Shown: piece by piece, positions 1 to 64,000 of the stretch
Layout: each line of letters opens with the position of its first letter
Position numbering within the stretch: position 1 is the first letter of the stretch
Assembly (NCBI GenBank): GCA_009780855.1
Contig: WQZG01000007.1
Location: 1-64,000 of the forward strand
Length of the DNA stretch: 64,000 nt
Direction: 5' to 3'
Source: Treponema sp.
GTDB taxonomy: Bacteria; Spirochaetota; Spirochaetia; Treponematales; Breznakiellaceae
The notes under the pieces: generated by a model
The model's database searches: none
Seen by the model: the letters and a program-made list of their open reading frames with translations, nothing else
Told to the model about the DNA's origin: nothing
Made by a program: the position numbers and the translations under genes

Positions 1-1
1 A

Positions 2-310
2 AAGAAACGCGGGAGGAAGAAAAAAGGGAAAGTTCTGTCCCTTGTGGAACGGCTTGCAAAGCACAAAGAGTCAATTTGTCTTTTCATAAAAAACTTTGCT
101 GTTCCCTTTGACAATAATCAAGCTGAACGCGATATACGAATGGTTAAGACGAAAACGAAGGTATCAGGGTGTTTTCGCAGCATAGATGGAGCAAGAAACT
201 ATTTGAAAATCATGTCATATGTTGGGACTGCGAAAAAACAAAAAATAAATCCTTATGAAGCAATTCGACAGGCTATTTTAGGAAATCCTGATATCATTTT
301 TGCAAGATAG
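2..310 (+). pseudogene. IS66-family transposase, C-terminal part (cut by window start)
   Basis: The frame is open from base 2, and the visible ~102 residues match the C-terminal part of IS66-type DDE transposases. The hallmark stretch NNQAERDIRMVK, followed by KVSGCFRS and a helix-rich tail, carries the catalytic glutamate region (QAERD). The gene begins outside the window, so whether the full element is intact cannot be judged. No clear terminal inverted repeat is visible after the stop. The next block is a remnant of a different IS family, which argues for a decayed insertion hot spot. Family call is firm; functional state unknown. Confidence 0.85.
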
Positions 311-340
311 TCCTGAACAGTCACTTTTCTTTTAACTTTT

Positions 341-515
341 TTATTTTATCTTCCCTCTATGTTCTTCTATTAAAGTCCCCATAACCACCTGTACCATCGC
401 TGTCCGTAGTTCCTTCGGTCCTTGCTTTGTTATACTCCCATGATGTATTATCTCATTCGAATTCTGCACCCACATCGCTAACTCTGTAAACGAGACATCG
501 TAAATTCGAAAATTT
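341..515 (-). pseudogene. IS110/IS116-type transposase remnant, C-terminal end
   Basis: Reading the minus strand from about 515 to a TAA at 341-343 gives an open stretch with ELAMWVQNSNEIIHHG, then SITKQGPKELRTAMVQVV. This matches the conserved tail of IS110/IS116/IS902 transposases (the G-x-ITKxGxxxLR motif of the transposase_20 domain). Only about 55 residues remain and no start codon or N-terminal DEDD domain is visible, so it is a broken copy. It fills most of the gap between the IS66 tail and the next fragment. Family assignment is by motif only. Confidence 0.65.
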
Positions 516-579
516 CTTTAAGCGAAGGTTTGCGTTTTTCCACTTTTGCTCTTTCTATGTAATAGAAAAATGTTTTACA

Positions 580-1062
580 TCATTCATGATCATTAGCAGT
601 AAATATTATGATCATACCAAACAACATTGTAACATTTTTAGTATAATAAGCACCTGATGATGTGCTCACTCGAATATCATAACTACCATTATTTGAAATG
701 TTAGCAGGCAGGGTGAGTGTTCGTGATTCTCCATTTGGTAAATACCATGGTGAAAGATCAGACCCCCAGTTTGAGGATGTTGATGCTTTTATATAAACTT
801 GGTTAATCTGATAACCGGTGTTGTTTTGAAAAACAATAACTGGTGAAATAATGCTTGGATTGTCAGAGTCATTTGGGTAAAATGTTACAGTTGTACCGTT
901 TATAGTGGAAATTGAAACATTGGTTTTTGTATATGTATTAGTTGGACTTGACGATCGCAATTGAAAATCAAATATATTATAATTTTCTAACAAAAACGGA
1001 AGTGTTACAGTAGTAGAACTGTTATTTGATACTGAACTGAAACGATAAAAGATGGATTGCAT
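580..1062 (-). pseudogene. Fragment of a surface/secreted beta-rich protein
   Basis: The 160-residue frame is rich in Ser, Thr and Asn. It holds a beta-sandwich-like unit: a Tyr-Asn-rich N-terminal half, then 'NNTGYQINQVYIK', 'WGSDL', 'GESRTLTLPANIS' and 'YDIRVSTSSG'. Similar units recur in predicted lipoproteins of treponemes (recalled, not searched). No signal peptide is present. The frame is open only 10 codons further upstream and runs into a plus-strand fragment of another gene at 1041, so the 5' end was probably lost. No SD is visible before the ATG. Likely non-functional remnant. Confidence 0.45.
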
Positions 1063-1499
1063 ATACCAACGGGAAAGACAAAAGCATGGGAAGAATCAGT
1101 TCCATAACTACGGAAAACGATTTGCTTTATACTGCCGGTTATTACGTTGATTCCGGCGACTGGTTAAGGAAAGCCTGTTATTGGGTTTTTGATGTAGATA
1201 ATCCGCAATGGACCGCTGTACCGGACGGACAATATACAGACTGGAATACGGCGGCAAACAGACAGGATTTGCTGCATGCGCCGTCCGGTTCAGACTCCTT
1301 TGTACATGCCCTTGCTGTTCTTGACGGTGAAGTTTACGCGGCCGGTGAATATTATATTTTTAATACCGGAGAATCAGAAGATGCGCATATGGCAGAAAAT
1401 GACCCCGGAATAATTTGCTATTGGGCGAACGGCGCGTTTCATGAACTGCGGAATGCGACAGAGGTCAGCGGAATAGCGGCGGCGAACGTCCCGCACTGA
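1041..1499 (+). pseudogene. Internal fragment of a repeat-type (beta-propeller-like) surface protein
   Basis: The frame is open from the stop at 1038-1040 to TGA at 1499. The first ATG (1086) lacks an SD and sits inside a sequence that already looks protein-like (YTNGKDKSMGRISS). The content alternates short units such as LLYTAGYYVDSG, KACYWV, VYAAGEYY and ICYWANGAFHEL, which resemble repeated blades with a 'CYW-NG' core. Probably an internal piece of a larger treponemal lipoprotein that lost both ends. It abuts the opposite-strand fragment at 580-1062, so the junction near 1040-1060 is a likely rearrangement point. Confidence 0.4.
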
Positions 1500-1575
1500 G
1501 CCGCTCAAACTGAAAAGCCAAAACTGAGCTGACTGCACTGAGCCGCCAGCACCGAGCCGGTGTTGTAAAAAAAAT

Positions 1576-2970
1576 TTATGTGAGCGGTGCGGTAGCCAGC
1601 TTGCCTCTTTCCTTATCAAGGAAGATCCTGACTTTTTTAATTGGTTCGGTTACAAAATAAGCGGCATGGCAAATCTCGATCACGGTACCCGCGGCAATTT
1701 CTCCGGTAACTTCAACAACCGCGTTCTCGTTGATATTAATGCGGCCGGAAAGTTCGTTAACCTTATCCAAAGCCGCGCGCTGTTCCGCCGTAAGCCTGGC
1801 ATGCAGTTCTTCCAGTTTTAATTTTTTCTCCGGATCGCTTCCCGGTTCTTCCAGAAGCTGATTAAGGCGTTCAAGTTTGGCTGTAAGCAAACGCAGCATA
1901 TTGTTGTTTTTTTCTTTTTCCTGTTCTGCGGTAAAATCAATGCCGCATTTAATACTGGCTGCCCTTGCAGATTTTTTCCCTATACCGCCTGCAAAGACAC
2001 CCTGTACGGCCAGGATCTCCCCGCCGATAATCATTCCCCTGTCTCCCATTTCTACTTTTTCCAGGGTATAAATATGGGAATTAATAATCTCGGAATCTAC
2101 AGAAACTGTCCTGCGGCATGCGGCGCGGCAGTTTTCTATGAACCTGGTTTTTATGCCGCCTCCGACCTTAAGCAGCGCAGCGCCGCGCCCGATAATTCCG
2201 CCGGCTACATAAAGATTGCCTTTTGTTATGGCTTCTGTTACATCAAAAGTCTGCTTGATGGTAACCGAACCTCCCGAATGAATCTTAAATCCGTCAGAAA
2301 CCGGGCCTTCTATCAGAATATCTCCGGGAAAATTAATATGCCCTGTACTGTATCCTACCGGCCCCCTGATATGGAGGCTTTCTTTTACGCTGATGATATT
2401 TTTTTGTATGATCATCTGGCCGTCAATCGCGGCAAGCATAAATTTTCCATCCAACACTGTATTTTCACCGGGTTCCACGCTATTTGGTTTTAATACCTTA
2501 AACGGAAGGGTACCGCCGTGAACATTCATGCCGGCAGCGCCGGGTTTGCGGGATTTTTGTTTGGCCAGAGCCTGGCTTTTTTTAACGATGGTAAAAGGCG
2601 TAAATTGCCTGTGATCAATTTTATTTTCAGGTTCAGGCGCCTGGCCGCGGCCCAGCGCTGGATTAAGCTGGAAATATTCAGTAATTTCGTTTTCTGCCGG
2701 AGTTCCGCGTGCTATCAAAATATTTTTTTGAATCTTTTTCGAGTTCATGCAGGCGGCAACCGCGTCCCTGACTGCCTCCTCCTGAATTCCATGTATTATA
2801 TTCATTTTATGCAGAAGTTTACGCACATAATCATCTGTGAGCGGACGGCCATTGCCGATAGCGGGCACAAAGTCCCCGTAAGCTTCCAGATCATTCTCTG
2901 TAAATATTATTTTTACATGTCCGTCATCCGGATTATCCGGCAAGTCGGCGCTGTGTACAGCGGTACCCAT
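1576..2970 (-). CDS. FapA-family (DUF342) protein
   Basis: 464 residues. An N-terminal ~110-residue region precedes the FapA/DUF342 core, a right-handed beta-helix-like domain of short polar repeats with glycines (LHIRGPVGYSTGHINFPGD, DGFKIHSGGSVTIKQ, NLYVAGGIIGRG, at about residues 190-330). A charged coiled coil follows (about 335-400: EQEKEKNNN to RAALDKVNEL), then a short beta-rich C-terminus. FapA-like proteins are common in spirochaetes and Firmicutes, and some affect flagellar assembly or polar targeting; the precise role here is unknown. It stands alone, with no flagellar gene beside it. The ATG at 2970 has only a weak SD. Confidence 0.8.
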   Translation of the reverse strand: MGTAVHSADLPDNPDDGHVKIIFTENDLEAYGDFVPAIGNGRPLTDDYVRKLLHKMNIIHGIQEEAVRDAVAACMNSKKIQKNILIARGTPAENEITEYFQLNPALGRGQAPEPENKIDHRQFTPFTIVKKSQALAKQKSRKPGAAGMNVHGGTLPFKVLKPNSVEPGENTVLDGKFMLAAIDGQMIIQKNIISVKESLHIRGPVGYSTGHINFPGDILIEGPVSDGFKIHSGGSVTIKQTFDVTEAITKGNLYVAGGIIGRGAALLKVGGGIKTRFIENCRAACRRTVSVDSEIINSHIYTLEKVEMGDRGMIIGGEILAVQGVFAGGIGKKSARAASIKCGIDFTAEQEKEKNNNMLRLLTAKLERLNQLLEEPGSDPEKKLKLEELHARLTAEQRAALDKVNELSGRININENAVVEVTGEIAAGTVIEICHAAYFVTEPIKKVRIFLDKERGKLATAPLT

Positions 2971-3014
2971 ATATATCTATCGGAGATTCTTTACAACAAC
3001 CAAAATGTATGCTG

Positions 3015-3151
3015 AACAAAAATGTATGCCCTCAAAAATTTTATCGGGGTCCTGTCAGGGGGAAACCATATTGCTATCGCGAGCCGGCTTTCCCCCGAAC
3101 CTTTGGTTCGATGACACCCCGCGATAATCTTATTGGGCATACATTTTTGTT
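3015..3151. repeat. MITE/REP-like palindromic element, copy 1
   Basis: A 137-bp unit bounded by perfect 17-bp inverted repeats: AACAAAAATGTATGCCC at 3015-3031 and its complement at 3135-3151. Inside is a second, shorter inverted pair (GGGGGAAA ... TTTCCCCC, about 3058-3076 and 3089-3095), so the RNA or single strand could fold as a long hairpin. It has no coding potential of its own. The core is shared, in opposite orientation, with the element at 3241-3358. Confidence 0.75.
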
Positions 3152-3240
3152 TATGCGTACAGGTTAAGGGAATATCTGGGATCCCATCGTCAGACAGTAT
3201 TATCTTCTAACCAGCAAGTCCGAAGGAAACCGTACTATGG

Positions 3241-3358
3241 CAGAAAAGTATGCCCAATAAATTTTACATGGGGTGGCTGGGGGAAAGCCGGGTTGCGCTA
3301 AGCGACACGGTTTCCCCCTGACAGGACCCGGACAAATTTTTATGGGCATACTTTTCTG
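3241..3358. repeat. MITE/REP-like palindromic element, copy 2 (inverted)
   Basis: A 118-bp unit bounded by perfect 15-bp inverted repeats: CAGAAAAGTATGCCC at 3241-3255 and its complement at 3344-3358. On the complementary strand its interior reads GTATGCCC, then GGGTCCTGTCAGGGGGAAACC, then CCGGCTTTCCCCC, then GGGCATAC, in the same order as copy 1. The two copies therefore lie in inverted orientation 89 bp apart. A partial extra end (GCATACTTTTCTGT) follows at 3363-3376. Together they fill the gap upstream of argR; the 89-bp spacer shows no gene I can support. Confidence 0.75.
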
Positions 3359-3423
3359 TAAAGCATACTTTTCTGTTATGTATATTTAGTGTATATTTAT
3401 GCGCGGATAAGGAATAATTATTC

Positions 3424-3918
3424 ATGAAAGAACGGCAGGCCCGCCTAAAGGCAATAAAAGATTTAATAAAAACCAATCCGATTGAATCACAGGAAACCCT
3501 TCTTTCCCATTTGCAGAAGGAAGGTTTTGATGTAACCCAGGCGACTTTATCCCGGGATTTGAAAGTTTTAAAGGTCGGTAAAGTTTCAAACGGCCACAGC
3601 GGGTACGCTTACACACTTCCGGGCGACGATGATCACAAGGATTCCAACCGGACATTTGCCCGTGATTTTATGCGGGGTTTTATTTCGATGAACTGGTCGG
3701 GCAATATGGTGGTAATAAGGACATATTCCGGCCATTCGGATTCGGTCGCCATGGCCCTTGACAGTTTTGATCTTCAGAATGTCCTTGGAACAATATCGGG
3801 CAGGGACAATACTGTTTTTGCTGTATTAAAAGAAGGTGTTTCCGGCGAAGATTTTCTTAACAGTTTAAAAAAGAATATACCGGAACTGGCAGATTATAAT
3901 CCGGAGGGTAAAATATGA
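3424..3918 (+). CDS. argR: Arginine repressor ArgR
   Basis: 164 residues, the usual ArgR length. The N-terminal winged helix (about 1-70) carries the recognition segment TQATLSRDLKVLKV. A short Gly/Asp linker leads to the oligomerisation and arginine-binding domain (about 85-155), with GTISGRDNTVFAVL where the family has GT-x-AG-x-DT. The family represses arginine biosynthesis and may activate catabolism when arginine is bound as hexamer co-repressor. No arg genes are nearby; instead the stop overlaps the ATG of pgi (ATGA), so the two are translationally coupled. An AAGGA lies upstream of the ATG. The upstream region is occupied by the palindromic repeats. Confidence 0.9.
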   Translation: MKERQARLKAIKDLIKTNPIESQETLLSHLQKEGFDVTQATLSRDLKVLKVGKVSNGHSGYAYTLPGDDDHKDSNRTFARDFMRGFISMNWSGNMVVIRTYSGHSDSVAMALDSFDLQNVLGTISGRDNTVFAVLKEGVSGEDFLNSLKKNIPELADYNPEGKI

Positions 3919-5528
3919 AATTTAATGATCTGGACAAAACAGCGGCATATAAAAATCTGATGAATCTGGCGCACGCAGGAGGTACGGCCGCGTTCCGTCT
4001 TTCTGCGGCGATGACTGCCGAACGGGTGGAGAAGTGTACTGTTCCGCTTGCCGCCGGACTTAATTTTAACTGGGCTGCCCGTCCGGTTAATGATGAGATA
4101 CTTAAGGCGCTGGCTGCCCTGTCTGATGAACAGGAACTGGTTTCGAAATACCGCTCCCTTTCCGAAGGTGAAATTATGAACCTTACCGAAAACCGCATGG
4201 TGCTGCATCACCTGGTGCGGAGTCCTGACGGAAAGTCCGTTACCGGCAAACAGGTTATTGGCGGTGACAGGGATATCGGCGCGTTCTACCTGGGTGAATT
4301 GAAACGTTTCAAAACCTTTGCAGAAAAGGTCCGCTCAGGCGTTATCAAGCCCGCGCCTGATAAAACATTTACCGCTGTATGCCAGATTGGAATCGGCGGT
4401 TCTGACCTTGGGCCCAGAGCCATGGTACTGGCCCTGCGGAACTGGGCCAAAGCCGAAGGCATCAGGCAGCTGCGGGCAGAATTTATTTCCAATGTGGATC
4501 CTGATGACGCCTCGGCCGTTAGTTCAGATCTGCCTCTGCCGGAGACGCTTTTTATCCTGGTATCCAAAAGCGGTACGACCCTGGAAACTTTGACCAACGA
4601 ACTTTTTGTTAAAAATAAACTTAAAAAAGCCGGACTTGACCCGGCAAAGCATATGGTTGCCGTGACCAGCGAGACAAGTCCCCTGGCCAAAAATTCCGGT
4701 TACCTTGATTCATTCTATATTGATGATTTTATCGGCGGCCGTTATTCTTCCGCCTCTGCGGCAGGCGGCGTAATTATGTCCCTGGCTTTTGGCGGCGATG
4801 TATTCGCCAAATTCCTTGCCGGCGCCAATGAAGCCGACAGGGCCGCACTGGAAAAAGATATCTTTAAAAACGCCGCATTGCTTGACGCGCTGATCGGCGT
4901 ATGGGAAAGGAATTTCCTGGGCCTGCCGTGTACGGCGGTTCTGCCCTACAGCCAGGGGCTTTCGCGGTTCCCGGCGCATCTGCAGCAGCTGGACATGGAG
5001 TCAAACGGCAAGCGGGTAAACAGGGAAGGCAGACCGCTGGCCTATTGCACAGGTCCGGTTGTATTCGGCGAACCTGGCACTAACGGCCAGCATTCGTTCT
5101 ACCAGCTTTTGCACCAGGGTACCGATGTTATTCCGCTTCAGTTTGTAGGTTTTGCCGAAACCCAGCTTCGCGATGATATAGAGGTTGAAGGATCGGATAG
5201 TCAGACCAAACTTAACGCAAATCTGGCTGCCCAGATTGCCGCGTTTGCTATGGGTAAAAAAGACAATAGCGGCGCGAAGGAGTTTCCGGGCAACAGATCT
5301 TCCAGCCTGATTTACGGGAAACGCCTGGACGCTTACTCGCTCGGCGCTCTTCTTGCCCATTTTGAAAACAAGGTAATGTTCCAGGGTTTTATCTGGAATA
5401 TAAACAGCTTTGATCAGGAAGGCGTACAGCTTGGTAAAGTGCTGGCAAAAAAAATCCTGCAGGCAAAAGACGGCAGCTGCGGCGATCCGGTTCTGGATGC
5501 CTATGCCGGGCTGCTTGGAATCTTATAA
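3915..5528 (+). CDS. pgi: Glucose-6-phosphate isomerase
   Basis: 537 residues, the bacterial long-form PGI. It interconverts glucose-6-phosphate and fructose-6-phosphate in the cytoplasm. Visible signatures: sugar-phosphate-binding SKSGTTLETLTNE, catalytic region FGEPGTNGQHSFYQLLHQG (Glu near 383 and His near 393), and the C-terminal EGVQLGKVLAK with the catalytic lysine near 505. Near residue 420 comes the acidic DIEVEGSDSQTKLNANL. The start overlaps the argR stop by four bases, so the pair probably shares a transcript. Pairing with argR is an uncommon neighbourhood. The call is secure. Confidence 0.97.
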   Translation: MKFNDLDKTAAYKNLMNLAHAGGTAAFRLSAAMTAERVEKCTVPLAAGLNFNWAARPVNDEILKALAALSDEQELVSKYRSLSEGEIMNLTENRMVLHHLVRSPDGKSVTGKQVIGGDRDIGAFYLGELKRFKTFAEKVRSGVIKPAPDKTFTAVCQIGIGGSDLGPRAMVLALRNWAKAEGIRQLRAEFISNVDPDDASAVSSDLPLPETLFILVSKSGTTLETLTNELFVKNKLKKAGLDPAKHMVAVTSETSPLAKNSGYLDSFYIDDFIGGRYSSASAAGGVIMSLAFGGDVFAKFLAGANEADRAALEKDIFKNAALLDALIGVWERNFLGLPCTAVLPYSQGLSRFPAHLQQLDMESNGKRVNREGRPLAYCTGPVVFGEPGTNGQHSFYQLLHQGTDVIPLQFVGFAETQLRDDIEVEGSDSQTKLNANLAAQIAAFAMGKKDNSGAKEFPGNRSSSLIYGKRLDAYSLGALLAHFENKVMFQGFIWNINSFDQEGVQLGKVLAKKILQAKDGSCGDPVLDAYAGLLGIL

Positions 5529-5551
5529 TTTAAATTTAATAGCAGGAAAAA

Positions 5552-6133
5552 ATGAAACAAAAAGAAGTTATTGACGCCGGCGGCGGCTGGAAAAAGATTA
5601 CACCGCAGCAATTTATCTGTTCTCCGTTTACGCGTATAGGCAAAGAATGGATGCTCATTACAGCCGGTAATGTTCAGAATGACAAGCACAACTGGAACAC
5701 CATGACAGCTTCCTGGGGCGGGCTTGGAGTGCTTTGGGCAAAAGATGTTGCGTTTGCTTTTATAAGGCCGTCAAGGCAAACTTTTACATTTGCAGACAGC
5801 GCCTCTGTAATAACATTGTCGTTCTTTGATGAATCATGGCGCCGCTCTCTTAATATTTGCGGCTCAAAATCCGGCAGGGACACAGACAAGGCCGCTGCCG
5901 GGGGCCTGACCCCGGTTGTATTTAACGATATACCCTGCGCGGGAACAGGATCAGGGGCCGGTTCAGCTGTTAGCTTTATGGAAGCCAGGGACGTTCTTGT
6001 TTGCCGTAAACTTTACATTCATGACATTGACCCCGGCAAATTCCTGGACACGTCAATTGAAAAACACTACAGCGGAGCGGACTATCACCGCATGTTTGTC
6101 CTGGAAGTAATTGATATCAGGACGAAGAATTAG
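5552..6133 (+). CDS. Flavin reductase-like protein (FMN-binding split barrel)
   Basis: 193 residues, with an SD (AGGA) seven bases before the ATG. The sequence has the flavin reductase/FMN-binding split-barrel pattern: WMLITAGN, then NTMTASWGGLGVLW (where the family binds FMN phosphate and loops over the isoalloxazine), then VAFAFIRPSRQTF and a C-terminal HRMFVLEVIDI strand. Such proteins reduce flavins with NAD(P)H or simply bind FMN; the substrate cannot be read. Only 23 bp separate it from pgi, so it is likely the last gene of the argR-pgi unit. It converges on the amidohydrolase gene with 12 bp between stops. Confidence 0.8.
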   Translation: MKQKEVIDAGGGWKKITPQQFICSPFTRIGKEWMLITAGNVQNDKHNWNTMTASWGGLGVLWAKDVAFAFIRPSRQTFTFADSASVITLSFFDESWRRSLNICGSKSGRDTDKAAAGGLTPVVFNDIPCAGTGSGAGSAVSFMEARDVLVCRKLYIHDIDPGKFLDTSIEKHYSGADYHRMFVLEVIDIRTKN

Positions 6134-6145
6134 GGACTGGCGTTG

Positions 6146-6907
6146 TCACGCGTTAATAAATTTTTTAATATTCTCGCCCATTATTTTTGCCATATCTGCG
6201 GTATTAACTTGATCCTTGAATAATGCCTGATATTTGGCGACTTCTACATGCATAAATTCGAATGGAGTGTCACTGCCATAGCATACTCTGGAGGCTCCCA
6301 ATTTCCTGACCGCATTTAAGATGTGTATAGATTTGACCGCACTGCCTATAAGTATTGTGTTTGGATATGCTTCTGCTGTTTCAATAGCCGAAATGCTGGT
6401 GCCTTTAAAAGAGGCTCCTCCCATATGGACCATCAATATCTTAAGTTCTGGAAATTTTTTTGCGATTTTTCCTATTCTGGAAGGATGGGTGTTTTCATAA
6501 AAATCACCGCCTACATGAAATGCTGCCGGTTTTCCGAATCTATTAATTTCCTCTATCAGGGGCAGTGATATTTTGGGATCGTCAATCAGGAATTCATTTT
6601 GTGCGCCATTTAGTTTAACTCCGTAGAAACCATATTCTTCGAAACAGCGTTTAATTGTATCTTTGGCTTTATTAATTCCCAAATGGGGATCTGCCCAGCC
6701 GAACCCGAGGATCCTTTCCGGGTTTTTTTTCATGGCTTCGTAAATATAACGATTTGAGTTATCTGTCTCCCTCATATACGGAGGTTTGAGCCATGCGATG
6801 GCTTTATCCACACCGGAATAATCCATCATCTCGATAAGCTTTTCGTATGTAATACAATCAGCTCCGTCATTTTCCGGTGATATGTGTGTGTCAGCGTCAA
6901 TAATCAT
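6146..6907 (-). CDS. Amidohydrolase-2 family (TIM-barrel) hydrolase or decarboxylase
   Basis: 253 residues. Metal-ligand motifs of the amidohydrolase_2 family are visible: N-terminal IDADTH (Asp6/His8, in place of the usual HxH), HVGG (His131), MVHMGG (His161) and YGSDTPF (Asp213). The VKLN lysine at 98 lies in a barrel strand. Relatives hydrolyse lactones or decarboxylate aromatic acids; the exact substrate is not readable. It is the third gene of the minus-strand lplB-lplC operon with an AAGGA SD, so it probably processes the imported compound, for example a sugar lactone (inference). Confidence 0.7.
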   Translation of the reverse strand: MIIDADTHISPENDGADCITYEKLIEMMDYSGVDKAIAWLKPPYMRETDNSNRYIYEAMKKNPERILGFGWADPHLGINKAKDTIKRCFEEYGFYGVKLNGAQNEFLIDDPKISLPLIEEINRFGKPAAFHVGGDFYENTHPSRIGKIAKKFPELKILMVHMGGASFKGTSISAIETAEAYPNTILIGSAVKSIHILNAVRKLGASRVCYGSDTPFEFMHVEVAKYQALFKDQVNTADMAKIMGENIKKFINA

Positions 6908-6913
6908 ATTATT

Positions 6914-7798
6914 TTATCCTTTAATTGAACCTATCATAATACCTTTTATAAAGTATTTTTGAATAAATGGGTATAGCATGAGAACGGGCAGGCTGGCGAC
7001 TATTATCAGGGAATAGCGAAGTAGGTCGCGCATATATAGCTTTTCAAGTTGACTCATCATGTCATCAGTCTGTAAAATTGTCTGATCAATGATCAGGAAA
7101 TCCCGCAAAATTACCTGCAGCGGCTGCAGTGCAGGATCACGAAGATAAAGCATGGCATTAAAAAAAGAATTCCAGTGTCCTACTGCATAAAACAGAACCA
7201 AAACTGCAAAAATCGGAGTTGAAAGCGGTATTATAATTTTTAATAAGAAGTAAAACTCCGAACACCCATCAAGCCTCGCGGACTCATGCAGTTCCATTGG
7301 TATATTTGATTCGATATATGTTTTACAGATAATGACATTGTAAACCCCTATCGCATTGGGCAATACCATGGCCCAAATTGTATCAATCATTCTTAATTTA
7401 TTAACCGTAAGAAAAAGCGGAATCATACCGCCGCTGAAAATCATTGTAAAAGTTATGAAAAATAAAAAATACTTGCGGGTGGTAAAATCTTTCCGGGATA
7501 ACGGGTATGCCGCAAGAAATGTCATCGAAACGTTTATAATGACTCCCAGCGATGTATAACGCAGAGAATTAATAAAGCCTGTAATGACTCTCGGTGTTTC
7601 CAGAATGGTAGTATAACCTTTAAAATTTAACCCTACCGGAAAAATGAAAACCTTACCCGATCCAATTGCTTCGACTGAACTTAACGAAGCGCTTAATACA
7701 AAAAGGAGCGGAACTAGAGCGCAGAAGAAAATCAATGTTAGAATAGCATATGAAATAATCAGGTATATTTTATCACCTGCTCGGGAATAATACTTCAT
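6914..7798 (-). CDS. lplC: Sugar ABC permease, LplC/MalG-type (CUT1)
   Basis: 294 residues with six predicted helices: one N-terminal near 12-34, the others between about 75 and 285. The EAA loop reads YIESNIPMELHESARLDGCSE (contact site for the ATPase), and the C-terminus ends IQKYFIKGIMIGSIKG, typical of LplC. It forms the inner-membrane channel with the adjacent LplB-type protein (gap 9 bp). An SD of AAGGGG precedes the ATG. The binding protein of this system is probably the one encoded at 11764-13464 across the divergent promoter. No ATPase gene is present, usual for Lpl-type systems that borrow an MsmX-like subunit. Confidence 0.88.
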   Translation of the reverse strand: MKYYSRAGDKIYLIISYAILTLIFFCALVPLLFVLSASLSSVEAIGSGKVFIFPVGLNFKGYTTILETPRVITGFINSLRYTSLGVIINVSMTFLAAYPLSRKDFTTRKYFLFFITFTMIFSGGMIPLFLTVNKLRMIDTIWAMVLPNAIGVYNVIICKTYIESNIPMELHESARLDGCSEFYFLLKIIIPLSTPIFAVLVLFYAVGHWNSFFNAMLYLRDPALQPLQVILRDFLIIDQTILQTDDMMSQLEKLYMRDLLRYSLIIVASLPVLMLYPFIQKYFIKGIMIGSIKG

Positions 7799-7807
7799 AT
7801 ATACCCC

Positions 7808-8764
7808 TTACCAAAGGCTCGTATCGCTAAAGCGCCTGGCCAGCGCATTTGCTCCGGCGATAAATATCAGGTTAATAACCGAATTAAATAAACCGACCGC
7901 TGTTGCAAATGAATATTGGACATTCTGGAGGCCGCGTTTGTAGACAAATGTTGAAATAATTTCCGAATATGCAAGGTTCAGGGGATTTTGAAGCAAAAAT
8001 GCTTTTTCAAATCCTACACTTAATACATTGCCAAGCTGAAGGATCAACAATGTAATGATGGTCGGCATTATTGAAGGTAAGTCGATAAATAAAACTCGCT
8101 GTAGCCTGGAAACCCCGTCAATATGCGCTGCTTCGGTCATACTCTGGTCTATCGAAGACAGAGCTGCTATATATACAATTGATGAATATCCGATATTCTG
8201 CCATATCCCCGATAATACATAAATAGGTCTGAACAAGGATGCAACTCCAAAAAAATTTATGGGTTTTCCTCCAAGTAAAGTAATAAAGTTATTGATAAAA
8301 CCGTTACGCAGATGCAGAAACTGCATAATTATCCCGACTACTACTACTGTAGATATAAAATGAGGAGCATATGTAACCATCTGGACGGTTTTTTTAAAGT
8401 ATTTATTTCCTGTTTCATTAAGGAACAATGCGAAGATAATTGGTACCGGGAATCCAAGGACCAATGAATAAAGGCTTAATAATGCCGTGTTCCTGAGCAA
8501 CTCAGGAAAAAGCGGCGATGTCATAAAATCAATAAAATGGTATAAACCGACCCAGTCGCTGCCAAGGACGCCTCTTCTGATTGAATAATTCTGAAAAGCA
8601 ATAAGTACCCCTGTCATTGGTACATAACAAAAAATTATAAAATATACTACTGGCAGTGTAAGCAACAAATACAGCTCCCAAAATTTTTTAACATGCTTTG
8701 CAACGCGGCTTGCTGTAGTGTCTGGCATTATTATCTTTCGGATATTACCTGTAAATCCCGTCAT
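7808..8764 (-). CDS. lplB: Sugar ABC permease, LplB/MalF-type (CUT1)
   Basis: 318 residues with six predicted membrane segments. The first is preceded by a basic cytoplasmic tail (VAKHVKKFWELYLLLTLPVV). The EAA-like loop reads SIDQSMTEAAHIDGVSRLQ, and the end ARRFSDTSLW is characteristic of LplB proteins. It pairs with the LplC-type permease downstream. The ATG at 8764 has a strong GGAGG seven bases upstream. It is the first gene of the minus-strand half of the divergent regulon, sharing a 178-bp control region with the FadR-type regulator. Confidence 0.88.
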   Translation of the reverse strand: MTGFTGNIRKIIMPDTTASRVAKHVKKFWELYLLLTLPVVYFIIFCYVPMTGVLIAFQNYSIRRGVLGSDWVGLYHFIDFMTSPLFPELLRNTALLSLYSLVLGFPVPIIFALFLNETGNKYFKKTVQMVTYAPHFISTVVVVGIIMQFLHLRNGFINNFITLLGGKPINFFGVASLFRPIYVLSGIWQNIGYSSIVYIAALSSIDQSMTEAAHIDGVSRLQRVLFIDLPSIMPTIITLLILQLGNVLSVGFEKAFLLQNPLNLAYSEIISTFVYKRGLQNVQYSFATAVGLFNSVINLIFIAGANALARRFSDTSLW

Positions 8765-8821
8765 ATTGGTTTCCTCCGCAGAAAAAGCACTTATTATTTA
8801 CAAAATCAGTTAAAATAAATG

Positions 8822-8850
8822 TTGACTTTGTAAAAATATAAGGTTAAAAT
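8822..8850 (+). promoter_or_regulatory. Sigma70-type promoter for the FadR-type regulator
   Basis: TTGACT at 8822-8827 and TAAAAT at 8845-8850, with a 17-bp spacer. This is the best promoter match in the divergent region and points toward the regulator gene at 8943. The predicted start lies near 8857, inside the operator-like palindrome, which would suit autoregulation. Confidence 0.6.
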
Positions 8851-8855
8851 CTAAT

Positions 8856-8884
8856 CATCAGATGACCTGATGAGCAGATGACCT
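8856..8884. promoter_or_regulatory. Operator-like palindrome and direct repeat
   Basis: CATCAG at 8856-8861 and CTGATG at 8867-8872 form an inverted repeat with five bases between. The octamer GATGACCT occurs at 8861-8868 and again at 8877-8884, 16 bases apart. The site sits just after the predicted -10 box and between the divergent transporter and regulator genes, where a GntR/FadR dimer would bind. Assignment to that regulator is inferred from position. Confidence 0.5.
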
Positions 8885-8942
8885 TTATATTAGTTTATCA
8901 CATCTGGTTTAAAAAAGAAAGAAAAATTTTTACGAGGCAGAA

Positions 8943-9614
8943 ATGGATGAAATAATCAGAGCGCAAAACATCTCGTTTCACGTTCTGGAACGGATTAAGG
9001 CTATTATTCTCAACGAAAACCGCCGTCCCGGCGATAAAATACCTACCGAGTCTGAACTGTCGCAAAGACTTGGTGTTGGTAAATCCAGTATTCGCGAAGC
9101 GGTTAAGATGCTGGAAGTTTTAGGTGTGCTTGAAACCAGGCATGGTGACGGTACTTATATCAAAAGTGAACCCTGCGCAGACCTTATAAATCCTCTGGCT
9201 TATCAGCTCCTTGTGCTTGAACGAACCCCAAGAGAAATAATTGAACTGCGTGCTACATTCGAACCGGCTTTTACACTTGCTGCCATGGAATCCGCTACCA
9301 GCGAAGATATCGAGAAAATCGAAGGATCCATCACAAATCTCGTAAAAAGCATTAAACTTGGAATGCAGACCGCCGAGGAAGATTTAGAATTCCATTACGC
9401 AATACTGGCCAGTACCCATAATCCCTTTATTATCTTAATAGGACGGACTATCCTTCAGCTTTTTAGTGCTTCTATTGATCGATCCATGCGTTCGATACCA
9501 GAAGTCGCGGTTAAGGATCATAAAAGGATATTTAAGGCTTTTTGTGCCAAAGACAAGGAAAAGCTGCTTTCAGCCATAGAGGAGAGTTATAAAGGCTGGA
9601 TACTTAATTTATAA
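8943..9614 (+). CDS. GntR-family regulator, FadR/FCD subgroup
   Basis: 223 residues. The winged helix-turn-helix spans about 8-75, with TESELSQRLGVGKSSIREAV as the recognition region and RHGDGTYI as the wing. An all-helical FCD ligand domain follows (about 90-215), with EFHYAI and HKRIF holding histidines that bind metal in this family. FCD regulators usually sense sugar acids or other carboxylates. It is first in the plus-strand operon with the glycosidase-like gene and the binding protein, and faces the permease operon, so it probably controls both. The SD is GAGG before the ATG. Confidence 0.88.
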   Translation: MDEIIRAQNISFHVLERIKAIILNENRRPGDKIPTESELSQRLGVGKSSIREAVKMLEVLGVLETRHGDGTYIKSEPCADLINPLAYQLLVLERTPREIIELRATFEPAFTLAAMESATSEDIEKIEGSITNLVKSIKLGMQTAEEDLEFHYAILASTHNPFIILIGRTILQLFSASIDRSMRSIPEVAVKDHKRIFKAFCAKDKEKLLSAIEESYKGWILNL

Positions 9615-9627
9615 GGAGACACAGGAT

Positions 9628-11700
9628 ATGTATATTGAAAATGAAAATCTACGCATTGAATTAAATAATGTTGGGTGTCTCGCTATTTTGGACAAAAAAA
9701 CCGGGGTTGCATGGAAAAATTTATCTCCAGGATTTGTTACGTTAAGAAATGACATAAATGAGGAAAAAATTCCGCTTTGCAGCGGAATATGCAGCGCTAA
9801 AATAAGCAGTGTTAAGGTTAACAGCACCGATTACAGTCATAATTGCGATGAATTAAACGTTGAATTCAATGGTGCAACAGGCAAATTTGTCTCGGACGAA
9901 AAATTCAGCTGTTTCTTTCGTATTTTACCCAAAGATAAAGGCTTTGAGCTTCGTCTGGAATCAGTGGAAACAGAACTGGAATTTATTTCGCTGGAATATC
10001 CGGCCCATACCATTAATGTTAAATCCGGCAGCGAACAAGGATATACAGTTATACCTGTAAAACAGGGAGTAATCGTCCCCAGCAGGCTTGATACTGGTTA
10101 TATGCGTTACATGAACAACCTTTGGCGAAATATTTGCGATATAGAAAAGTACCTTGAATTCGATTCCGGGCCGCTTAATATGCCCTGGTTTGGAGCACAT
10201 AAGGGAGAATCTTCAATCTTTATTTATTCTGATACACCTACCGATATGTCGCTGCATGTTGTATGCAATTCTGTTGTTAATGACAGCGGTTATGTTGTCA
10301 GCGCGCGCCATTGTGAAAATCCAGGTACGAGAATGAGCTCATTAAGTCCTATATTCGAATCATCCATGGGTAAGCTTGGTTACCCGCGATCTGTCTATAT
10401 ACAGTTTTTAAACGGCGGATATGTTGAGATGGCAAAACTATATCTGGAATTTGCAAAAAAGAACGGCAGGTATGTTTCATTACGTGAAAAAATAATCAGG
10501 AATCCGATGATAGAAAAAATGATTGGAGCTCCTGATATAAAAATTTATATTTATACCAATCGTATTAATGAACCTTATCTTAGGGCATGGTGCGAACCGG
10601 TGCTGGATGGATACTCCTGCGTACATACCACATTTAAACAAGTAAGTGATTTTCTTGATAAATTAAAAGCAGATGGAATTGATAACGCGTTGATTTTACT
10701 GGGAGGCTGGAATAGAGCAGGGTATGATAATGGTCATGTTGATATGTGGCCGCCTGCCGAAGGTGCTGGCGGCGCCGAAGATCTTAAAAAATTATCATTA
10801 AAGGCACGTTCTCTTGGTTATATATTAAGCCTTCACGATAATTATCAGGATTATTATCTTAATGCTCCAAGTTATAATGAAGAATGCCTTGTTAAGAAAT
10901 CTGATGGTTCGGTACAAACCGGCGGCATTTGGGATGGTGGGCAATGCCGCATTATCTGTTCACATGAGGCATTAGACCTTGCCAGGTCCAATGTTGATAA
11001 AGTTCAGAATGGAACAGAAATTACTTCCTATTATTTAGACACTACAATAGCAGCAAAACTTTATGAATGTCATGATAAGAATCATCCCCAAACCAGAATT
11101 GATGATAAACAAAGTAGATATACTTTGCTGACCGATCTGCAGAAACTTGGATTGATCGTTGGCACGGAAGGCGGAAATGACTGGGCAGTGCCAGTCTGTA
11201 CTTATTTTGAAGGGCTCCCCGGTTCGGGAACAGGTACCAATGCCGGGGTCGAAGCTTCGGGCTTTGGCATATCGGCTCCGTTATTCTATCTTGTATATCA
11301 CGATTCAGTCATATGTTACTGGCAGCATGGCCAGCCCTACGGGCGCGAGGATCACATTAATCACATGCTTTTTGACTTACTCAATGCACAGCCATCCAGT
11401 TGGTCAATTATTTATGAACAATTCGGAGATATGGAACCGCTTATTTTGGATGCTTACCGTTTGCTTGGCCGGTTCCACACAAAAACTGCTCATTGCCAGA
11501 TGGTAAATCATGAATATCTCAAGAAAGACTTTACTGTTCAAAAAACCGTCTTTAGTGATGGCTCAGAGGTCATCGTCAATTTTGATATTTTGAGTTTTTC
11601 TTTGGGTGATAATAAAATACCTCCCAAGGGATTTTTGCTGAAAATGAATGGAGAAGATCAATTGATCGGTTGTTTCGACAGGACTGTTAAATATTTGTGA
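9628..11700 (+). CDS. Large glycoside-hydrolase-like TIM-barrel protein (GH101/DUF5696-like)
   Basis: 690 residues without a signal peptide, so probably cytoplasmic. The N-terminal ~270 residues look like a beta-sandwich (galactose-mutarotase-like). The central part resembles a glycosidase barrel: ALILLGGWNRAGYDNGHVD, SLGYILSLHDNYQDYYL, ITSYYLDTTIA (Asp471) and IVGTEGGNDW (Glu514). The last two are plausible catalytic acids by analogy with retaining alpha-glycosidases related to GH101, but this is inferred from motifs, not aligned. The tail (about 620-690) is a small beta domain. It lies between the FadR-type regulator (13 bp) and the binding protein. Substrate unknown; probably an oligosaccharide delivered by the adjacent Lpl transporter. 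Confidence 0.6.
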   Translation: MYIENENLRIELNNVGCLAILDKKTGVAWKNLSPGFVTLRNDINEEKIPLCSGICSAKISSVKVNSTDYSHNCDELNVEFNGATGKFVSDEKFSCFFRILPKDKGFELRLESVETELEFISLEYPAHTINVKSGSEQGYTVIPVKQGVIVPSRLDTGYMRYMNNLWRNICDIEKYLEFDSGPLNMPWFGAHKGESSIFIYSDTPTDMSLHVVCNSVVNDSGYVVSARHCENPGTRMSSLSPIFESSMGKLGYPRSVYIQFLNGGYVEMAKLYLEFAKKNGRYVSLREKIIRNPMIEKMIGAPDIKIYIYTNRINEPYLRAWCEPVLDGYSCVHTTFKQVSDFLDKLKADGIDNALILLGGWNRAGYDNGHVDMWPPAEGAGGAEDLKKLSLKARSLGYILSLHDNYQDYYLNAPSYNEECLVKKSDGSVQTGGIWDGGQCRIICSHEALDLARSNVDKVQNGTEITSYYLDTTIAAKLYECHDKNHPQTRIDDKQSRYTLLTDLQKLGLIVGTEGGNDWAVPVCTYFEGLPGSGTGTNAGVEASGFGISAPLFYLVYHDSVICYWQHGQPYGREDHINHMLFDLLNAQPSSWSIIYEQFGDMEPLILDAYRLLGRFHTKTAHCQMVNHEYLKKDFTVQKTVFSDGSEVIVNFDILSFSLGDNKIPPKGFLLKMNGEDQLIGCFDRTVKYL

Positions 11701-11763
11701 ATCAGGAGCTAATATATGCCATTTGGGGCAATTTTAGTTCTAATTATTTTATGGAGGAAAATC

Positions 11764-13464
11764 ATGAAAAGAAAAATGTCTTTTATCCTGGCTGCGGTCC
11801 TGATGCTTGCACCCGGCTGGGGCGGCGCGATGTTGATGGCATCCGGGAATGCTGCTCAAAGTACCGGCCAAACCAGTGCTTCGGCGGCAAATGTAAATCC
11901 GGCGGGTGTGCTCCCGATAGTTAAAAATAAAATCAACTTATCTGTTTTTGCCGAAGTTGATGCCAGTATTCAAAATCTGGAAGAGAACGCGGCAATAAAG
12001 CGTCTAGAAAGTGAAACCAATATACATATCGATGTAACAGCCCGTCCCAGTAATAATAATGATGTTGTTATCCAGCGAAATTTATTACTCGCAAGCGGGG
12101 ATTATCCTGAAGTTTTTATGATGATAGACCGAGGCGCATTTACCCAGGTTGAAATGATTCAATATGGAATGAAAGATAAAATTTTTATTCCGCTTAATAA
12201 CCTAATTGATAAATATGGTTATGAACTTAAACAGATTTTTGAATATAATCCTGATTTTAAAAATATTATGGTTATGCCGGATAACAACATCTACGCTATT
12301 ACCCGTATAGCCGAAGTTTTTCATACCTGGGCTTATCCAAAATATTGGGTGAATCAAAGTTGGTTGAATCAACTTAATATTGCGACTCCAAAAACGATCG
12401 AAGATTATTACAATATGCTCAAAACAATAAAGAACGGTAAACCGGATGGTCAAGCCAACCCGATACCGGTTACGACTAATACTAATGCAACATTGGATCT
12501 TTATGTAATGAATGCTTACATGCCTTATAACAGAGCATCCAATTATTGCTATCTTGATGATAATAACAAGATTGTTTTCGCACCGGGATTGCCGGAATTC
12601 CGGGAGGGCCTCCGTTTCCTGAATAAAATTTATACAGAAGGTTTACTGGATCCATCGGCTTTTACACAAACTCAGGAGCAAATGCAGCAGTCAATACGCC
12701 AGGAAGTTTTTCTTGTTGGAGGCTATCTTGCTGATCATATGACACAGGGAGTTGATGGCAATAATGTTAAAGCAATGGCCGCATATACTGCACTTACACC
12801 GGTTAAAGCGACTGAAAAAGGCGGCTGGCAGTCCAGTGTTTCCAGAATTAACTATAATATGAACGGTTACTACCTGATTACCGACAAGTGTAAAAATCCG
12901 GAAGCAGCTTTTAGGCTTGCTGATTATTTTTCCAATGAAGAAACTTTTGATTATAAGGCTAATGGTCAGGAAGGCCTTGACTGGAAAAAACCTGATGTTC
13001 CGACTTTGAACATGGCAGGCGGTCCCTTCAAGGTGATGCCATTAACAATCACAGATCCGGAACTTCTGCGAACTGCCCTGAACCGCAGGTTCAATGTAGG
13101 CAACTTGCGTGGAATAAAGGAAGTCCGTGACAGCTGGCAGCGTCTTGTTAGCGGTGATGATTTAAATCTGCCTGCGTATTATGAATCCAGGCTTCAGGTG
13201 GAAACTGCTAAGGTTTTCCCATATTTTTATCCCAAAGAATTATCTGCCGCTTTAATGCTTGATGAAAATGAAATGGTTGAATATAGCAATATAAACACCA
13301 ACCTGAGAAACCATGTGATTAGGAGTGTGGCACAGTTTACTGTTGGTGATAGAAGTATTGACAGGGACTGGGATGCATATCTTAATGAATTAAAGAACTT
13401 CAAACTTGATAGATTCCTGGAACTTTATCAAAAGTCTTATGACCGTTTTAAGTCAATTAAATGA
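11764..13464 (+). CDS. Extracellular sugar-binding protein (LplA-like)
   Basis: 566 residues from the ATG at 11764, chosen because GGAGG lies nine bases upstream and a signal peptide follows at once (MKRKMSFILAAVLMLAPG). An upstream in-frame ATG at 11716 lacks both. No lipobox cysteine is visible; the predicted cleavage region AMLMASGN resembles other treponemal Lpl-binding proteins. The body has the family features RNLLLASGDYPEVFM near 85-100 and a Trp/Tyr-rich second lobe. It probably supplies the LplB/LplC permeases encoded at 6914-8764. Unlike the two binding proteins at 53-56 kb it lacks the 'DxNGNG' calcium-like loop. An inverted repeat follows the stop. Confidence 0.82.
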   Translation: MKRKMSFILAAVLMLAPGWGGAMLMASGNAAQSTGQTSASAANVNPAGVLPIVKNKINLSVFAEVDASIQNLEENAAIKRLESETNIHIDVTARPSNNNDVVIQRNLLLASGDYPEVFMMIDRGAFTQVEMIQYGMKDKIFIPLNNLIDKYGYELKQIFEYNPDFKNIMVMPDNNIYAITRIAEVFHTWAYPKYWVNQSWLNQLNIATPKTIEDYYNMLKTIKNGKPDGQANPIPVTTNTNATLDLYVMNAYMPYNRASNYCYLDDNNKIVFAPGLPEFREGLRFLNKIYTEGLLDPSAFTQTQEQMQQSIRQEVFLVGGYLADHMTQGVDGNNVKAMAAYTALTPVKATEKGGWQSSVSRINYNMNGYYLITDKCKNPEAAFRLADYFSNEETFDYKANGQEGLDWKKPDVPTLNMAGGPFKVMPLTITDPELLRTALNRRFNVGNLRGIKEVRDSWQRLVSGDDLNLPAYYESRLQVETAKVFPYFYPKELSAALMLDENEMVEYSNINTNLRNHVIRSVAQFTVGDRSIDRDWDAYLNELKNFKLDRFLELYQKSYDRFKSIK

Positions 13465-13485
13465 ATTTCTAAATTAATCTGCCGC

Positions 13486-13519
13486 GGCCGTAAACAAACT
13501 ATATAGTTCACTTACGGCC
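13486..13519. terminator. Hairpin between convergent genes
   Basis: GGCCGTAA at 13486-13493 pairs with TTACGGCC at 13512-13519, and the loop holds a further AACTATATAGTT palindrome. It lies between two convergent stops (13464 and 13557) and could end both transcripts, but there is no clear T-run, so it may not be a classical intrinsic terminator. Confidence 0.45.
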
Positions 13520-13556
13520 ATGTGCTATTAAGATTCCGAAATCCGGTCGTGTCAGG

Positions 13557-14492
13557 CTACCTGCATAAGGCTTGTGCGAACCGCCGTACAGTCTTAAAGT
13601 TTTGTGGAGTAAGCCTAAGGTAACTGTCGCCGGAGGTATTAAAAACTCGCCAGGTTTCGGGGATTTCCTTCTGGTATCCCCTGTTCCTCATCTGGAGATT
13701 GATCAGCACATTTGTAAATTCTGGCTCTCTGCGTAGTTTTGAAAAAAGAATCATACATTCGTTTGAAGGCAGCATTGTAATAGTTTGGACTGCTGCACCG
13801 GCCAGGAGGAATCCAACATCATCGGAGAATGGAGTAGGAGCCAGCAGTACTTTTTCCATTGCCAGTTCCCTGGCCGTTTCCAGAGCCTGTGCTTGTAATT
13901 CCTTGATTGAGCCGTGTATCTTTTCCATCGCTATCGATGTTTCATTCCGTAAAAGATATTCTACTGTGGTGGAGACAATCAAAGTGTCTCCTGTCCCGCA
14001 GGCGTCAAAATTAAAAATCCTGTAAGATTCCTTTCCTTTTTTTACAAAATCTACTGCCAGAGTGTAAGCTCCCTGGTTTCGTACTCCTTCTCCGCTGGTC
14101 AATTCTTCCTTATCTGTAAAAATGATCATCCAATCTCTGGTTTTGTTTGCAAGCAGTTCGAGGGCTGTTTCCATTAGTATAAATACAGCTGCACTGTTGT
14201 CGTTGGCGCCGGGACTTCCAGGACATCGATCGTAATGGGCAATAAGTACAGTCTGCCTGTGTCCCTGCCTTTCTCCTTCTGGCTGCGCTTCGATCATCAG
14301 GTGTTTATTCCCGGCAATATTCATTATTTTATGCTCAAGATTTACTTTATCCAGTATTGTATCCAAGACAGTAAAACGGTCTGCGTCAAGATTTAAAAAT
14401 TCATCGAAGTATTTCCAGACAGAATGAGAGGGGAATCTGCCATAAATCGGGTATTCAGTTACTGCCAAAAATTCTATCCATGATTTTTCCAA
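13557..14492 (-). CDS. M28-like metallopeptidase with an altered last metal ligand
   Basis: 311 residues from a TTG start at 14492, inside the end of the upstream gene (38-bp overlap); the next in-frame ATG is at residue 57. M28 zinc-peptidase motifs are present: LIAHYDRCPGSPGANDNSAA (His86, Asp88, Asp98), FTDKEEL (Glu129/130) and IFNFDACG (Asp163). Where the family normally has a His-Thr-x-x-Asp near the C-terminus, this protein has RVFNTSGDSYLRL, so the second histidine ligand appears to be Asn. It may be inactive or have changed metal use. No signal peptide. It is the last gene of the TPR-phosphoesterase-DGNHR operon. Confidence 0.7.
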   Translation of the reverse strand: MEKSWIEFLAVTEYPIYGRFPSHSVWKYFDEFLNLDADRFTVLDTILDKVNLEHKIMNIAGNKHLMIEAQPEGERQGHRQTVLIAHYDRCPGSPGANDNSAAVFILMETALELLANKTRDWMIIFTDKEELTSGEGVRNQGAYTLAVDFVKKGKESYRIFNFDACGTGDTLIVSTTVEYLLRNETSIAMEKIHGSIKELQAQALETARELAMEKVLLAPTPFSDDVGFLLAGAAVQTITMLPSNECMILFSKLRREPEFTNVLINLQMRNRGYQKEIPETWRVFNTSGDSYLRLTPQNFKTVRRFAQALCR

Positions 14493-15390
14493 AGTAACCG
14501 GATAAGCCGCCGCTGCTTACGCCGTACCGGTGGGAGAAATTTTTTGCAGCAGCCGTTATGGGGTAATTAGGGCCTTTCTTTTTTTTAAGAAAATCCCAGT
14601 AGGATACAATCCATATATACAGGTCGCCGCTGCTTTTATCCGGGAAATATGCGCCCAGTCCGTTGTCATGGATGGCTTTGATTATTGGTTTGTAGATTTG
14701 TTTGTACCAGGAAACAAGCGCTCCGGAAAACGGAATCTCTTCTTCTTTTTTCTGGTTCATAAAATATTTATGTTCCAGAATATGCTCGAAGATTTTGTTG
14801 TAACGGCCTGTGGTTGTAAAATCAAGATTATCATCGCCGGTGAGTTTTGCAAAATCTGTTTTTTCGTAAAAGATTTTTTTCTCCATGGCGATGACCGCTT
14901 TTTTTAAATCATCGGCAGTCATTTCAGGAGTAATGGTAATTTCCGACGACAGGCTGATCACTTCCGCGTCGATTTCTTCGACGCCCTGGGAACGGGCAAC
15001 AGAAACGCGGTGGTTCCCGTCCCTGACAAAATAGGCGCCGCCGATTTCGTAAAGCTGTATCGCCGGCAGCGGGGTATCGCTGATCTGCGCCCTGGCGACG
15101 CGCTCCCATCTGGCCCTCATAAATTCAGAACGCGGCAGGAAGAATTTGTTAAAATCCCGGTAGCGGCCTTCGCTGCCCACTATCAGTTTGATGGGAACCG
15201 ATTTCATTCCCAGATATACCTGGTTGGCAGGCTGCAAAATTTCCTTGACATCATAAAACGACAGTAAATCGTCTTTTTTGGAATTCATTATATTCTGGAA
15301 CTTTGAAATTAAAGCCTTGTTGCGGGCGTTGTTAAATGATTCGGTTGCCTGGGTGTATTCAAGATGGAGCGGAGATTTATTGTCCTTCAT
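14455..15390 (-). CDS. ParB-fold 'DGNHR' domain protein
   Basis: 311 residues. The middle part holds a ParB/sulfiredoxin-type fold: VPIKLIVGSEGRYRDF, then LPAIQLYEIGGAYFVRDGNHR with the conserved DGNHR box at 124-128. This fold can bind nucleotides or DNA. The C-terminal half (about 180-311) is Lys/Tyr-rich and unlike anything I recognise. The start codon overlaps the stop of the phosphoesterase gene by four bases, and its own 3' end overlaps the M28-like gene. Function unknown; operon context suggests it acts with the phosphoesterase. Confidence 0.6.
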   Translation of the reverse strand: MKDNKSPLHLEYTQATESFNNARNKALISKFQNIMNSKKDDLLSFYDVKEILQPANQVYLGMKSVPIKLIVGSEGRYRDFNKFFLPRSEFMRARWERVARAQISDTPLPAIQLYEIGGAYFVRDGNHRVSVARSQGVEEIDAEVISLSSEITITPEMTADDLKKAVIAMEKKIFYEKTDFAKLTGDDNLDFTTTGRYNKIFEHILEHKYFMNQKKEEEIPFSGALVSWYKQIYKPIIKAIHDNGLGAYFPDKSSGDLYIWIVSYWDFLKKKKGPNYPITAAAKNFSHRYGVSSGGLSGYFGKIMDRIFGSN

Positions 15391-16046
15391 AATTTTTCCT
15401 CCGTATCCAGAAGATAGTGGCTGTACGCGTTTATCACGGTCGTATTGCAGTATTTGGTCGTCCTTACTTCCGACAAATCATAAAGGTGGATGTGGCCGTG
15501 CACCAGGTATTTGGGTTTAAAAGTACGCATGAACCACAGGAAAGTTTCAAAGCCCAGATGGCACTTGTCTTCCCTGTCGTGTATCCCGCGGGGAGACGCG
15601 TGGGTTAGCAGAATATCAAGGTAGCGGCCGCGGAAAATTTTATTAAAAACCAGGGAAGGGATCATTTTTAAGATTTCAAGTTTCATCTGGAATTCGGTAT
15701 ATTGATTCTGATCCTTGTTGTATTTCCTGCAGCCGCCCAGGCCGGCGATAATAAGATTTTCTTCGTACTTAACCTTGCTTCCCAGATGTATTGCTCCGGA
15801 AAACCGGCTTAAATCATCGTCTGTTGCGTATGAGCCTGAGTCTCCCATGTAATAGGAATAATCCTTTAAATGATGGTTTCCAAAAACAAAAAAAGCCGGT
15901 TTGTTAAGGCTTGAGACAATAAAGTCAAGGTAATCCATCGGAAGATCGCCTGCGCTAAGGACCATGTCCACATCGGCAAAGCGCTGCCTGATTGTATTTG
16001 TGTAAACAAGCGGATCAATCTGGTCCGAAACGCAGAGGATCTTCAT
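15387..16046 (-). CDS. Metallophosphoesterase
   Basis: 219 residues with the calcineurin-like motif series: MKILCVSDQID (first Asp; the usual DxH histidine is replaced), LSAGDLPMDYL (GD), FVFGNHH (GNH), LLTHASPRG (H) and LVHGHIHLYD (GHxH). It should bind two metals and cleave a phosphoester; the substrate is unknown. ATGA overlaps link it to the TPR gene upstream (16043-16046) and the DGNHR gene downstream, so expression is tightly coupled. No signal peptide; cytoplasmic. Confidence 0.85.
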   Translation of the reverse strand: MKILCVSDQIDPLVYTNTIRQRFADVDMVLSAGDLPMDYLDFIVSSLNKPAFFVFGNHHLKDYSYYMGDSGSYATDDDLSRFSGAIHLGSKVKYEENLIIAGLGGCRKYNKDQNQYTEFQMKLEILKMIPSLVFNKIFRGRYLDILLTHASPRGIHDREDKCHLGFETFLWFMRTFKPKYLVHGHIHLYDLSEVRTTKYCNTTVINAYSHYLLDTEEKL

Positions 16047-17029
16047 GTCTGCCCTGACTGGCGGTACTCCTGGTAACGCATTAATTTTTCTCCCACATCC
16101 CTAAAATTCTTTTTTTGTGCGTAAATCTTTTCCCATTGGGCGACCGCCTGCTGATATAGCTTTTTCTTTTCGTAACACAGGGCCAGGAAATACCGCGCGT
16201 ACAGGCTGTCGGTTTCGGCATCGCTGCCGCCGGCCGCGACTGCCCTTTCCAGTTCGGTTATGGCCTTGTCCACCATTTTGAGCGACATATAACAGCTCCC
16301 AGTTTCCACCAGGGCCCGTATTTTATAATCCTGATCCCTGCAAGCTTTTTCAAAATAGGGCAGGGAGGCCGCGTAGTCTTTTGTGTCCTTGTGAATTTTG
16401 CCCATGTATAAATTTGCCTTTGGATTATTGGGTTCAATCTTGAGTACACTTCTGAAGGCGGAATCGGCTTCCTTTAATTTTCTCTCGTGGTAAAGCAGAA
16501 CGCCCAGTTCAGTAAAATATTTTGGTTCCTTCGAATTAAATGAAATCGCCTTGCTGAAGTAACCTTCCGCCAAATCAGCGCGGCTGCGGCCCGCAAAAAT
16601 TTGACCTGCCTGGAAATGGTACTCCGCGTTTTCCGGCTGGATTTTTATAAGCAGCAGGTATTCCTTGAGCGCTTCTTCGTTTTCGTTAAATTTCTGGTAT
16701 AAACCGGCAATTGTCTGGCGGAACTCGGTTTCCGGGATGTTTTTACCTTCGATTCCAAGGCGGTTAACGCTCTTAAATTCCCGCAGCGCCTGTTCTTCCC
16801 GGTTATCCCTTAAAAAGGCCTTGCCCAAAAGATAATGGGCTTCCGTGTTTCTGGGGTCTTTTTCGATCGCGGCCTTGCCTGCCCTTATTGCCTGGAGATT
16901 TTTGTTTTTATCCAGATAGGAAGCTGCCGCCGAAGTTTTACCGGTTATCATTCTGCCGCGGAGAAAATAATAAAGGAAAAAACCAACCCCCGCGGCTAAA
17001 ATGCTAAGAACAGCAAAAATGACAGGCAT
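16043..17029 (-). CDS. Membrane-anchored TPR protein
   Basis: 328 residues. A single N-terminal helix (VIFAVLSILAAGVGFFLYYFLRG, about 3-25) is followed by roughly seven tetratricopeptide units from residue 45 to 315 (for example TEAHYLLGKAFLRDNREEQAL, PKYFTELGVLLYHERKLKEA). TPR proteins are scaffolds. In spirochaetes some membrane-anchored TPR proteins belong to the periplasmic flagellar collar; whether this one does is unknown. First gene of the minus-strand operon, divergent from the TPR gene at 17119 with an 89-bp gap. Confidence 0.8.
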   Translation of the reverse strand: MPVIFAVLSILAAGVGFFLYYFLRGRMITGKTSAAASYLDKNKNLQAIRAGKAAIEKDPRNTEAHYLLGKAFLRDNREEQALREFKSVNRLGIEGKNIPETEFRQTIAGLYQKFNENEEALKEYLLLIKIQPENAEYHFQAGQIFAGRSRADLAEGYFSKAISFNSKEPKYFTELGVLLYHERKLKEADSAFRSVLKIEPNNPKANLYMGKIHKDTKDYAASLPYFEKACRDQDYKIRALVETGSCYMSLKMVDKAITELERAVAAGGSDAETDSLYARYFLALCYEKKKLYQQAVAQWEKIYAQKKNFRDVGEKLMRYQEYRQSGQT

Positions 17030-17118
17030 AATAATCTCCGTTCTTTAAAAAGATATGAAATTTTCCGATATTTACAGTAGATTTATTATATAAGGTGTAT
17101 AAAAAAGAGTGAAGATAT

Positions 17119-17976
17119 ATGAAAATTAACGGATATATAAAAATCAACGCTGCTTCGTTCAGAAAACCAGTATTAGCCGCAATATTGGCCTTCTGCGCGC
17201 TGTTTCCCGCGTTTGCCCAAAATTCTTTTTCAAAGGGAGAGGCGATTTTTCTTGACAACAAGCCCCAGGAAGCTTTGCCTTTTCTGGAAGCCGCTGTTAA
17301 TGAAGATCCTGCCCATGTTCAGGCTTTTATTTACCTGGGCATTGCCTACCAGCAGCTGAACCGTACGGATGACGCCATAGCCGTTTATCAAAAAATACTT
17401 CCGCGCGGAGGATCAGAAACCGCCAAAATCGCCTTTAATCTTGGCAATGCTTATTTTAACAAAGGGAATTATTCATCGGCGGTTGACAGTTATACCCAGG
17501 CCCTTAACGCGGATCCTTCATATTCCACAGCTTTGTTAAACCGCGCCAACTCAAAAATCAAGACAGGGGCGCTAAAGGACGCCGTAACTGATTACCAAAA
17601 TTACCTGGTTATGGAACCCCAGTCTTCCCAGCGCGGCCAGATTGAGAAACTAATTTCTTTTATAAATGATGAATTCGCCGCCGAGGCCAAACGTATCGAA
17701 GACGCCAGAATCGCGGAAGAAAAACGGATTCAGGATGAAAAACTTGCCGAGGAAAAACGGCAGGAAGACGCGAGAATAGCGGAGGAACAGCGCAAAGCCG
17801 AAGAAGAAAAGCAGAGGATCGCGCAGGAGGAAGCTGCCCGCGCCGAGAGCGAGAGAAGGCAGCGTCTTTTGGATGAAGTTTCCGCGTCGCTGCAGGCTGC
17901 CGCGGAGGAAAGCAAGGGCTTGTCCGCCGGTAATGAGGAAGTTCAGGGTTATGACGGCGAATTTGAACTTGAATAA
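17119..17976 (+). CDS. Exported TPR protein with charged coiled-coil tail
   Basis: 285 residues. A signal peptide (about 11-34, ending CALFPAFAQ) precedes four or so TPR units (about 40-170: AHVQAFIYLGIAYQQLNRTDDA, AKIAFNLGNAYFNKGNY). A long Glu/Arg/Ala coiled coil follows (about 190-265), made of imperfect 'EDARIAEEKR' units. Such a protein would sit in the periplasm or on the outer-membrane side. It precedes another TPR gene by 44 bp, so both probably form a complex. The divergent neighbour is also a TPR protein. Confidence 0.78.
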   Translation: MKINGYIKINAASFRKPVLAAILAFCALFPAFAQNSFSKGEAIFLDNKPQEALPFLEAAVNEDPAHVQAFIYLGIAYQQLNRTDDAIAVYQKILPRGGSETAKIAFNLGNAYFNKGNYSSAVDSYTQALNADPSYSTALLNRANSKIKTGALKDAVTDYQNYLVMEPQSSQRGQIEKLISFINDEFAAEAKRIEDARIAEEKRIQDEKLAEEKRQEDARIAEEQRKAEEEKQRIAQEEAARAESERRQRLLDEVSASLQAAAEESKGLSAGNEEVQGYDGEFELE

Positions 17977-18020
17977 GAAATTTTCATGTATCAGGCTGAA
18001 TTTATGTATAAGGAAAATTA

Positions 18021-19967
18021 ATGTATATAGACAGAACTAAAGTCATTATAATCGCCGGCGCCGCAGTATTGGCGGTTGCTTTGGGACTGGGTATTTTTTT
18101 CTTTGTGCGGCATTCCGGTGATGTTAAACTGGAAGAAAAGCGGCAAAATACAATTGCGCTTGCCAGGGAATATCTGGAAAAGGAAGATTTCCAGCGCGCC
18201 CTTGACCTGCTGGATGCGCTTCTTATTGATAACCCAAATGACGAGCTGGTCCGCCAGGTCCGCGACGAAGTCCTTGCCAGACGCGCAGAATACCTGGCAA
18301 AACTGGATGAAGAAAAACCGCCCACCGCGGAGGAGCTTGCCGCCCTTGCTTTACAGCAGGAACAGGAACGGCAGGCGCAGGAAGCCGAAAAGGCCAAACA
18401 GGCTGCCGCGGACGCTGCCAATGCCGCCGCCGCTGCCGCCAACGCCGCCGCTGCGGCTGACAGGCGCGCGGCAGCCGCTGCCGAAGCCGAACGCAAAAGG
18501 CTCCAGGACGAAGAACTGGCGCGCCAGTCCAGGGAACTTAGGGCCCAAATGGAAGTGGTGCTGGATTTGGTTTCCCAGGGAAAAACGGCGCTGGGTAAAA
18601 AAGATTACACCGGAGCCGCCAAAATATTCGATGACGCGCGCGGCCGCCTGCCGCCGGACCAGGATCGTTTTGCGGCACAGGTTTTTTCGGAAATGGCAGA
18701 AGCCTGGTACTCGGCCGGCGACGCCAATACACCGGAAGGCCGGGACGCCATTACCCGCGCGGAATCCCTTGCAGCGGAAGCCAAAGGCAAAGATCCATCC
18801 CAGCCTCTTCCCTATTATACTGTCGGTAAAATAAACCGGGACCGCCGCCAGTGGGATACCGCAATTGCGGAAATGATGCAGGCCGCAAAGCTTGATCCAA
18901 AAAACTTTAACTATATATACGATCTTGGACGCACCTACTTCAGCGCCGGCAGATTCGCGGATGCCCGCCAGGCTTTTGAGACTTCCTCGCAGATACAGCC
19001 CAATAACGAAGCTGTCTGGTACAATCTGGGAGGTTCGCTGCGTCAGCTTGGCAGGCAGGATGACGCCCTTGCCGCTTTCCGCAAGGCAGTGGCGATCAGG
19101 GCTGACTACCCTGCGGCAAACCGCGAGATTGGCAGGATATTGTCGGCAAAGGGAGATTATAAAAGCGCTGTTGACGCTTTTACAAAAGCCCTGCAGTCCA
19201 ATCCCGGCGATCTCGCGTCCCTGCGCGAACTGGGAACAGCCCAGAGCGCGGCCGGAAATTTTGGGGCGGCAGAAAATTCCTTTAACAGGGCTCTTGCCTC
19301 CGCTCCGGATGACGCCCAGACCAACTACAACATGGCTGTTGTAAAACTGGAATTGGGCAAAAACACGGAAGCCTTAAGCTACGCGCAAAAAGCCTCAGCT
19401 GCCGCACCGACAAACGCGGCTTACACCTATACATACGGGCAGGCCTGCGAAGCTGTGGACAACATGGACGGAGCAATCGCTGCTTACAGGCAGGCGATCA
19501 GCCTTGATTCCCGTTATATAAAACCTCGCGTAAATCTGGGAAGCATTTATCTGGATTACGGATTTTATACCGAAGCATTGAACACATTGCTGGAAGCGCG
19601 CCGCATTGATCCTTCTTCGTTTGAAGTAAACAACAACCTGGGCGCGGTTTACGCCAAAATGGAAGACTGGAAATCCAGCGTTGAATATTACCAGATGGCC
19701 ATGTCCATAGATTCCGGCAACCCAACTGTCAGGCTTAATCTCGCCCGCGCCCTTGTCGGCGCCGGAAGTTTTTCGCAGGCAGTTGACGCGTATAAAGAAG
19801 CCATCAGGCTGGCTCCCTCCGACTGGGACGCGGTTTTTGAACTGGGTAAAACATACGTCAGCCTGGGCGATTCGGCATCGGCCAAAAAAACCCTGCAGGA
19901 TCTGCTTAACAAAAATCCGTCGTATGCGGGAAGGGCCGACGCGGAAAAAATTCTTTCAGGACTGTAA
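18021..19967 (+). CDS. Large membrane-anchored TPR protein with Ala-rich linker
   Basis: 648 residues. One N-terminal transmembrane helix (IIIAGAAVLAVALGLGIFFFV, about 9-30) precedes a short helical region. A very Ala-rich segment (about 115-165, runs of Ala with Asn, Asp and Lys) forms a likely extended helix, then about ten TPR units fill 180-640 (for example NEAVWYNLGGSLRQLGRQDDAL). The repeats are regular, so this is a long protein-interaction solenoid facing the periplasm. Likely co-transcribed with the exported TPR gene. The specific partner is not visible. Confidence 0.8.
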   Translation: MYIDRTKVIIIAGAAVLAVALGLGIFFFVRHSGDVKLEEKRQNTIALAREYLEKEDFQRALDLLDALLIDNPNDELVRQVRDEVLARRAEYLAKLDEEKPPTAEELAALALQQEQERQAQEAEKAKQAAADAANAAAAAANAAAAADRRAAAAAEAERKRLQDEELARQSRELRAQMEVVLDLVSQGKTALGKKDYTGAAKIFDDARGRLPPDQDRFAAQVFSEMAEAWYSAGDANTPEGRDAITRAESLAAEAKGKDPSQPLPYYTVGKINRDRRQWDTAIAEMMQAAKLDPKNFNYIYDLGRTYFSAGRFADARQAFETSSQIQPNNEAVWYNLGGSLRQLGRQDDALAAFRKAVAIRADYPAANREIGRILSAKGDYKSAVDAFTKALQSNPGDLASLRELGTAQSAAGNFGAAENSFNRALASAPDDAQTNYNMAVVKLELGKNTEALSYAQKASAAAPTNAAYTYTYGQACEAVDNMDGAIAAYRQAISLDSRYIKPRVNLGSIYLDYGFYTEALNTLLEARRIDPSSFEVNNNLGAVYAKMEDWKSSVEYYQMAMSIDSGNPTVRLNLARALVGAGSFSQAVDAYKEAIRLAPSDWDAVFELGKTYVSLGDSASAKKTLQDLLNKNPSYAGRADAEKILSGL

Positions 19968-20014
19968 ACTTTAATATAAGTTCCAATAGGTAAATAAGTT
20001 TTAAAAAGGAAAAT

Positions 20015-20284
20015 ATGAACGCAATAATAACGGTAGTAGGCGCCGACAAAGTCGGCATTATCGCAAAGGTAAGCGCCTTTCTGGCGGAAAGGGATATCAA
20101 CATCGAAGATATAAGCCAAACTGTATTGTCCGGGAATTTTGTCATGATGATGATGGTGAGTTTTTCTGCGACAAGTTCTGCGCTTGCGGTTGTAAAGGAA
20201 GAGCTTGCCGGTCTGGGCAGACAAATGCAGGTTTCAATCAACATGATGCACGAAGGTGTGTTCTCTGCTATGCATCGTATATAA
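20015..20284 (+). CDS. ACT-domain protein (UPF0237)
   Basis: 89 residues forming a single ACT domain: MNAIITVVGADKVGIIAKVSAFL, then the strand NIEDISQTV. ACT domains bind small ligands, usually amino acids, as dimers. UPF0237 genes are very often next to UPF0210, as here (20360), so a joint but undefined role is likely. An SD of AAAAGGA precedes the ATG. A 17-bp-stem hairpin overlaps the stop codon. Confidence 0.9.
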   Translation: MNAIITVVGADKVGIIAKVSAFLAERDINIEDISQTVLSGNFVMMMMVSFSATSSALAVVKEELAGLGRQMQVSINMMHEGVFSAMHRI

Positions 20285-20312
20285 TAAAATGCAGAGCATT
20301 TTATTATATACG
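20276..20312 (+). promoter_or_regulatory. Perfect 17-bp-stem intercistronic hairpin
   Basis: The arm at 20276-20292 (CGTATATAATAAAATGC) pairs perfectly with 20296-20312, leaving a three-base AGA loop. It includes the last sense codons and stop of the ACT gene. There is no T-run, so it is more likely an mRNA-stability, processing or translational element than a terminator (inference). Confidence 0.6.
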
Positions 20313-20314
20313 CG

Positions 20315-20337
20315 GGAGAAAAGCTTTGCTTTTCTCC
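20315..20337 (+). promoter_or_regulatory. Second intercistronic hairpin (10-bp stem)
   Basis: GGAGAAAAGC at 20315-20324 pairs with GCTTTTCTCC at 20328-20337 around a TTT loop. It lies two bases after the first hairpin and 23 bases before the UPF0210 start, so the two hairpins fill the whole gap between the genes. Confidence 0.6.
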
Positions 20338-20359
20338 AACAATAAGGTAATGACCAATA

Positions 20360-21721
20360 ATGATATTTACTCCGTACGAAATAAAAGAAACCGTGGACAT
20401 GTTCCTGCGGTATAAACTGGACATACGCTGCATAACGCTGGGTATTTCTCTGCTTGACTGCTCTTCATCCTCCGGCGCTGAAACCCGCCGCCGCATCCGC
20501 GAAAAAATTCTGCGCATAGCAGGTTCTCTCGTTAAAACCGGAGCTGACATCGAAACCGAATACGGCATCCCCATTATCAACAAGCGTATTTCGGTGACGC
20601 CAATCGCACTGGTAGCCGCTTCATCGGATGACCAGGATTTTTCTCCGTACGCGCAGACCATTGACGAAGCCGCGCGGGAACTTGGCATTGATTTTGCCGG
20701 CGGATTTTCGGCACTGGTGCAGAAGGGGATTGCAGGCGGAGATAAAAGATTAATCGAATCCATACCGCGCGCCCTTGCGGCAACCGAAAAGGTCTGCGCC
20801 TCGGTAAATGTCGCGAGCACCAGGAGCGGCATCAACATGGACGCGGTAAACCTTATGGGCAGGATCATCAAACAAACCGCGGAAGCTACCGCGGATCGTG
20901 ATGGAATCGGCTGCGCCAAACTGGTGGTCTTTTGCAACGCGCCGGAAGATAATCCTTTTATGGCAGGTTCTTTCCACGGGCCCGGGGAAGGGGAGTCTGC
21001 CCTCAATGTCGGGGTTTCCGGGCCCGGCGTCATTAAGGCGGCCCTGGAAGATCACAAGGGCGCTTCTTTTGACGAACTCTCCGATGTGATCAAAAAGACC
21101 GCGTTTAAAATTACACGCATGGGCCAGCTTGTTGGAATGGAAGCCGCCAAAAGGCTCGGCGTTCCGTTTGGTATTATCGATCTTTCACTGGCTCCGACAC
21201 CGGCCGTCGGCGATTCAGTGGCCCGCATCCTTGAGGCGATGGGGCTCGAAACTACAGGCGCCCACGGCACAACCGCCGCTTTAGCCATGCTTACCGACAT
21301 GGTTAAAAAAGGCGGTATTATGGCGTCCACCAACGTCGGCGGATTTTCCGGGGCTTTTATTCCCGTCTCCGAAGACGAAGGCATGATAGCAGCAGTCCGT
21401 TCCGGTTCCATAAGTCTGGACAAACTTGAAGCTATGACAAGCGTCTGTTCGGTCGGCCTGGACATGATCGCAATACCGGGCGATACGCCTGCTTCAACGC
21501 TGTCCGCGATCATTGCCGACGAAATGGCGATAGGCATGGTAAACCAGAAGACAACGGCTGTAAGGATAATTCCGGTGCCCGGTAAAAAAGAAGGCGATTG
21601 GGCCCAGTTCGGCGGACTTCTTGGCGGCGCTCCGATAATGCCTGTTAACCGCGCGGACAGTACAATATTTGTAAACCGCGGAGGGCGTATTCCCGCGCCG
21701 ATTCACAGCTTCAGGAATTAA
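20360..21721 (+). CDS. UPF0210/PFL-family protein (DUF711)
   Basis: 453 residues, the full family length. It starts [10 protein letters not shown] after a short lead and has conserved stretches [32 protein letters not shown] and the C-terminal [23 protein letters not shown]. Structurally the family resembles glycyl-radical enzymes of the PFL type but lacks the radical glycine segment, and its function is not established. Paired with the ACT-domain gene as in many genomes. Both should be cytoplasmic. Confidence 0.92.
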
Positions 21722-21817
21722 TATAAAAAAATTTTACCACGAACCACACGAATAAAAAATTTTGGAATATGATCTCACGGAGTTGGCAGAGGCACAGAGG
21801 AAGAAACGGAAAAGTAG
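21722..21817. other. Intergenic region with repeat-like phrases
   Basis: Contains ACCACGAACCACACGAA and CACGGAGTTGGCAGAGGC, phrases that look like dispersed intergenic repeats rather than coding sequence. No terminator or promoter is convincing. Confidence 0.3.
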
Positions 21818-22114
21818 TCAGGTTAGATATTTTTTATATTCGCTGTCCGTCAGATTGGCCAGATTGCCTTTGCCCCAATACGCCACATCGTCAATCGCAA
21901 GCCACCTGCTTTTTTGGCCGTAGGTAAAATTAACGATGCAGTTGCTGCCGTGTCTTTTTGCCTTGGCCGCCAAATCGTTCTTGACGTCATGCAGACTTTT
22001 TAACTGGGAGCCAATCTTAAAGCTAAGGTCGCATTTTACTTCAGGTCCGGGAACCGTGTCCGGATGGGATCCTTCAATAAAAACTATACCGTTGTAGACA
22101 ACTGTATAGGCCAT
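21818..22114 (-). CDS. Small conserved hypothetical protein
   Basis: 98 residues, no signal peptide. It has a central helix-strand segment (LKSLHDVKNDLAAKAKRHGSNCIVNFTYGQ) reminiscent of the YbjQ/heavy-metal-binding or SHOCT-associated alpha-beta folds that sit beside DUF4177 proteins. The resemblance is weak. Its ATG overlaps the stop of the DUF4177 gene, so it is the last gene of the peptide-transporter operon. Function unknown. Confidence 0.55.
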   Translation of the reverse strand: MAYTVVYNGIVFIEGSHPDTVPGPEVKCDLSFKIGSQLKSLHDVKNDLAAKAKRHGSNCIVNFTYGQKSRWLAIDDVAYWGKGNLANLTDSEYKKYLT

Positions 22115-22308
22115 TAAACGTCCCTTTCCAGAATTACCACAATTTCGTTTCTTTCCGATCCAACCAATCCCTTAAAATCGCCTGTCACGCTGGATACAAC
22201 CCTCCAGCCCTGTTCTGCGTAAGCGTTAAGCGCCGCTTCCAGTTTGCCGGGATCGAATTTGCTGGAAAACCATTTGTCCTTTTGCGATAAAACTTTGTAT
22301 TGTTTCAT
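22114..22308 (-). CDS. DUF4177-domain small protein
   Basis: 64 residues with the DUF4177 pattern: a first strand KQYKVLSQK, a helix LEAALNAYAEQGWRVVSS (the AEQGWRVV core) and a final strand EIVVILERD. Role unknown in general. The ATG lies in the stop codon of the upstream ABC ATPase (ATGA), so the two are coupled. This gene begins where the C-terminal extension of that ATPase would normally continue. Confidence 0.75.
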   Translation of the reverse strand: MKQYKVLSQKDKWFSSKFDPGKLEAALNAYAEQGWRVVSSVTGDFKGLVGSERNEIVVILERDV

Positions 22309-23042
22309 ATCTTTCCTTTATTGATTACCGCGATACGATCGCAAAGGTAATTTACAAGGTTTATATTATGCGAAATAAAAAGTATTGATAAGCCCAGTGT
22401 CTGGTTTAATTCTTTAAGTAAATTAATAATCTGGGCTCCTGTGGAAACATCCAGGGCGCTTACCGGTTCGTCCGCGACCAGCAGCAGGGGTTTGAGCATC
22501 AGCGCGCAGCCGATCGAGACACGCTGTTTTTGTCCGCTGGAAAGTTCGCCCGGAAAACGTTTTTTGTATGAACTGTCCAGGCCAATCAGGTCAAGCATTT
22601 TATCTGCCTGCGCATCCCGTTCTGCGGCTGTTCCAATCCCGTGTATTTTAAGCGGTTCTTCCAGAAGCCAGCCGATTTTTTTTACAGGGTTCAGCGCTCC
22701 GCCGGGATCCTGGAAAACCGCGCCGGCTTTAAGGGCCTTGCCGCGGATATTTTTACCTCCGCGGATATTTTTTCCTGCGCCAAATTCCGCTTTCCCCGGT
22801 GATTGCGCAATTCCGTCAATAATAATTTCACCTTTATAATCCAGCAGTCCCAGTATGCAGCGGCCCAGCGTAGATTTCCCGGAGCCGGAAACTCCTGTTA
22901 AGCCAAAAATTTCCCCCCTGCCGATCTCCAGACTTACATTGTCCAGAACCAGTTTTTTTTCTTTTTTACCAAACAGGCCCATACTTCTGCTGATATATGT
23001 ACAGGAAACGTTTTTTACTGTCAGAATCGGCGCAGACATCAT
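22305..23042 (-). CDS. Oligopeptide ABC transporter ATPase (OppF/DppF-like), short C-terminus
   Basis: 245 residues. ATPase motifs are complete: GVSGSGKSTLG (Walker A), LSSGQKQRVSIG (signature), LLVADEPVSALD (Walker B) and the ISHNINL switch histidine. It stops at AVINKGKI, whereas OppF/DppF proteins usually run 60-90 residues further with a 'HPYT' segment and a Cys-rich end. A six-residue duplication (GKNIRG twice) from an 18-bp tandem repeat at 22741-22776 lies before the Q-loop. Start overlaps the OppD-like stop. It energises peptide import with its partner ATPase. Confidence 0.85.
   Translation of the reverse strand: MMSAPILTVKNVSCTYISRSMGLFGKKEKKLVLDNVSLEIGRGEIFGLTGVSGSGKSTLGRCILGLLDYKGEIIIDGIAQSPGKAEFGAGKNIRGGKNIRGKALKAGAVFQDPGGALNPVKKIGWLLEEPLKIHGIGTAAERDAQADKMLDLIGLDSSYKKRFPGELSSGQKQRVSIGCALMLKPLLLVADEPVSALDVSTGAQIINLLKELNQTLGLSILFISHNINLVNYLCDRIAVINKGKI
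22741..22776. repeat. In-frame 18-bp tandem duplication
   Basis: CCGCGGATATTTTTACCT at 22741-22758 is followed directly by the same 18 bases with a single change at 22759-22776. It lies inside the OppF-like gene and adds six residues without breaking the frame. Confidence 0.8.
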
Positions 23043-24049
23043 TTCTCCGGCCTTCCTGAATCCTGCAGGTTTGCGGCAAGAACACAGCGGCTGCTGTGGT
23101 TTTTATTTATTTTAATCCCGGGCGGAAATTCGTCGCCGCAAACGTCAATTGCCCTATTACAGCGAGGCATGAACGGGCAGCCTTTTGACCGGTCTTCCTC
23201 TATCGAAGGAACTTTTCCCGGTATGACTTTCAATTTTTCCCCGCGTTGGTTTTTCTCCACAAGCGCTCCCAAAAGCGCGCCTGTGTATTCGTGAGCCGGG
23301 CGGTTAAAAACTTCGTCAACAGAACCTTCTTCCACGATCTTCCCCGCGTACATTACCAATACCCTGCTGCAGATACTTCTGATCACTTCCAGATCGTGGG
23401 AGATAAAAAGTATTGTTGTCCCGGCGCTGTTGATTTCCCGCAGCAGCGCAAGAATCTGATTCTGGGTATCCAGGTCAAGCGCGGTGGTTGGTTCATCGGC
23501 AATCAAAAGATCAGGTCCGCATATCATGGCCAGGGCAATCATTACCCGCTGGCACATACCGCCGGACAGCATAAACGGATAGGAATCCGCAGTGCGGGCC
23601 GGATTTTCCAGTCCAAGTTTTTGCATTAAATTAACCGCGGCAAGACGGTTCTGCCTGCGGTCTTTTTTCTCCCCGTGTATTTCCAGCACTTCTGTAATCT
23701 GTCTGCCAATCTTCATCAGGGGATTAAGCGAAGTCAGCGGTTCCTGGAATATCATTGAAATTTCTTTGCCGCGAATGCCGCACAATTGCGCTTCGCTTAA
23801 GCCCAGCAGATCACGGTCTTTAAAAAATACTGAACCTTCCGCGCTTGCGGCAGGCGGCAGCAGGCCCGGGATCGAAAGGGCCGTAAGACTTTTGCCGCAG
23901 CCGGATTCGCCGACTATGCCGCAGATTTCCCCCGGATAAATATTAAAACTAATATTGTCAACAGCGGTAAAAGATTTTTGTACGCCGGCTATTTTAACCA
24001 GAAGATTTTTAACTTCAAGCAGCGGTTTATTTAATGGAACACTTATCAT
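23039..24049 (-). CDS. Oligopeptide ABC transporter ATPase (OppD/DppD-like)
   Basis: 336 residues from the ATG at 24049, which overlaps the stop of the OppC-like gene (ATGA); a longer frame reaching 24133 only overlaps that gene. Motifs: [13 protein letters not shown] (Walker A), [12 protein letters not shown] (signature), [12 protein letters not shown] (Walker B) and the switch SHDLEVI. The C-terminal oligopeptide extension is present, with HEYTGALL and a Cys-containing end ([15 protein letters not shown]) that could bind an Fe-S cluster as in some DppD proteins. Works with the OppF-like subunit. Confidence 0.9.
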
Positions 24050-24816
24050 GATTGCCTGCGCCGCAGTCCTTCGCCCAGATAGTGAAATGATAAAACCGTA
24101 AGCATGATCATAATCCCTGGCGCAAGCGCGCACCAGGGCGCATTAAAAAGCATTCCCTGGGATTCTGAGAGCATGCGCCCCCAGCTCGGAGCCGGCGGCT
24201 GGATTCCAAGGCCAAGGTAACTCATGGTAGATTCCGCCAGTATTGCGTTGGACAGGCCGAGTATCATTGCCGATATAAGCGGGGGAAGCAGGTTGGGCAG
24301 TATGTGTATAAACAATATGCGGGGCCGGGAAGCGCCGATAATCCTGGCCGCCAGAATAAAATCCCTGTTCCTGTACTGGAGCGTACCCGAACGCATTACA
24401 CGCGTAAAACTTGGTATAAAAAGAATGACAAGTGCGATTACAAGCGCGTTTGAATTCAGAAGTGATACAGTTATCAATGCAAGCAAAATTCCGGGGAAGG
24501 CGGCCAGAGCGTCCATAATCCTCATAATGATTTCGTCTGCAATTCCGCCTGTAAATCCGGCCAGCATGCCCAGAGCCGATCCTATTGCCGCGCTTAGCGC
24601 GACAGTGATCAGCGCTGTCAGCAGGGTGTATTTTCCTCCGGCCATTATCCTGGAAAATACGTCCCTGCCAAAATTATCGGTTCCCATAAGATGGGGGAAT
24701 CCCGGCGGGCTGAACCGGTTACTGCTGTCCATTTGATTATATCCGTACGGAATCCAGAACAGGCTTATAAGTGTCAGCATCACAATTAACGCTGCAAGTA
24801 TGATTCCGGCCTTCAT
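24046..24816 (-). CDS. Oligopeptide ABC permease (OppC/DppC-like)
   Basis: 256 residues with about six helices. The N-terminal helix is followed by the typical FPHLMGTDNFGRDVFSRIMAGG segment. The ATPase-contact loop reads FILAARIIGASRPRILFIHILPN, a clear DppC/OppC signature. It is shorter than average (usually 280-300) because the cytoplasmic N-terminus is brief. Start and stop both overlap neighbours by four bases. Confidence 0.9.
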   Translation of the reverse strand: MKAGIILAALIVMLTLISLFWIPYGYNQMDSSNRFSPPGFPHLMGTDNFGRDVFSRIMAGGKYTLLTALITVALSAAIGSALGMLAGFTGGIADEIIMRIMDALAAFPGILLALITVSLLNSNALVIALVILFIPSFTRVMRSGTLQYRNRDFILAARIIGASRPRILFIHILPNLLPPLISAMILGLSNAILAESTMSYLGLGIQPPAPSWGRMLSESQGMLFNAPWCALAPGIMIMLTVLSFHYLGEGLRRRQS

Positions 24817-25772
24817 GATTTTTGCTCCGGGCCCAGCCGTATTCTGGGATCAATAATCTGAATCGCGATGTCAACCATGGTATTCGCAAGAATTACCACA
24901 AAGGCGATATAGACGACCAGAGTTTCCACCATCTGGTAATCCCTGGAAGTAATCGAAGTAATCAGCAGCCGCCCGATTCCCGGGATCGAAAAAACCTGTT
25001 CCATGACAATTGAACCGGAGAAAACTTCGCCGATTATCATGCCCGCGATCGCCAGCGCCGGCAGGCAGGCGTTTTTGATTATATGCCGGTAAAGTGTGCG
25101 CCGCCTGTCAGCGCCCTTGCTCCTTGCTGTACGCACATAACCGCTGCTCCATTCCTTGTAAATGGAAGCCCGTAAAAATTTTACCAATATCGCTGCGTTG
25201 GGCAGCGCGATGGCCAGGGCAGGAAAGATCAGGTAAGCCAGAAAACCGTAAAAATCAGTATTGTAGTCAACATAGGATCCGGGTATAAAAAGCCTTAGTA
25301 TAAGTCCAAAAATCCAAATCAGTAAAATTCCAAAAAAGAATCCGGGCATGGATATACTAATCGCCGTAATTGTGTTTACCAGCGAATCAATAAAAGTATG
25401 TTTCTGTTTCATCGGAAGCAGCGAGAGCGGAACCGTAATTATTATTATAAAAAAAAGCGAGAACAGCGCAAGGCAAAAGGTAATCGGCAGCCGCCCGCGT
25501 ATCATCGCTGTGACAGGCATTCCCCTGTACCGCGCGGAGTTGCCAAGGTCGGCAGTGAGGAATTTGGACAGCCACGTAAAATACTGCTGGGGAACGCTTT
25601 TATCCAAACCCCATTGCGCGCGCAGATCGGCTATCTGGGCTTCGCTGGCTTCGGTGCCCAGGGAAAGGATCGCGGCGTCGCCGGAGATTAGGCGGAAAGA
25701 AGCAAAACTAACTACGGAAACAAGCAATAGTGTAACAATCGCGATAATAATCCTGCTTCCGATAAAGCGCAT
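24813..25772 (-). CDS. Oligopeptide ABC permease (OppB/DppB-like)
   Basis: 319 residues, six predicted helices, the first at 7-30. The family segment 'LRAQWGLDKSVPQQYFTWL' follows it, and the coupling loop reads YVRTARSKGADRRRTLYRHIIKNA, which defines DppB/OppB. The end NTMVDIAIQIIDPRIRL is also typical. Only one base separates it from the binding-protein gene upstream. Inner membrane. Confidence 0.92.
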   Translation of the reverse strand: MRFIGSRIIIAIVTLLLVSVVSFASFRLISGDAAILSLGTEASEAQIADLRAQWGLDKSVPQQYFTWLSKFLTADLGNSARYRGMPVTAMIRGRLPITFCLALFSLFFIIIITVPLSLLPMKQKHTFIDSLVNTITAISISMPGFFFGILLIWIFGLILRLFIPGSYVDYNTDFYGFLAYLIFPALAIALPNAAILVKFLRASIYKEWSSGYVRTARSKGADRRRTLYRHIIKNACLPALAIAGMIIGEVFSGSIVMEQVFSIPGIGRLLITSITSRDYQMVETLVVYIAFVVILANTMVDIAIQIIDPRIRLGPEQKS

Positions 25773-25773
25773 T

Positions 25774-27273
25774 CTAGTTCCGCGAAATTACCGAAAAATC
25801 CAGAACATAAAGCGGGTATGTCAGCGCTCCGCGGAAGCCGCCGGAAAAAACCTGGAATGCGTAAATATCCTGTATATAAACAGCCGCAGCTTCATCAGAA
25901 ATAATTTTTTGGGCCTGTTTGTACATTTGTATCCTGGTGTCTTCGTTTGTTTCTGTCAGTATTTGGGCAAACAGTTTATCATAGGTATCGCTTTTAAAAT
26001 TAAGGAAATTGCTTGCCGACGATGAAACGTAGCGCGAAAGAAAACTCTGCGGAGAGATTGTACTGCCGTCAAGGGAAATAACAGTCGCTTCGTAATTGCG
26101 GCCGCGGTATACATCGGTTAACCAGGTAGCCCAGTCTACCAGCCGTATTGTGGCGTGTACATTTATTTTGGCGAGCTGGTTGATTATTACCTGCGCCGTA
26201 TCAATGTGCATTGCATAATTGGACGGAACTTTTATTTCCAAATCAAAACCGTTGGGATAACCTGCATCCGTCAGCAGCGTTTTGGCTTTGGCAATATCAA
26301 ACGGGTAGGGATCCTTAAGTGTTTCGTTATAATAAAGTTTAAGGCCCGGGATCAGCGGACTCCCGGACGGCTCGCCCCGGCCGTAAAACGCCGAGTCAAT
26401 TATATCTTTTACATCAATGGCATAATTCAGCGCCTGCCGCACCCTGATATCATTTAAAGGTTTGACACTGTTGTTAAGCGCCATCATCTGCACCGAATTG
26501 GAATACCCTGTAACGATTTCGTATTTTTTCTGATCCAGTTTTCCAAGAACATCCGGCGTGACCATGGCGCCGTTGATGTTTCCGCCTTCAAGGCCGGTAT
26601 AAAGGGCATTGTTGTCGCCGGAAAAAACTACAGTTACCCTGTCGGTTTTGGGAAGGCCGCTCTGCCAATAATACGGATTTTTTACAAGCACAAGTTCCTG
26701 CTGCGGGGAATATTTTTCGATTTTAAACGGTCCGGTTCCTATAGGGTTATTTTCCCTGTCCGTGTTATTTTTGGGCACTATACCGACAGTCAGGTACGGA
26801 AGAAAATCCGGGTCCGGATCGTTAAGTGTAATTATGACAACACGATCTCCGCTGGTCTCAATTTTATTAATATTGCCCAGGCCGATAAAATTATTTTTTT
26901 TGGCTTCGTTAAGTGAAAACTCCGCGTCGGATGCGGTAACAGCGGTTCCGTCCTGGAATTTAAGACCCCCGCGCAGGGTAAATGTATAAACCAGGGCGTC
27001 TTTGGAAATGTTAAAAGATTCCGCGGCAGCGGGAAGCAGCCGGCCGGAAGTATCGGATTTTACAAGGCCTTCGTAAACATTGAAAAGAACGCTGCGTCCG
27101 TCAGCGGTATTGGACGGGCTCACCGGATCCAGTGTAGCCGGTTCCGACATAACGCCGAAACGCAATTCCGCGTTTTGATTATCCCTTGATGGCAGAGCGG
27201 ACAATAATACGCACGGTAAAAAAAGGCAGAAAAAAAACATTACAGGTAAAACTTTATATTTATGCTGAATCAT
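25774..27273 (-). CDS. Peptide/nickel-type ABC substrate-binding protein (SBP_bac_5)
   Basis: 499 residues. An N-terminal signal peptide (VLPVMFFFCLFLPCVLLSALPS) precedes the mature start; the cysteine inside the hydrophobic core does not sit in a good lipobox. The SBP_bac_5 pattern is clear: LRFGVMSEPATLDPVSPSN, YTFTLRGGLKFQDGTAVTASD, IGTGPFKIEKY and NDIRVRQALNYAIDVKDII. It delivers peptides, or possibly other small solutes, to the downstream permeases. First gene of a seven-gene minus-strand operon with a good promoter at 27283-27311. Confidence 0.92.
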   Translation of the reverse strand: MIQHKYKVLPVMFFFCLFLPCVLLSALPSRDNQNAELRFGVMSEPATLDPVSPSNTADGRSVLFNVYEGLVKSDTSGRLLPAAAESFNISKDALVYTFTLRGGLKFQDGTAVTASDAEFSLNEAKKNNFIGLGNINKIETSGDRVVIITLNDPDPDFLPYLTVGIVPKNNTDRENNPIGTGPFKIEKYSPQQELVLVKNPYYWQSGLPKTDRVTVVFSGDNNALYTGLEGGNINGAMVTPDVLGKLDQKKYEIVTGYSNSVQMMALNNSVKPLNDIRVRQALNYAIDVKDIIDSAFYGRGEPSGSPLIPGLKLYYNETLKDPYPFDIAKAKTLLTDAGYPNGFDLEIKVPSNYAMHIDTAQVIINQLAKINVHATIRLVDWATWLTDVYRGRNYEATVISLDGSTISPQSFLSRYVSSSASNFLNFKSDTYDKLFAQILTETNEDTRIQMYKQAQKIISDEAAAVYIQDIYAFQVFSGGFRGALTYPLYVLDFSVISRN

Positions 27274-27282
27274 AATAATATA

Positions 27283-27311
27283 TTTATAATGTAAAAAATC
27301 TTTTGCTTCAA
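27283..27311 (-). promoter_or_regulatory. Promoter for the peptide-transporter operon
   Basis: On the minus strand TTGAAG (27311-27306), a 17-base spacer and TATAAA (27288-27283). The start codon at 27273 is about ten bases further on. A weaker plus-strand match (TTGCTT 27303-27308, TTTAAT 27326-27331, 17 apart) overlaps it and faces the isomerase gene. Confidence 0.55.
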
Positions 27312-27347
27312 TGAGCAGCCTGTTATTTAATCGGACATCTTGTTAAA

Positions 27348-28166
27348 ATGCCGTTAAAAATGTTATTTTGCGGTATGAATACCGGAATTTTTTACTGGTT
27401 TGGTTACCGCATACCTTCAAAAGAGCGTTTTAAACTTATCGCCGATACTGGTTTTAAAAATACTGTTCTTTGGTGGGGCGACCAGTTTATTGATACCGAC
27501 GGTCCAAAAGAAGAATTGCCGGACCTGGCCCGGGAAGCCGGACTGTTTGTAGAAAACATGCATACTGATTTTGATCATTGCAACTCATTGTGGGCAGATA
27601 ATCAGCATGGAGAAGAAATACTTGCCCGATATCTTAACAGCGCCAAAGACTGCAAAACCTACGGGATTCCGGCCATGGTTGTGCATCTAAGCAGCGGCGA
27701 CGAACCGCCTCCGCCCAACAAAATCGGCCTTGAGCGTTTAAAACAGATTACCGGAGAAGCCGAAAAGGGAAATATCATCGTAGCCCTGGAAAACCTAAGA
27801 AAAACCGAATACCTGGATTTTGCTTTTGCCAATATTGACTCTCCCAATTTAAAATTATGCTATGACAGCGGACACGAGAACTGCTTTACCAAAAAAGGCG
27901 ATGTCCTGGATAAATTCGGCGGCAAACTGTATTGTCTCCACCTTCACGATAACGACGGGAGCGGGGATCAGCATACCATCCCCGGAAACGGCTCGATTGA
28001 ATGGCAGACCGTGATCGGCAAAATCAAACACAGCGGTTTTGGCGGTTCGGTTACACTTGAAGCCTACAACGATTTTCCGCAGAAGTATAAAAATGCTGGA
28101 GCAGACACTTTCCTGGCGGATGCCTATCGCGCGGCCCGCAGTATAGCGGACAAGCTGGAGAAATAA
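27348..28166 (+). CDS. Sugar phosphate isomerase/epimerase-like TIM-barrel protein
   Basis: 272 residues as given; the ATG at 27375 (MNTGIFYWFGYRIP) matches the usual family start better, but neither has a good SD. Xylose-isomerase-like TIM-barrel motifs: VENMHTDFDH, VVALENL (Glu metal ligand), LKLCYDSGHENCF, LYCLHLHDNDG (His/Asp) and SVTLEAYNDF (Glu). These fit a divalent-metal sugar isomerase or epimerase; substrate unknown. It is followed three bases later by a methyltransferase gene, so the two share a transcript. Confidence 0.82.
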   Translation: MPLKMLFCGMNTGIFYWFGYRIPSKERFKLIADTGFKNTVLWWGDQFIDTDGPKEELPDLAREAGLFVENMHTDFDHCNSLWADNQHGEEILARYLNSAKDCKTYGIPAMVVHLSSGDEPPPPNKIGLERLKQITGEAEKGNIIVALENLRKTEYLDFAFANIDSPNLKLCYDSGHENCFTKKGDVLDKFGGKLYCLHLHDNDGSGDQHTIPGNGSIEWQTVIGKIKHSGFGGSVTLEAYNDFPQKYKNAGADTFLADAYRAARSIADKLEK

Positions 28167-28169
28167 ATT

Positions 28170-29051
28170 ATGGCCGCAGACAATAATATTCCGGACAATA
28201 ATATTAATGAAAAAAGCCGTCTGTTATGGGATGCCATTGCAAACGACTGGGACACAAAAATGGGCATTGACGGCAATGCCTACCACCGCGAAATTATCCG
28301 GCCTGCGACTTTAAAACTGCTTAATCCGCAAAGGGGCGAAGTAATCCTGGACGTCTGCTGCGGCAGCGGTCATTTCGCTGCCTTTCTTGCCGGACTTGGC
28401 GTGCGGGTAACGGCATTTGACTACAGCCCCAAAATGATCGCCTTGGCCCGGGAACGTTTTAAAGACTGCCTGGAAAAGATCGATTTTAAAATTGCCGACG
28501 CCACAAAATATGACGAACTGATGTTACTTAAACCCGGCGCCGGTTTTGACAAAGCTGTTTCAAACATGGCCGTAATGGACATCAGCGATGCGGAGCCCAT
28601 GTTCCGTGCGGTGCACGATCTTTTATTACCGGGCGGAGTATTTGTGTTTTCTTCGGTACACCCCTGTTTCCAGACACCCAACATGGGCAAGTTTGCAGAG
28701 ACAAACGATTACACGGGCGACTTAAAGGAATACACCGGAATCAAAACTACCGAGTACATTAAGCCAAAGACCCACGAAACTTTAGTACTGGCCCATAACG
28801 AAAAACACGCCCTGCATTTCCACCGTCCCTTAAGCGTGCTGCTCCGGATGTGCTTTGATGCGGGTTTTATTATGGACGGAATAGAGGAGCCTGTGTTCAA
28901 TAGGCCGCAAAATTATTATCCTGCTGAAAAGTCTGGTGTGCCCAGCGCGTCAAACAAACTCGGCGTGCCACAATCCGGCGGACCGGCCCGGTTTGAATGG
29001 TACGAGATTCCGCCTTCAATAATCATTAGATTGAAAAAAATTACGAACTGA
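28170..29051 (+). CDS. Class I SAM-dependent methyltransferase
   Basis: 293 residues. The SAM-binding fold starts near residue 50 with VILDVCCGSGHFAAFLAGLG (motif I), followed by VTAFDYSPKMIALARE (motif II acidic residue), KIADATKYDEL and FDKAVSNMAVMDI. LLLPGGVFVFSSVHPCF is the post-motif III loop. It resembles UbiE/Methyltransf_11-type small-molecule enzymes; the acceptor is not known. Probably translated with the isomerase gene upstream. Confidence 0.85.
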   Translation: MAADNNIPDNNINEKSRLLWDAIANDWDTKMGIDGNAYHREIIRPATLKLLNPQRGEVILDVCCGSGHFAAFLAGLGVRVTAFDYSPKMIALARERFKDCLEKIDFKIADATKYDELMLLKPGAGFDKAVSNMAVMDISDAEPMFRAVHDLLLPGGVFVFSSVHPCFQTPNMGKFAETNDYTGDLKEYTGIKTTEYIKPKTHETLVLAHNEKHALHFHRPLSVLLRMCFDAGFIMDGIEEPVFNRPQNYYPAEKSGVPSASNKLGVPQSGGPARFEWYEIPPSIIIRLKKITN

Positions 29052-29096
29052 AAAAAACAAAACCCTGGAACAGCCGGCTTCTTTTTCAGCCTTTCT

Positions 29097-30383
29097 TTAC
29101 ATGCTCACGCCCATGTTTAAACCGTATTGCAGCATACCGGAGTTCATATTGTAGTTTATGCCGAACCCCATGGCAGGCAGGGCCAGGCGGCTCAGATAAA
29201 ATTGTATACTTGCCGAAGGACCGTTATTAAAATCATAGCCGGATACCGGGCCGTAAGAAAATACCGCCTGCCAGCAAGCCTGTACCGAAAGCGTGCCCCA
29301 CCTCATCGTGAACAATGATTTTTCAAGCCCGGCCGAAAACCCCGCGTAATTGCGGGCGACATAACTGCCCGGCAGAATATCTATTTGAGCAGCAGACGGA
29401 CTATCTTCAAACAGCAGGTCTGTACCAAAATCCATAAATGTCCTGTAAGAGGCGCCGCATCTTAAATTCATTCTGAAGCCCGGTAAAAACGGCTGCTGAA
29501 ATACTGCGGCAAGCGACAACAAATGGTATGAAGGATTTACAAGGCCGATTTGGAAGCTGTATTCCAGCGATAAAATTTTCCTTGAAAGCAGGACTCCGTC
29601 CCAGGAACTTGTGTGCAGGGAGAGGGCAGGGGAAAGACCGATCATCATCGCTCCGCTGCGCGGCGGGTTGTATGGGCTGGAGTTGGCTGTCAGGGCAATG
29701 TTTGTAAAATTTACCGCTGCGCCCGCGGAAAGATAGCCGGTAAACGGATACTGCATGCCAAAAGAAGAACGAAGCATATAAATTGAATAACGCCTGGCCA
29801 GGTAGCCGAATTTATCTGTATCCGCGCGGTTGCGCAAACCGCCCATTAAAAAAGCGTTCCATCCCGGCATATTTTTTTTGTTGGGTGTGTGGCTGTACAT
29901 TGCCAGCGCTATCCAGCCGCCTGTTCCGAATGATCCTCCCAGCACCGCCATATCCTGTATGCCCAAAAAATTTGTATCCGTTAAAAACAGGCCAAGACTG
30001 TAACCGCCGTTCCCCCAGGCAACAACAGGGATCGGGAAAATTGACCATTTATCGATTACCGTAATCCGCAGGATTACTCCGCTGTCTGTATCAATTAATT
30101 CTATTGACTGCGGCTCAAGAACATTGGTCTCCCTTACAGCCGCGTTTACCTCATTTAAATCCAGGGTTGAACTGTCGGCGCCCAGGAATTTTTCCAGCGG
30201 GTATTTTGCGATTTCCGGTTTGGTGCGCCACAGGCCGACAAATTCGATTGAAGTAATTTTGCGATTGGGCGTTTGTTGGGATTGCAGCGGCTGCAGGCCG
30301 GTTAATGTTAAAATAAAAAAAACAGCGCAGCGCATCAGAAAGATTGCCCGCACGGTATCGCCTTTTATAAAATGATTATACAT
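29097..30383 (-). CDS. One-POTRA outer-membrane barrel protein (BamA/TamA-like)
   Basis: 428 residues. Translation may start at 30335 (Met17), because a signal peptide MRCAVFFILTLTGLQPLQSQ begins there. After the signal, residues about 40-115 read ITSIEFVGLWRTKPEIA, then VNAAVRETNVLEPQSIEL, which is a POTRA-like beta-alpha-alpha-beta unit. The rest alternates short amphipathic strands rich in Gly, Tyr, Phe and Ser (YSLGLFLTDTNFLGIQDMAV), consistent with a 14-16-stranded barrel. It is shorter than BamA (which has five POTRA units). Function is inferred: assembly or secretion at the outer membrane. Confidence 0.6.
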   Translation of the reverse strand: MYNHFIKGDTVRAIFLMRCAVFFILTLTGLQPLQSQQTPNRKITSIEFVGLWRTKPEIAKYPLEKFLGADSSTLDLNEVNAAVRETNVLEPQSIELIDTDSGVILRITVIDKWSIFPIPVVAWGNGGYSLGLFLTDTNFLGIQDMAVLGGSFGTGGWIALAMYSHTPNKKNMPGWNAFLMGGLRNRADTDKFGYLARRYSIYMLRSSFGMQYPFTGYLSAGAAVNFTNIALTANSSPYNPPRSGAMMIGLSPALSLHTSSWDGVLLSRKILSLEYSFQIGLVNPSYHLLSLAAVFQQPFLPGFRMNLRCGASYRTFMDFGTDLLFEDSPSAAQIDILPGSYVARNYAGFSAGLEKSLFTMRWGTLSVQACWQAVFSYGPVSGYDFNNGPSASIQFYLSRLALPAMGFGINYNMNSGMLQYGLNMGVSM

Positions 30384-30497
30384 CTGCTGTTAAATTTGGC
30401 TTTTGTTGTAATGTTTGTCAACGGCAAAAACCGCCGGAATGATTTTTAAAGCGCTTGGGTGCTTGATAAATAAAAGTAATTACATTATAAAAACATT

Positions 30498-30659
30498 ATG
30501 GAAATGATTGTTCAAAACGATGCGCTTATAATAAAAAGTATAGAAAAAAAACCGCGGAAAGATTGGGATAAAGCTTTCGCCAGGATGTCAAAACTTAAGG
30601 AAGATAAATTATTTTTACCGGATAATATTGACAGTGAAAATTTTAATTGGACCTGGTAA
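30498..30659 (+). pseudogene. Truncated MazE-like antitoxin
   Basis: A 53-codon ORF, MEMIVQNDALIIKSIEKKPR to FNWTW. It matches the second half of MazE/AbrB-type antitoxins: strand 'EMIVQNDALIIKSI', then a toxin-wrapping tail 'PRKDWDKAF', then LFLPDN and an acidic-Trp end. The N-terminal DNA-binding half (usual ~30 residues) is missing, and the frame is closed by a stop 18 bases before the ATG. No MazF-like toxin follows. This is the only recognisable content of the 308-bp gap between the barrel protein and the HAD gene. Probably a decayed remnant. Confidence 0.55.
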
Positions 30660-30691
30660 TGGAACAGTATTCTGAATGAAATGCTTGTTAA

Positions 30692-31522
30692 ATGAAAACC
30701 TTATACATATCTGACCTTGACGGAACCCTGCTTAATTCAGACCAGCGTGTTCCGGAATACAGTGTGCGCACACTCAACCGGTTAATTAAATCGGGAATGA
30801 TATTTACTTACGCTACGGCCAGATCGTTCAGTTCAGCATCGATAATAACCGGCGGACTAAATCTGGAAAATCCCGCTGCTCTGCACAACGGCGCTTTTAT
30901 CATTGATGTTAAAACAGGCCGGATAATTCATAAAAGTGTTTTACAGTCCGGCGCTGTTAAAATTATCGCCGAATTTTTGACGGCCAATAAAATTTACCCG
31001 CTGGTTTATTCATTGGTTGACGGCGCCGAAAAGGTCTCCTGGCTGTCCGGCAAAGAGAACGATGGAATCCTCAATTACATTAGTTCAAGGAAGGGAGGCA
31101 AACGCCTGCGCCAGGTCAATTCCATAGACAGTCTGTATAAAGGCGATATTTTTTATTTTACCTGCATTGGCAATTTGTCTGAACTCCTGCCGGTTTATAA
31201 ATATTTTTCCGGCCTGGATATTTGTAATGTTGTTATGCAGAAGGAATTGTACGAGCCTGAGTACTGGTGCGAGCTTATGCCAAAAGACGCTGACAAGGCC
31301 TCTGCCGCGTTAAAACTAAAGGAAGTTCTCGGCTGCGATAGAATTATTTCGTTTGGCGACGGCCTCAACGACATCGGGATGTTTAAAGTTTCCGATGAAT
31401 GTTACGCCATGTCCAACGCGGCGCCGGAGCTCAAAGAAATTGCAGCCGGAGTAATCGGCTCCTGTGAAGAAGACGGCGTGGCACGCTGGCTGGAAAATCA
31501 CTCGTCGTTGGCTATAAAGTAA
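30692..31522 (+). CDS. HAD-superfamily phosphatase, Cof-like
   Basis: 276 residues. Catalytic SDLDGTLLNSD (Asp nucleophile and acid), TYATARS (motif II Thr region), and GDGLNDIGMF (motif IV) mark a type IIB HAD of the Cof/YidA group, with the cap domain between. Substrate is probably a sugar phosphate or FMN-like compound. It overlaps the 3' end of the convergent GH114-like gene by 25 bases. No lead gene is in close contact, so it may be monocistronic. Confidence 0.88.
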   Translation: MKTLYISDLDGTLLNSDQRVPEYSVRTLNRLIKSGMIFTYATARSFSSASIITGGLNLENPAALHNGAFIIDVKTGRIIHKSVLQSGAVKIIAEFLTANKIYPLVYSLVDGAEKVSWLSGKENDGILNYISSRKGGKRLRQVNSIDSLYKGDIFYFTCIGNLSELLPVYKYFSGLDICNVVMQKELYEPEYWCELMPKDADKASAALKLKEVLGCDRIISFGDGLNDIGMFKVSDECYAMSNAAPELKEIAAGVIGSCEEDGVARWLENHSSLAIK

Positions 31523-32556
31523 TAGGCTTCGACGTTATCCAGATACACGCCGTCAAAGCCGGCGTCAATTATTTTCTTCATGTAGGAATCGTTGTTGCCG
31601 TAAATAATATCCTGCCATTCACTGTCCCTAAAATCAACCCAGATTTCGTCATCGTATCCGGAATATCTTTTTCTTAACCAGTCGGGATTTCCTACATGCC
31701 ATTCGTTTTTCCAGTAATAACGCCAGTTCTCGGCAGAGCCGATGTTGATATAGGCGATCACCAGACGGGTTCCGCCGTCAGCCTTTGTTTTGAGTTGGTT
31801 GATTTCCTGGTAGGTTAATGGTGTGCCGTTAAAAAATAAATCAATTAAAACCACATCGTAATCAGTTTTTTCGATATCGGTCAGGAACGCTGCCTTGCCG
31901 CCGTGTGATTGGTAATTATCCGTACTGATTAAGTACAGGTAATTTTGCGCGTCAGAGAGTTTTGTTATGTCATAGTTGTTCATTGCCGGCTGATCCGCTT
32001 TGGCTGGAATGGCTCCATAACTGTAATTGTTTTTTCGCGGGAAACTGATAAAACCTTTGTTTTTGTTTAAGTTAACGGAATTTAACCGATCTGATTCAGT
32101 AGTCACATAATCGGATACCATAATCTGCATTGTTTTTACCGATTTGTTTAATTCACCGGTAATATCGTCCAGCATATCCAGCCTGTCATCGCCGGATTTT
32201 TTTCTTTCTGAAGCGCTTATTAACTTGCCGTCATCGCTGTAAAACAAATCTTCAATTCCAAGACCGTTGATGGCTTTGACGTATTTTCCGTCACCGTCAT
32301 TGGTTACCATATTGTCTTCTGCCAGCTCAATTCCGTTCTGCGGTATAATAATGAAACCTGGGTTCCCGCTTGTATTTCTGGCGTAATTCGCTATATCAAT
32401 TACAAACTGTCGCATTGCGTCCGGCTGTTCATCTTTCAGGTTGGGCATATCCGGATAATAAGGTCCGCTTATCGGAACGTCAATACAGGTTCCCAGACAT
32501 ACTGCGCATATCGTTATAAAAATTATCGTTATTACGGTATTATGTATTTTTTTCAT
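31498..32556 (-). CDS. GH114-like lipoprotein (endo-alpha-polygalactosaminidase family)
   Basis: 352 residues from the ATG at 32556, where a lipoprotein signal begins (MKKIHNTVITIIFITICAVCLGTCID, lipobox LGTC); a frame extending to 32610 would overlap the promoter of the opposite gene. The C-terminal part (about 180-350) has the TM1410/GH114 pattern: YLYLISTDN, DYDVVLIDLFF, RLVIAYINIGSAENWRYYWKNEW, WVDFRDSEWQDII and GFDGVYLDNVEAY, with the last Asp as the likely catalytic residue. It would cleave a galactosamine-rich polysaccharide, or act on envelope sugar. The first ~150 residues are unlike anything recognised. Confidence 0.75.
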   Translation of the reverse strand: MKKIHNTVITIIFITICAVCLGTCIDVPISGPYYPDMPNLKDEQPDAMRQFVIDIANYARNTSGNPGFIIIPQNGIELAEDNMVTNDGDGKYVKAINGLGIEDLFYSDDGKLISASERKKSGDDRLDMLDDITGELNKSVKTMQIMVSDYVTTESDRLNSVNLNKNKGFISFPRKNNYSYGAIPAKADQPAMNNYDITKLSDAQNYLYLISTDNYQSHGGKAAFLTDIEKTDYDVVLIDLFFNGTPLTYQEINQLKTKADGGTRLVIAYINIGSAENWRYYWKNEWHVGNPDWLRKRYSGYDDEIWVDFRDSEWQDIIYGNNDSYMKKIIDAGFDGVYLDNVEAYYFIANDE

Positions 32557-32631
32557 ATTTGTTAATATCAAGTATACTCCTTTATGGATAAAAAACAACA
32601 TACAGTTCAAAATGGTACAGGGGGATTAAGC

Positions 32632-33231
32632 ATGTTTTCAAATTTTAACATCCAGCAAAAATCTATCTTTGCAGGCAATATCCTTTTTATTGTCTGCTGC
32701 GCCTTCTATCTGGCGTGGTGGATACTGGCTTTTAGGCCGTCCGGCGCAATCACCGGCGTAAAAACCGGCTGGCTGCTGATTCCGGCCTCTGTTACAGGGT
32801 TATTGGGAGTAATTCTGGCAGTGCGCGGTATTATGGCCGCAGCCGCGCAAAGACTATTGATCCCCGGCAGTTTTATCCTTTGGGGCGGCATCGTTTTTTA
32901 CTTTATACTGATGGCTGTTACTGTTATGCTGTTTAAGCGCCAGACTACTACAGAGTTAATTTTGATTGTAGGATGGGCCATGCTGGTAATTGCAGAAATT
33001 AACGCTTTATACGGCATGGGGCTTTTTTCGGGAGGGCTTTCCGCTGTTTTCCTGGCTGTAACAGGCATTTCTCTTTTGATTTCACTTGTCTGTTATGTAC
33101 TATATTACCGTCTGGACGGCGTTGCCGGATATATTGACGGAATGATTCCGTTATTGCTGTCGGCACTTGTAATGGCGGCCATTTCCTGCTTTATAATTAT
33201 TTTGACCAGGAATGCCGGGAGTATAAAATGA
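32632..33231 (+). CDS. Six-helix membrane protein of the envelope ABC operon
   Basis: 199 residues from the ATG at 32632, chosen for the AGGGGG SD before it; an upstream in-frame start at 32584 has none. About six hydrophobic helices (for example GNILFIVCCAFYLAWWILAF, LLIPASVTGLLGVILAV, LLLSALVMAAISCFIIIL), few charges, no known domain. The stop overlaps the start of the LolD/MacB-type ATPase gene (ATGA), so it is part of that transporter's operon and may be an accessory subunit. Function not established. Confidence 0.65.
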   Translation: MFSNFNIQQKSIFAGNILFIVCCAFYLAWWILAFRPSGAITGVKTGWLLIPASVTGLLGVILAVRGIMAAAAQRLLIPGSFILWGGIVFYFILMAVTVMLFKRQTTTELILIVGWAMLVIAEINALYGMGLFSGGLSAVFLAVTGISLLISLVCYVLYYRLDGVAGYIDGMIPLLLSALVMAAISCFIIILTRNAGSIK

Positions 33232-33920
33232 CAGTCGTAAAAGCGGAAAATGTTGTTAAGGATTACGGTTTAAACGATCAAACAGTGCATGCCCTCAGGG
33301 GGGTAAACCTCCAGTTCACAGCGGGTGAGTTTTCTGCCATAGCCGGGCCTTCCGGCAGCGGCAAATCAACGTTCCTGCATCTTGCCGGCTGCCTGGATAC
33401 CCTGACCGGCGGAACCATCACAATCAACGGCCAGGATACAGGTAAAATGAACCGCAATGAACTGGCTTTCCTGCGGCGCAGGAATATTGGTTTTATTTTT
33501 CAGGCCTATAACCTGATCCCTGTGCTGTCGGCCGAAGAAAATATTTCTTTTCCGCTCACTTTGCTTGGTTTTGACGTAAAAGAAATAAGGGAGCGCACAG
33601 CGAAACTGCTGTCGGATGTGGGCCTGGAAGGAATGGCTAAACGGCGGCCCAGGGAAATGTCCGGCGGCCAGCAGCAGCGGGTTGCAATCGCCAGAGCGCT
33701 GGTCAAGAAGCCGGCTCTGGTACTCGCCGATGAACCTACGGCAAACCTTGATTCCAAAACAGGTACAGAGATTCTTGAACTTATGCTGGCCCTTAATAAA
33801 TCCGAAGGCACAACTTTTATTTTTTCGACCCATGATACCATGGTCATGGATTATGCCCGCAGGCTTGTTCGGCTAAAGGACGGCCAAATCGAAAGCGACG
33901 AGATCAAGGAAGGCTTTTGA
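33228..33920 (+). CDS. ABC ATPase, LolD/MacB-type
   Basis: 230 residues with the full motif set: GPSGSGKSTFLHLAG (Walker A), Q-loop IFQAYNLIPVLSAEEN, MSGGQQQRVAIARALVKKP (signature), LVLADEPTANLD (Walker B) and FSTHDTMV (switch). This subgroup works with FtsX-type permeases as mechanotransmission machines for lipoprotein release or efflux rather than import. It is coupled by overlap to the membrane protein upstream and the first FtsX permease downstream. Confidence 0.95.
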   Translation: MTVVKAENVVKDYGLNDQTVHALRGVNLQFTAGEFSAIAGPSGSGKSTFLHLAGCLDTLTGGTITINGQDTGKMNRNELAFLRRRNIGFIFQAYNLIPVLSAEENISFPLTLLGFDVKEIRERTAKLLSDVGLEGMAKRRPREMSGGQQQRVAIARALVKKPALVLADEPTANLDSKTGTEILELMLALNKSEGTTFIFSTHDTMVMDYARRLVRLKDGQIESDEIKEGF

Positions 33921-35650
33921 TGACCCTTAACGGCTTGCGGCAATTAATGAAGATGGCTGTGCGCAGTCTGGCCCGCCACAAGGTAAAAACAATTCTTACT
34001 TCGCTGGCCATAATGGTAAGCGTCGCGGTATATATATTTCTTAACAGCTGGCTGGGAGGCATGGCAATCCAGTCGCGCAGGAATATCGTAAATTTTGAAA
34101 TTGGCGCCGCCAAACTGCAGACTTCCCTTTATTTCGAGAAAAAAGACGAAATGCCCAGTTACGAAAATTTTAAGGATTATGAAATTTACCAAAACGCACT
34201 TGACCGCGAAGGTTATGTAAGCGCTCCCCGGTATACTTTTTCCGGCACTCTGTTCTCTGTGTCGGGATCGGCGCCAATTATGTTTTACGCTGTGGACCCG
34301 GCCGCGGAAAAAGAAGTTCTCCGTTATGTCCCCTATGTGGATTTTGGGCGTTACGTACAAAACGGAAAATTCGAAATTGCACTCGGAACAGTTGCCGCAG
34401 AGAAACTAAAGGTAGGTATTCCTTCGCGTCCGTACAGAGCCGAACTGGAAGATTTGATTTCACAGGCTGCGTCAAACCAGGCAGACATGGATTTTATTCT
34501 TTCGCTTTACGAAACCGCTCCGCCGTCCAAAGATTTTTTTGCGCCGGAAGTAAAAATAATTGAAGGCAACGAGAGGATGGTTCTTAAAAAGAACGTATCC
34601 AAATCCGACCTGGATCGTTACTGGGATCTTGTCGCCGCGTCCGGCCGCAACGATGTAAGAATCAACGCTGTAATCGATATAAAAGCGGTGCCGGATGTTA
34701 TAAGCAGCGATAAATGGGAAGGTGAATTGTGGCCCGGTTTGGCTGCGGAAGACCGGCCCCTTCTGCAGGCCGCTTACGAATACGAAGATTTTATGGACGC
34801 CTGGCTTCTGGCTGCGGACGACGAACAAACACTTAACCGTGTTCTGGATGCAATGGTGCGCTCGGGGTTTTCCGGAGCGGTGCGCCATGTCAACCAGCTT
34901 GTTGACGCCGTAGTCTGCGGCGTTATCAATTCACCGTCGCCCCTTCCCAACGGGAACACCGCCTACATTCCCCTTGATGTGCTGCAGGACGAAGCCGGCA
35001 TGATGCTGGAAGGCGCTGTAACAGAACTGCTTATACGGGAAAAAAATGTTCCCGATTCCCGGCTCCCCGGTAAAAGCGAAAGCAGCGCAGTTATCACTGC
35101 GGCCCTCAAGCGCGGTCTTGCTGACGCAGGACTGACATTGCCGGATTATCTTTCTGTCCATACCTGGATGGAGTATATGCAGGATTACCTTGGTTACGAA
35201 GCGATACAAACCGGAGCTCCGCAGATACTGGCTTTCCTTCTGCTCATATTATCTTTCCTTGGAATTTCAAATACCATTCTGCTTGCAATACTTGAGCGTA
35301 CAAAAGAAATTGGCATGATGCGGGCCATGGGAATGTCAGACAGGCAGATGATACTTACCTATATGATGGAAGCCGGATTGCTTGGGTTAATCGGTTCTGT
35401 AATGGGAATTATCCTTGGCTGCGCAATCAATTATCCGGTGGTCAAATACGGCATCGACTTCAGCGCCATGAGCGACGTTTTAAGCAACGGCATAGGGTTC
35501 CGTACAACAGCGGTTTTCCGCAGTGTGTGGAATGTCCCGGTAATTATCGGTTCCGGTGCCGCAGCGACCCTGCTTGCTTCCTGCATGGCTTTTTTCCCGA
35601 CGCGCCGCGCTGTAAGAATGCCGATCACTGACAGTTTAAGGTTTGAATAA
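33920..35650 (+). CDS. FtsX/MacB-type ABC permease 1
   Basis: 576 residues from the ATG at 33920, which shares its A with the ATPase stop (TGATG). One N-terminal helix (KTILTSLAIMVSVAVYIFL) precedes a periplasmic domain of about 380 residues, and three C-terminal helices hold the FtsX signature: ILAFLLLILSFLGISNTILLAILERTKEIGMMRAMGM. This is the four-helix MacB/LolCE layout. Its partner is the second FtsX protein next door, so the transporter is a heterodimer. Confidence 0.92.
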   Translation: MTLNGLRQLMKMAVRSLARHKVKTILTSLAIMVSVAVYIFLNSWLGGMAIQSRRNIVNFEIGAAKLQTSLYFEKKDEMPSYENFKDYEIYQNALDREGYVSAPRYTFSGTLFSVSGSAPIMFYAVDPAAEKEVLRYVPYVDFGRYVQNGKFEIALGTVAAEKLKVGIPSRPYRAELEDLISQAASNQADMDFILSLYETAPPSKDFFAPEVKIIEGNERMVLKKNVSKSDLDRYWDLVAASGRNDVRINAVIDIKAVPDVISSDKWEGELWPGLAAEDRPLLQAAYEYEDFMDAWLLAADDEQTLNRVLDAMVRSGFSGAVRHVNQLVDAVVCGVINSPSPLPNGNTAYIPLDVLQDEAGMMLEGAVTELLIREKNVPDSRLPGKSESSAVITAALKRGLADAGLTLPDYLSVHTWMEYMQDYLGYEAIQTGAPQILAFLLLILSFLGISNTILLAILERTKEIGMMRAMGMSDRQMILTYMMEAGLLGLIGSVMGIILGCAINYPVVKYGIDFSAMSDVLSNGIGFRTTAVFRSVWNVPVIIGSGAAATLLASCMAFFPTRRAVRMPITDSLRFE

Positions 35651-35651
35651 A

Positions 35652-36923
35652 ATGAAAAATAAAAACAACAGGGGCGGCACAGGAACCCTTATCAAAATTG
35701 CTTACAGGAACATTTGGCGCAATATGCGGAGGACGATCTTTTGTTTTTCCGCTGTCGGAATAGCTGTGTTTTTTATTGTGATTTATTCTTCAATGATTGA
35801 CGGGATGATAAACAGCATTAATGAAACCGTGCAGATTTATGAATTGGGCAACGTCACTGTTGTTTCTGCGCAGTATGATGCGGAAAACGAATATATGCCG
35901 GTGCAGTATCCGGTCTCTGACGGCAAAAGCTGGAAGGATCTAAGCGCGTCGATAAAAACCATAAGCGGAGTACGGGAAGTTTTTCCCAGAATCGCATCCC
36001 CTGCAACCCTGCAGGAAAGTACAATCAAGCACGCTGTCCTTTGGGGCCTTGATATAGAAAATGAAATGAAGGCCAATCATTTTAACATGACTGACCGCAG
36101 CGACGGCCTGCTGGAAGGCCGCTGGCCGGAACCCGGCGCCAATGAATGCGCAATTGGCAGGGTATTTGCCCACAAGTCCGGACTTAAAGTCGGAGACAAA
36201 ATTCCCCTCAAAACGGTTTCCGCCCAGTTTTCCGATAAAATCTGGAGTCCGCAGATTACCGGCATTTTTAATTTCGATTACATCAAGATCGACGAACAGT
36301 ATATCATCGTTGATATTGAACGCTTACAGCGTCTTCTGGTTCTTGGCGAAGGCACACAGTCGCTTGTAATTTTTGCAGACGATCCCGGACAAAGCGGCCC
36401 GATAACGGCTGCGGTCACCAGTCTGCTGGGCAGCGGCAATGTTGTAACCGAGTGGCGGGATAATTACTGGGTTTCGATAATGCAGATAGTAACGCCTATA
36501 TATACAATAGTTTTTTTGGTTTTCCTGATCGTTGCCAGCTTCCTTATTATTAATACCGTAGTGATGATAATTCACGAACGCATAAAAGAAATCGGCATGA
36601 TGGGCTGTCTTGGCATGACCCGTGCCGAGATAGTAAAAGTTTTCTTTTTTGAATCAATATTTCTTGCAGCCTTTGGCGCACTGGCCGGTGTCATACTGGG
36701 CGGACTTATCTCAGGCATTGGATCACAGTACCCGATCCGCATGGGCGATTTGTACGGAAACACCTTCAGCGAAATGCCGTTAAGCAACGCAATTTTTTTG
36801 GAGTTCAATCCATTTATATTATTGCGCGCGTGGATTATGGGTGTGGTTGTGGCTTCGGTTTTTACATTGATCCCGTCGCTCAAGAGCGCTTTTGTGGAGC
36901 CGGTGGAAGCGATACGAAGATGA
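35652..36923 (+). CDS. FtsX/MacB-type ABC permease 2
   Basis: 423 residues from the ATG at 35652, one base after the stop of permease 1; an in-frame TTG at 35643 would overlap it. N-terminal helix TIFCFSAVGIAVFFIVIYSSM, a shorter periplasmic domain (about 225 residues), then three helices including FLIVASFLIINTVVMIIHERIKEIGMMGCLGMTRAEI. The two permeases differ in periplasmic size, as do LolC and LolE homologues and related exporters. A seven-base tandem array follows its stop. Confidence 0.92.
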   Translation: MKNKNNRGGTGTLIKIAYRNIWRNMRRTIFCFSAVGIAVFFIVIYSSMIDGMINSINETVQIYELGNVTVVSAQYDAENEYMPVQYPVSDGKSWKDLSASIKTISGVREVFPRIASPATLQESTIKHAVLWGLDIENEMKANHFNMTDRSDGLLEGRWPEPGANECAIGRVFAHKSGLKVGDKIPLKTVSAQFSDKIWSPQITGIFNFDYIKIDEQYIIVDIERLQRLLVLGEGTQSLVIFADDPGQSGPITAAVTSLLGSGNVVTEWRDNYWVSIMQIVTPIYTIVFLVFLIVASFLIINTVVMIIHERIKEIGMMGCLGMTRAEIVKVFFFESIFLAAFGALAGVILGGLISGIGSQYPIRMGDLYGNTFSEMPLSNAIFLEFNPFILLRAWIMGVVVASVFTLIPSLKSAFVEPVEAIRR

Positions 36924-36925
36924 AA

Positions 36926-36981
36926 AAATTAGAAATTAGAAATGAGAAATTAGAAATGTTAAAAGTTAAAAGTTAAAAGTG
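36926..36981. repeat. Heptanucleotide tandem array A
   Basis: Eight consecutive seven-base units in one phase: AAATTAG x2, AAATGAG, AAATTAG, AAATGTT, AAAAGTT x2, AAAAGTG. The array lies between permease 2 and the LolA-like gene, whose start region it abuts. Confidence 0.8.
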
Positions 36982-36999
36982 AAGTGTTTGGGGGGTAAC

Positions 37000-37767
37000 T
37001 TGAAAAAAATTGTTTTGTTTTTAATATTGGCTATGCCGGCAATATTGGCTGGCGGGGCTGGGGCTTTTGGCCAGACTTCATCAACGCAGGCTCCTTCCGC
37101 CGCGGAGCTGCTGGCCAGAATCGACAAGAATGAAATTTATGACACCATTCAGTATGACGGCGAGATGATCATTGATTATCAGAGCAAAAGGTATGTTAAA
37201 TCTTTTAAGGCCTGGGGGCGGGCCAACTCTGACAGCTTTATGGAATTTTTTAATCCGGAAGATGTTGGAACCAAGTACCTTAAACGCAGCGGCCGGCTCT
37301 ATATGTATTCCCCGGATAACGAAGGCGTAATGCTTATTTCCGGACATATGCTCAAGGAATCAATGATGGGTTCTGACATGTCTTATGAAGATACTATCGA
37401 CAACGCTACCCTTTCTTCGCGCTACAATGCTATTCTAAGAGACCCTGAGATTTGGAACGGCCGCAATACCTGGGTGCTGGAGCTTAACGCCAAAAACCGC
37501 ACCGAGAGTTATCCCAAACGGATGCTCTGGATTGATCAGGAAAACAATGATTTGCTCCATTACGAATTGTTTGCGTTATCAGGAGCCAAACTTAAAGAAT
37601 ATAATATGCTCAAGGTTGAAAACATTAACGGACGCCGTTTTCCTGTTGAGATTGAAATAAGCGACTTATTGCGCCGCGGCAGCAAAACTACTTTTACAAT
37701 GAAGAACGTTATCCTGGATGAGCCAATTGCGGATTCGGTTTTTAGCCAGAGGAATTTGGAGAGGTGA
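37000..37767 (+). CDS. LolA-like outer-membrane lipoprotein-sorting protein
   Basis: 255 residues from the TTG at 37000, chosen for GGGGGGT just upstream and a signal peptide (KKIVLFLILAMPAILAGGAGAFG). A GTG at 36979 lies in frame but inside the repeat. The body is a LolA/LolB-like open barrel: YDGEMIIDYQSKRYVKSF, SFMEFFNPEDVGTKYLK, MYSPDNEGVMLIS, YPKRMLWIDQEN and VENINGRRFPVEIEI. Such periplasmic proteins carry lipoproteins or lipids from an inner-membrane ABC or RND machine. It follows the FtsX genes and precedes a barrel gene, with repeat arrays on both sides. Confidence 0.8.
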   Translation: MKKIVLFLILAMPAILAGGAGAFGQTSSTQAPSAAELLARIDKNEIYDTIQYDGEMIIDYQSKRYVKSFKAWGRANSDSFMEFFNPEDVGTKYLKRSGRLYMYSPDNEGVMLISGHMLKESMMGSDMSYEDTIDNATLSSRYNAILRDPEIWNGRNTWVLELNAKNRTESYPKRMLWIDQENNDLLHYELFALSGAKLKEYNMLKVENINGRRFPVEIEISDLLRRGSKTTFTMKNVILDEPIADSVFSQRNLER

Positions 37768-37774
37768 GAGAAAG

Positions 37775-37886
37775 AACAGTTAACAGTGAAAAGTGAAGTG
37801 TAGAGAATGGGATGTGGGGAGTGGGGAGTAGGGAGTGGTTAGTGGGGAGTGGGGCAGTTAAAAGTTAAAAGTTGAAAGTTGACAAG
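37775..37886. repeat. Heptanucleotide tandem array B
   Basis: Sixteen seven-base units in one phase, drifting from AACAGTT/AACAGTG through GGGAGTG/GGGAGTA/GTTAGTG to TAAAAGT. It fills the whole gap between the LolA-like gene and the barrel gene, ending just before the latter's ribosome-binding site. Confidence 0.8.
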
Positions 37887-37897
37887 GGAGAAATTTT

Positions 37898-39022
37898 TTG
37901 ATTAAGAAAATTTTATTGGGGGTGGTTTGGCTGACTGCTGCTGCGGCGATTTACGGCCAGACCTCGTTGTCGGGGACTCTCGATAGTACGCTTAATTATA
38001 CTTTTTTGGCGGATTCTCCGCATAACTCATTTGGTCTGCAGGAGTTTGCCAATATAAGGCTGCGAATCAAAACAGGGGATTACGGCTCGATTTACGCCGC
38101 TTTTAATGCGGCGGCGGTTACCGGGAATTTTGCCGCGAATCCGTCTTATATACAGGGTGAGAATTACGCGGCAGTACTGGAGCCGGAACGGCTTTATTTT
38201 AGGGTTAACGGCGATTACGTTGACGCGGAAGCCGGTCTATTGCGGCTTAACTTTGGGTATGGTCAGGTTTGGGGGCCGTCGGATTTTTTAACCAGCCGCA
38301 GTCCGCTTTCCGCCAATGCGAGGCCGCGCGGCGTCCTTGGTCTGGATTTTTCTGTTTATCCGACAGATACGATGAAGCTGTTGTTTTTCGCGGCCGCTCC
38401 CAAAAGCCCGGCCCAAATTACCGGCGGCGGTTATACGCCGGGCCTTACCCTGGACAAGCACTGGGATATGGCCAGCCTGCAATTGCTTTATTCATACCAA
38501 ACTCCGCTGGCAGGTTTTGATTACGGCCTGCACATGTTTGGTTTTTCTCTAAAAGCGGATTTGGAAGTTGGCCTTGTTGCCGACGCCCTTTACGTTCTTA
38601 ACACGGCCGCTCCTGACGGAATAGAAGGGCTTTCTGCCAGCGCCGGATTTGATTATAGTTTTTTGGGCGGGGATTTTTATACATTATGGGAATATTTATA
38701 CAGCGGCTCAGCATCGGTGTCTTCCGCGTCCGGATACGGGACCGGTGTTTTGCTTAATCATCATTATCTTTACGGCAGTTTAATTTACAGGATTAATGAT
38801 TATACCAGAACAGGTATATCGTCAGTTTATTGTTTTGATTCGCCGTCCTTTTTTAATTCAGCATTTATTCAGTATGAAATTTACCAGGGATTCACATTAA
38901 GTCTGAATTTAAGGCTGCCTGCCGATATGTTAATCAGCGGCGGCGCGAAAAACGGAGAATTGGGGCCGGTTAAGGCCGGTTACAGGTTCAGCATGGATAT
39001 TGGCGCCGGACTCCGGTTTTGA
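37898..39022 (+). CDS. Outer-membrane beta-barrel protein of the envelope operon
   Basis: 374 residues from a TTG at 37898 with AGGGAG ten bases before. A signal peptide (IKKILLGVVWLTAAAAIYGQ) precedes alternating aromatic/Gly strands (YGSIYAAFNAAAV, YFRVNGDYVDAEAGLLRLNFGYGQVWGPSDFL) and a final strand ending in Phe (MDIGAGLRF), the usual beta-signal end. No named family recognised. Being last in the ABC-FtsX-LolA-like set, it is a candidate outer-membrane endpoint or client (inference). Confidence 0.7.
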   Translation: MIKKILLGVVWLTAAAAIYGQTSLSGTLDSTLNYTFLADSPHNSFGLQEFANIRLRIKTGDYGSIYAAFNAAAVTGNFAANPSYIQGENYAAVLEPERLYFRVNGDYVDAEAGLLRLNFGYGQVWGPSDFLTSRSPLSANARPRGVLGLDFSVYPTDTMKLLFFAAAPKSPAQITGGGYTPGLTLDKHWDMASLQLLYSYQTPLAGFDYGLHMFGFSLKADLEVGLVADALYVLNTAAPDGIEGLSASAGFDYSFLGGDFYTLWEYLYSGSASVSSASGYGTGVLLNHHYLYGSLIYRINDYTRTGISSVYCFDSPSFFNSAFIQYEIYQGFTLSLNLRLPADMLISGGAKNGELGPVKAGYRFSMDIGAGLRF

Positions 39023-39105
39023 GACAATAACCGTAAAAAATGAACGATAATGTAACACTTTATAAAAATTCCGGCTCTGTTAAAAATCAGTTAAAATTTC
39101 TGCTA

Positions 39106-39134
39106 TTGTCAAGAATATTTTTTTTCAGTATATT
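39106..39134 (+). promoter_or_regulatory. Promoter for the Hpt/HD-GYP pair
   Basis: TTGTCA at 39106-39111 and TATATT at 39129-39134 with a 17-base spacer. An AGGGAGG SD and the Hpt start codon at 39162 follow. Confidence 0.55.
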
Positions 39135-39161
39135 AATAAATGAATTACAGGGAGGATTACC

Positions 39162-39503
39162 ATGGCTGAAGTAGTCTACATAAATGAGGAAGAAGGTAAA
39201 AAACGGGTTATGAACAACGGCAAGCTTTATGCAAAATTGCTTACTAAATTCAAGACCGATACAAACCTCAGAGATTTGGAAGCTTTTGCCGTTTCCCAGG
39301 AATGGGAAAAGGCCCAGGCCGCAGCCCATACCATAAAAGGTATTGCCGCCAATCTTTCGCTTACCGAACTTTTTAATCAATCCCTTACCGCGGAGACTCA
39401 GATAAAAGGAAAATCACTGGATCCCCAGACACTCAACCAGCTCAAAATTTGTTTTACCGAGACAATTACTGCTGTTGACAAGGTAATAGCGAAGTATGCC
39501 TGA
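39162..39503 (+). CDS. Hpt-domain phosphotransfer protein
   Basis: 113 residues forming one four-helix Hpt domain. The phosphoacceptor motif is AAAHTIKGIAANL with His56. It passes phosphate between a hybrid histidine kinase and a response regulator. Strong SD (GGGAGG). The 3' end overlaps the HD-GYP gene by eight bases, so that protein is the probable partner. The kinase is not in the window. Confidence 0.9.
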   Translation: MAEVVYINEEEGKKRVMNNGKLYAKLLTKFKTDTNLRDLEAFAVSQEWEKAQAAAHTIKGIAANLSLTELFNQSLTAETQIKGKSLDPQTLNQLKICFTETITAVDKVIAKYA

Positions 39504-40584
39504 CAGATTCGGCGCGCCGACAGTTCTCGCTGTCGATGACATTGATATAAATGTCATGATGCTCGAAGAAATTCTTAAAGATGATTACCATGTACTGACG
39601 GCCAACAACGGCAAACAGGCTCTGGAACTGCTTGAAACAGCCGGAATCCAGCCCAAAATTATTCTGCTGGACGTCCAGATGCCGGAGATGGACGGCCGTA
39701 AAATGTTCAGCATTCTCAAGAAGGACGAGGCCTTAAGGCGCATTCCCGTTATTTTTATTACAGCCGAAGAGGATTCTGAAGAAGAACTACTCGCGGCCGG
39801 CGCCGTGGATTTTATCAATAAGCCGTTCTCACCGGAAGTTGTCAAGCTGCGCGTCAAAAACCAAATCGCACTTATAAATTACCGCAACCGGATGGAGGAA
39901 ATGGTTGCCCAGAAGACTGAGGAAGTAATCAAAAAAACTGAAGAAGCCAACAAAACTCTGGACAACGCGCTGCAGGGGCTCGCGAACGTTATCGAGCACC
40001 GCGATATGGAATCCGGCGAACATGTCAAAAGAACGCAATTTTATGTAAGGACCCTGGCCAATTATCTTATAAACCTGGGAACAAAATATGCCTGGGAACT
40101 TGCCAGAATGCAGCCGGACATTATCACAAAAGCAATGGCCCTGCATGATGTCGGCAAGCTTTCGATTCCGGACAGCATACTTAAAAAACCCGGTCCCGGC
40201 CGTCTTGAACCGGCTGAATACGAAATAATGAAGACCCATACTACCGAAGGTAAAAAAATCATCGGCGAACTGGGTAACGTCAATACTTCCCTCTATCTTA
40301 AGCACTGCGAAGATATTTGCTACAGCCACCACGAACGCTGGGACGGCAAGGGATATCCGCAGGGGCTCAAGGAAGACAAGATTCCGCTGGTTGCCAGGCT
40401 CGCTTCCATAGCCGATGTTTACGACGCCCTTGTCTGCGCCCGTGTCTACAAGTCTGCGATTCCGTATGCGGAAGCCATTAAGATAATGGTTGAAGGGAAA
40501 GGCACCCAGTTCGATCCCCTTCTCATTGACGCGCTTATAGACATTCAGGATGAATTCGAAAAAATCGCAAAACAGTATACCTGA
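39496..40584 (+). CDS. Response regulator with HD-GYP phosphodiesterase domain
   Basis: 362 residues. The receiver domain (about 8-125) has the acidic pair VDD at 13-15, phospho-acceptor Asp59 (ILLDVQMPEMDG), the Thr of FITAEE and the Lys of INKPF. A coiled-coil linker leads to the HD-GYP domain (about 160-350) with HDVGKLSIPDSIL, HHERWDGKGYPQGL (intact GYP) and RLASIADVYDAL. It should hydrolyse cyclic di-GMP when phosphorylated, so it probably ties an environmental signal to motility or attachment. Confidence 0.95.
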   Translation: MPDRFGAPTVLAVDDIDINVMMLEEILKDDYHVLTANNGKQALELLETAGIQPKIILLDVQMPEMDGRKMFSILKKDEALRRIPVIFITAEEDSEEELLAAGAVDFINKPFSPEVVKLRVKNQIALINYRNRMEEMVAQKTEEVIKKTEEANKTLDNALQGLANVIEHRDMESGEHVKRTQFYVRTLANYLINLGTKYAWELARMQPDIITKAMALHDVGKLSIPDSILKKPGPGRLEPAEYEIMKTHTTEGKKIIGELGNVNTSLYLKHCEDICYSHHERWDGKGYPQGLKEDKIPLVARLASIADVYDALVCARVYKSAIPYAEAIKIMVEGKGTQFDPLLIDALIDIQDEFEKIAKQYT

Positions 40585-40599
40585 TTTAAAAACCGGCTG

Positions 40600-41931
40600 T
40601 CAATTTTTTTTCCAGATATCCAGGCTGTGGTTTGTAAGTCCCGTTAAATCATTTCTCTCGCAGATTGAATAATGATAATTTAAGTAACATTCAAAAGTGA
40701 CATCATCCATTGCGTCAACGGTACTGCGCATATATTGGGTATAAAGATCTGCCGCAACGTAATGCAGCCTTTTTGCGCCAAGCGTTTCCATCAGGGTGTC
40801 AATGTCTTCCCTGCGGTACAGTTCAAAAATTTCAGAAGGATCCGATATGACCTTAAACGTTTCCGGATCAAGAAGTTTCTTTTCAAAGATCTCCGGCATA
40901 TGCCGGCCTTCGAACCCGTACTGGATAATGCTTGCCTCCTGAATACAGTAGGCGGCAAACATTACGCCGCCCGGTTTTGTTACCCGCAGGGTTTCCTCAA
41001 GCGCCCTTCGCTTGTCAGCGGTATTGTACAGATGATACATGGGCCCGAGCAGCAGGACGATGTCGTAACTGTTGTCCGCGATGGACGATAAGTCCAGGAC
41101 ATTGCCCTGTTTTACGCTGATCCTGTGGTCTGGTTTTATCTGGCTTTTAAAAATTTCGATGTTGTGCTCTATCAATTCAACTGCGTCCACCTGGTAACCC
41201 TCGTCCGCAAGACGCAGGCTGTACCGGCCTGTTCCGGCGCCTATATCCAGGATGCGCGCTCCTGGCTTGATGAAGCGTTTGATGTAACGCATCGTTGTAA
41301 GGAATTCGACGCTGCCGCTCCTGGTTAAAAGCCGGTTGTTTTCGTTGTACCTGTTGTAGTATTTTTCCAGGGGGTCCAGGTAGATCCAGTACCGTTCCAT
41401 ATCAACGTCTTCGCTGTCCAGACGGGTCGTCCTCTCGTAAACACCTCCCGCGCCCAGTATGGTTTTGCGGCTCCCCTCGTTGCCGCTCATACAGGTCAGC
41501 AGTACTTTTGAAAGGCCGGCCTGTCTGCATCTCTGCAGACAGAGCCCCAGCATTTTTTTTGCATAGCCTTTGAGCCGCTCCGACTTGCGCACCGAGTAAC
41601 CGATGTGTCCGCCGTATTCAGCCAGATATTCGTTTAGCCAATGCCTGAAATTTATCATCCCCAGGACTTTCCCGTCGCCGGCGCGCACCAGCATATATTG
41701 ATCGGATTCAACCCTGTCCGGCGGACAAGTCTCCTGTTTTTCCAGCAGCCGGCACAATTCGATCCATTTAATTGGATCATCGTACTTTTCCAGTCCGCCC
41801 GCTCCGTTCATGCGATCTGTTGAATTTTCGAATTCTTTTTTATAAGCAAGGATTTCCTGTGAATATTTTGCATCCGGTTTTACCAGAATTAAATTTTCGC
41901 TGATCACATTTTCGCTGATTGAATTTTCCAT
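40600..41931 (-). CDS. GNAT acetyltransferase fused to a SAM methyltransferase
   Basis: 443 residues, two domains. Residues about 10-190 form a GNAT fold: MLVRAGDGKVLGMINFRH, then HIGYSVRKSERLKGYAKKML (acetyl-CoA loop with R-x-x-G-x-A variant) and VLLTCMSGNEGSRKTILGAGG. Residues about 220-345 are a class I methyltransferase: ARILDIGAGTGRYSLRLADEG, VDAVELIEHNIEIFK, ISVKQGNVLDLSSIADNSYDIVLLLGPMYHLY. The C-terminal 100 residues resemble the tail of small-molecule methyltransferases. A natural fusion with no frameshift; substrates unknown. Next to another GNAT gene 36 bp upstream, so likely co-expressed. Confidence 0.82.
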   Translation of the reverse strand: MENSISENVISENLILVKPDAKYSQEILAYKKEFENSTDRMNGAGGLEKYDDPIKWIELCRLLEKQETCPPDRVESDQYMLVRAGDGKVLGMINFRHWLNEYLAEYGGHIGYSVRKSERLKGYAKKMLGLCLQRCRQAGLSKVLLTCMSGNEGSRKTILGAGGVYERTTRLDSEDVDMERYWIYLDPLEKYYNRYNENNRLLTRSGSVEFLTTMRYIKRFIKPGARILDIGAGTGRYSLRLADEGYQVDAVELIEHNIEIFKSQIKPDHRISVKQGNVLDLSSIADNSYDIVLLLGPMYHLYNTADKRRALEETLRVTKPGGVMFAAYCIQEASIIQYGFEGRHMPEIFEKKLLDPETFKVISDPSEIFELYRREDIDTLMETLGAKRLHYVAADLYTQYMRSTVDAMDDVTFECYLNYHYSICERNDLTGLTNHSLDIWKKN

Positions 41932-41967
41932 TTTACGCTTCCTTATTCGCGCTATTTACTCACGTAT

Positions 41968-42858
41968 TTACTCACGCCGGTATTGATCGGCATCTCCGAA
42001 TTTGATCGTTAATGAATCGCCGATTGGAACATACCCGATCTTTTGATAGATGCTGTTTGAAACCGGATTTGCCAGATCCGTATACAGCACACATTTGGTA
42101 AAACCCTGCTCAAGAATCATCCGGCTTAATTGTGCAACGACAGAAGAAGCGTAGCCTTTGCCCCTGAAGTATGGAGGCGTATAAACCATGCTGACCCCGC
42201 AGACAGTCTGCATCTCGCGGTTCTTTTGCGCCATCGAGACTTCGGTGCCTTCATGCTCAAGTACATACACCTTTTTTTTATTAACAAAATATTTATAGGT
42301 TTCCAGGTTCGGTTTGGGCGTGGGCATGTCTCCAAAGCAATCGGCGTTGAATCCCTCCAGCCAGTAAGGAAAAAATGAAAGGTCTTTATCTTCCAACAGC
42401 CGCATCTTGCCAAATAGCGGAATGGCGGGATTCACTTTAAACAGCTCATAAATGCGCATTTTACTTTCGATTGTATAACTTGTTTTTGCCGCCGCTGACC
42501 AGGCCCCGGCAAAACGTTCCGCCAGGCTGTTCTCTGTCATTACGCCGGGGACAATAATATCGCCGGCGATAAGGCCTTCAACAAGACATTTAAGAGCGTC
42601 ATCGCGGATTTTATTGTTAGTCGCGTAAAGGGTAAGATTGTGCGGCGGCGTCATGATCGCGGTAAGGAGAATGCCTGAGTCGTTTGTAACTGTCGCCATA
42701 AACCAGGCTGCAGAATCCCGCCAGCCGGCTTTGTCCTTTCCCTCATTGCCAATGATAATGTTGCCAAGCGGAATCAGGTTCTGCGCTTCGTGGCGCATCA
42801 GCACATCGCGGGTGTCTTTGTAAAAAACTTTGACATCTGTATACAGGTTAAATCTCAT
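41968..42858 (-). CDS. GNAT N-acetyltransferase under an attenuator-like leader
   Basis: 296 residues. The first ~170 residues are a divergent N-terminal domain, and the C-terminal half is a GNAT fold: VSMVYTPPYFRGKGYASSVVAQLSRMI holds the Arg/Gly-x-Gly-x-Ala acetyl-CoA loop, and LYTDLANPVSNSIYQKIGYVPIG is the family's final strand-helix. The ATG has AGGAGG upstream, and only a few bases before that lies an intrinsic terminator with a T9 run, preceded by a 30-codon ORF and a promoter. Expression therefore probably depends on read-through. Substrate unknown; antibiotics or amino acids are both possible. Confidence 0.82.
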   Translation of the reverse strand: MRFNLYTDVKVFYKDTRDVLMRHEAQNLIPLGNIIIGNEGKDKAGWRDSAAWFMATVTNDSGILLTAIMTPPHNLTLYATNNKIRDDALKCLVEGLIAGDIIVPGVMTENSLAERFAGAWSAAAKTSYTIESKMRIYELFKVNPAIPLFGKMRLLEDKDLSFFPYWLEGFNADCFGDMPTPKPNLETYKYFVNKKKVYVLEHEGTEVSMAQKNREMQTVCGVSMVYTPPYFRGKGYASSVVAQLSRMILEQGFTKCVLYTDLANPVSNSIYQKIGYVPIGDSLTIKFGDADQYRRE

Positions 42859-42869
42859 GTTTCTGCCTC

Positions 42870-42910
42870 CTGCAAAAAAAAACGGCCCGGAACCTTAAGG
42901 CTCCGGGCCG
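42870..42910 (-). terminator. Intrinsic terminator in the GNAT leader
   Basis: On the minus strand CGGCCCGGAGCC, loop TTAA, GGTTCCGGGCCG (12 pairs with one G-T), followed by nine T. The T-run ends just before the ribosome-binding site of the GNAT gene, so full termination would block that gene. A smaller hairpin (TGACC/GGTCA) lies just upstream. Confidence 0.85.
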
Positions 42911-42937
42911 CATGATCTGACCTTTATTAAACGGTCA

Positions 42938-43030
42938 TTACAATAACAGCCCGGATGTTTCTACCCAATAAATAGCGTCGTGCTGCTGAAGGGAGAAACA
43001 TACTGTCTGCATTGAAATAATCGTTTTCAT
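42938..43030 (-). CDS. Putative 30-residue leader peptide
   Basis: Short ORF from an ATG at 43030 to TAA at 42938, reading MKTIISMQTVCFSLQQHDAI and then ending ETSGLLL. It begins about 13 bases after the predicted transcript start and ends 28 bases before the terminator hairpin. No strong SD is visible (AAAG only). Translation is inferred from its position, as in ribosome-sensing attenuators of resistance genes. The frame is open further upstream into a repeat, which is not part of the gene. Confidence 0.45.
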   Translation of the reverse strand: MKTIISMQTVCFSLQQHDAIYWVETSGLLL

Positions 43031-43049
43031 TTTTAATAACTTTATTGTT

Positions 43050-43078
43050 ATTAGAACATGGCTTTGGAAAGGTGTCAA
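43050..43078 (-). promoter_or_regulatory. Promoter of the GNAT leader
   Basis: On the minus strand a consensus TTGACA (43078-43073), a 17-base spacer and TCTAAT (43055-43050). The predicted start is near 43043. This is one of the best sigma70 matches in the window. Confidence 0.7.
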
Positions 43079-43084
43079 TATGGT

Positions 43085-43133
43085 GGTTGTGGGGAGTAGG
43101 GAGTGGGAAGTGGTTAGTGGGGAGTAGTAGGCA
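43085..43133. repeat. Heptanucleotide tandem array C
   Basis: Seven units in phase: GGTTGTG, GGGAGTA, GGGAGTG, GGAAGTG, GTTAGTG, GGGAGTA, GTAGGCA. Four of these units are also found in array B. It lies just upstream of the leader promoter. Confidence 0.75.
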
Positions 43134-43157
43134 GTTTTTATTGAATTATCATCAAAT

Positions 43158-43207
43158 TTCGTCAAATAGCGAATATTTTGATCAGAAAAAACTCGCTATT
43201 TGACGAA
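43158..43207 (+). repeat. Perfect 15-bp inverted repeat with T-run
   Basis: TTCGTCAAATAGCGA at 43158-43172 and its complement at 43193-43207, 20-base loop, followed by ten T on the plus strand. It looks like a terminator but no plus-strand gene precedes it, so it may end a small RNA or be an element end. Confidence 0.6.
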
Positions 43208-43270
43208 TTTTTTTTTCTGTAGTTTATTAATCCTAAAATTTACCACTTGCTGTGGATCTTCCTTACCATC

Positions 43271-43297
43271 GACAAACTGCGTGTAACGCAGTTTGTC
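43271..43297 (+). repeat. Perfect 11-bp hairpin
   Basis: GACAAACTGCG at 43271-43281 pairs with 43287-43297 around TGTAA. It falls in the open region just before the small hypothetical gene. Confidence 0.55.
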
Positions 43298-43356
43298 ATG
43301 ATGCTTTTCTTGCCCTAAAAGCAGCAGAAGATATTACTCTTTATCAAGGGGTTGAA

Positions 43357-43572
43357 ATGGCTATCCCGCATAATAAAAAATACCGTATACATAGCTTTCC
43401 TAAAGACGCTTTTCACATTGCATGTATTGCCCATAAAACACGAATACAAAACATACTCCGCTCTCCTGGTATAGACCCCATAGAAAAGGCCCTGTTAAAA
43501 CAGCGGTATATCAATCTCTCTGCCTCACAAAGCGGGTATGTGGAAAAACAGAAGAAGGCTATTGTCAGATAA
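43357..43572 (+). CDS. Small hypothetical protein
   Basis: 71 residues from the ATG at 43357, which has AAGGGG six bases upstream. The frame is also open back to 43252 from a GTG without SD, where a hairpin lies, so the upstream part may be a relic. The protein is basic (KYRIHSFPKDAFHIACIAHK, then a Lys-rich end) with no domain I recognise. It may be an eroded fragment of a longer gene. It lies 57 bases before the MFS gene start. Confidence 0.35.
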   Translation: MAIPHNKKYRIHSFPKDAFHIACIAHKTRIQNILRSPGIDPIEKALLKQRYINLSASQSGYVEKQKKAIVR

Positions 43573-43629
43573 TATTTGCCGCACACAGTCTTGTCTTTGT
43601 TATTACAAAATGTTTCGATATACATACTG

Positions 43630-44871
43630 ATGTACGGCAGCAGAAGAGACTTAAGGCATAACCTGTTCCTGTTTTTTTTTGACGGCGTTTTGTTTATGCC
43701 GGCTATGACATTGATCTCTGTATCTGCGGTAATTCCGTTTTATTTAAACCGGCTTGGGGCCTCAACCTTTCAAATCGCTCTGGCGGCATCCCTGGCTACA
43801 GTATGCAATTTCGCGGGTCAGCCTGTCTTTGGATACCTGGCGACGAAATCGCTGGTATTGCACAGGAGTTTTGGCAGTATCCTCCTGACCCAGCGGTTGA
43901 TTTTTTTGGCCTTTGTTTTGAGTATACCGTTATTTTCCGGTTCTGCTTTCCCGGTATGGATTTTTCTTTTTTTCTGGAGCGTGTTCTGTTTTTTTACCGG
44001 CTGCTATAATGTTTATTATACGCCGCTGGTAATCAAGCTGCTTCCGCCGGACAAGAGGGGTTTTATCCGCGGAATGGGAAACGCCGCGGGTTCCGGCCTG
44101 GGTCTGGGCGCCGCCGCGCTGATCCCTGTTATACTGAGCCGGGTTTTTTTTCCGTATAATTTTATGCTGATATTCCTGCTTGGCATCCTTCTTTTAATCG
44201 CAGACGCCTTTGTTTTTTTATTGATGCGCCAGCATGAAAATTTTAGCACAAACGTTTCAATGAATGTCATTCAGTATCTTAAGGAAATACCGGCCGCAGT
44301 AAAAAACAACAGGCCTTTCCGCTCCCTGATTTTAACATGCATGTTCCTGGTGGCCGCCAACTCCATGCTTCCGTATTATACCTTATACGCGATACGGGTT
44401 TTTGCGGCTGCGGAATCCCAAATTGCCCTGCTTGCCGCCCTTGCCGTAATATCAAACATTGCAGGTTACATTGTGACCGGAAGGGCTGTTGATCGTTTTG
44501 GCCCGCGGATTATTTCAAAATTAGCTGCCGTAACGATAATCGCTGCCGGCGGTCTTGCGCTCTTCACCGGATCGCTGCCTTTTTTGTTTGCGGCATGGAT
44601 ACTCGCCAACCTTGGAAACACCGGTTTCAACCAGATTATTTCCCTCCTGCTCGGCGAAGTTTGCCCTCCTTTAAAACTGCCGCTGTTTGTCGGTGTATAC
44701 ACAACGATTTCCCTCGCGTTATCATCGGCTGTTCTCCTGCTAATCGCGCCGGTCCTTGAGAGCTCCGGTTTCAAGTTGGTTTTTTCCGTTGTTACTGTAT
44801 GCGGAATTTTGAGTCTGCTGATAAATATGTTTGTGTTAAGAAATCTGAGCCATAACCCTGATAGCCTTTGA
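43630..44871 (+). CDS. MFS transporter
   Basis: 413 residues from the ATG at 43630; an in-frame TTG at 43576 is possible but without clear SD. About twelve hydrophobic helices. The helix 2-3 loop (FGYLATKSLVLHRSFGS) and 'PPDKRGFIRGMGNAAGSGLGLG' resemble the sugar/drug MFS group. No substrate motif allows a narrower call. The last 36 bases overlap the end of rnfB on the other strand. Confidence 0.82.
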   Translation: MYGSRRDLRHNLFLFFFDGVLFMPAMTLISVSAVIPFYLNRLGASTFQIALAASLATVCNFAGQPVFGYLATKSLVLHRSFGSILLTQRLIFLAFVLSIPLFSGSAFPVWIFLFFWSVFCFFTGCYNVYYTPLVIKLLPPDKRGFIRGMGNAAGSGLGLGAAALIPVILSRVFFPYNFMLIFLLGILLLIADAFVFLLMRQHENFSTNVSMNVIQYLKEIPAAVKNNRPFRSLILTCMFLVAANSMLPYYTLYAIRVFAAAESQIALLAALAVISNIAGYIVTGRAVDRFGPRIISKLAAVTIIAAGGLALFTGSLPFLFAAWILANLGNTGFNQIISLLLGEVCPPLKLPLFVGVYTTISLALSSAVLLLIAPVLESSGFKLVFSVVTVCGILSLLINMFVLRNLSHNPDSL

Positions 44872-45642
44872 AGGGCATTTTGGCACACATTCCATGCACA
44901 GTGTGCATTTTTCATAATCAATGTGGGCGATATTGTTGACTACAGTGATGGCGCCGGCCTGGCAGATTTTTTGGCAGATGTTGCAGCCTATGCAGCCGGC
45001 CCGGCAGTTTTCCCTGACCAGTTTTCCCTTGTCGGTTGAGTTGCACATTACCCTGACTGTGTTTTTATCCGGCACTATTTCGATTAGGTTTTTGGGACAG
45101 ACCGCTACGCATTTGCCGCAGGCGCTGCATTTTTCCTTAATTATTACAGCCACGCCATCAACCATCTTTATGGCGCCGAACGGACACGCGTTCTTACAGC
45201 TTTCCAGTCCTATGCAGCTGTACCTGCACGACTTGTTGCCGCCTGTCGCGAGCTGGGAGGCAGAAACGCAGCTTTTGGGTCCGTCGTAAATATAATTTCT
45301 TTTGATGTTGGTGTTGCATCCGTCGCATTTTACAAACGCGGCGCTGCGGTTTGACGGGGCGGCGTCAATTCCCATTTGTTTGGCGATCTCCGAAGCTGCT
45401 GAAGCTCCGCCGGGCGGACAGCCGTTGTAACTGGCCTTGCCCTTTACCACGTTCTCCGCGAATACGCCGCAGCCAGGGAACCCGCAGCCTCCGCAGTTAG
45501 CGCCCGGCAATACACTGACTATCCGGTCAACATTTGGATCAGACTCAACGGCGAATTTTTTGGCAGACAGTCCAAGTATGGCGCCAAAAATCAAAGCCAG
45601 TCCCGCGACAGCCAAAACAGGAATTAACATTGTCTGTATCAT
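44836..45642 (-). CDS. rnfB: Rnf complex subunit B (ferredoxin-like)
   Basis: 268 residues. An N-terminal anchor helix (IPVLAVAGLALIFGAIL) precedes the Fes-type 4Fe-4S domain with Cys50, Cys53, Cys58 and Cys75 (GANCGGCGFPGC). Further cysteine groups (CIGLESCKNACP, CSACGKCVAVCP, CIGCNICQKICQ, CTLCMECVPKCP) give several more 4Fe-4S clusters. It takes electrons from reduced ferredoxin and passes them to the rest of the ion-pumping complex. Last gene of the rnf operon; a heptamer array separates it from rnfA. Confidence 0.96.
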   Translation of the reverse strand: MIQTMLIPVLAVAGLALIFGAILGLSAKKFAVESDPNVDRIVSVLPGANCGGCGFPGCGVFAENVVKGKASYNGCPPGGASAASEIAKQMGIDAAPSNRSAAFVKCDGCNTNIKRNYIYDGPKSCVSASQLATGGNKSCRYSCIGLESCKNACPFGAIKMVDGVAVIIKEKCSACGKCVAVCPKNLIEIVPDKNTVRVMCNSTDKGKLVRENCRAGCIGCNICQKICQAGAITVVNNIAHIDYEKCTLCMECVPKCPSKAIRVMAQIS

Positions 45643-45670
45643 AAAATCATCCTATTACTCTTGATTTAAA

Positions 45671-45705
45671 AATTCCTAATTCCTAATTCCTAATTCCGCA
45701 TTCTC
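45671..45705. repeat. Heptanucleotide tandem array D
   Basis: AATTCCT three times, then AATTCCG and CATTCTC, in one phase of seven. It lies between rnfA and rnfB inside the operon. Confidence 0.75.
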
Positions 45706-46280
45706 TAAATCATTCCCTGGAAACCCATGAACGCTATGCTCATGAGTCCGGCGGAGAACAGCGCCAGCGGGAAGCCTCTGAACAGTTCCGGCACGTCCGG
45801 GTTGTTGTCGTACCTTTCCCGGATGCAGGCAAGCAAAACCATTGCCAGCGTAAAACCGGCGCCCGCGCCCAGACTGTTGACGATTGCTCCGGCAAAGGTA
45901 TAGTTGTTTTTGATGTTGATTAATGTAACGCCGAAGATTACGCAGTTTGTCGTTATAAGCGGGAGATAAACGCCCAGCATGCCGTAAAGCGCCTTAAGCA
46001 TTTTTTTCATGAATACTTCCACGAACTGCACGATGGACGCGATTATCAGAATAAAAACCACGGTCCGCAGATATGTAATGTTAAGGGGAACGAGTACGAA
46101 TTTGTAAAACAAAAAAGTCATTGCCGACGAGAGTGTCACAACAAACATTACAGAAAGCCCCATTCCTACGGCGGTCTCGGTTTTTTTTGAAACGCCGAAG
46201 AACGGGCACATTCCCAGAAACTGGACAAGGACATAGTTGTTTATAAAGACCGCGCTTATCAGGATAAAAAACAGGCTCAT
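45705..46280 (-). CDS. rnfA: Rnf complex subunit A
   Basis: 191 residues, about six helices. It starts FFILISAVFINNYVLVQFLGMCPFFGVSKK, the canonical RnfA opening with the cysteine that helps hold the membrane 2Fe-2S cluster. The second symmetrical half has LITTNCVIFGVTLIN, which supplies another such Cys. It forms an inverted pair with RnfE in the inner membrane. The ATG overlaps the rnfE stop. Confidence 0.96.
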   Translation of the reverse strand: MSLFFILISAVFINNYVLVQFLGMCPFFGVSKKTETAVGMGLSVMFVVTLSSAMTFLFYKFVLVPLNITYLRTVVFILIIASIVQFVEVFMKKMLKALYGMLGVYLPLITTNCVIFGVTLINIKNNYTFAGAIVNSLGAGAGFTLAMVLLACIRERYDNNPDVPELFRGFPLALFSAGLMSIAFMGFQGMI

Positions 46281-46885
46281 CTTCTGAACCTCCCCGATTT
46301 TATCTGCATATATTTACGGATCATTATTATAACTCCCAGGGTAAAGAAAGCCCCGGCCGGCATAACCATAATCAGCATATACGATGTACTGTCGTGCAGC
46401 AGCTCAATCCCAAAGACCGAACCGCTTCCCAAAAATTCCCGGATCACGCCGACTGTAAAAAGGCCGAGTGTAAATCCCAGACCCATACCAAGCGCATCAA
46501 TTGCCGAGGCAAAGACTTTGTTCTTTGAGGCGAATGACTCAAGGCGCGCAAACAGTATGCAGTTGACGACTATCAGCGGAATAAAAATTCCCAGCGCGTC
46601 GTTTATGGCTGGCGGTGCGTAAGCTGCCAGCATCAGTTCGACGACTGTAACAAAACCCGCGACAATGATAACCGACGCCGCGATCCGGATTTCGCCGGAG
46701 AACAGTCTGCGCACCAGGGAGATAACAATGCTCGCACAGATCATGACGGCTGTAGTAGCCAGTCCCATGGTAACTGCGTTTACTGCTGATGTAGTTACAG
46801 CGAGCAGGGGGCAGAGCGCCAGCACCTGCACAAAGATCGGGTTTTTGCTGATTATGCCGTTCTTTAGCAATTCAAGGTATTTCAT
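46277..46885 (-). CDS. rnfE: Rnf complex subunit E
   Basis: 202 residues, six helices; homologous to RnfA with FVQVLALCPLLAVTTSAVNAVTMG and LIVVNCILFARLESFAS. Both halves carry the conserved Cys of the membrane iron-sulfur site. Four-base overlaps with rnfG and rnfA. Confidence 0.95.
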   Translation of the reverse strand: MKYLELLKNGIISKNPIFVQVLALCPLLAVTTSAVNAVTMGLATTAVMICASIVISLVRRLFSGEIRIAASVIIVAGFVTVVELMLAAYAPPAINDALGIFIPLIVVNCILFARLESFASKNKVFASAIDALGMGLGFTLGLFTVGVIREFLGSGSVFGIELLHDSTSYMLIMVMPAGAFFTLGVIIMIRKYMQIKSGRFRR

Positions 46886-47481
46886 TTTTTTACTTCCCGG
46901 TTATACCAGTTTATCGCTTCGTTTACCGCCCCTGTTATGGCTTTGGACGTAATGGTCGCGCTGGTGATTGCCTGGATACTGTCTGCGCCGGCCGGTGTCC
47001 TTACAACATTCAGCGGAACAAGGTCCCTGTTGTCGAATTGTTTGTAGAAATTTCCCTTTACGGCAAGCGCCCCAAGGCCCGGCGTTTCCGTATGCCCTAG
47101 CACCCGCATGCCTGTAATTTTATTGCCGGGTACAGAGATTCCGACAATTAGATCAATTGCGCCGCTGTACCCTTCCGGCGAAAGCTGCACGACATAGCCT
47201 GCGATACTGCTTCCCGCTGCGTTGCTGCCCGCGGCGCGATTATCCGCGATGCGGCCTTCGTAGACCGCGGTAATGCTGCCGCTTTTGGCCGATGCATCGC
47301 TTAGTTCCGTAAACTCCGACGCTTCCGGCAATACTTCTTTCATTGCGGCGACACGGACTTTTTGTTTTTGCGCTTCGATCGGTTCGGCGGTTAATGTGTA
47401 AACCGCGCTTAGTGCCGCTATTGTGATCACAGCCGTTATAAAAAGTGTCAAGGATGGCTTGAGGACGTAACTCTTCTTCAT
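46882..47481 (-). CDS. rnfG: Rnf complex subunit G (covalent FMN)
   Basis: 199 residues. An N-terminal anchor helix precedes a periplasmic FMN-binding domain. The flavin-attachment segment IQAITSATITSKAI has the modifiable Thr at about 176. FMN attachment needs an ApbE-type transferase, which is not in the window. It passes electrons across the membrane interface. Overlaps both neighbours by four bases. Confidence 0.95.
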   Translation of the reverse strand: MKKSYVLKPSLTLFITAVITIAALSAVYTLTAEPIEAQKQKVRVAAMKEVLPEASEFTELSDASAKSGSITAVYEGRIADNRAAGSNAAGSSIAGYVVQLSPEGYSGAIDLIVGISVPGNKITGMRVLGHTETPGLGALAVKGNFYKQFDNRDLVPLNVVRTPAGADSIQAITSATITSKAITGAVNEAINWYNREVKK

Positions 47482-48440
47482 GTTTTTTTCCTGCCCTTGC
47501 CGTAGACCCTTGGACGAATGTATTTGTCAATCAGGGGAACGAAGATGTTCATGATGATTATCGCGTAACTGACACCCTCGGGGTAGCCGCCGTGAATGCG
47601 TATTACAGCAGTTAAAAAACCGCAGCCTATCCCCATGATTATTTTGCCTGCGTGCGTTACCGGACTGGTGGCGTAATCGGTCGCCATAAAAAACGCTCCC
47701 AGCAGCAGGCCGCCGGACAGGATTTCAAACAGAATGTTAGGTGCGAATGAACCTGTCCGGTCAAAAATAATGCCAAAGACCGCAAAGCTGGCGATGTATA
47801 AAACCGGTATTCTCCAGTTTATAATTTTACGGATTAACAGAAAAATTCCGCCTATAAGAATGGCGGCCGCGCTTACTTCGCCGATACAGCCGCCGATTTT
47901 ACCGAACAGCAGGGAAATGTAATCGGAAGTCTGCGGCGCAAACGCTGGGTTCTGCTTGATTTGGGCGAGGTAGGTGGCTCCGGTTACTGTATCCGGGAGC
48001 CGCCAGTTTGTCATGTGTACAGGGAAGGATGCCAGCAAAAAAGCCCTTGCCGCGAGCGCAGGGTTTATAAAGTTGGAACCAAGCCCGCCGAATAATTGTT
48101 TGACCACGACTATTGCAAAAAAACTGCCCAGAACAGGCAGCCAGTACGGAACATCCGGCGGAAGGTTGAACGCAAGCAGAACTCCTGTTATTGCCGCGCT
48201 GTAATCGCCGGCGGTTACAGGTTTTCCGGATACTTTCTGAAATAAAAATTCAGCCAGCAGCGCAGAAATTACAGTAATTGCGGTAATGTAAAATGCCTGG
48301 GCGCCGTAGCGGTAGACAGCCATGATCAGCGCCGGCATAAGCGCTATAAGCACATCGCGCATACGTCTTTCGACAGTATCTTTGCCGACTATGTGGGGCG
48401 GCGAGGAAACTGTCATTATCTGATTTATAACAACCTTCAC
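47478..48440 (-). CDS. rnfD: Rnf complex subunit D (covalent FMN)
   Basis: 320 residues, about ten helices. The motif TVTGATYLAQ places the flavinylated Thr near 155. SPPHIVGKDTVERRMRDVLIALMPA is the family's N-terminal signature, and HGGYPEGVSYAIIIMN near the end is also conserved. Ion-translocating membrane core with RnfA/E. Start follows rnfC by 36 bases. Confidence 0.96.
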   Translation of the reverse strand: MKVVINQIMTVSSPPHIVGKDTVERRMRDVLIALMPALIMAVYRYGAQAFYITAITVISALLAEFLFQKVSGKPVTAGDYSAAITGVLLAFNLPPDVPYWLPVLGSFFAIVVVKQLFGGLGSNFINPALAARAFLLASFPVHMTNWRLPDTVTGATYLAQIKQNPAFAPQTSDYISLLFGKIGGCIGEVSAAAILIGGIFLLIRKIINWRIPVLYIASFAVFGIIFDRTGSFAPNILFEILSGGLLLGAFFMATDYATSPVTHAGKIIMGIGCGFLTAVIRIHGGYPEGVSYAIIIMNIFVPLIDKYIRPRVYGKGRKKT

Positions 48441-48476
48441 TATAACGATCCTTTTTACTTCAGATTCTGTTTATCT

Positions 48477-49862
48477 TTAGGTTTTGTTCCTGCGCCTGGC
48501 GAGCTCGACCCGGCGAATCGTACGGATTGACTGGGCCAGCCTTCTTTTTGAAGGACAGATGTAGGAGCAGCTTCCGCATTCAATACATTCAAGGCCGTTG
48601 TGCCGCACAAATGCTTCGCTGTCTTCTTTTAGTACGTCAGCGTTGAGCTCCAGGGGCAGCAGGTTTGCCGGGCAGTTTTCTACACAGCTTCCGCAGCGGA
48701 TGCAGTTTCTTTCCGGCGGAATAAAGGCTTCTTTTTCTGTCAGGAACAGAACGCCCCCGGCTGTTTTTACAATGGGTACTTCAGTATCAAAAATCGCCGT
48801 TCCCATCAGCGGGCCGCCGACAATGATTTTTGCGGGGTTTGCCTTATAACCACCGGCCATCTCGACCAGGTCGCTTAATTTGGTGCCGATGCGCGCCTTA
48901 TAGTTGCCGGGATTTTTTACGGCGCCGCCTGTAAGCGTTACAACCCTGCGCATGAGCGGACGTCCGCGGAAGATCGCCCGGTGTATCGCAATAACTGTAT
49001 CAACGTTGTTTACGATGCATCCGGTGTCGGACGGATACTTGCCTGACGGGACTTCCTTCCCGGTAATGGCGTTGATAAGCTGTTTTTCCGCGCCTTGCGG
49101 ATATTTTGTTTTTACGACAGCTACAGAAATATCGGCGCCGCCGGTTTTGGCTGTGCGTTCTTTGTAAGCGGCGCAGCTTTTACGCAGGGCTTCGATCGCC
49201 TCCGGTTTGTTGTCCTCTACCGCGATAATGCCTTTTGCGCCCGCAATTATTTTCAGAATTATCTGCAGGCCGGTTACTATGCGATCCGATTCTTCGATCA
49301 TGACCCTGTTGTCTGTCGTAAGGTAGGGCTCACATTCGCAGCCGTTGACTATGATAAGATCGATTTTGCTGCCCGGCGGAGGAGAGAGTTTAACATGGGC
49401 CGGGAATCCTGCGCCGCCAAGGCCGACAATTCCGGCCTCGCGTATTATGGCGAGTATTTGTTCGCCGCTTAAATCGTCAAAACCGTCCCTTAATTTTATA
49501 CTTTCGTGTTCTTTAAACTCCCCGTCATTTTCTATGATGATCGAATCAATAATGTTTCCCATTACGGTCAGATGCGGCAGAATGTCCTTGACTGTTCCCG
49601 ACACTGTGCTGTGCACCGGCGAGCTGACAAAGACATCGCTGTCTCCGATCTTTTCGCCCAAAAGGACTTTTTGCCCCTTTGTGACAAGCGGTTTGCACGG
49701 CGCGCCCAGATGCTGCAGCAGCGGGATTATTATCTCCGCGCCGGCGGGCGGAAGCAGTGTAGTGATGGGCATGTTCTCGGTATGATGTTTTTCTTCGTTG
49801 GGGTGTATGCCGTGCTTAAAGGTAAAAATCTGCGGTTTTTTTTGCTTTAATTTCTGGCTCAA
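48477..49862 (-). CDS. rnfC: Rnf complex subunit C (NADH site)
   Basis: 461 residues. A short N-terminal biotinyl-like part precedes the FMN/NADH Rossmann region (IVGLGGAGFPAHVK) and SLBB domain. Two 4Fe-4S motifs close it: CIRCGSCVENCP (about 386-397) and CIECGSCSYICP (about 425-436). Oxidises or reduces NAD(H) on the cytoplasmic face. First gene of the six-gene operon. Confidence 0.97.
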   Translation of the reverse strand: MSQKLKQKKPQIFTFKHGIHPNEEKHHTENMPITTLLPPAGAEIIIPLLQHLGAPCKPLVTKGQKVLLGEKIGDSDVFVSSPVHSTVSGTVKDILPHLTVMGNIIDSIIIENDGEFKEHESIKLRDGFDDLSGEQILAIIREAGIVGLGGAGFPAHVKLSPPPGSKIDLIIVNGCECEPYLTTDNRVMIEESDRIVTGLQIILKIIAGAKGIIAVEDNKPEAIEALRKSCAAYKERTAKTGGADISVAVVKTKYPQGAEKQLINAITGKEVPSGKYPSDTGCIVNNVDTVIAIHRAIFRGRPLMRRVVTLTGGAVKNPGNYKARIGTKLSDLVEMAGGYKANPAKIIVGGPLMGTAIFDTEVPIVKTAGGVLFLTEKEAFIPPERNCIRCGSCVENCPANLLPLELNADVLKEDSEAFVRHNGLECIECGSCSYICPSKRRLAQSIRTIRRVELARRRNKT

Positions 49863-49951
49863 TGCAAAATCCCTTTTTTTGATTAATGTAATTATATATC
49901 AAAAAGAACTGATTTGCAAATACCCGCGCCCGGTTTGCCGCCGCGCCCGGT

Positions 49952-51442
49952 TTACGGTAAAAAAGAAAACCCGTGTATACCGCGATCATGGGCCATCTGG
50001 TTTACGCGTTTGTGCGGTCTTTCGGTATAGGGGAAAACCTTAAAATCATCTCCCTCAAACGCTGCAAGCCATCCGGGCCTGCGGCCGTGATTTTTTGCAA
50101 GGTTATGCATTTCTGCAGAAACTGCCGGCAGTTCGCAGGCAAGGTTGCGCAGTTCGTTTGGATCGCTGCGCAGATCAAAAAGCTGGCGCCTGTTGCCGTT
50201 GGGCAGAAAAATATATTTATAATCCCCTCTGCGGATCATGAACTTGAATTCCGGAGTGCCGGGCATACCGTAAGTCCCAAAAAAATAATCCCTCGGCGCG
50301 GCTTTTTTTTCCAGCATGCCAAGGACGTCCATACCGTCCCTCGTTTCCATTGCACCGGCGGCCGATGAGGCTATTGCGAATAAATCGGTAAGCCCGACCA
50401 GTTCGTTATTGAGTGTTCCCGCCGGCAGCCGCGAAGGCCATGACAGCAGGAAAGGAATGTGAGCGGATTGTTCGAAAAAACTTTCCTTTTGCCACGCGTG
50501 GTGATCGCCCAGGTGATCCCCGTGATCGGTAAAAAAACAAATCAATGTATTATCACAGGCGTCTGTTTTTTCGACAGCATCCAGGATCCTGCCAATGCAG
50601 TTATCAATATAACTAATCTCACCATAATAACGGGATTTTAAAACGCGGGTCAGGTAATCGTTTATTTCGTCTGCCCAAATATCATGATTCATCCAGGGTA
50701 TCTGCTCATCCATGTGGTCAACGGCAAGTTGGCCGCAGACCGGATTGTCCAGACGGTCGGGGTTATACATCCGGTTAAAAGGAACCGGCGGCGCGAACGG
50801 GGGATGAGGCCCAAAGAACGAAACAAAGCCAAACCAGGGCCTGCTGCCGCCGTTGTTAATCAATTCTATAATTTTGTCCGCGACAAAGGCTTCCTGGTTA
50901 AGCCGGGCCGGCAGGGGGCTGGTCTGCGGCATATAATACATTTCTGTGCGGTCACCGTGCGGCTGCTCGACATGGGCATACTCCGGATGTTCCCGCATAA
51001 TAAATCCGCCGTAAGCGTCAAGGGAGCGCTGTTCAGTATTTCTGTAAGAAGCCTCAGCATGCAGCATGGTTTCAAAACCGACATCCTCGTTCCAGTCAGG
51101 CACAGTATGGAATTTCCCCATACCAAAAGTCCGGTACCCCAGGCCGCCCATAAAGCGGGCCAGATAAGGTCCGCAGCGGTCTTCCATGTTTTGGGCAAGC
51201 CCGTCAAGCGCGGCAGGTTTTGCGTTGGTAAAACTGCCCGTCAGATTGGTATCTCTGCCCGTACGGATGGTATACCGCGCCGCTACACAGACAGGGCAGT
51301 TCGAATACGCGTTTGTAAAAGCAACGCCGCGCGATACAAGGCGATCAATGTTGGGCGTCGAAATCTTTTTGTTCCCGAGCGCCGCTATGCAGTCAAAACG
51401 CCATTGATCTGCCATCAGGTAAAGGATGTTTGGTTGTTTCAT
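49952..51442 (-). CDS. Cys-type sulfatase 1
   Basis: 496 residues from the ATG at 51442, which aligns with the family start (KQPNILYLMADQWRFD); in-frame codons at 51457 and 51463 are alternatives without clear SD. The formylglycine motif is CVAAR at 52-56, and TDHGDHLGDHH supplies metal ligands in the C-terminal half. Being a Cys-type enzyme, it needs an anaerobic or FGE-type maturase encoded elsewhere. No signal peptide, so probably cytoplasmic, acting on imported sulfated sugar. Divergent from sulfatase 2. Confidence 0.9.
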   Translation of the reverse strand: MKQPNILYLMADQWRFDCIAALGNKKISTPNIDRLVSRGVAFTNAYSNCPVCVAARYTIRTGRDTNLTGSFTNAKPAALDGLAQNMEDRCGPYLARFMGGLGYRTFGMGKFHTVPDWNEDVGFETMLHAEASYRNTEQRSLDAYGGFIMREHPEYAHVEQPHGDRTEMYYMPQTSPLPARLNQEAFVADKIIELINNGGSRPWFGFVSFFGPHPPFAPPVPFNRMYNPDRLDNPVCGQLAVDHMDEQIPWMNHDIWADEINDYLTRVLKSRYYGEISYIDNCIGRILDAVEKTDACDNTLICFFTDHGDHLGDHHAWQKESFFEQSAHIPFLLSWPSRLPAGTLNNELVGLTDLFAIASSAAGAMETRDGMDVLGMLEKKAAPRDYFFGTYGMPGTPEFKFMIRRGDYKYIFLPNGNRRQLFDLRSDPNELRNLACELPAVSAEMHNLAKNHGRRPGWLAAFEGDDFKVFPYTERPHKRVNQMAHDRGIHGFSFLP

Positions 51443-51486
51443 GGTTTTATTCTTCATTAGCACAATACATATTTATTAATGTTCTA

Positions 51487-51512
51487 TCAAGTAATATTCT
51501 CAAGTAATATTC
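51487..51512. repeat. 13-bp tandem repeat between the sulfatase genes
   Basis: TCAAGTAATATTC occurs twice in a row (51487-51499 and 51500-51512) and a third, degenerate copy begins at 51513. It lies in the roughly 100-bp divergent control region, so it may be a regulator site. Confidence 0.6.
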
Positions 51513-51564
51513 TCATTGTAATTTTTTAAGAAAAGCATTAAATTTTTCAACCGGAGCCATAATA

Positions 51565-53022
51565 ATGAATAAACCGGAAAAACCGAATATCTTGCTTATC
51601 CATGCGGATCAGCACCGTTTTGACTGTATTGGAGCCTGCGGGAACCAGCAGGTAAAAACACCAAATATTGATTCGCTTATAACTGACGGGGTTCTTTATA
51701 AAAATAGTTTTTGTCCGTATCCGGTCTGTACGCCGTCCCGTTATTCGCTTATAACCGGATTGTATCCGCACCAGCACATGGGATGGAGGAATGTTTCAAC
51801 CATAACGGAAACCATTGATACCTTCCCGCGCATTTTAAAAAAGGCAGGGTATAAAACCGCTGCAACCGGTAAAATGCACTTTACTCCAACATACCTGGAT
51901 GTGGGTTTTGAAGAAATGTACCTTGCCGAACAGCTTGGTATGGGACGATACGATGATGATTATCACAGGTATCTTAAGGAAGAAGGGTTAATAGATAAAA
52001 TTGATCTTTGGGATCAAGAAGCTCTTTTTAAAAAAACTGCGCCGCAGGAATACCGGGATACACTTGGAGCCATGGTCTCTGACCTGGACGAGGAGCATCA
52101 TTCAACCACCTGGATAGGCCAAAAAGCCCTTGAAATAATTGATAAGTGGGGCAAAGAAGGTAATATGCTGATGACCGGTTTTATAAAACCGCACCGTCCC
52201 TTTGATCCTCCGGAACCATGGACGCGGATGTACAATCCTGATGACATGGAGTTTCTCCCGGGCTGGACTCCGGAACATCTGCCGCAGGATATCGCCAGGC
52301 ATGACGGTAATTTTTCTTACAAGCATGTATCCGAAACACAAATGAAACAAGTGATGGCTTATTATTATGCGTCCATTTCACAAATTGATTTTCAGGTTGG
52401 GAAAATGATCAGCCTGCTCAAACAAAAAGGTCTTTATCACAATACACTCATTATATACACAAGCGATCACGGCGAATATTTAGGATTCCATCATATACTC
52501 GGGAAAGGAAATAATCTGTATGATCCGCTGGCCAAAGTTCCGTTGATCATTAAGTACCCTGGCCTGTACAGGAAAGGGGAAACGGATAACAGTCTCTGCA
52601 ATAATCCCGATGTAACGGCAACAATTATCAGTGCAGCCGGCGCACAGATTGGTGTCAGTATGCGCGGCAAAGATCTGACTGACGGTATTCCGGACAGGAA
52701 TTATATTTTTACCGAAGAAAGCGACGGCTATATGGTGCGTTCGCGCACCCGCAAACTCCTGTTGTGCGAGAGCGAACAGAAATCCCAATTTTTTAATCTT
52801 GAAAATGATCCCCTTGAAATGAATAACTTATTGGAATCAGCGGCGTATAAAAACGAAGTTGATGAATATAAGCAGATACTTTTAAACTGGATTCTTTTTG
52901 AAGCCCGGACACCGGTTTATAAAAACGAAAACGCGCCGATTATTCACGGCGCAAATGTTCCGCCCGACACAAGCGGCAGAAAGGAAATGATAGAATACTT
53001 CACGGAGAAAATTTCCCCGTGA
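51565..53022 (+). CDS. Cys-type sulfatase 2
   Basis: 485 residues. NILLIHADQHRFDCIGACG opens the alkaline-phosphatase-like fold, the formylglycine motif is CTPSR at 55-59, and TSDHGEYLGFHH gives metal ligands. An SD-like CGGAG precedes the ATG. Like its neighbour it has no signal peptide. Two divergent sulfatases with an Lpl-type importer point to uptake and desulfation of sulfated oligosaccharides. A terminator hairpin covers its stop. Confidence 0.92.
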   Translation: MNKPEKPNILLIHADQHRFDCIGACGNQQVKTPNIDSLITDGVLYKNSFCPYPVCTPSRYSLITGLYPHQHMGWRNVSTITETIDTFPRILKKAGYKTAATGKMHFTPTYLDVGFEEMYLAEQLGMGRYDDDYHRYLKEEGLIDKIDLWDQEALFKKTAPQEYRDTLGAMVSDLDEEHHSTTWIGQKALEIIDKWGKEGNMLMTGFIKPHRPFDPPEPWTRMYNPDDMEFLPGWTPEHLPQDIARHDGNFSYKHVSETQMKQVMAYYYASISQIDFQVGKMISLLKQKGLYHNTLIIYTSDHGEYLGFHHILGKGNNLYDPLAKVPLIIKYPGLYRKGETDNSLCNNPDVTATIISAAGAQIGVSMRGKDLTDGIPDRNYIFTEESDGYMVRSRTRKLLLCESEQKSQFFNLENDPLEMNNLLESAAYKNEVDEYKQILLNWILFEARTPVYKNENAPIIHGANVPPDTSGRKEMIEYFTEKISP

Positions 53023-53025
53023 AGT
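52997..53025. terminator. Bidirectional-type hairpin at the sulfatase/binding-protein convergence
   Basis: ACTTCACGG at 52997-53005 pairs with CCGTGAAGT at 53017-53025, and a T-run follows on the plus strand. It overlaps the stop of sulfatase 2 and lies 9 bases from the end of the convergent binding-protein gene. Confidence 0.6.
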
Positions 53026-53033
53026 TGAGTTTT

Positions 53034-54653
53034 TTACTTTGAGTAGCGATCCCAGGAAGCCTGGTAAAGTGCTACGTAACGATCCGCACCCATGTTCTTT
53101 ATGTCATTAACATAAGAATTCCACTGGGAGAGCGGCCGCCTGCCGGTTACAAACTGTATCCGCTGCTCGGTAATATAGGTAACAATATCGTCAGTAAGGG
53201 CATTGAGCTGATCCTGTTCCGCGGTTGTAAACGACAACATGGGCAATGCTTTGACACTGATGTACGGTTTTATTATGTCGTATGAATCAAAAACAACCGA
53301 GGGCAAACGGGCGCGTTCAAATTCCTCGCGTGCGAATTCCGGACAGCCGCCTCCCGCAAAACCGATCGCGTACTGGCCTATGGCCTGCGGCATATTAAGC
53401 CCGTTTGGATTCTTGGTAATTAAATCTGTTAACGCATATGAACCGTCAGGATTTTTAATATATGTTACTCCTTCCTGGCCCAGCCTTATGAGCAATGAAC
53501 CTTCGTATCCGTAATAATAGTCGATCCACCGCATGGTTTCCGCAGGGTATTTGTTCTGATTGGAAATGGCGAAAGCTCCCAGGTTGAAAGGCACTCCTAT
53601 ATTGTTATCGACTGCAGGGCCGTAATTGCCCTTGAACGGAGGTGTGGTAACAAAATCATTGTATTTTGAGCCGATGATATCCGGAGTATTGTTAAAAAAG
53701 AAAGCGCCTATTAAATCCTGCTCGCCCTTGGCGGTAAAGGTTGGAATGTCCTGGGTAAACATCTCGGGGTCCATAAGGCCTTTGGCGTAAAGACCGGCAA
53801 GCCATTCAAGCTGCTGTCTGAAATTATCGGAAATTGCGAAAAGCCGAATCCTGCCGTCATCGCCCAGATCAATATAATTGGCATACTGGACATTGCCCAG
53901 CGACCCAATACCAAACGCCGAGTATGTGGAACTGAAAATGGAAGCTCCCAGAGTACGATCGGAATACGGTATTTCATCGTTGGGGTTCCCGTTCCCGTTG
54001 GCATCCTGGGTTTTGAATGCCGTAAGAACGGTTTCCAGTTCACCAAGGGTAGTCGGCACTTTAAGACCCAGGTTATCGAGCCACCGTTTGTTGATCCAGT
54101 TGTATGGTGAAGACGACTGAGAAATTTGAGGTTTGCTTGGCAGGGCATAAATGTTTCCGTCGGGCATCGTTATCGCCTTGCCCATGTCCGGCAGTTCCTT
54201 GATATCGTCCTTGAGGTTTACCCCGTATTGGTCGATGAGCTTGTTAAGCGAAATCAACGCGCCTTTGGAACCGTAATTTATTTGGTCTGCAATTGTAAGG
54301 GCGCAGCGGTAGAAAAAATCAGGGTAATCGCCGGAAGCTAAAAGAACATTCTTCCGTTCTGCAAAACCCTGGTTGGGCGCTGTGGTCCATTGGATGTGGA
54401 TATTCGATTTGTTTTCATATTCGTTAAAGCAATAAAGTTCATCCCAGTTCCGGTGGGTCACATTCTGATTGCCGAAACCTGTAAGGGTGATCTTATCCTT
54501 TACAATCGGATAACCGGTTGGATTGAAATTACTGTTGGACGCCGCTGCTGCCGCTCCGCTGCCTTGAGTCTGATTGTTTCCGGAGCCGAAAACAAGCACT
54601 CCTGTCAGCACCAGAATAACTGCCGCAATAATCATTCTCTTAACATTGTTCAT
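53034..54653 (-). CDS. Extracellular sugar-binding protein 1 (LplA-like)
   Basis: 539 residues. Signal peptide MIIAAVILVLTGVLVFGSG, then a Gln/Ala/Asn-rich linker and the LplA-like fold (KNVLLASGDYPDFFYR). The loop DANGNGNPNDEIPYSD near 220 looks like the calcium loop common in this group. It follows the other binding-protein gene in the same operon (71-bp gap), so the single permease pair has two candidate receptors. Probably differs from the second in sugar choice. Confidence 0.85.
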   Translation of the reverse strand: MNNVKRMIIAAVILVLTGVLVFGSGNNQTQGSGAAAAASNSNFNPTGYPIVKDKITLTGFGNQNVTHRNWDELYCFNEYENKSNIHIQWTTAPNQGFAERKNVLLASGDYPDFFYRCALTIADQINYGSKGALISLNKLIDQYGVNLKDDIKELPDMGKAITMPDGNIYALPSKPQISQSSSPYNWINKRWLDNLGLKVPTTLGELETVLTAFKTQDANGNGNPNDEIPYSDRTLGASIFSSTYSAFGIGSLGNVQYANYIDLGDDGRIRLFAISDNFRQQLEWLAGLYAKGLMDPEMFTQDIPTFTAKGEQDLIGAFFFNNTPDIIGSKYNDFVTTPPFKGNYGPAVDNNIGVPFNLGAFAISNQNKYPAETMRWIDYYYGYEGSLLIRLGQEGVTYIKNPDGSYALTDLITKNPNGLNMPQAIGQYAIGFAGGGCPEFAREEFERARLPSVVFDSYDIIKPYISVKALPMLSFTTAEQDQLNALTDDIVTYITEQRIQFVTGRRPLSQWNSYVNDIKNMGADRYVALYQASWDRYSK

Positions 54654-54724
54654 TCAAAATCTCCTTGTATTTTTTTCACCTGGGGATTTGCTGATGTAAA
54701 ATTGATCCCCTGGTTTTTTTCATC

Positions 54725-56392
54725 CTACTTTCCCGCATTTTTTAAATAATTATCGTAAGTTTTCTGATACGCGCTGATAATGTTCGCGATGCCCATTTGA
54801 TTTAACGTATTTACATACGCAGTCCAGTTGGCGTCATTCAACGCAAGGTCACCTGTAATAAATCTTGCCCACATCTGGTTTCTGTAATTGGTTACGTCGT
54901 TAAGCGGCTGAGATATAGGGTCAAGAACAGACGCTTCAAAGTACATGGGAGGTAAATATTTATCAGGTTTATAAGGCACATAGCTATCTATGGTATACTT
55001 GTATAACCTTGTGTTTAAACCTTCCGGACCGTAAAATTTATCATCTGAAACTCCCAATTGTTTGGAATGTCTGTTGTACGAAGCCACACCGTACTGCATC
55101 CAAAAGAGATTTGTTGAACCTCCCTGGGAACCGATATTTATCCATTGGGCCGGTTCTCCCGTATAACTTAAATCACCAGGCTTTGGATAATCCCATTCAA
55201 TACCTTGTCTACCTATACGCATATTCAAAATACCTTCCAGGCTGAAGAACCAGTCTACCCACCGCATAACAACTTCAGGATATTTACATTTGGTTGTTAC
55301 AATAAGCGCCCCGGTTGTTACCTGTGTATCCGGCCAATAAATGCCCAACCGGACTCCATTTGGACCTTGCATCGGAGCTATGGCGTCCAGATCCATTTGT
55401 CTTGGACTGGTCATGGCGTAAATGGTGGACGGCGCCTGCATGATTACTGAACCCAGTAACATTCCCGCAGGATCTTCAGCCAGCTGTCTTAACTGCGCCT
55501 GAGTTATTGAAAATGAAGTGGGATCCAGGAGCCCTTCATTAACAAGACCGTTTAAATACTGCAGTGCCTGCCTGAACTCCGGTTTATTATAAGCGATATC
55601 TACTTTATCATCTTTGGTTACATAGAATCCGTTCATGTCCATCTGGATGAAAGAATTTACAAAAAACGGAACTACCTGATTAGTACCGTTTCCAGCAGGT
55701 TGGAAAGTGATAAGCGGAATTTCATCTGCTTTTCCGTTGCCGTTGGGATCTTTTGTTTTAAATGCCCTCAATACATCCTGAAATTCCGCTGTAGTTGACG
55801 GAACTTTTAGGTTTAATGCTTTTAACCATGCTGAATTAATGTAGAGTTTTGCATTAAACAAGGTATGGATCGAATCAGAGGAGAATGGAAGGCCGTAAAT
55901 ATTTCCGTCCGGAGCTGTAATAAGTGATCTTGATTCCGGCATTTCTTTGAACATATCTTTTATCCAGTAACCATAAGTATCAATTACATTATTCAATGGA
56001 GCAAAAACTCCGTCTTTGCCGTAAGATACTTCATCATTTCTGGTAAAACCCGCATTCATATAAAAGTCCGGCAGATCACCGCTGGCGATGCTTAACCTGC
56101 GCTGTTCCGCTACTGAATCCGGTGGCGCTACCTGCCAGCTAAGTTTTACACCGGTTTTTTGCTCATAGGATTTTGTAAATTCGTTTGTTTCAAAATTTTC
56201 TATTGAAGCTGATCCGCCGGCAAATACCTTAAGGGTGACAGGGCTGTTTACCACCGGAAATGTCCCGGGCGCTGTAACAATACTGCTTCCCGCACCGCTC
56301 TGCGCTGCAGCAGCCTGTTGCTGTCCGCCGGCCGCAAACACTGCCGCAGCCAGGATGAGCATTAATAAAACCGCAAAACCATTCTTTTTCAT
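54725..56392 (-). CDS. Extracellular sugar-binding protein 2 (LplA-like)
   Basis: 555 residues from the ATG at 56392, which has GGAGGAATGCATA before it and starts the signal peptide MKKNGFAVLLMLILAAAVFAAGGQQQ; an upstream ATG in that SD region (56407) is rejected. LplA-like: RRLSIASGDLPDFYMN, LRAFKTKDPNGNGKADEIPL (calcium-type loop) and YPEVVMRWVDWFFS. It lies directly downstream of the LplC permease (61 bp) and is the more likely primary receptor. Confidence 0.87.
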   Translation of the reverse strand: MKKNGFAVLLMLILAAAVFAAGGQQQAAAAQSGAGSSIVTAPGTFPVVNSPVTLKVFAGGSASIENFETNEFTKSYEQKTGVKLSWQVAPPDSVAEQRRLSIASGDLPDFYMNAGFTRNDEVSYGKDGVFAPLNNVIDTYGYWIKDMFKEMPESRSLITAPDGNIYGLPFSSDSIHTLFNAKLYINSAWLKALNLKVPSTTAEFQDVLRAFKTKDPNGNGKADEIPLITFQPAGNGTNQVVPFFVNSFIQMDMNGFYVTKDDKVDIAYNKPEFRQALQYLNGLVNEGLLDPTSFSITQAQLRQLAEDPAGMLLGSVIMQAPSTIYAMTSPRQMDLDAIAPMQGPNGVRLGIYWPDTQVTTGALIVTTKCKYPEVVMRWVDWFFSLEGILNMRIGRQGIEWDYPKPGDLSYTGEPAQWINIGSQGGSTNLFWMQYGVASYNRHSKQLGVSDDKFYGPEGLNTRLYKYTIDSYVPYKPDKYLPPMYFEASVLDPISQPLNDVTNYRNQMWARFITGDLALNDANWTAYVNTLNQMGIANIISAYQKTYDNYLKNAGK

Positions 56393-56453
56393 TATGCATT
56401 CCTCCATTAAATATTTATCAACTACGGAATTTCCGTGTTAATATTCATTGATA

Positions 56454-57341
56454 TCAGCCTTTTACCGAACCGATCAGAAGACCCTTAACAAAATGTTTTT
56501 GGACAAACGGATACAGCAGCATTACCGGAAGGCTGGCCACGACAATAAGCGAATATTTGAGCAGTTCGACAAGCTGCTGCCTTTTTACCATTTCTTCCAC
56601 ATCCGCAAGCATGGACATATCCATACTGTTAAGTATCAGGATATTGCGCAATGGTATTTGCAGCGGAAATAAATTCTGTTTGTTCAGGTAAATTAATGCG
56701 TCGAAATAGCTGTTCCAGTGATCGACTGCGTAATAAAGTGTTATGACGGCTATGACAGGTCTTGCCAGCGGAATGACTATCTGCAGAAACGTACGCAGAT
56801 CGCCTGCGCCGTCAATTTCTGCTGAATCGTAGAGTTCACCTGGAATTGATGTCTGTAAAAAAATCCGGGTAATAATCAAATTCCAAACACCTATTGCGCC
56901 GGGAATTATCAGCGACCATCTTGTATTAACCATGCCCAAAGACTTGACAAGAAGGTAAGTAGGAATTAAGCCGCCTGAGAACATCATGGTAAAGGTTATT
57001 AAAAATATTAAAACATTCCTGCCGTAAAATTCTTTGCGTGATAGCGGATACGCTGCTATCAATGTCATAAAAACATTGATAGCTGTTCCGACTATCGCAT
57101 AATAAAATGAATTTGCATAACCCATCAACACGGGATTATATTGGGCGACTGCTGTATATCCCTTGAAATTTATTCCGATGGGCCATAACCAGACCTCCCC
57201 GGATGTGACTTTGGCAGGATCGCTGATTGACGCGCTTACGATGTAGATCAACGGATAAATAACAATTATCAGAATCACAGTCAGCAGGAATGTGTTTATA
57301 ATATCGAATGTCAAATCGGATTTTGAACGTTTTATTTTCAT
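56454..57341 (-). CDS. lplC: Sugar ABC permease, LplC/MalG-type (second system)
   Basis: 295 residues, six helices, EAA loop LQTSIPGELYDSAEIDGAGD, ending QKHFVKGLLIGSVKG. Shares a base with the end of the lplB gene, so both are translated together. Close in sequence to the LplC at 6914-7798, consistent with duplication of the system or long divergence. No ATPase nearby. Confidence 0.9.
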   Translation of the reverse strand: MKIKRSKSDLTFDIINTFLLTVILIIVIYPLIYIVSASISDPAKVTSGEVWLWPIGINFKGYTAVAQYNPVLMGYANSFYYAIVGTAINVFMTLIAAYPLSRKEFYGRNVLIFLITFTMMFSGGLIPTYLLVKSLGMVNTRWSLIIPGAIGVWNLIITRIFLQTSIPGELYDSAEIDGAGDLRTFLQIVIPLARPVIAVITLYYAVDHWNSYFDALIYLNKQNLFPLQIPLRNILILNSMDMSMLADVEEMVKRQQLVELLKYSLIVVASLPVMLLYPFVQKHFVKGLLIGSVKG

Positions 57342-58249
57342 CAGAATAAACCTACTTCGCCGTATTTTTTGGCCAGCTTGTTCACTATCAGAATCAGAAC
57401 AAGGTTAATAACAGAGTTAAACAATCCGATTGCTGTAGCGAGACTGTAATCTGTATTGAGAAGTCCGATTTTATAAACGTAGGTCGATATAATTTCTGAT
57501 GAATTGAGATTCATTGGGTTTTGCATCAAAAATATTTTTTCAAACCCAATGCTCATAATCCTGCCTGCGTTCAGAATCAGCAGGGTAATCGCTGTAGGCA
57601 TCAGAAAAGGTAAGTCAATAAATAAAATCCTTTTGAACTTACTGGCGCCGTCCACAATCGCCGCTTCCACGATCTGCGGGTCTATGGCGGAAAGAGCTGC
57701 AATGTAGACAATTGATGAATAACCCATTGTCTGCCAGATCCCTGACACAACATAAATCGTCTTGAAATACGAAGAAATGCCCATAAAATTAACAGGCTCA
57801 ATTCCCAGTTTTGACAGCATAAAATTGATAAGACCGTAATGGGGAGACAGAAACTGCAGAATAATTGAAACCATAACAACAGTCGATATAAAGTGCGGCG
57901 CGTAAGTAATCATCTGGACTGTTTTTTTTAATTTCATGCTTACTGCTTCGTTTATTGAAATTGCCAGAATAATCGGCATTGGAAAACCAAAAACCAACTG
58001 ATAAAGGCTGATGGAAAACGTGTTCCATATAAGGGAACCAAAGAAGTAAGATTGGAAAAATTTAATAAAATTGCTGAATCCCACCCATGTGCTGCCTGCG
58101 AATCCTTTTACCGGGTTATACTTCATGAACGCCATTGCCAGGCCGCCCATGGGTATATATTTAAAAATCAGAAAGTACGCAGCAGGAAGGAGCATCATCA
58201 GATAAAGGCCGGGATGTCTTTTCATGGCATTAAGTAGACGGGTTATCAA
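57341..58249 (-). CDS. lplB: Sugar ABC permease, LplB/MalF-type (second system)
   Basis: 302 residues from a TTG at 58249 with GGAGG eight bases before; the first in-frame ATG is at 58225. Basic N-terminus, six helices, EAA loop AIDPQIVEAAIVDGASKFK, C-terminus KLAKKYGEVGLF. It lies 25 bases after the AAA/nuclease gene and heads the permease/binding-protein operon, possibly co-transcribed with that gene. Confidence 0.88.
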   Translation of the reverse strand: MITRLLNAMKRHPGLYLMMLLPAAYFLIFKYIPMGGLAMAFMKYNPVKGFAGSTWVGFSNFIKFFQSYFFGSLIWNTFSISLYQLVFGFPMPIILAISINEAVSMKLKKTVQMITYAPHFISTVVMVSIILQFLSPHYGLINFMLSKLGIEPVNFMGISSYFKTIYVVSGIWQTMGYSSIVYIAALSAIDPQIVEAAIVDGASKFKRILFIDLPFLMPTAITLLILNAGRIMSIGFEKIFLMQNPMNLNSSEIISTYVYKIGLLNTDYSLATAIGLFNSVINLVLILIVNKLAKKYGEVGLF

Positions 58250-58274
58250 GATACATGCCTCCTTTTTTTATTAC

Positions 58275-59843
58275 TTAACTAATATCCCACTCAACAATAT
58301 TCCGTAACTTCCGGCTAAAGACGATTCCTGCAATGATTATTTTTTTACCGCTGTCCGCGTAAATTGAAGTATAATCTTTTTCTTCGATTTGAAACAATGC
58401 ATCTTCAACAGGTTCATCTACTTTGAATTCAAAGATGTAAATGAAGTTCCCGGCAAAGACAACGCTGTCCATTCTTCCGTTGGCTGTGTGTACTTCGTTT
58501 TTACAGTCCAGTCCCAGCATATTGATAATATTTGAAACTGCGAACTCGAAATAGTATTCGGTAATTTTACTGCTTAGAGAATAATCAACTTTGTTAAGGT
58601 AAAGTTTTAACAGATTGAAAAAATCGTCCGGTTTACCGTCCAGCAGGGATTTTATAAACTGAACAGACACGGAATTTTTGACTTTTTCGTCGGCTTTGGA
58701 ATAATTACCGGATAAAAACTGCGCCAGAGTCTGACGGACTTCAATGTTGGGATAATTTAATTTATAAAATCCTGTCGTTTCGTTATAATCACGGATAGTA
58801 AGATAGCCGGCCTGGTACAGCAGGGGAAAAAGCGTTATGTTACTGTCCCTGTAATCTGCAAAACTGTTTGCCTTCATCTGTGCTTCTTCAACATCAACTA
58901 TGTCGACATCTTTCATTTCAAGATATTTTACCAAAAAAGACGGAGTCCCGGTCATGCTCCAGTATGAACCAAACTCCGCTGAATTTTCGAAATGATTTAA
59001 TATGCCGTAAATGTTATAGACCGATAATTTTTTTTTGGTAAAAAAATAACCGTTATAATATTCTTTTAATTTTTTAAGGTAATCATCCCTGCCGCCGTAT
59101 AAAGGCGCATAGGCCGTGATCTCCGGTTCAAAGTAAGTTAAAAGCTCATCCTGTGTTATTCCGCAAACATCGCAGAATTCCGGCATCATTGAAATATCAA
59201 ACGCCTGGTTCATTCCGGAGAACATGCTGACCTGGGCAAATTTTGTAACGCCGGTAATAAACGCGAATTTGAGGTAGCGTTCATTCTGTTTGATTACACT
59301 GTAAAAACCTTTTAAAACTTCCCGCAGCTGCCTGTTTAGTTCCGGCTGGTTAATCGTGGTCAGCAGCGGATTATCATATTCATCAATAATAACAACAACC
59401 GGTCCGTTTTTTTTATATATTTCTGCCATTAATTTTTCAAAATTAAGGAATGGGAATTCATTGAATTCAATATTAACGCTGTAATTTTTAGCGCTTTCTT
59501 TTATAGCAAAGTCCAGTCTGGCTTTTAATGCTGTAACTCCGTCATCTGACGTATAATCACCGGCTCCCAAATCAATATAAATTACCGGAAAAGTTTTCCA
59601 TTCCCAGTCTGTATTTGATATTGCAAGGCCGTCAAAAAGTTCCTTCTGGTTTTTAAACAGCGATTCTATGGTAGAACATAAAAGCGATTTGCCGAACCTT
59701 CTGGGGCGGGAAAGAAAGACAGTTCTGTACCTGGCAGCCATGTTGTATATGTGCATGGTCTTGTCTACATAAACATCATATTCCCTGCGGAGGGTGCTGA
59801 ATACCTGGACTCCCCCGATTGGCAGTTTTCGCCTGTTCATCAA
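58275..59843 (-). CDS. AAA-ATPase_like / PD-(D/E)XK protein (DUF1703)
   Basis: 522 residues. Walker A in SRPRRFGKSLL (about 45-55), Walker B in VVVIIDEYDNPL, both in an AAA-ATPase_like domain, then a C-terminal PD-(D/E)XK nuclease fold with MDSVVFAGNFIYIFEFKVDE (Asp, Glu-x-Lys). These proteins are abundant and often multi-copy in gut bacteria and treponemes; their role is not established (mobile or defence-like has been suggested). Adjacent to the Lpl operon but functionally unlinked as far as can be seen. Confidence 0.88.
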   Translation of the reverse strand: MMNRRKLPIGGVQVFSTLRREYDVYVDKTMHIYNMAARYRTVFLSRPRRFGKSLLCSTIESLFKNQKELFDGLAISNTDWEWKTFPVIYIDLGAGDYTSDDGVTALKARLDFAIKESAKNYSVNIEFNEFPFLNFEKLMAEIYKKNGPVVVIIDEYDNPLLTTINQPELNRQLREVLKGFYSVIKQNERYLKFAFITGVTKFAQVSMFSGMNQAFDISMMPEFCDVCGITQDELLTYFEPEITAYAPLYGGRDDYLKKLKEYYNGYFFTKKKLSVYNIYGILNHFENSAEFGSYWSMTGTPSFLVKYLEMKDVDIVDVEEAQMKANSFADYRDSNITLFPLLYQAGYLTIRDYNETTGFYKLNYPNIEVRQTLAQFLSGNYSKADEKVKNSVSVQFIKSLLDGKPDDFFNLLKLYLNKVDYSLSSKITEYYFEFAVSNIINMLGLDCKNEVHTANGRMDSVVFAGNFIYIFEFKVDEPVEDALFQIEEKDYTSIYADSGKKIIIAGIVFSRKLRNIVEWDIS

Positions 59844-59946
59844 TTCATCTTACCATGATTTGTGCCAAATTGTAAATTATTTTTTCCGGTTTACTTGGGA
59901 TATCTCCGGTACAGCTCTGTACTGCGGCATAACCCTGTACTGCGGA

Positions 59947-59975
59947 TTGTCATTAAATCGGTTTTGACATAAAAT
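59947..59975 (+). promoter_or_regulatory. Promoter for the ABC exporter operon
   Basis: TTGTCA at 59947-59952 and TAAAAT at 59970-59975, 17-base spacer. An AAGGAAGTGG ribosome site and the TTG start at 60005 follow. Confidence 0.6.
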
Positions 59976-60004
59976 ATGCAATATACCAAAGGAAGTGGTA
60001 AAAA

Positions 60005-61735
60005 TTGTTTAATCTCCTGGTAAAGGCAAAAAAATATTTGCCGCACATTATTGTGGTTGTCGTGCTTCTTTTTTTTATTGCCATGTGCGATTTATTGCTG
60101 CCGCGCCTTATGGCCGGTCTAATTAATAACGGCATCAACAAAAGCAACACTGATTATATTCTGCGATCAGGCTTTCAGATGATAGGAATTTCCCTTTTCG
60201 CTGTGATCTGTAATATTGTTTCCGGTTATTACGCATCAGTGGCCTCAATGGGTTTCGGCAGGGACCTAAGGTCAGAGGCGTTCTCAAAAATCACCTATTT
60301 TTCGCTTCAGCAGACCGACCAGTACGGAACTTCGTCCCTTATTACGCGTACATCAAGCGATGTCAGGGAAATGCAGTCGCTTCTGGAATCCGGCCTTAAT
60401 GCCGTAATTTCAGTGCCGCTGCATATGATCGGCGGGATTGTTATGGCCCTTTCAATGGATACCAGCCTCGCCTGGATAATTATCGCATCAATGCCTATTC
60501 TGATAGCCGTCATAATAATAAACATTTTGTGGGTGCGGCCGCTTTTTGTAACAATGCGCGAAAAACTGGACAGCGTTAGCCGGGTTTTACGCGAAGTTTT
60601 GTCCGGAGTGCGTGTTATCAGGGCGTTTAATACGACGGATCTTGAAAACGAGCGTTTTAACCAGACAAATTTGGCCTATACAAGGGCCAACCGCACCTCA
60701 CGTTACCGCATGGCTCTGCTTAATCCGGTTACGACCATAGTAACTTCGGGCGCTACTGTCGCCGTATACTGGTTCGGCCAGTTCCGCATTGAGGCCGGCG
60801 TCATGAGCGCCGGCGATATCATGGCTTTTTCGCAGTATGTCCTGCAGATACTGGGGGCTGTCCTGGGTTTGCAGATGATTTTTAACGGGATACCAAGCGC
60901 GATTGTCGCCTCAAGGCGGCTTAATGAAGTGCTGATTACGTCTCCTTCGCTTACCGATCCCGCGAATCCGCAGACACCGCAGGCCGGGATTCACGGTGAA
61001 GTAAGGTTTGAAAATGTCACCTTCCATTATCCGGGAGCGGAAAAACCGGTTCTGGATAATATTTCTTTTGAAGCGCGGCCCGGCGAAACTACCGCAATTA
61101 TCGGCGGTACAGGTTCGGGAAAATCAACCCTGGTTTCGCTTATCCCGCGTTTATACGACATACAGGGCGGAACGATCTATGTAAACCGGCTTGATATAAC
61201 CAAAATGACCCAGCATGAACTAAGGCGCAGGATCGGTTTTGTCACGCAGAAGGCCCAGCTTTTTACGGGCAGCGTCGCGGAAAATATCAGGTTCGGAAAC
61301 ACCGGGGTTCCGGACAGGGAAGTCATTGAAGCGGCAGACGTCTCGCAGGCGACCGAGTTTATCGATGAGATGAAGGACGGTTACCAGTCGTTTGTATCGC
61401 AGAACGCGTCAAACCTTTCTGGAGGGCAAAAACAACGCCTTTCAATTGCGCGCGCGATAGCCATAAAGCCTGAGATTTATATTTTTGATGACAGCTTTTC
61501 CGCGGTCGATTTTACAACCGAATCGGCATTACGCGAGGCCTTAAGAACGGTAACACAGAATGCCGCTGTAATAATTGTGGCGCAGCGTGTGTCAACAATC
61601 ATCGACGCCGACCGTATCATAGTTCTGGATTCCGGTAAATGCGTCGGTCAGGGAAGGCACGAGGAACTTATGAGAACATGCGGGGTCTACCGGGAAATTG
61701 TACATTCGCAGTTAAGGGAGGAAGAAATCGCATGA
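60005..61735 (+). CDS. ABC exporter half-transporter 1 (degenerate ATP site)
   Basis: 576 residues from a TTG at 60005, chosen for the AAGGAAG SD. Six helices, then an NBD from about 335: GGTGSGKSTL (Walker A), LSGGQKQRLSIARAIA (signature) and IYIFDDSFSAVD, where the catalytic Glu after Walker B is Asp. This matches the degenerate-site half of heterodimeric exporters such as TM287 and BmrC. Switch residue is in VAQRVSTI (His to Gln). Partner is the next gene, overlapping by four bases. Confidence 0.92.
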   Translation: MFNLLVKAKKYLPHIIVVVVLLFFIAMCDLLLPRLMAGLINNGINKSNTDYILRSGFQMIGISLFAVICNIVSGYYASVASMGFGRDLRSEAFSKITYFSLQQTDQYGTSSLITRTSSDVREMQSLLESGLNAVISVPLHMIGGIVMALSMDTSLAWIIIASMPILIAVIIINILWVRPLFVTMREKLDSVSRVLREVLSGVRVIRAFNTTDLENERFNQTNLAYTRANRTSRYRMALLNPVTTIVTSGATVAVYWFGQFRIEAGVMSAGDIMAFSQYVLQILGAVLGLQMIFNGIPSAIVASRRLNEVLITSPSLTDPANPQTPQAGIHGEVRFENVTFHYPGAEKPVLDNISFEARPGETTAIIGGTGSGKSTLVSLIPRLYDIQGGTIYVNRLDITKMTQHELRRRIGFVTQKAQLFTGSVAENIRFGNTGVPDREVIEAADVSQATEFIDEMKDGYQSFVSQNASNLSGGQKQRLSIARAIAIKPEIYIFDDSFSAVDFTTESALREALRTVTQNAAVIIVAQRVSTIIDADRIIVLDSGKCVGQGRHEELMRTCGVYREIVHSQLREEEIA

Positions 61736-63660
61736 GCGCCAAAGATACAGATAAATTTTTGGATATACCAAAACAAAAATATGTCCGCGACGAAGTACCG
61801 CAGAGGAGGTTCGGCGGCGGCAGCATGATGGTCGGCGGCGGGGGAGGCGGGGGGCTGCACGGACACGGCGTTCACACCGACAAAGTCAAAGATTTCAAAA
61901 AAACCCTTTACCTTACCCTCAAGTACATGTGGCCGTTCAAATGGCAGCTCCTGGCCATTGTCGGTTTTTCCGGACTTACGACAATTATTACTGTCTGGAC
62001 ACCGCTTATTTCGGCGAACATAGTAGACAACCTGAATCAGGTGGCTAAAGGTTTTATGGATCATCTTGATCTCATTCAGTGGATAACCCTGCTTGCTGCC
62101 GTTTCCCTTGTCAGCGCGCTTTTCGGCCTTTGCCAGCAGCTCATTTCCGCCAACCTTACCCAGAAGATCATTTACAACTTCCGGCGGGACCTTGTGGATA
62201 AACTGTCCAGGCTGCCGCTTAAATTTTTTGACGGCCGCACCCACGGCGAAGTTTTAAGCAGGGTAGTGTACGATGTCGATACCGTGGCGCGTATGCTTCA
62301 GATGAGTATTACACAAGTGCTTACATCTGCGATTACCGTAATTGGTGTTTTAATTTTAATGATAAAACTGAACGCGCTGCTTACCCTTATAACAATGAGC
62401 ATCACTCCGCTGTACCTCCTGGTTGTTTACGTAATTGCGCCCAAATCCCAGAGATACTTTGTCGGCCAGTCCCGCACACTGGGCGACCTTAACGGCCATG
62501 TGGAAGAAATGTACGCCGGGCAAAAAATTGTAAAGCTTTTTAACTACGAAGAAAATTCCATAAGGGAATTTGAAGACATCAACAACCGCTACTATAATTA
62601 TTCACGCAGGGCGCAGTTTATCTCCGGTATGATCAGGCCCCTGGTTCAGTTTTTGGGCAACTTCGGATATGTACTCGTCTGCGTTGTCGGCGGTTTTTTT
62701 ATGACAAAGGGAATTCTGACCCTGGGTATTATTGCCGCGTTCATGCAATATGTCAGGCAATTCAATACGCCGCTGGCAAATACTTCCCACATTGCGGAAC
62801 ACATCCAGTCGGTGCTCGCCGCGTCCGAACGTATCTTCGCGGTGCTTAACGAAGAAGAAGAAATACCGGAATCTGTAAACCCAAAAGATATTTCCAAACC
62901 AGACGGCTCTGTCTGTTTCGAGCATGTTGAGTTCGGTTACAGCCCTGAAAAAATCCTGATGAAGGACATGAACATAGACGTAAAAGCCGGCCAGATAGTC
63001 GCCATAGTCGGACCGACGGGCGCGGGAAAAACTACCTTGGTCAATCTGTTAATGCGTTTCTACGACGTAGGCAAAGGGCGCATTACCGTTGACGGAATTG
63101 ACATCAAGGACATGACCCGGAGCGGTCTGCGGACAATGTTCGGCATGGTGCTTCAGGATACATGGCTTTATAACGGAACCATCCGCGAAAATATAACCTA
63201 CGGAAACAAGACCGCCACAGAGGAACAGATGATCCAGGCGTCTGTTGCCGCGCGCGCCGATCATTTTATACGCACCCTTCAGGATGGTTACGACACGCTT
63301 ATAAATGAAGACGGGACCAACATATCACAGGGCCAGAAACAATTGCTGACCATAGCACGCGCTTTCCTCGCCGACCCGGCCATATTGATCCTTGATGAAG
63401 CGACATCAAGCGTTGATACACGCACAGAAGTTTTGATTCAGCATGCGATGAAAGAGCTTATGGAAGGCCGAACCAATTTTGTTATCGCGCACAGGCTTTC
63501 AACCATCCGGAACGCTGATATTATTCTTGTAATGGACCACGGCAGTATCGTGGAGAAGGGCTCCCATGAAAGCTTAATGAAGTCAAAGGGATTTTATTAT
63601 AATTTATACAACAGCCAGTTTAACGGCGGATTTGATGAGGCAGAATCCATTGCCGGCTGA
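61732..63660 (+). CDS. ABC exporter half-transporter 2 (canonical site)
   Basis: 642 residues from the ATG at 61732 (GGAGG upstream; overlaps the previous stop). A Gly/His-rich tail (GGGSMMVGGGGGGGLHGHG, about 25-43) precedes six helices and an NBD with GPTGAGKTTLVNLL, ISQGQKQLLTIARAF and ILILDEATSSVD (intact Glu), plus switch His in IAHRLSTI. Together with half 1 it forms a heterodimeric type IV exporter of lipids, peptides or drugs; substrate not readable. Confidence 0.93.
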   Translation: MSAKDTDKFLDIPKQKYVRDEVPQRRFGGGSMMVGGGGGGGLHGHGVHTDKVKDFKKTLYLTLKYMWPFKWQLLAIVGFSGLTTIITVWTPLISANIVDNLNQVAKGFMDHLDLIQWITLLAAVSLVSALFGLCQQLISANLTQKIIYNFRRDLVDKLSRLPLKFFDGRTHGEVLSRVVYDVDTVARMLQMSITQVLTSAITVIGVLILMIKLNALLTLITMSITPLYLLVVYVIAPKSQRYFVGQSRTLGDLNGHVEEMYAGQKIVKLFNYEENSIREFEDINNRYYNYSRRAQFISGMIRPLVQFLGNFGYVLVCVVGGFFMTKGILTLGIIAAFMQYVRQFNTPLANTSHIAEHIQSVLAASERIFAVLNEEEEIPESVNPKDISKPDGSVCFEHVEFGYSPEKILMKDMNIDVKAGQIVAIVGPTGAGKTTLVNLLMRFYDVGKGRITVDGIDIKDMTRSGLRTMFGMVLQDTWLYNGTIRENITYGNKTATEEQMIQASVAARADHFIRTLQDGYDTLINEDGTNISQGQKQLLTIARAFLADPAILILDEATSSVDTRTEVLIQHAMKELMEGRTNFVIAHRLSTIRNADIILVMDHGSIVEKGSHESLMKSKGFYYNLYNSQFNGGFDEAESIAG

Positions 63661-63738
63661 TATATAGCCGTTTAAAATATTGTTATATTTTCTAAAATAT
63701 TGTAGTATCAAAAAAATTCTGACATCAAGGTTATTATT

Positions 63739-64000
63739 ATGAAGTTAAGTAAAAAAGTACCGCTTTTAATTGGAGCCGTTGTACTAATTACGGCCGGCAG
63801 CATTATTATCGGCGCCGAGATTCTTGTCACCAATGAGATGGAAAAAAGTACCTTCGCCGAGATTAACAGTAATACAGTTGTTAACGCCGAATTAATAAAA
63901 ACCAAACTCGATGCATTGCTCAGCCAGCTTTGGGAAATTGCCAACCGCGCCAGGACCCGCACAATGGATTGGGAAGCTGTGGTCCGGCCCAACCTGGCGC
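63739..64000 (+). CDS. Methyl-accepting chemotaxis protein, N-terminal part (cut by window end)
   Basis: Open from the ATG at 63739 (CAAGG upstream) to the window end, 87 codons. It begins MKLSKKVPLLIGAVVLITAG (membrane helix), followed by ILVTNEMEKSTFAEINSN and a helical stretch (ELIKTKLDALLSQLWEIANRARTR), the usual start of a dCache-type sensor domain. The signalling domain lies outside the window, so the receptor call is probable rather than proven. Confidence 0.7.
   Translation, partial: MKLSKKVPLLIGAVVLITAGSIIIGAEILVTNEMEKSTFAEINSNTVVNAELIKTKLDALLSQLWEIANRARTRTMDWEAVVRPNLA

Follow-up and report, generated by a model that had tools for sequence, protein, structure and literature searches.

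A probable transcription attenuator ahead of a GNAT acetyltransferase gene in Treponema sp.

The region in front of a GNAT acetyltransferase gene in Treponema sp. is probably a transcription attenuator belonging to a familiar type, and the anatomy of this leader is real and not a product of chance. The leader lies on the minus strand (43080-42858) of the window, by which we mean the whole stretch of 64,000 nucleotides that was analysed (contig WQZG01000007.1), and every element is found at the place and in the order first described, namely a promoter, a 30-codon ORF, a terminator with nine T, an AGGAGG site and the GNAT start codon, as the initial annotation had it (please see Table 1 for coordinates). 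We put it at about even chances that the leader is a ribosome-coupled, cis-acting transcription attenuator that would control the GNAT gene and probably the gene for a GNAT-methyltransferase fusion behind it.

Table 1. Features of the GNAT leader and its genes, and other leaders of the genome. Positions are those of the window unless another locus is named.
Feature	Position	Strand	Basis and remarks
Promoter	43050..43078	-	TTGACA 43078-43073, 17-base spacer, TCTAAT 43055-43050; extended -10 TG precedes TCTAAT
Leader ORF 1	42938..43030	-	putative coding; 30 codons, MKTIISMQTVCFSLQQHDAIYWVETSGLLL; without Shine-Dalgarno (SD) site
ORF 2	42927..43001	-	candidate alternative leader ORF; overlapping, other frame, 24 codons, MFLPSAARRYLLGRNIRAVIVMTV; without SD site
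P1 helix	42929..43026	-	folding; 43026-43007 with 42949-42929, excludes antiterminator
Antiterminator strand	42946..42955	-	duplex shuffles, folding; UCCGGGCUGU, near ORF 1 end, pairs with 42911-42902
Small hairpin	42918..42937	-	sequence and folding; TGACC-GTTTAATAAA-GGTCA, between ORF and terminator
Intrinsic terminator	42874..42911	-	sequence, folding, shuffles; stem 42911-42882, UUAA loop, nine T 42882-42874
SD site of GNAT gene	42866..42871	-	AGGAGG; 7 more bases, then ATG at 42858
GNAT acetyltransferase gene	41968..42858	-	296 aa; start codon ATG 42858
GNAT-methyltransferase fusion gene	40600..41931	-	443 aa; 36 bases after GNAT stop
ilvB leader	L086 4290-4507		enteric-like attenuator; MRFAVIGIVAVLSIILRETAILR
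hisG leader	L104 (G000:C1)		histidine-rich; MKRIPFIHHHHHNHLSLQRDAESSPK
pyrB leader	L103 18805-18949		enteric-like attenuator; reads into T run

In order to judge the elements against chance, we used dinucleotide-keeping shuffles of the 718-base intergenic region. A promoter of equal quality appeared in 1.4% of 1000 shuffles and a terminator of such quality in none of 1000, its stem having 13 pairs if one outer G-U is counted and G-C in 10. The promoter was missed by our consensus tool, which demands that the second base of the -10 box be A. ATG ORFs of at least 30 codons were seen in 4% of leader shuffles; taken alone, ORF 1 is weak evidence and not beyond chance. As far as the sequence can tell, then, the promoter, the ORF, the terminator, the SD site and the complementarity of strands described below are in place. 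The fusion gene is probably the second gene of a GNAT operon, with which it would be co-transcribed. Upstream lies a gene for an MFS transporter (43576-44871), divergent from GNAT, and the nearest minus-strand gene upstream ends at 44836. The intergenic region also contains a 58-base near-palindrome (43154-43211), a repeat, perhaps a MITE, of which several further copies are dispersed through the genome; an array of GTGGGGAGTAG with a 14-base period (43089-43127), similar G-rich arrays being found at about 40 places of the genome; and, on the plus strand ahead of the MFS gene (43381-43564), a relic that shares about 71% identity with a longer stretch (G000:C52:736-919).

The position of the terminator argues for an attenuator and not for the end of a preceding gene. 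The T run and the GNAT start codon are just 15 bases apart, hence no promoter fits after the terminator. Since there is no such room and no same-strand gene ends nearby, the GNAT mRNA must come from readthrough of the terminator, if the terminator works. At the level of sequence, an intrinsic terminator therefore stands between the promoter and the GNAT start with no later promoter. The earlier proposal of an attenuator-type leader is well supported by the strong terminator, by the lack of promoter space, by an alternative pairing and by ilv, his and pyr attenuators in the same genome, and we take up the last two of these below.

A census with one script covered 2.39 Mb of the 3.97 Mb genome (stretches amounting to 60%) and yielded 140 strong terminators, 18 of which stand just before an SD-like site and a start codon. 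Seven of these 18 closely trail a same-strand gene and several more resemble chance matches within coding regions. Clear leaders are those of ilvB, hisG, pyrB and GNAT. The identity of hisG was confirmed by family search (G000:C1:90775-91230), while ilvB, which we take to encode acetolactate synthase, and pyrB were named by reading their translations. Leaders of ilvB, hisG and pyrB are textbook attenuator types, and their presence means that the organism very probably uses attenuation. The his and pyr leader ORFs of this genome have no SD site and start close behind the -10 box. In related genomes, histidine-rich leaders are found at 8 of 30 hisG loci (for example MKRIFAHHHHHHGFSLRGA), their ATG mostly following a -10-like box by about 6-8 bases. 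The missing SD site is therefore no objection to ORF 1. The hisG leaders at L104 (G000:C1), L195, L196, L199, L201, L202, L206, L217 and L219 are apparently leaderless and SD-less. Rfam did not recognise the genome's own hisG, ilvB or pyrB leaders, and the GNAT leader, if its switch works as proposed, would add to the signs that enteric-style attenuation with SD-less leader peptides exists in this lineage and is missed by current RNA family models. We also considered the GNAT leader as a homologue of the his, ilv or pyr leaders and rejected this, the best result being a weak pyr match that 0.6% of shuffles reached, in one of six comparisons.

The alternative pairing joins the antiterminator strand to the 5' arm of the terminator over ten pairs, with a duplex energy of -19.9 kcal/mol. 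Of 2000 shuffled leaders, 5 attain this value; when a shorter upstream stretch was used, 1.3% of 300 shuffles did. The pairing ranks fourth among 26 intergenic terminators of a first genome sample, where three of the other 25 also satisfy the measure and the ilv attenuator is unremarkable. The upstream part of the leader (P1) folds better than 493 of 500 shuffles, and in folding of the growing RNA P1 forms before the antiterminator and the terminator comes last. When a ribosome occupies ORF 1, the folding model keeps the 5' arm of the terminator paired up to about codon 21 and frees it when the ribosome is at codon 22-23 through the stop codon, that is, it shows a sharp switch at codons 21-23. 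However, the his and ilv leaders, which were used as controls, do not switch in the model, which also favours the antiterminator without a ribosome until the terminator is nearly complete. We therefore treat the ribosome-position switch as a hypothesis and not as a validation. The small hairpin between the ORF and the terminator was tried as a genome-wide element and dropped as no family, since only one other exact TGACC/GGTCA copy exists. As TGACCGTTTAATAAA(T)GGTCAGAT the hairpin occurs twice in the genome (42918-42937 and G000:C68:7252-7282), in each case next to or within a terminator ahead of a gene, the C68 copy being in the terminator loop.

In the mechanism that we propose, RNA polymerase would begin at the predicted start near 43043 and by default stop at 42911-42874, so that the leader RNA measures about 170 bases. 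Translation of the 30-codon ORF would start from a 5' end that is nearly leaderless. If the ribosome reaches the stop codon, it would cover the antiterminator strand (42955-42946) and the terminator would form; if it is held before about codon 21, the strand would stay exposed for pairing to the 5' arm of the terminator, and the gene would be transcribed. The transcription start, the termination, the translation of the ORF, the coupling to the ribosome and the signal are in this scheme what we infer. Classical attenuators have the same logic, with free translation leading to termination and early stalling to antitermination. As for the signal, ORF 1 shows no stretch of a single repeated amino acid ahead of codon 28, and the run of regulatory codons upstream of the antiterminator that marks an amino-acid-specific leader is absent from it. 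Its three leucine codons (LLL) come at the end, within the antiterminator strand or beside it, and stalling at them would favour termination. Sensing of a specific amino acid is therefore unlikely, and the best remaining guess is that a general disturbance of translation, rather than the shortage of one amino acid, is the signal. A more far-reaching and rather doubtful reading is that of a general translation-stress sensor in a gut bacterium that gene content and genome relatives mark as probably spirochaetal, in which a nearly leaderless ORF without amino-acid specificity would switch the GNAT and GNAT-methyltransferase operon and would extend the his/ilv/pyr plan of the lineage to stress or resistance. 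If the switch works as proposed, the acetyltransferase operon would be wanted only under disturbed translation, and this would be a direct lead to its function.

Other explanations share much of the above evidence with a ribosome-coupled attenuator. The terminator and the alternative folds need no ORF, ORF 1 has no SD site and an ORF so long occurs in 4% of shuffles; the ORF might therefore be incidental, with a protein, a small molecule or another RNA acting directly on the leader fold in the manner of riboswitches or of antitermination by RNA-binding proteins. We consider this unlikely, as the antiterminator strand lies inside the ORF, which ribosome coupling would predict, and SD-less leader ORFs are normal in the lineage. 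Nor did any Rfam family match: a search for riboswitches, T-boxes and Rfam leaders gave none at gathering score and, below gathering, terminator-driven matches only. Very unlikely, in our estimate, is a leader that constitutes a separately terminated, independent small RNA gene, or one that serves as a plain block and leaves a recently acquired gene almost silent. Such an origin would suit the dispersed repeats and the gene relic of the intergenic region, and also the rarity of the GNAT gene, which is present in 2 of 393 genomes of the phylum (its own included), the other copy being a distant relative with 31% identity. But the promoter, the SD site and the GNAT frame, RGKGYA motif included, are all intact, a strong SD site 3 bases behind the T run is odd for an unexpressed gene, and the antiterminator pairing would have to be a coincidence.

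The possibility that drug-stalled ribosomes on the leader ORF antiterminate a resistance operon, i.e. that the attenuator is inducible by antibiotics, bears on the function of the genes. GNAT and methyltransferase domains occur among resistance enzymes. Both domains are present here together with a divergent MFS transporter, and in its anatomy and in-silico logic the leader agrees with the ermK type (PMC5418344). We nevertheless regard it as quite unlikely. GNAT matched no resistance family above its cut-off and no specific family, the best resistance models being arsinothricin and phosphinothricin acetyltransferase, far below cut-off; its close orthologue lies between selA, NUDIX and selB, in a selenium-type gene row, and there is no known inducer. 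The initial annotation had suggested GNAT as a resistance or stress determinant, and as a resistance determinant it is unsupported, as is the step to ribosome-targeting drugs as the signal. A resistance role of the GNAT operon is possible. The structure prediction of GNAT with its one orthologue had a mean pLDDT of 32 and was unusable for a fold search. For the methyltransferase half of the fusion there is a match to the PADLOC model mad2 (1.8e-20, residues 220-375) that most likely reflects the generic fold.

Conservation of the leader would support the class of ribosome-coupled attenuators and does not define that class. Our pattern search for orthologues used one genome per species (84,980 species), reaches close relatives only, and gave a sole close GNAT orthologue, 66% identical, in a Defluviitaleaceae genome (L038 2492-3370). 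In that genome it overlaps a NUDIX gene within the row selA-NUDIX-GNAT-selB, an apparent operon in which selA, NUDIX and selB are presumably correct names, given from reading of the gene products; this setting might hint at the GNAT substrate. Neither a leader nor a terminator stands ahead of this orthologue. The expected conservation upstream of orthologues is thus absent from the single one that could be checked, which sits in a different operon and gives the comparison low power. The methyltransferase half of the fusion has relatives of 36-46% identity in many genomes of the same order, and among the relatives checked no leader like that of GNAT precedes either these or the distant GNAT homologues. 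The search for the same leader elsewhere, which had also been suggested, gave no convincing match in the genome or the phylum.

Among known systems, the drug-sensing transcription attenuators include ermK, msr, vmlR and bmrCD and the term-seq set of Dar et al. 2016 reviewed in PMC5418344. For ermK, free translation leads to termination and early stalling to antitermination (PMC5418344). The GNAT leader resembles this group in having an ORF without amino-acid specificity, an antiterminator that early stalling favours (according to the model here) and a terminator just before the gene, but it has no known inducer or proven resistance gene, its ORF is SD-less and it is not conserved. The toiL-topAI-yjhQ-yjhP locus of Escherichia coli (PMC12121999) likewise has a small ORF ahead of a GNAT and methyltransferase operon, and works by translational repression with Rho-dependent termination (PMC12121999). 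We do not regard the GNAT operon as a relative of topAI-yjhQ-yjhP; the only match is a generic methyltransferase one (24% over 109 residues) and the likeness is in plan only. From attenuators of the his/ilv/pyrBI type the GNAT leader differs in that it lacks a run of regulatory codons and precedes a gene that does not encode a biosynthetic enzyme. It nevertheless shares with them a promoter, a short ORF close behind it and a terminator before the SD site of the first gene, and with the his and pyr leaders also the SD-less leader start.
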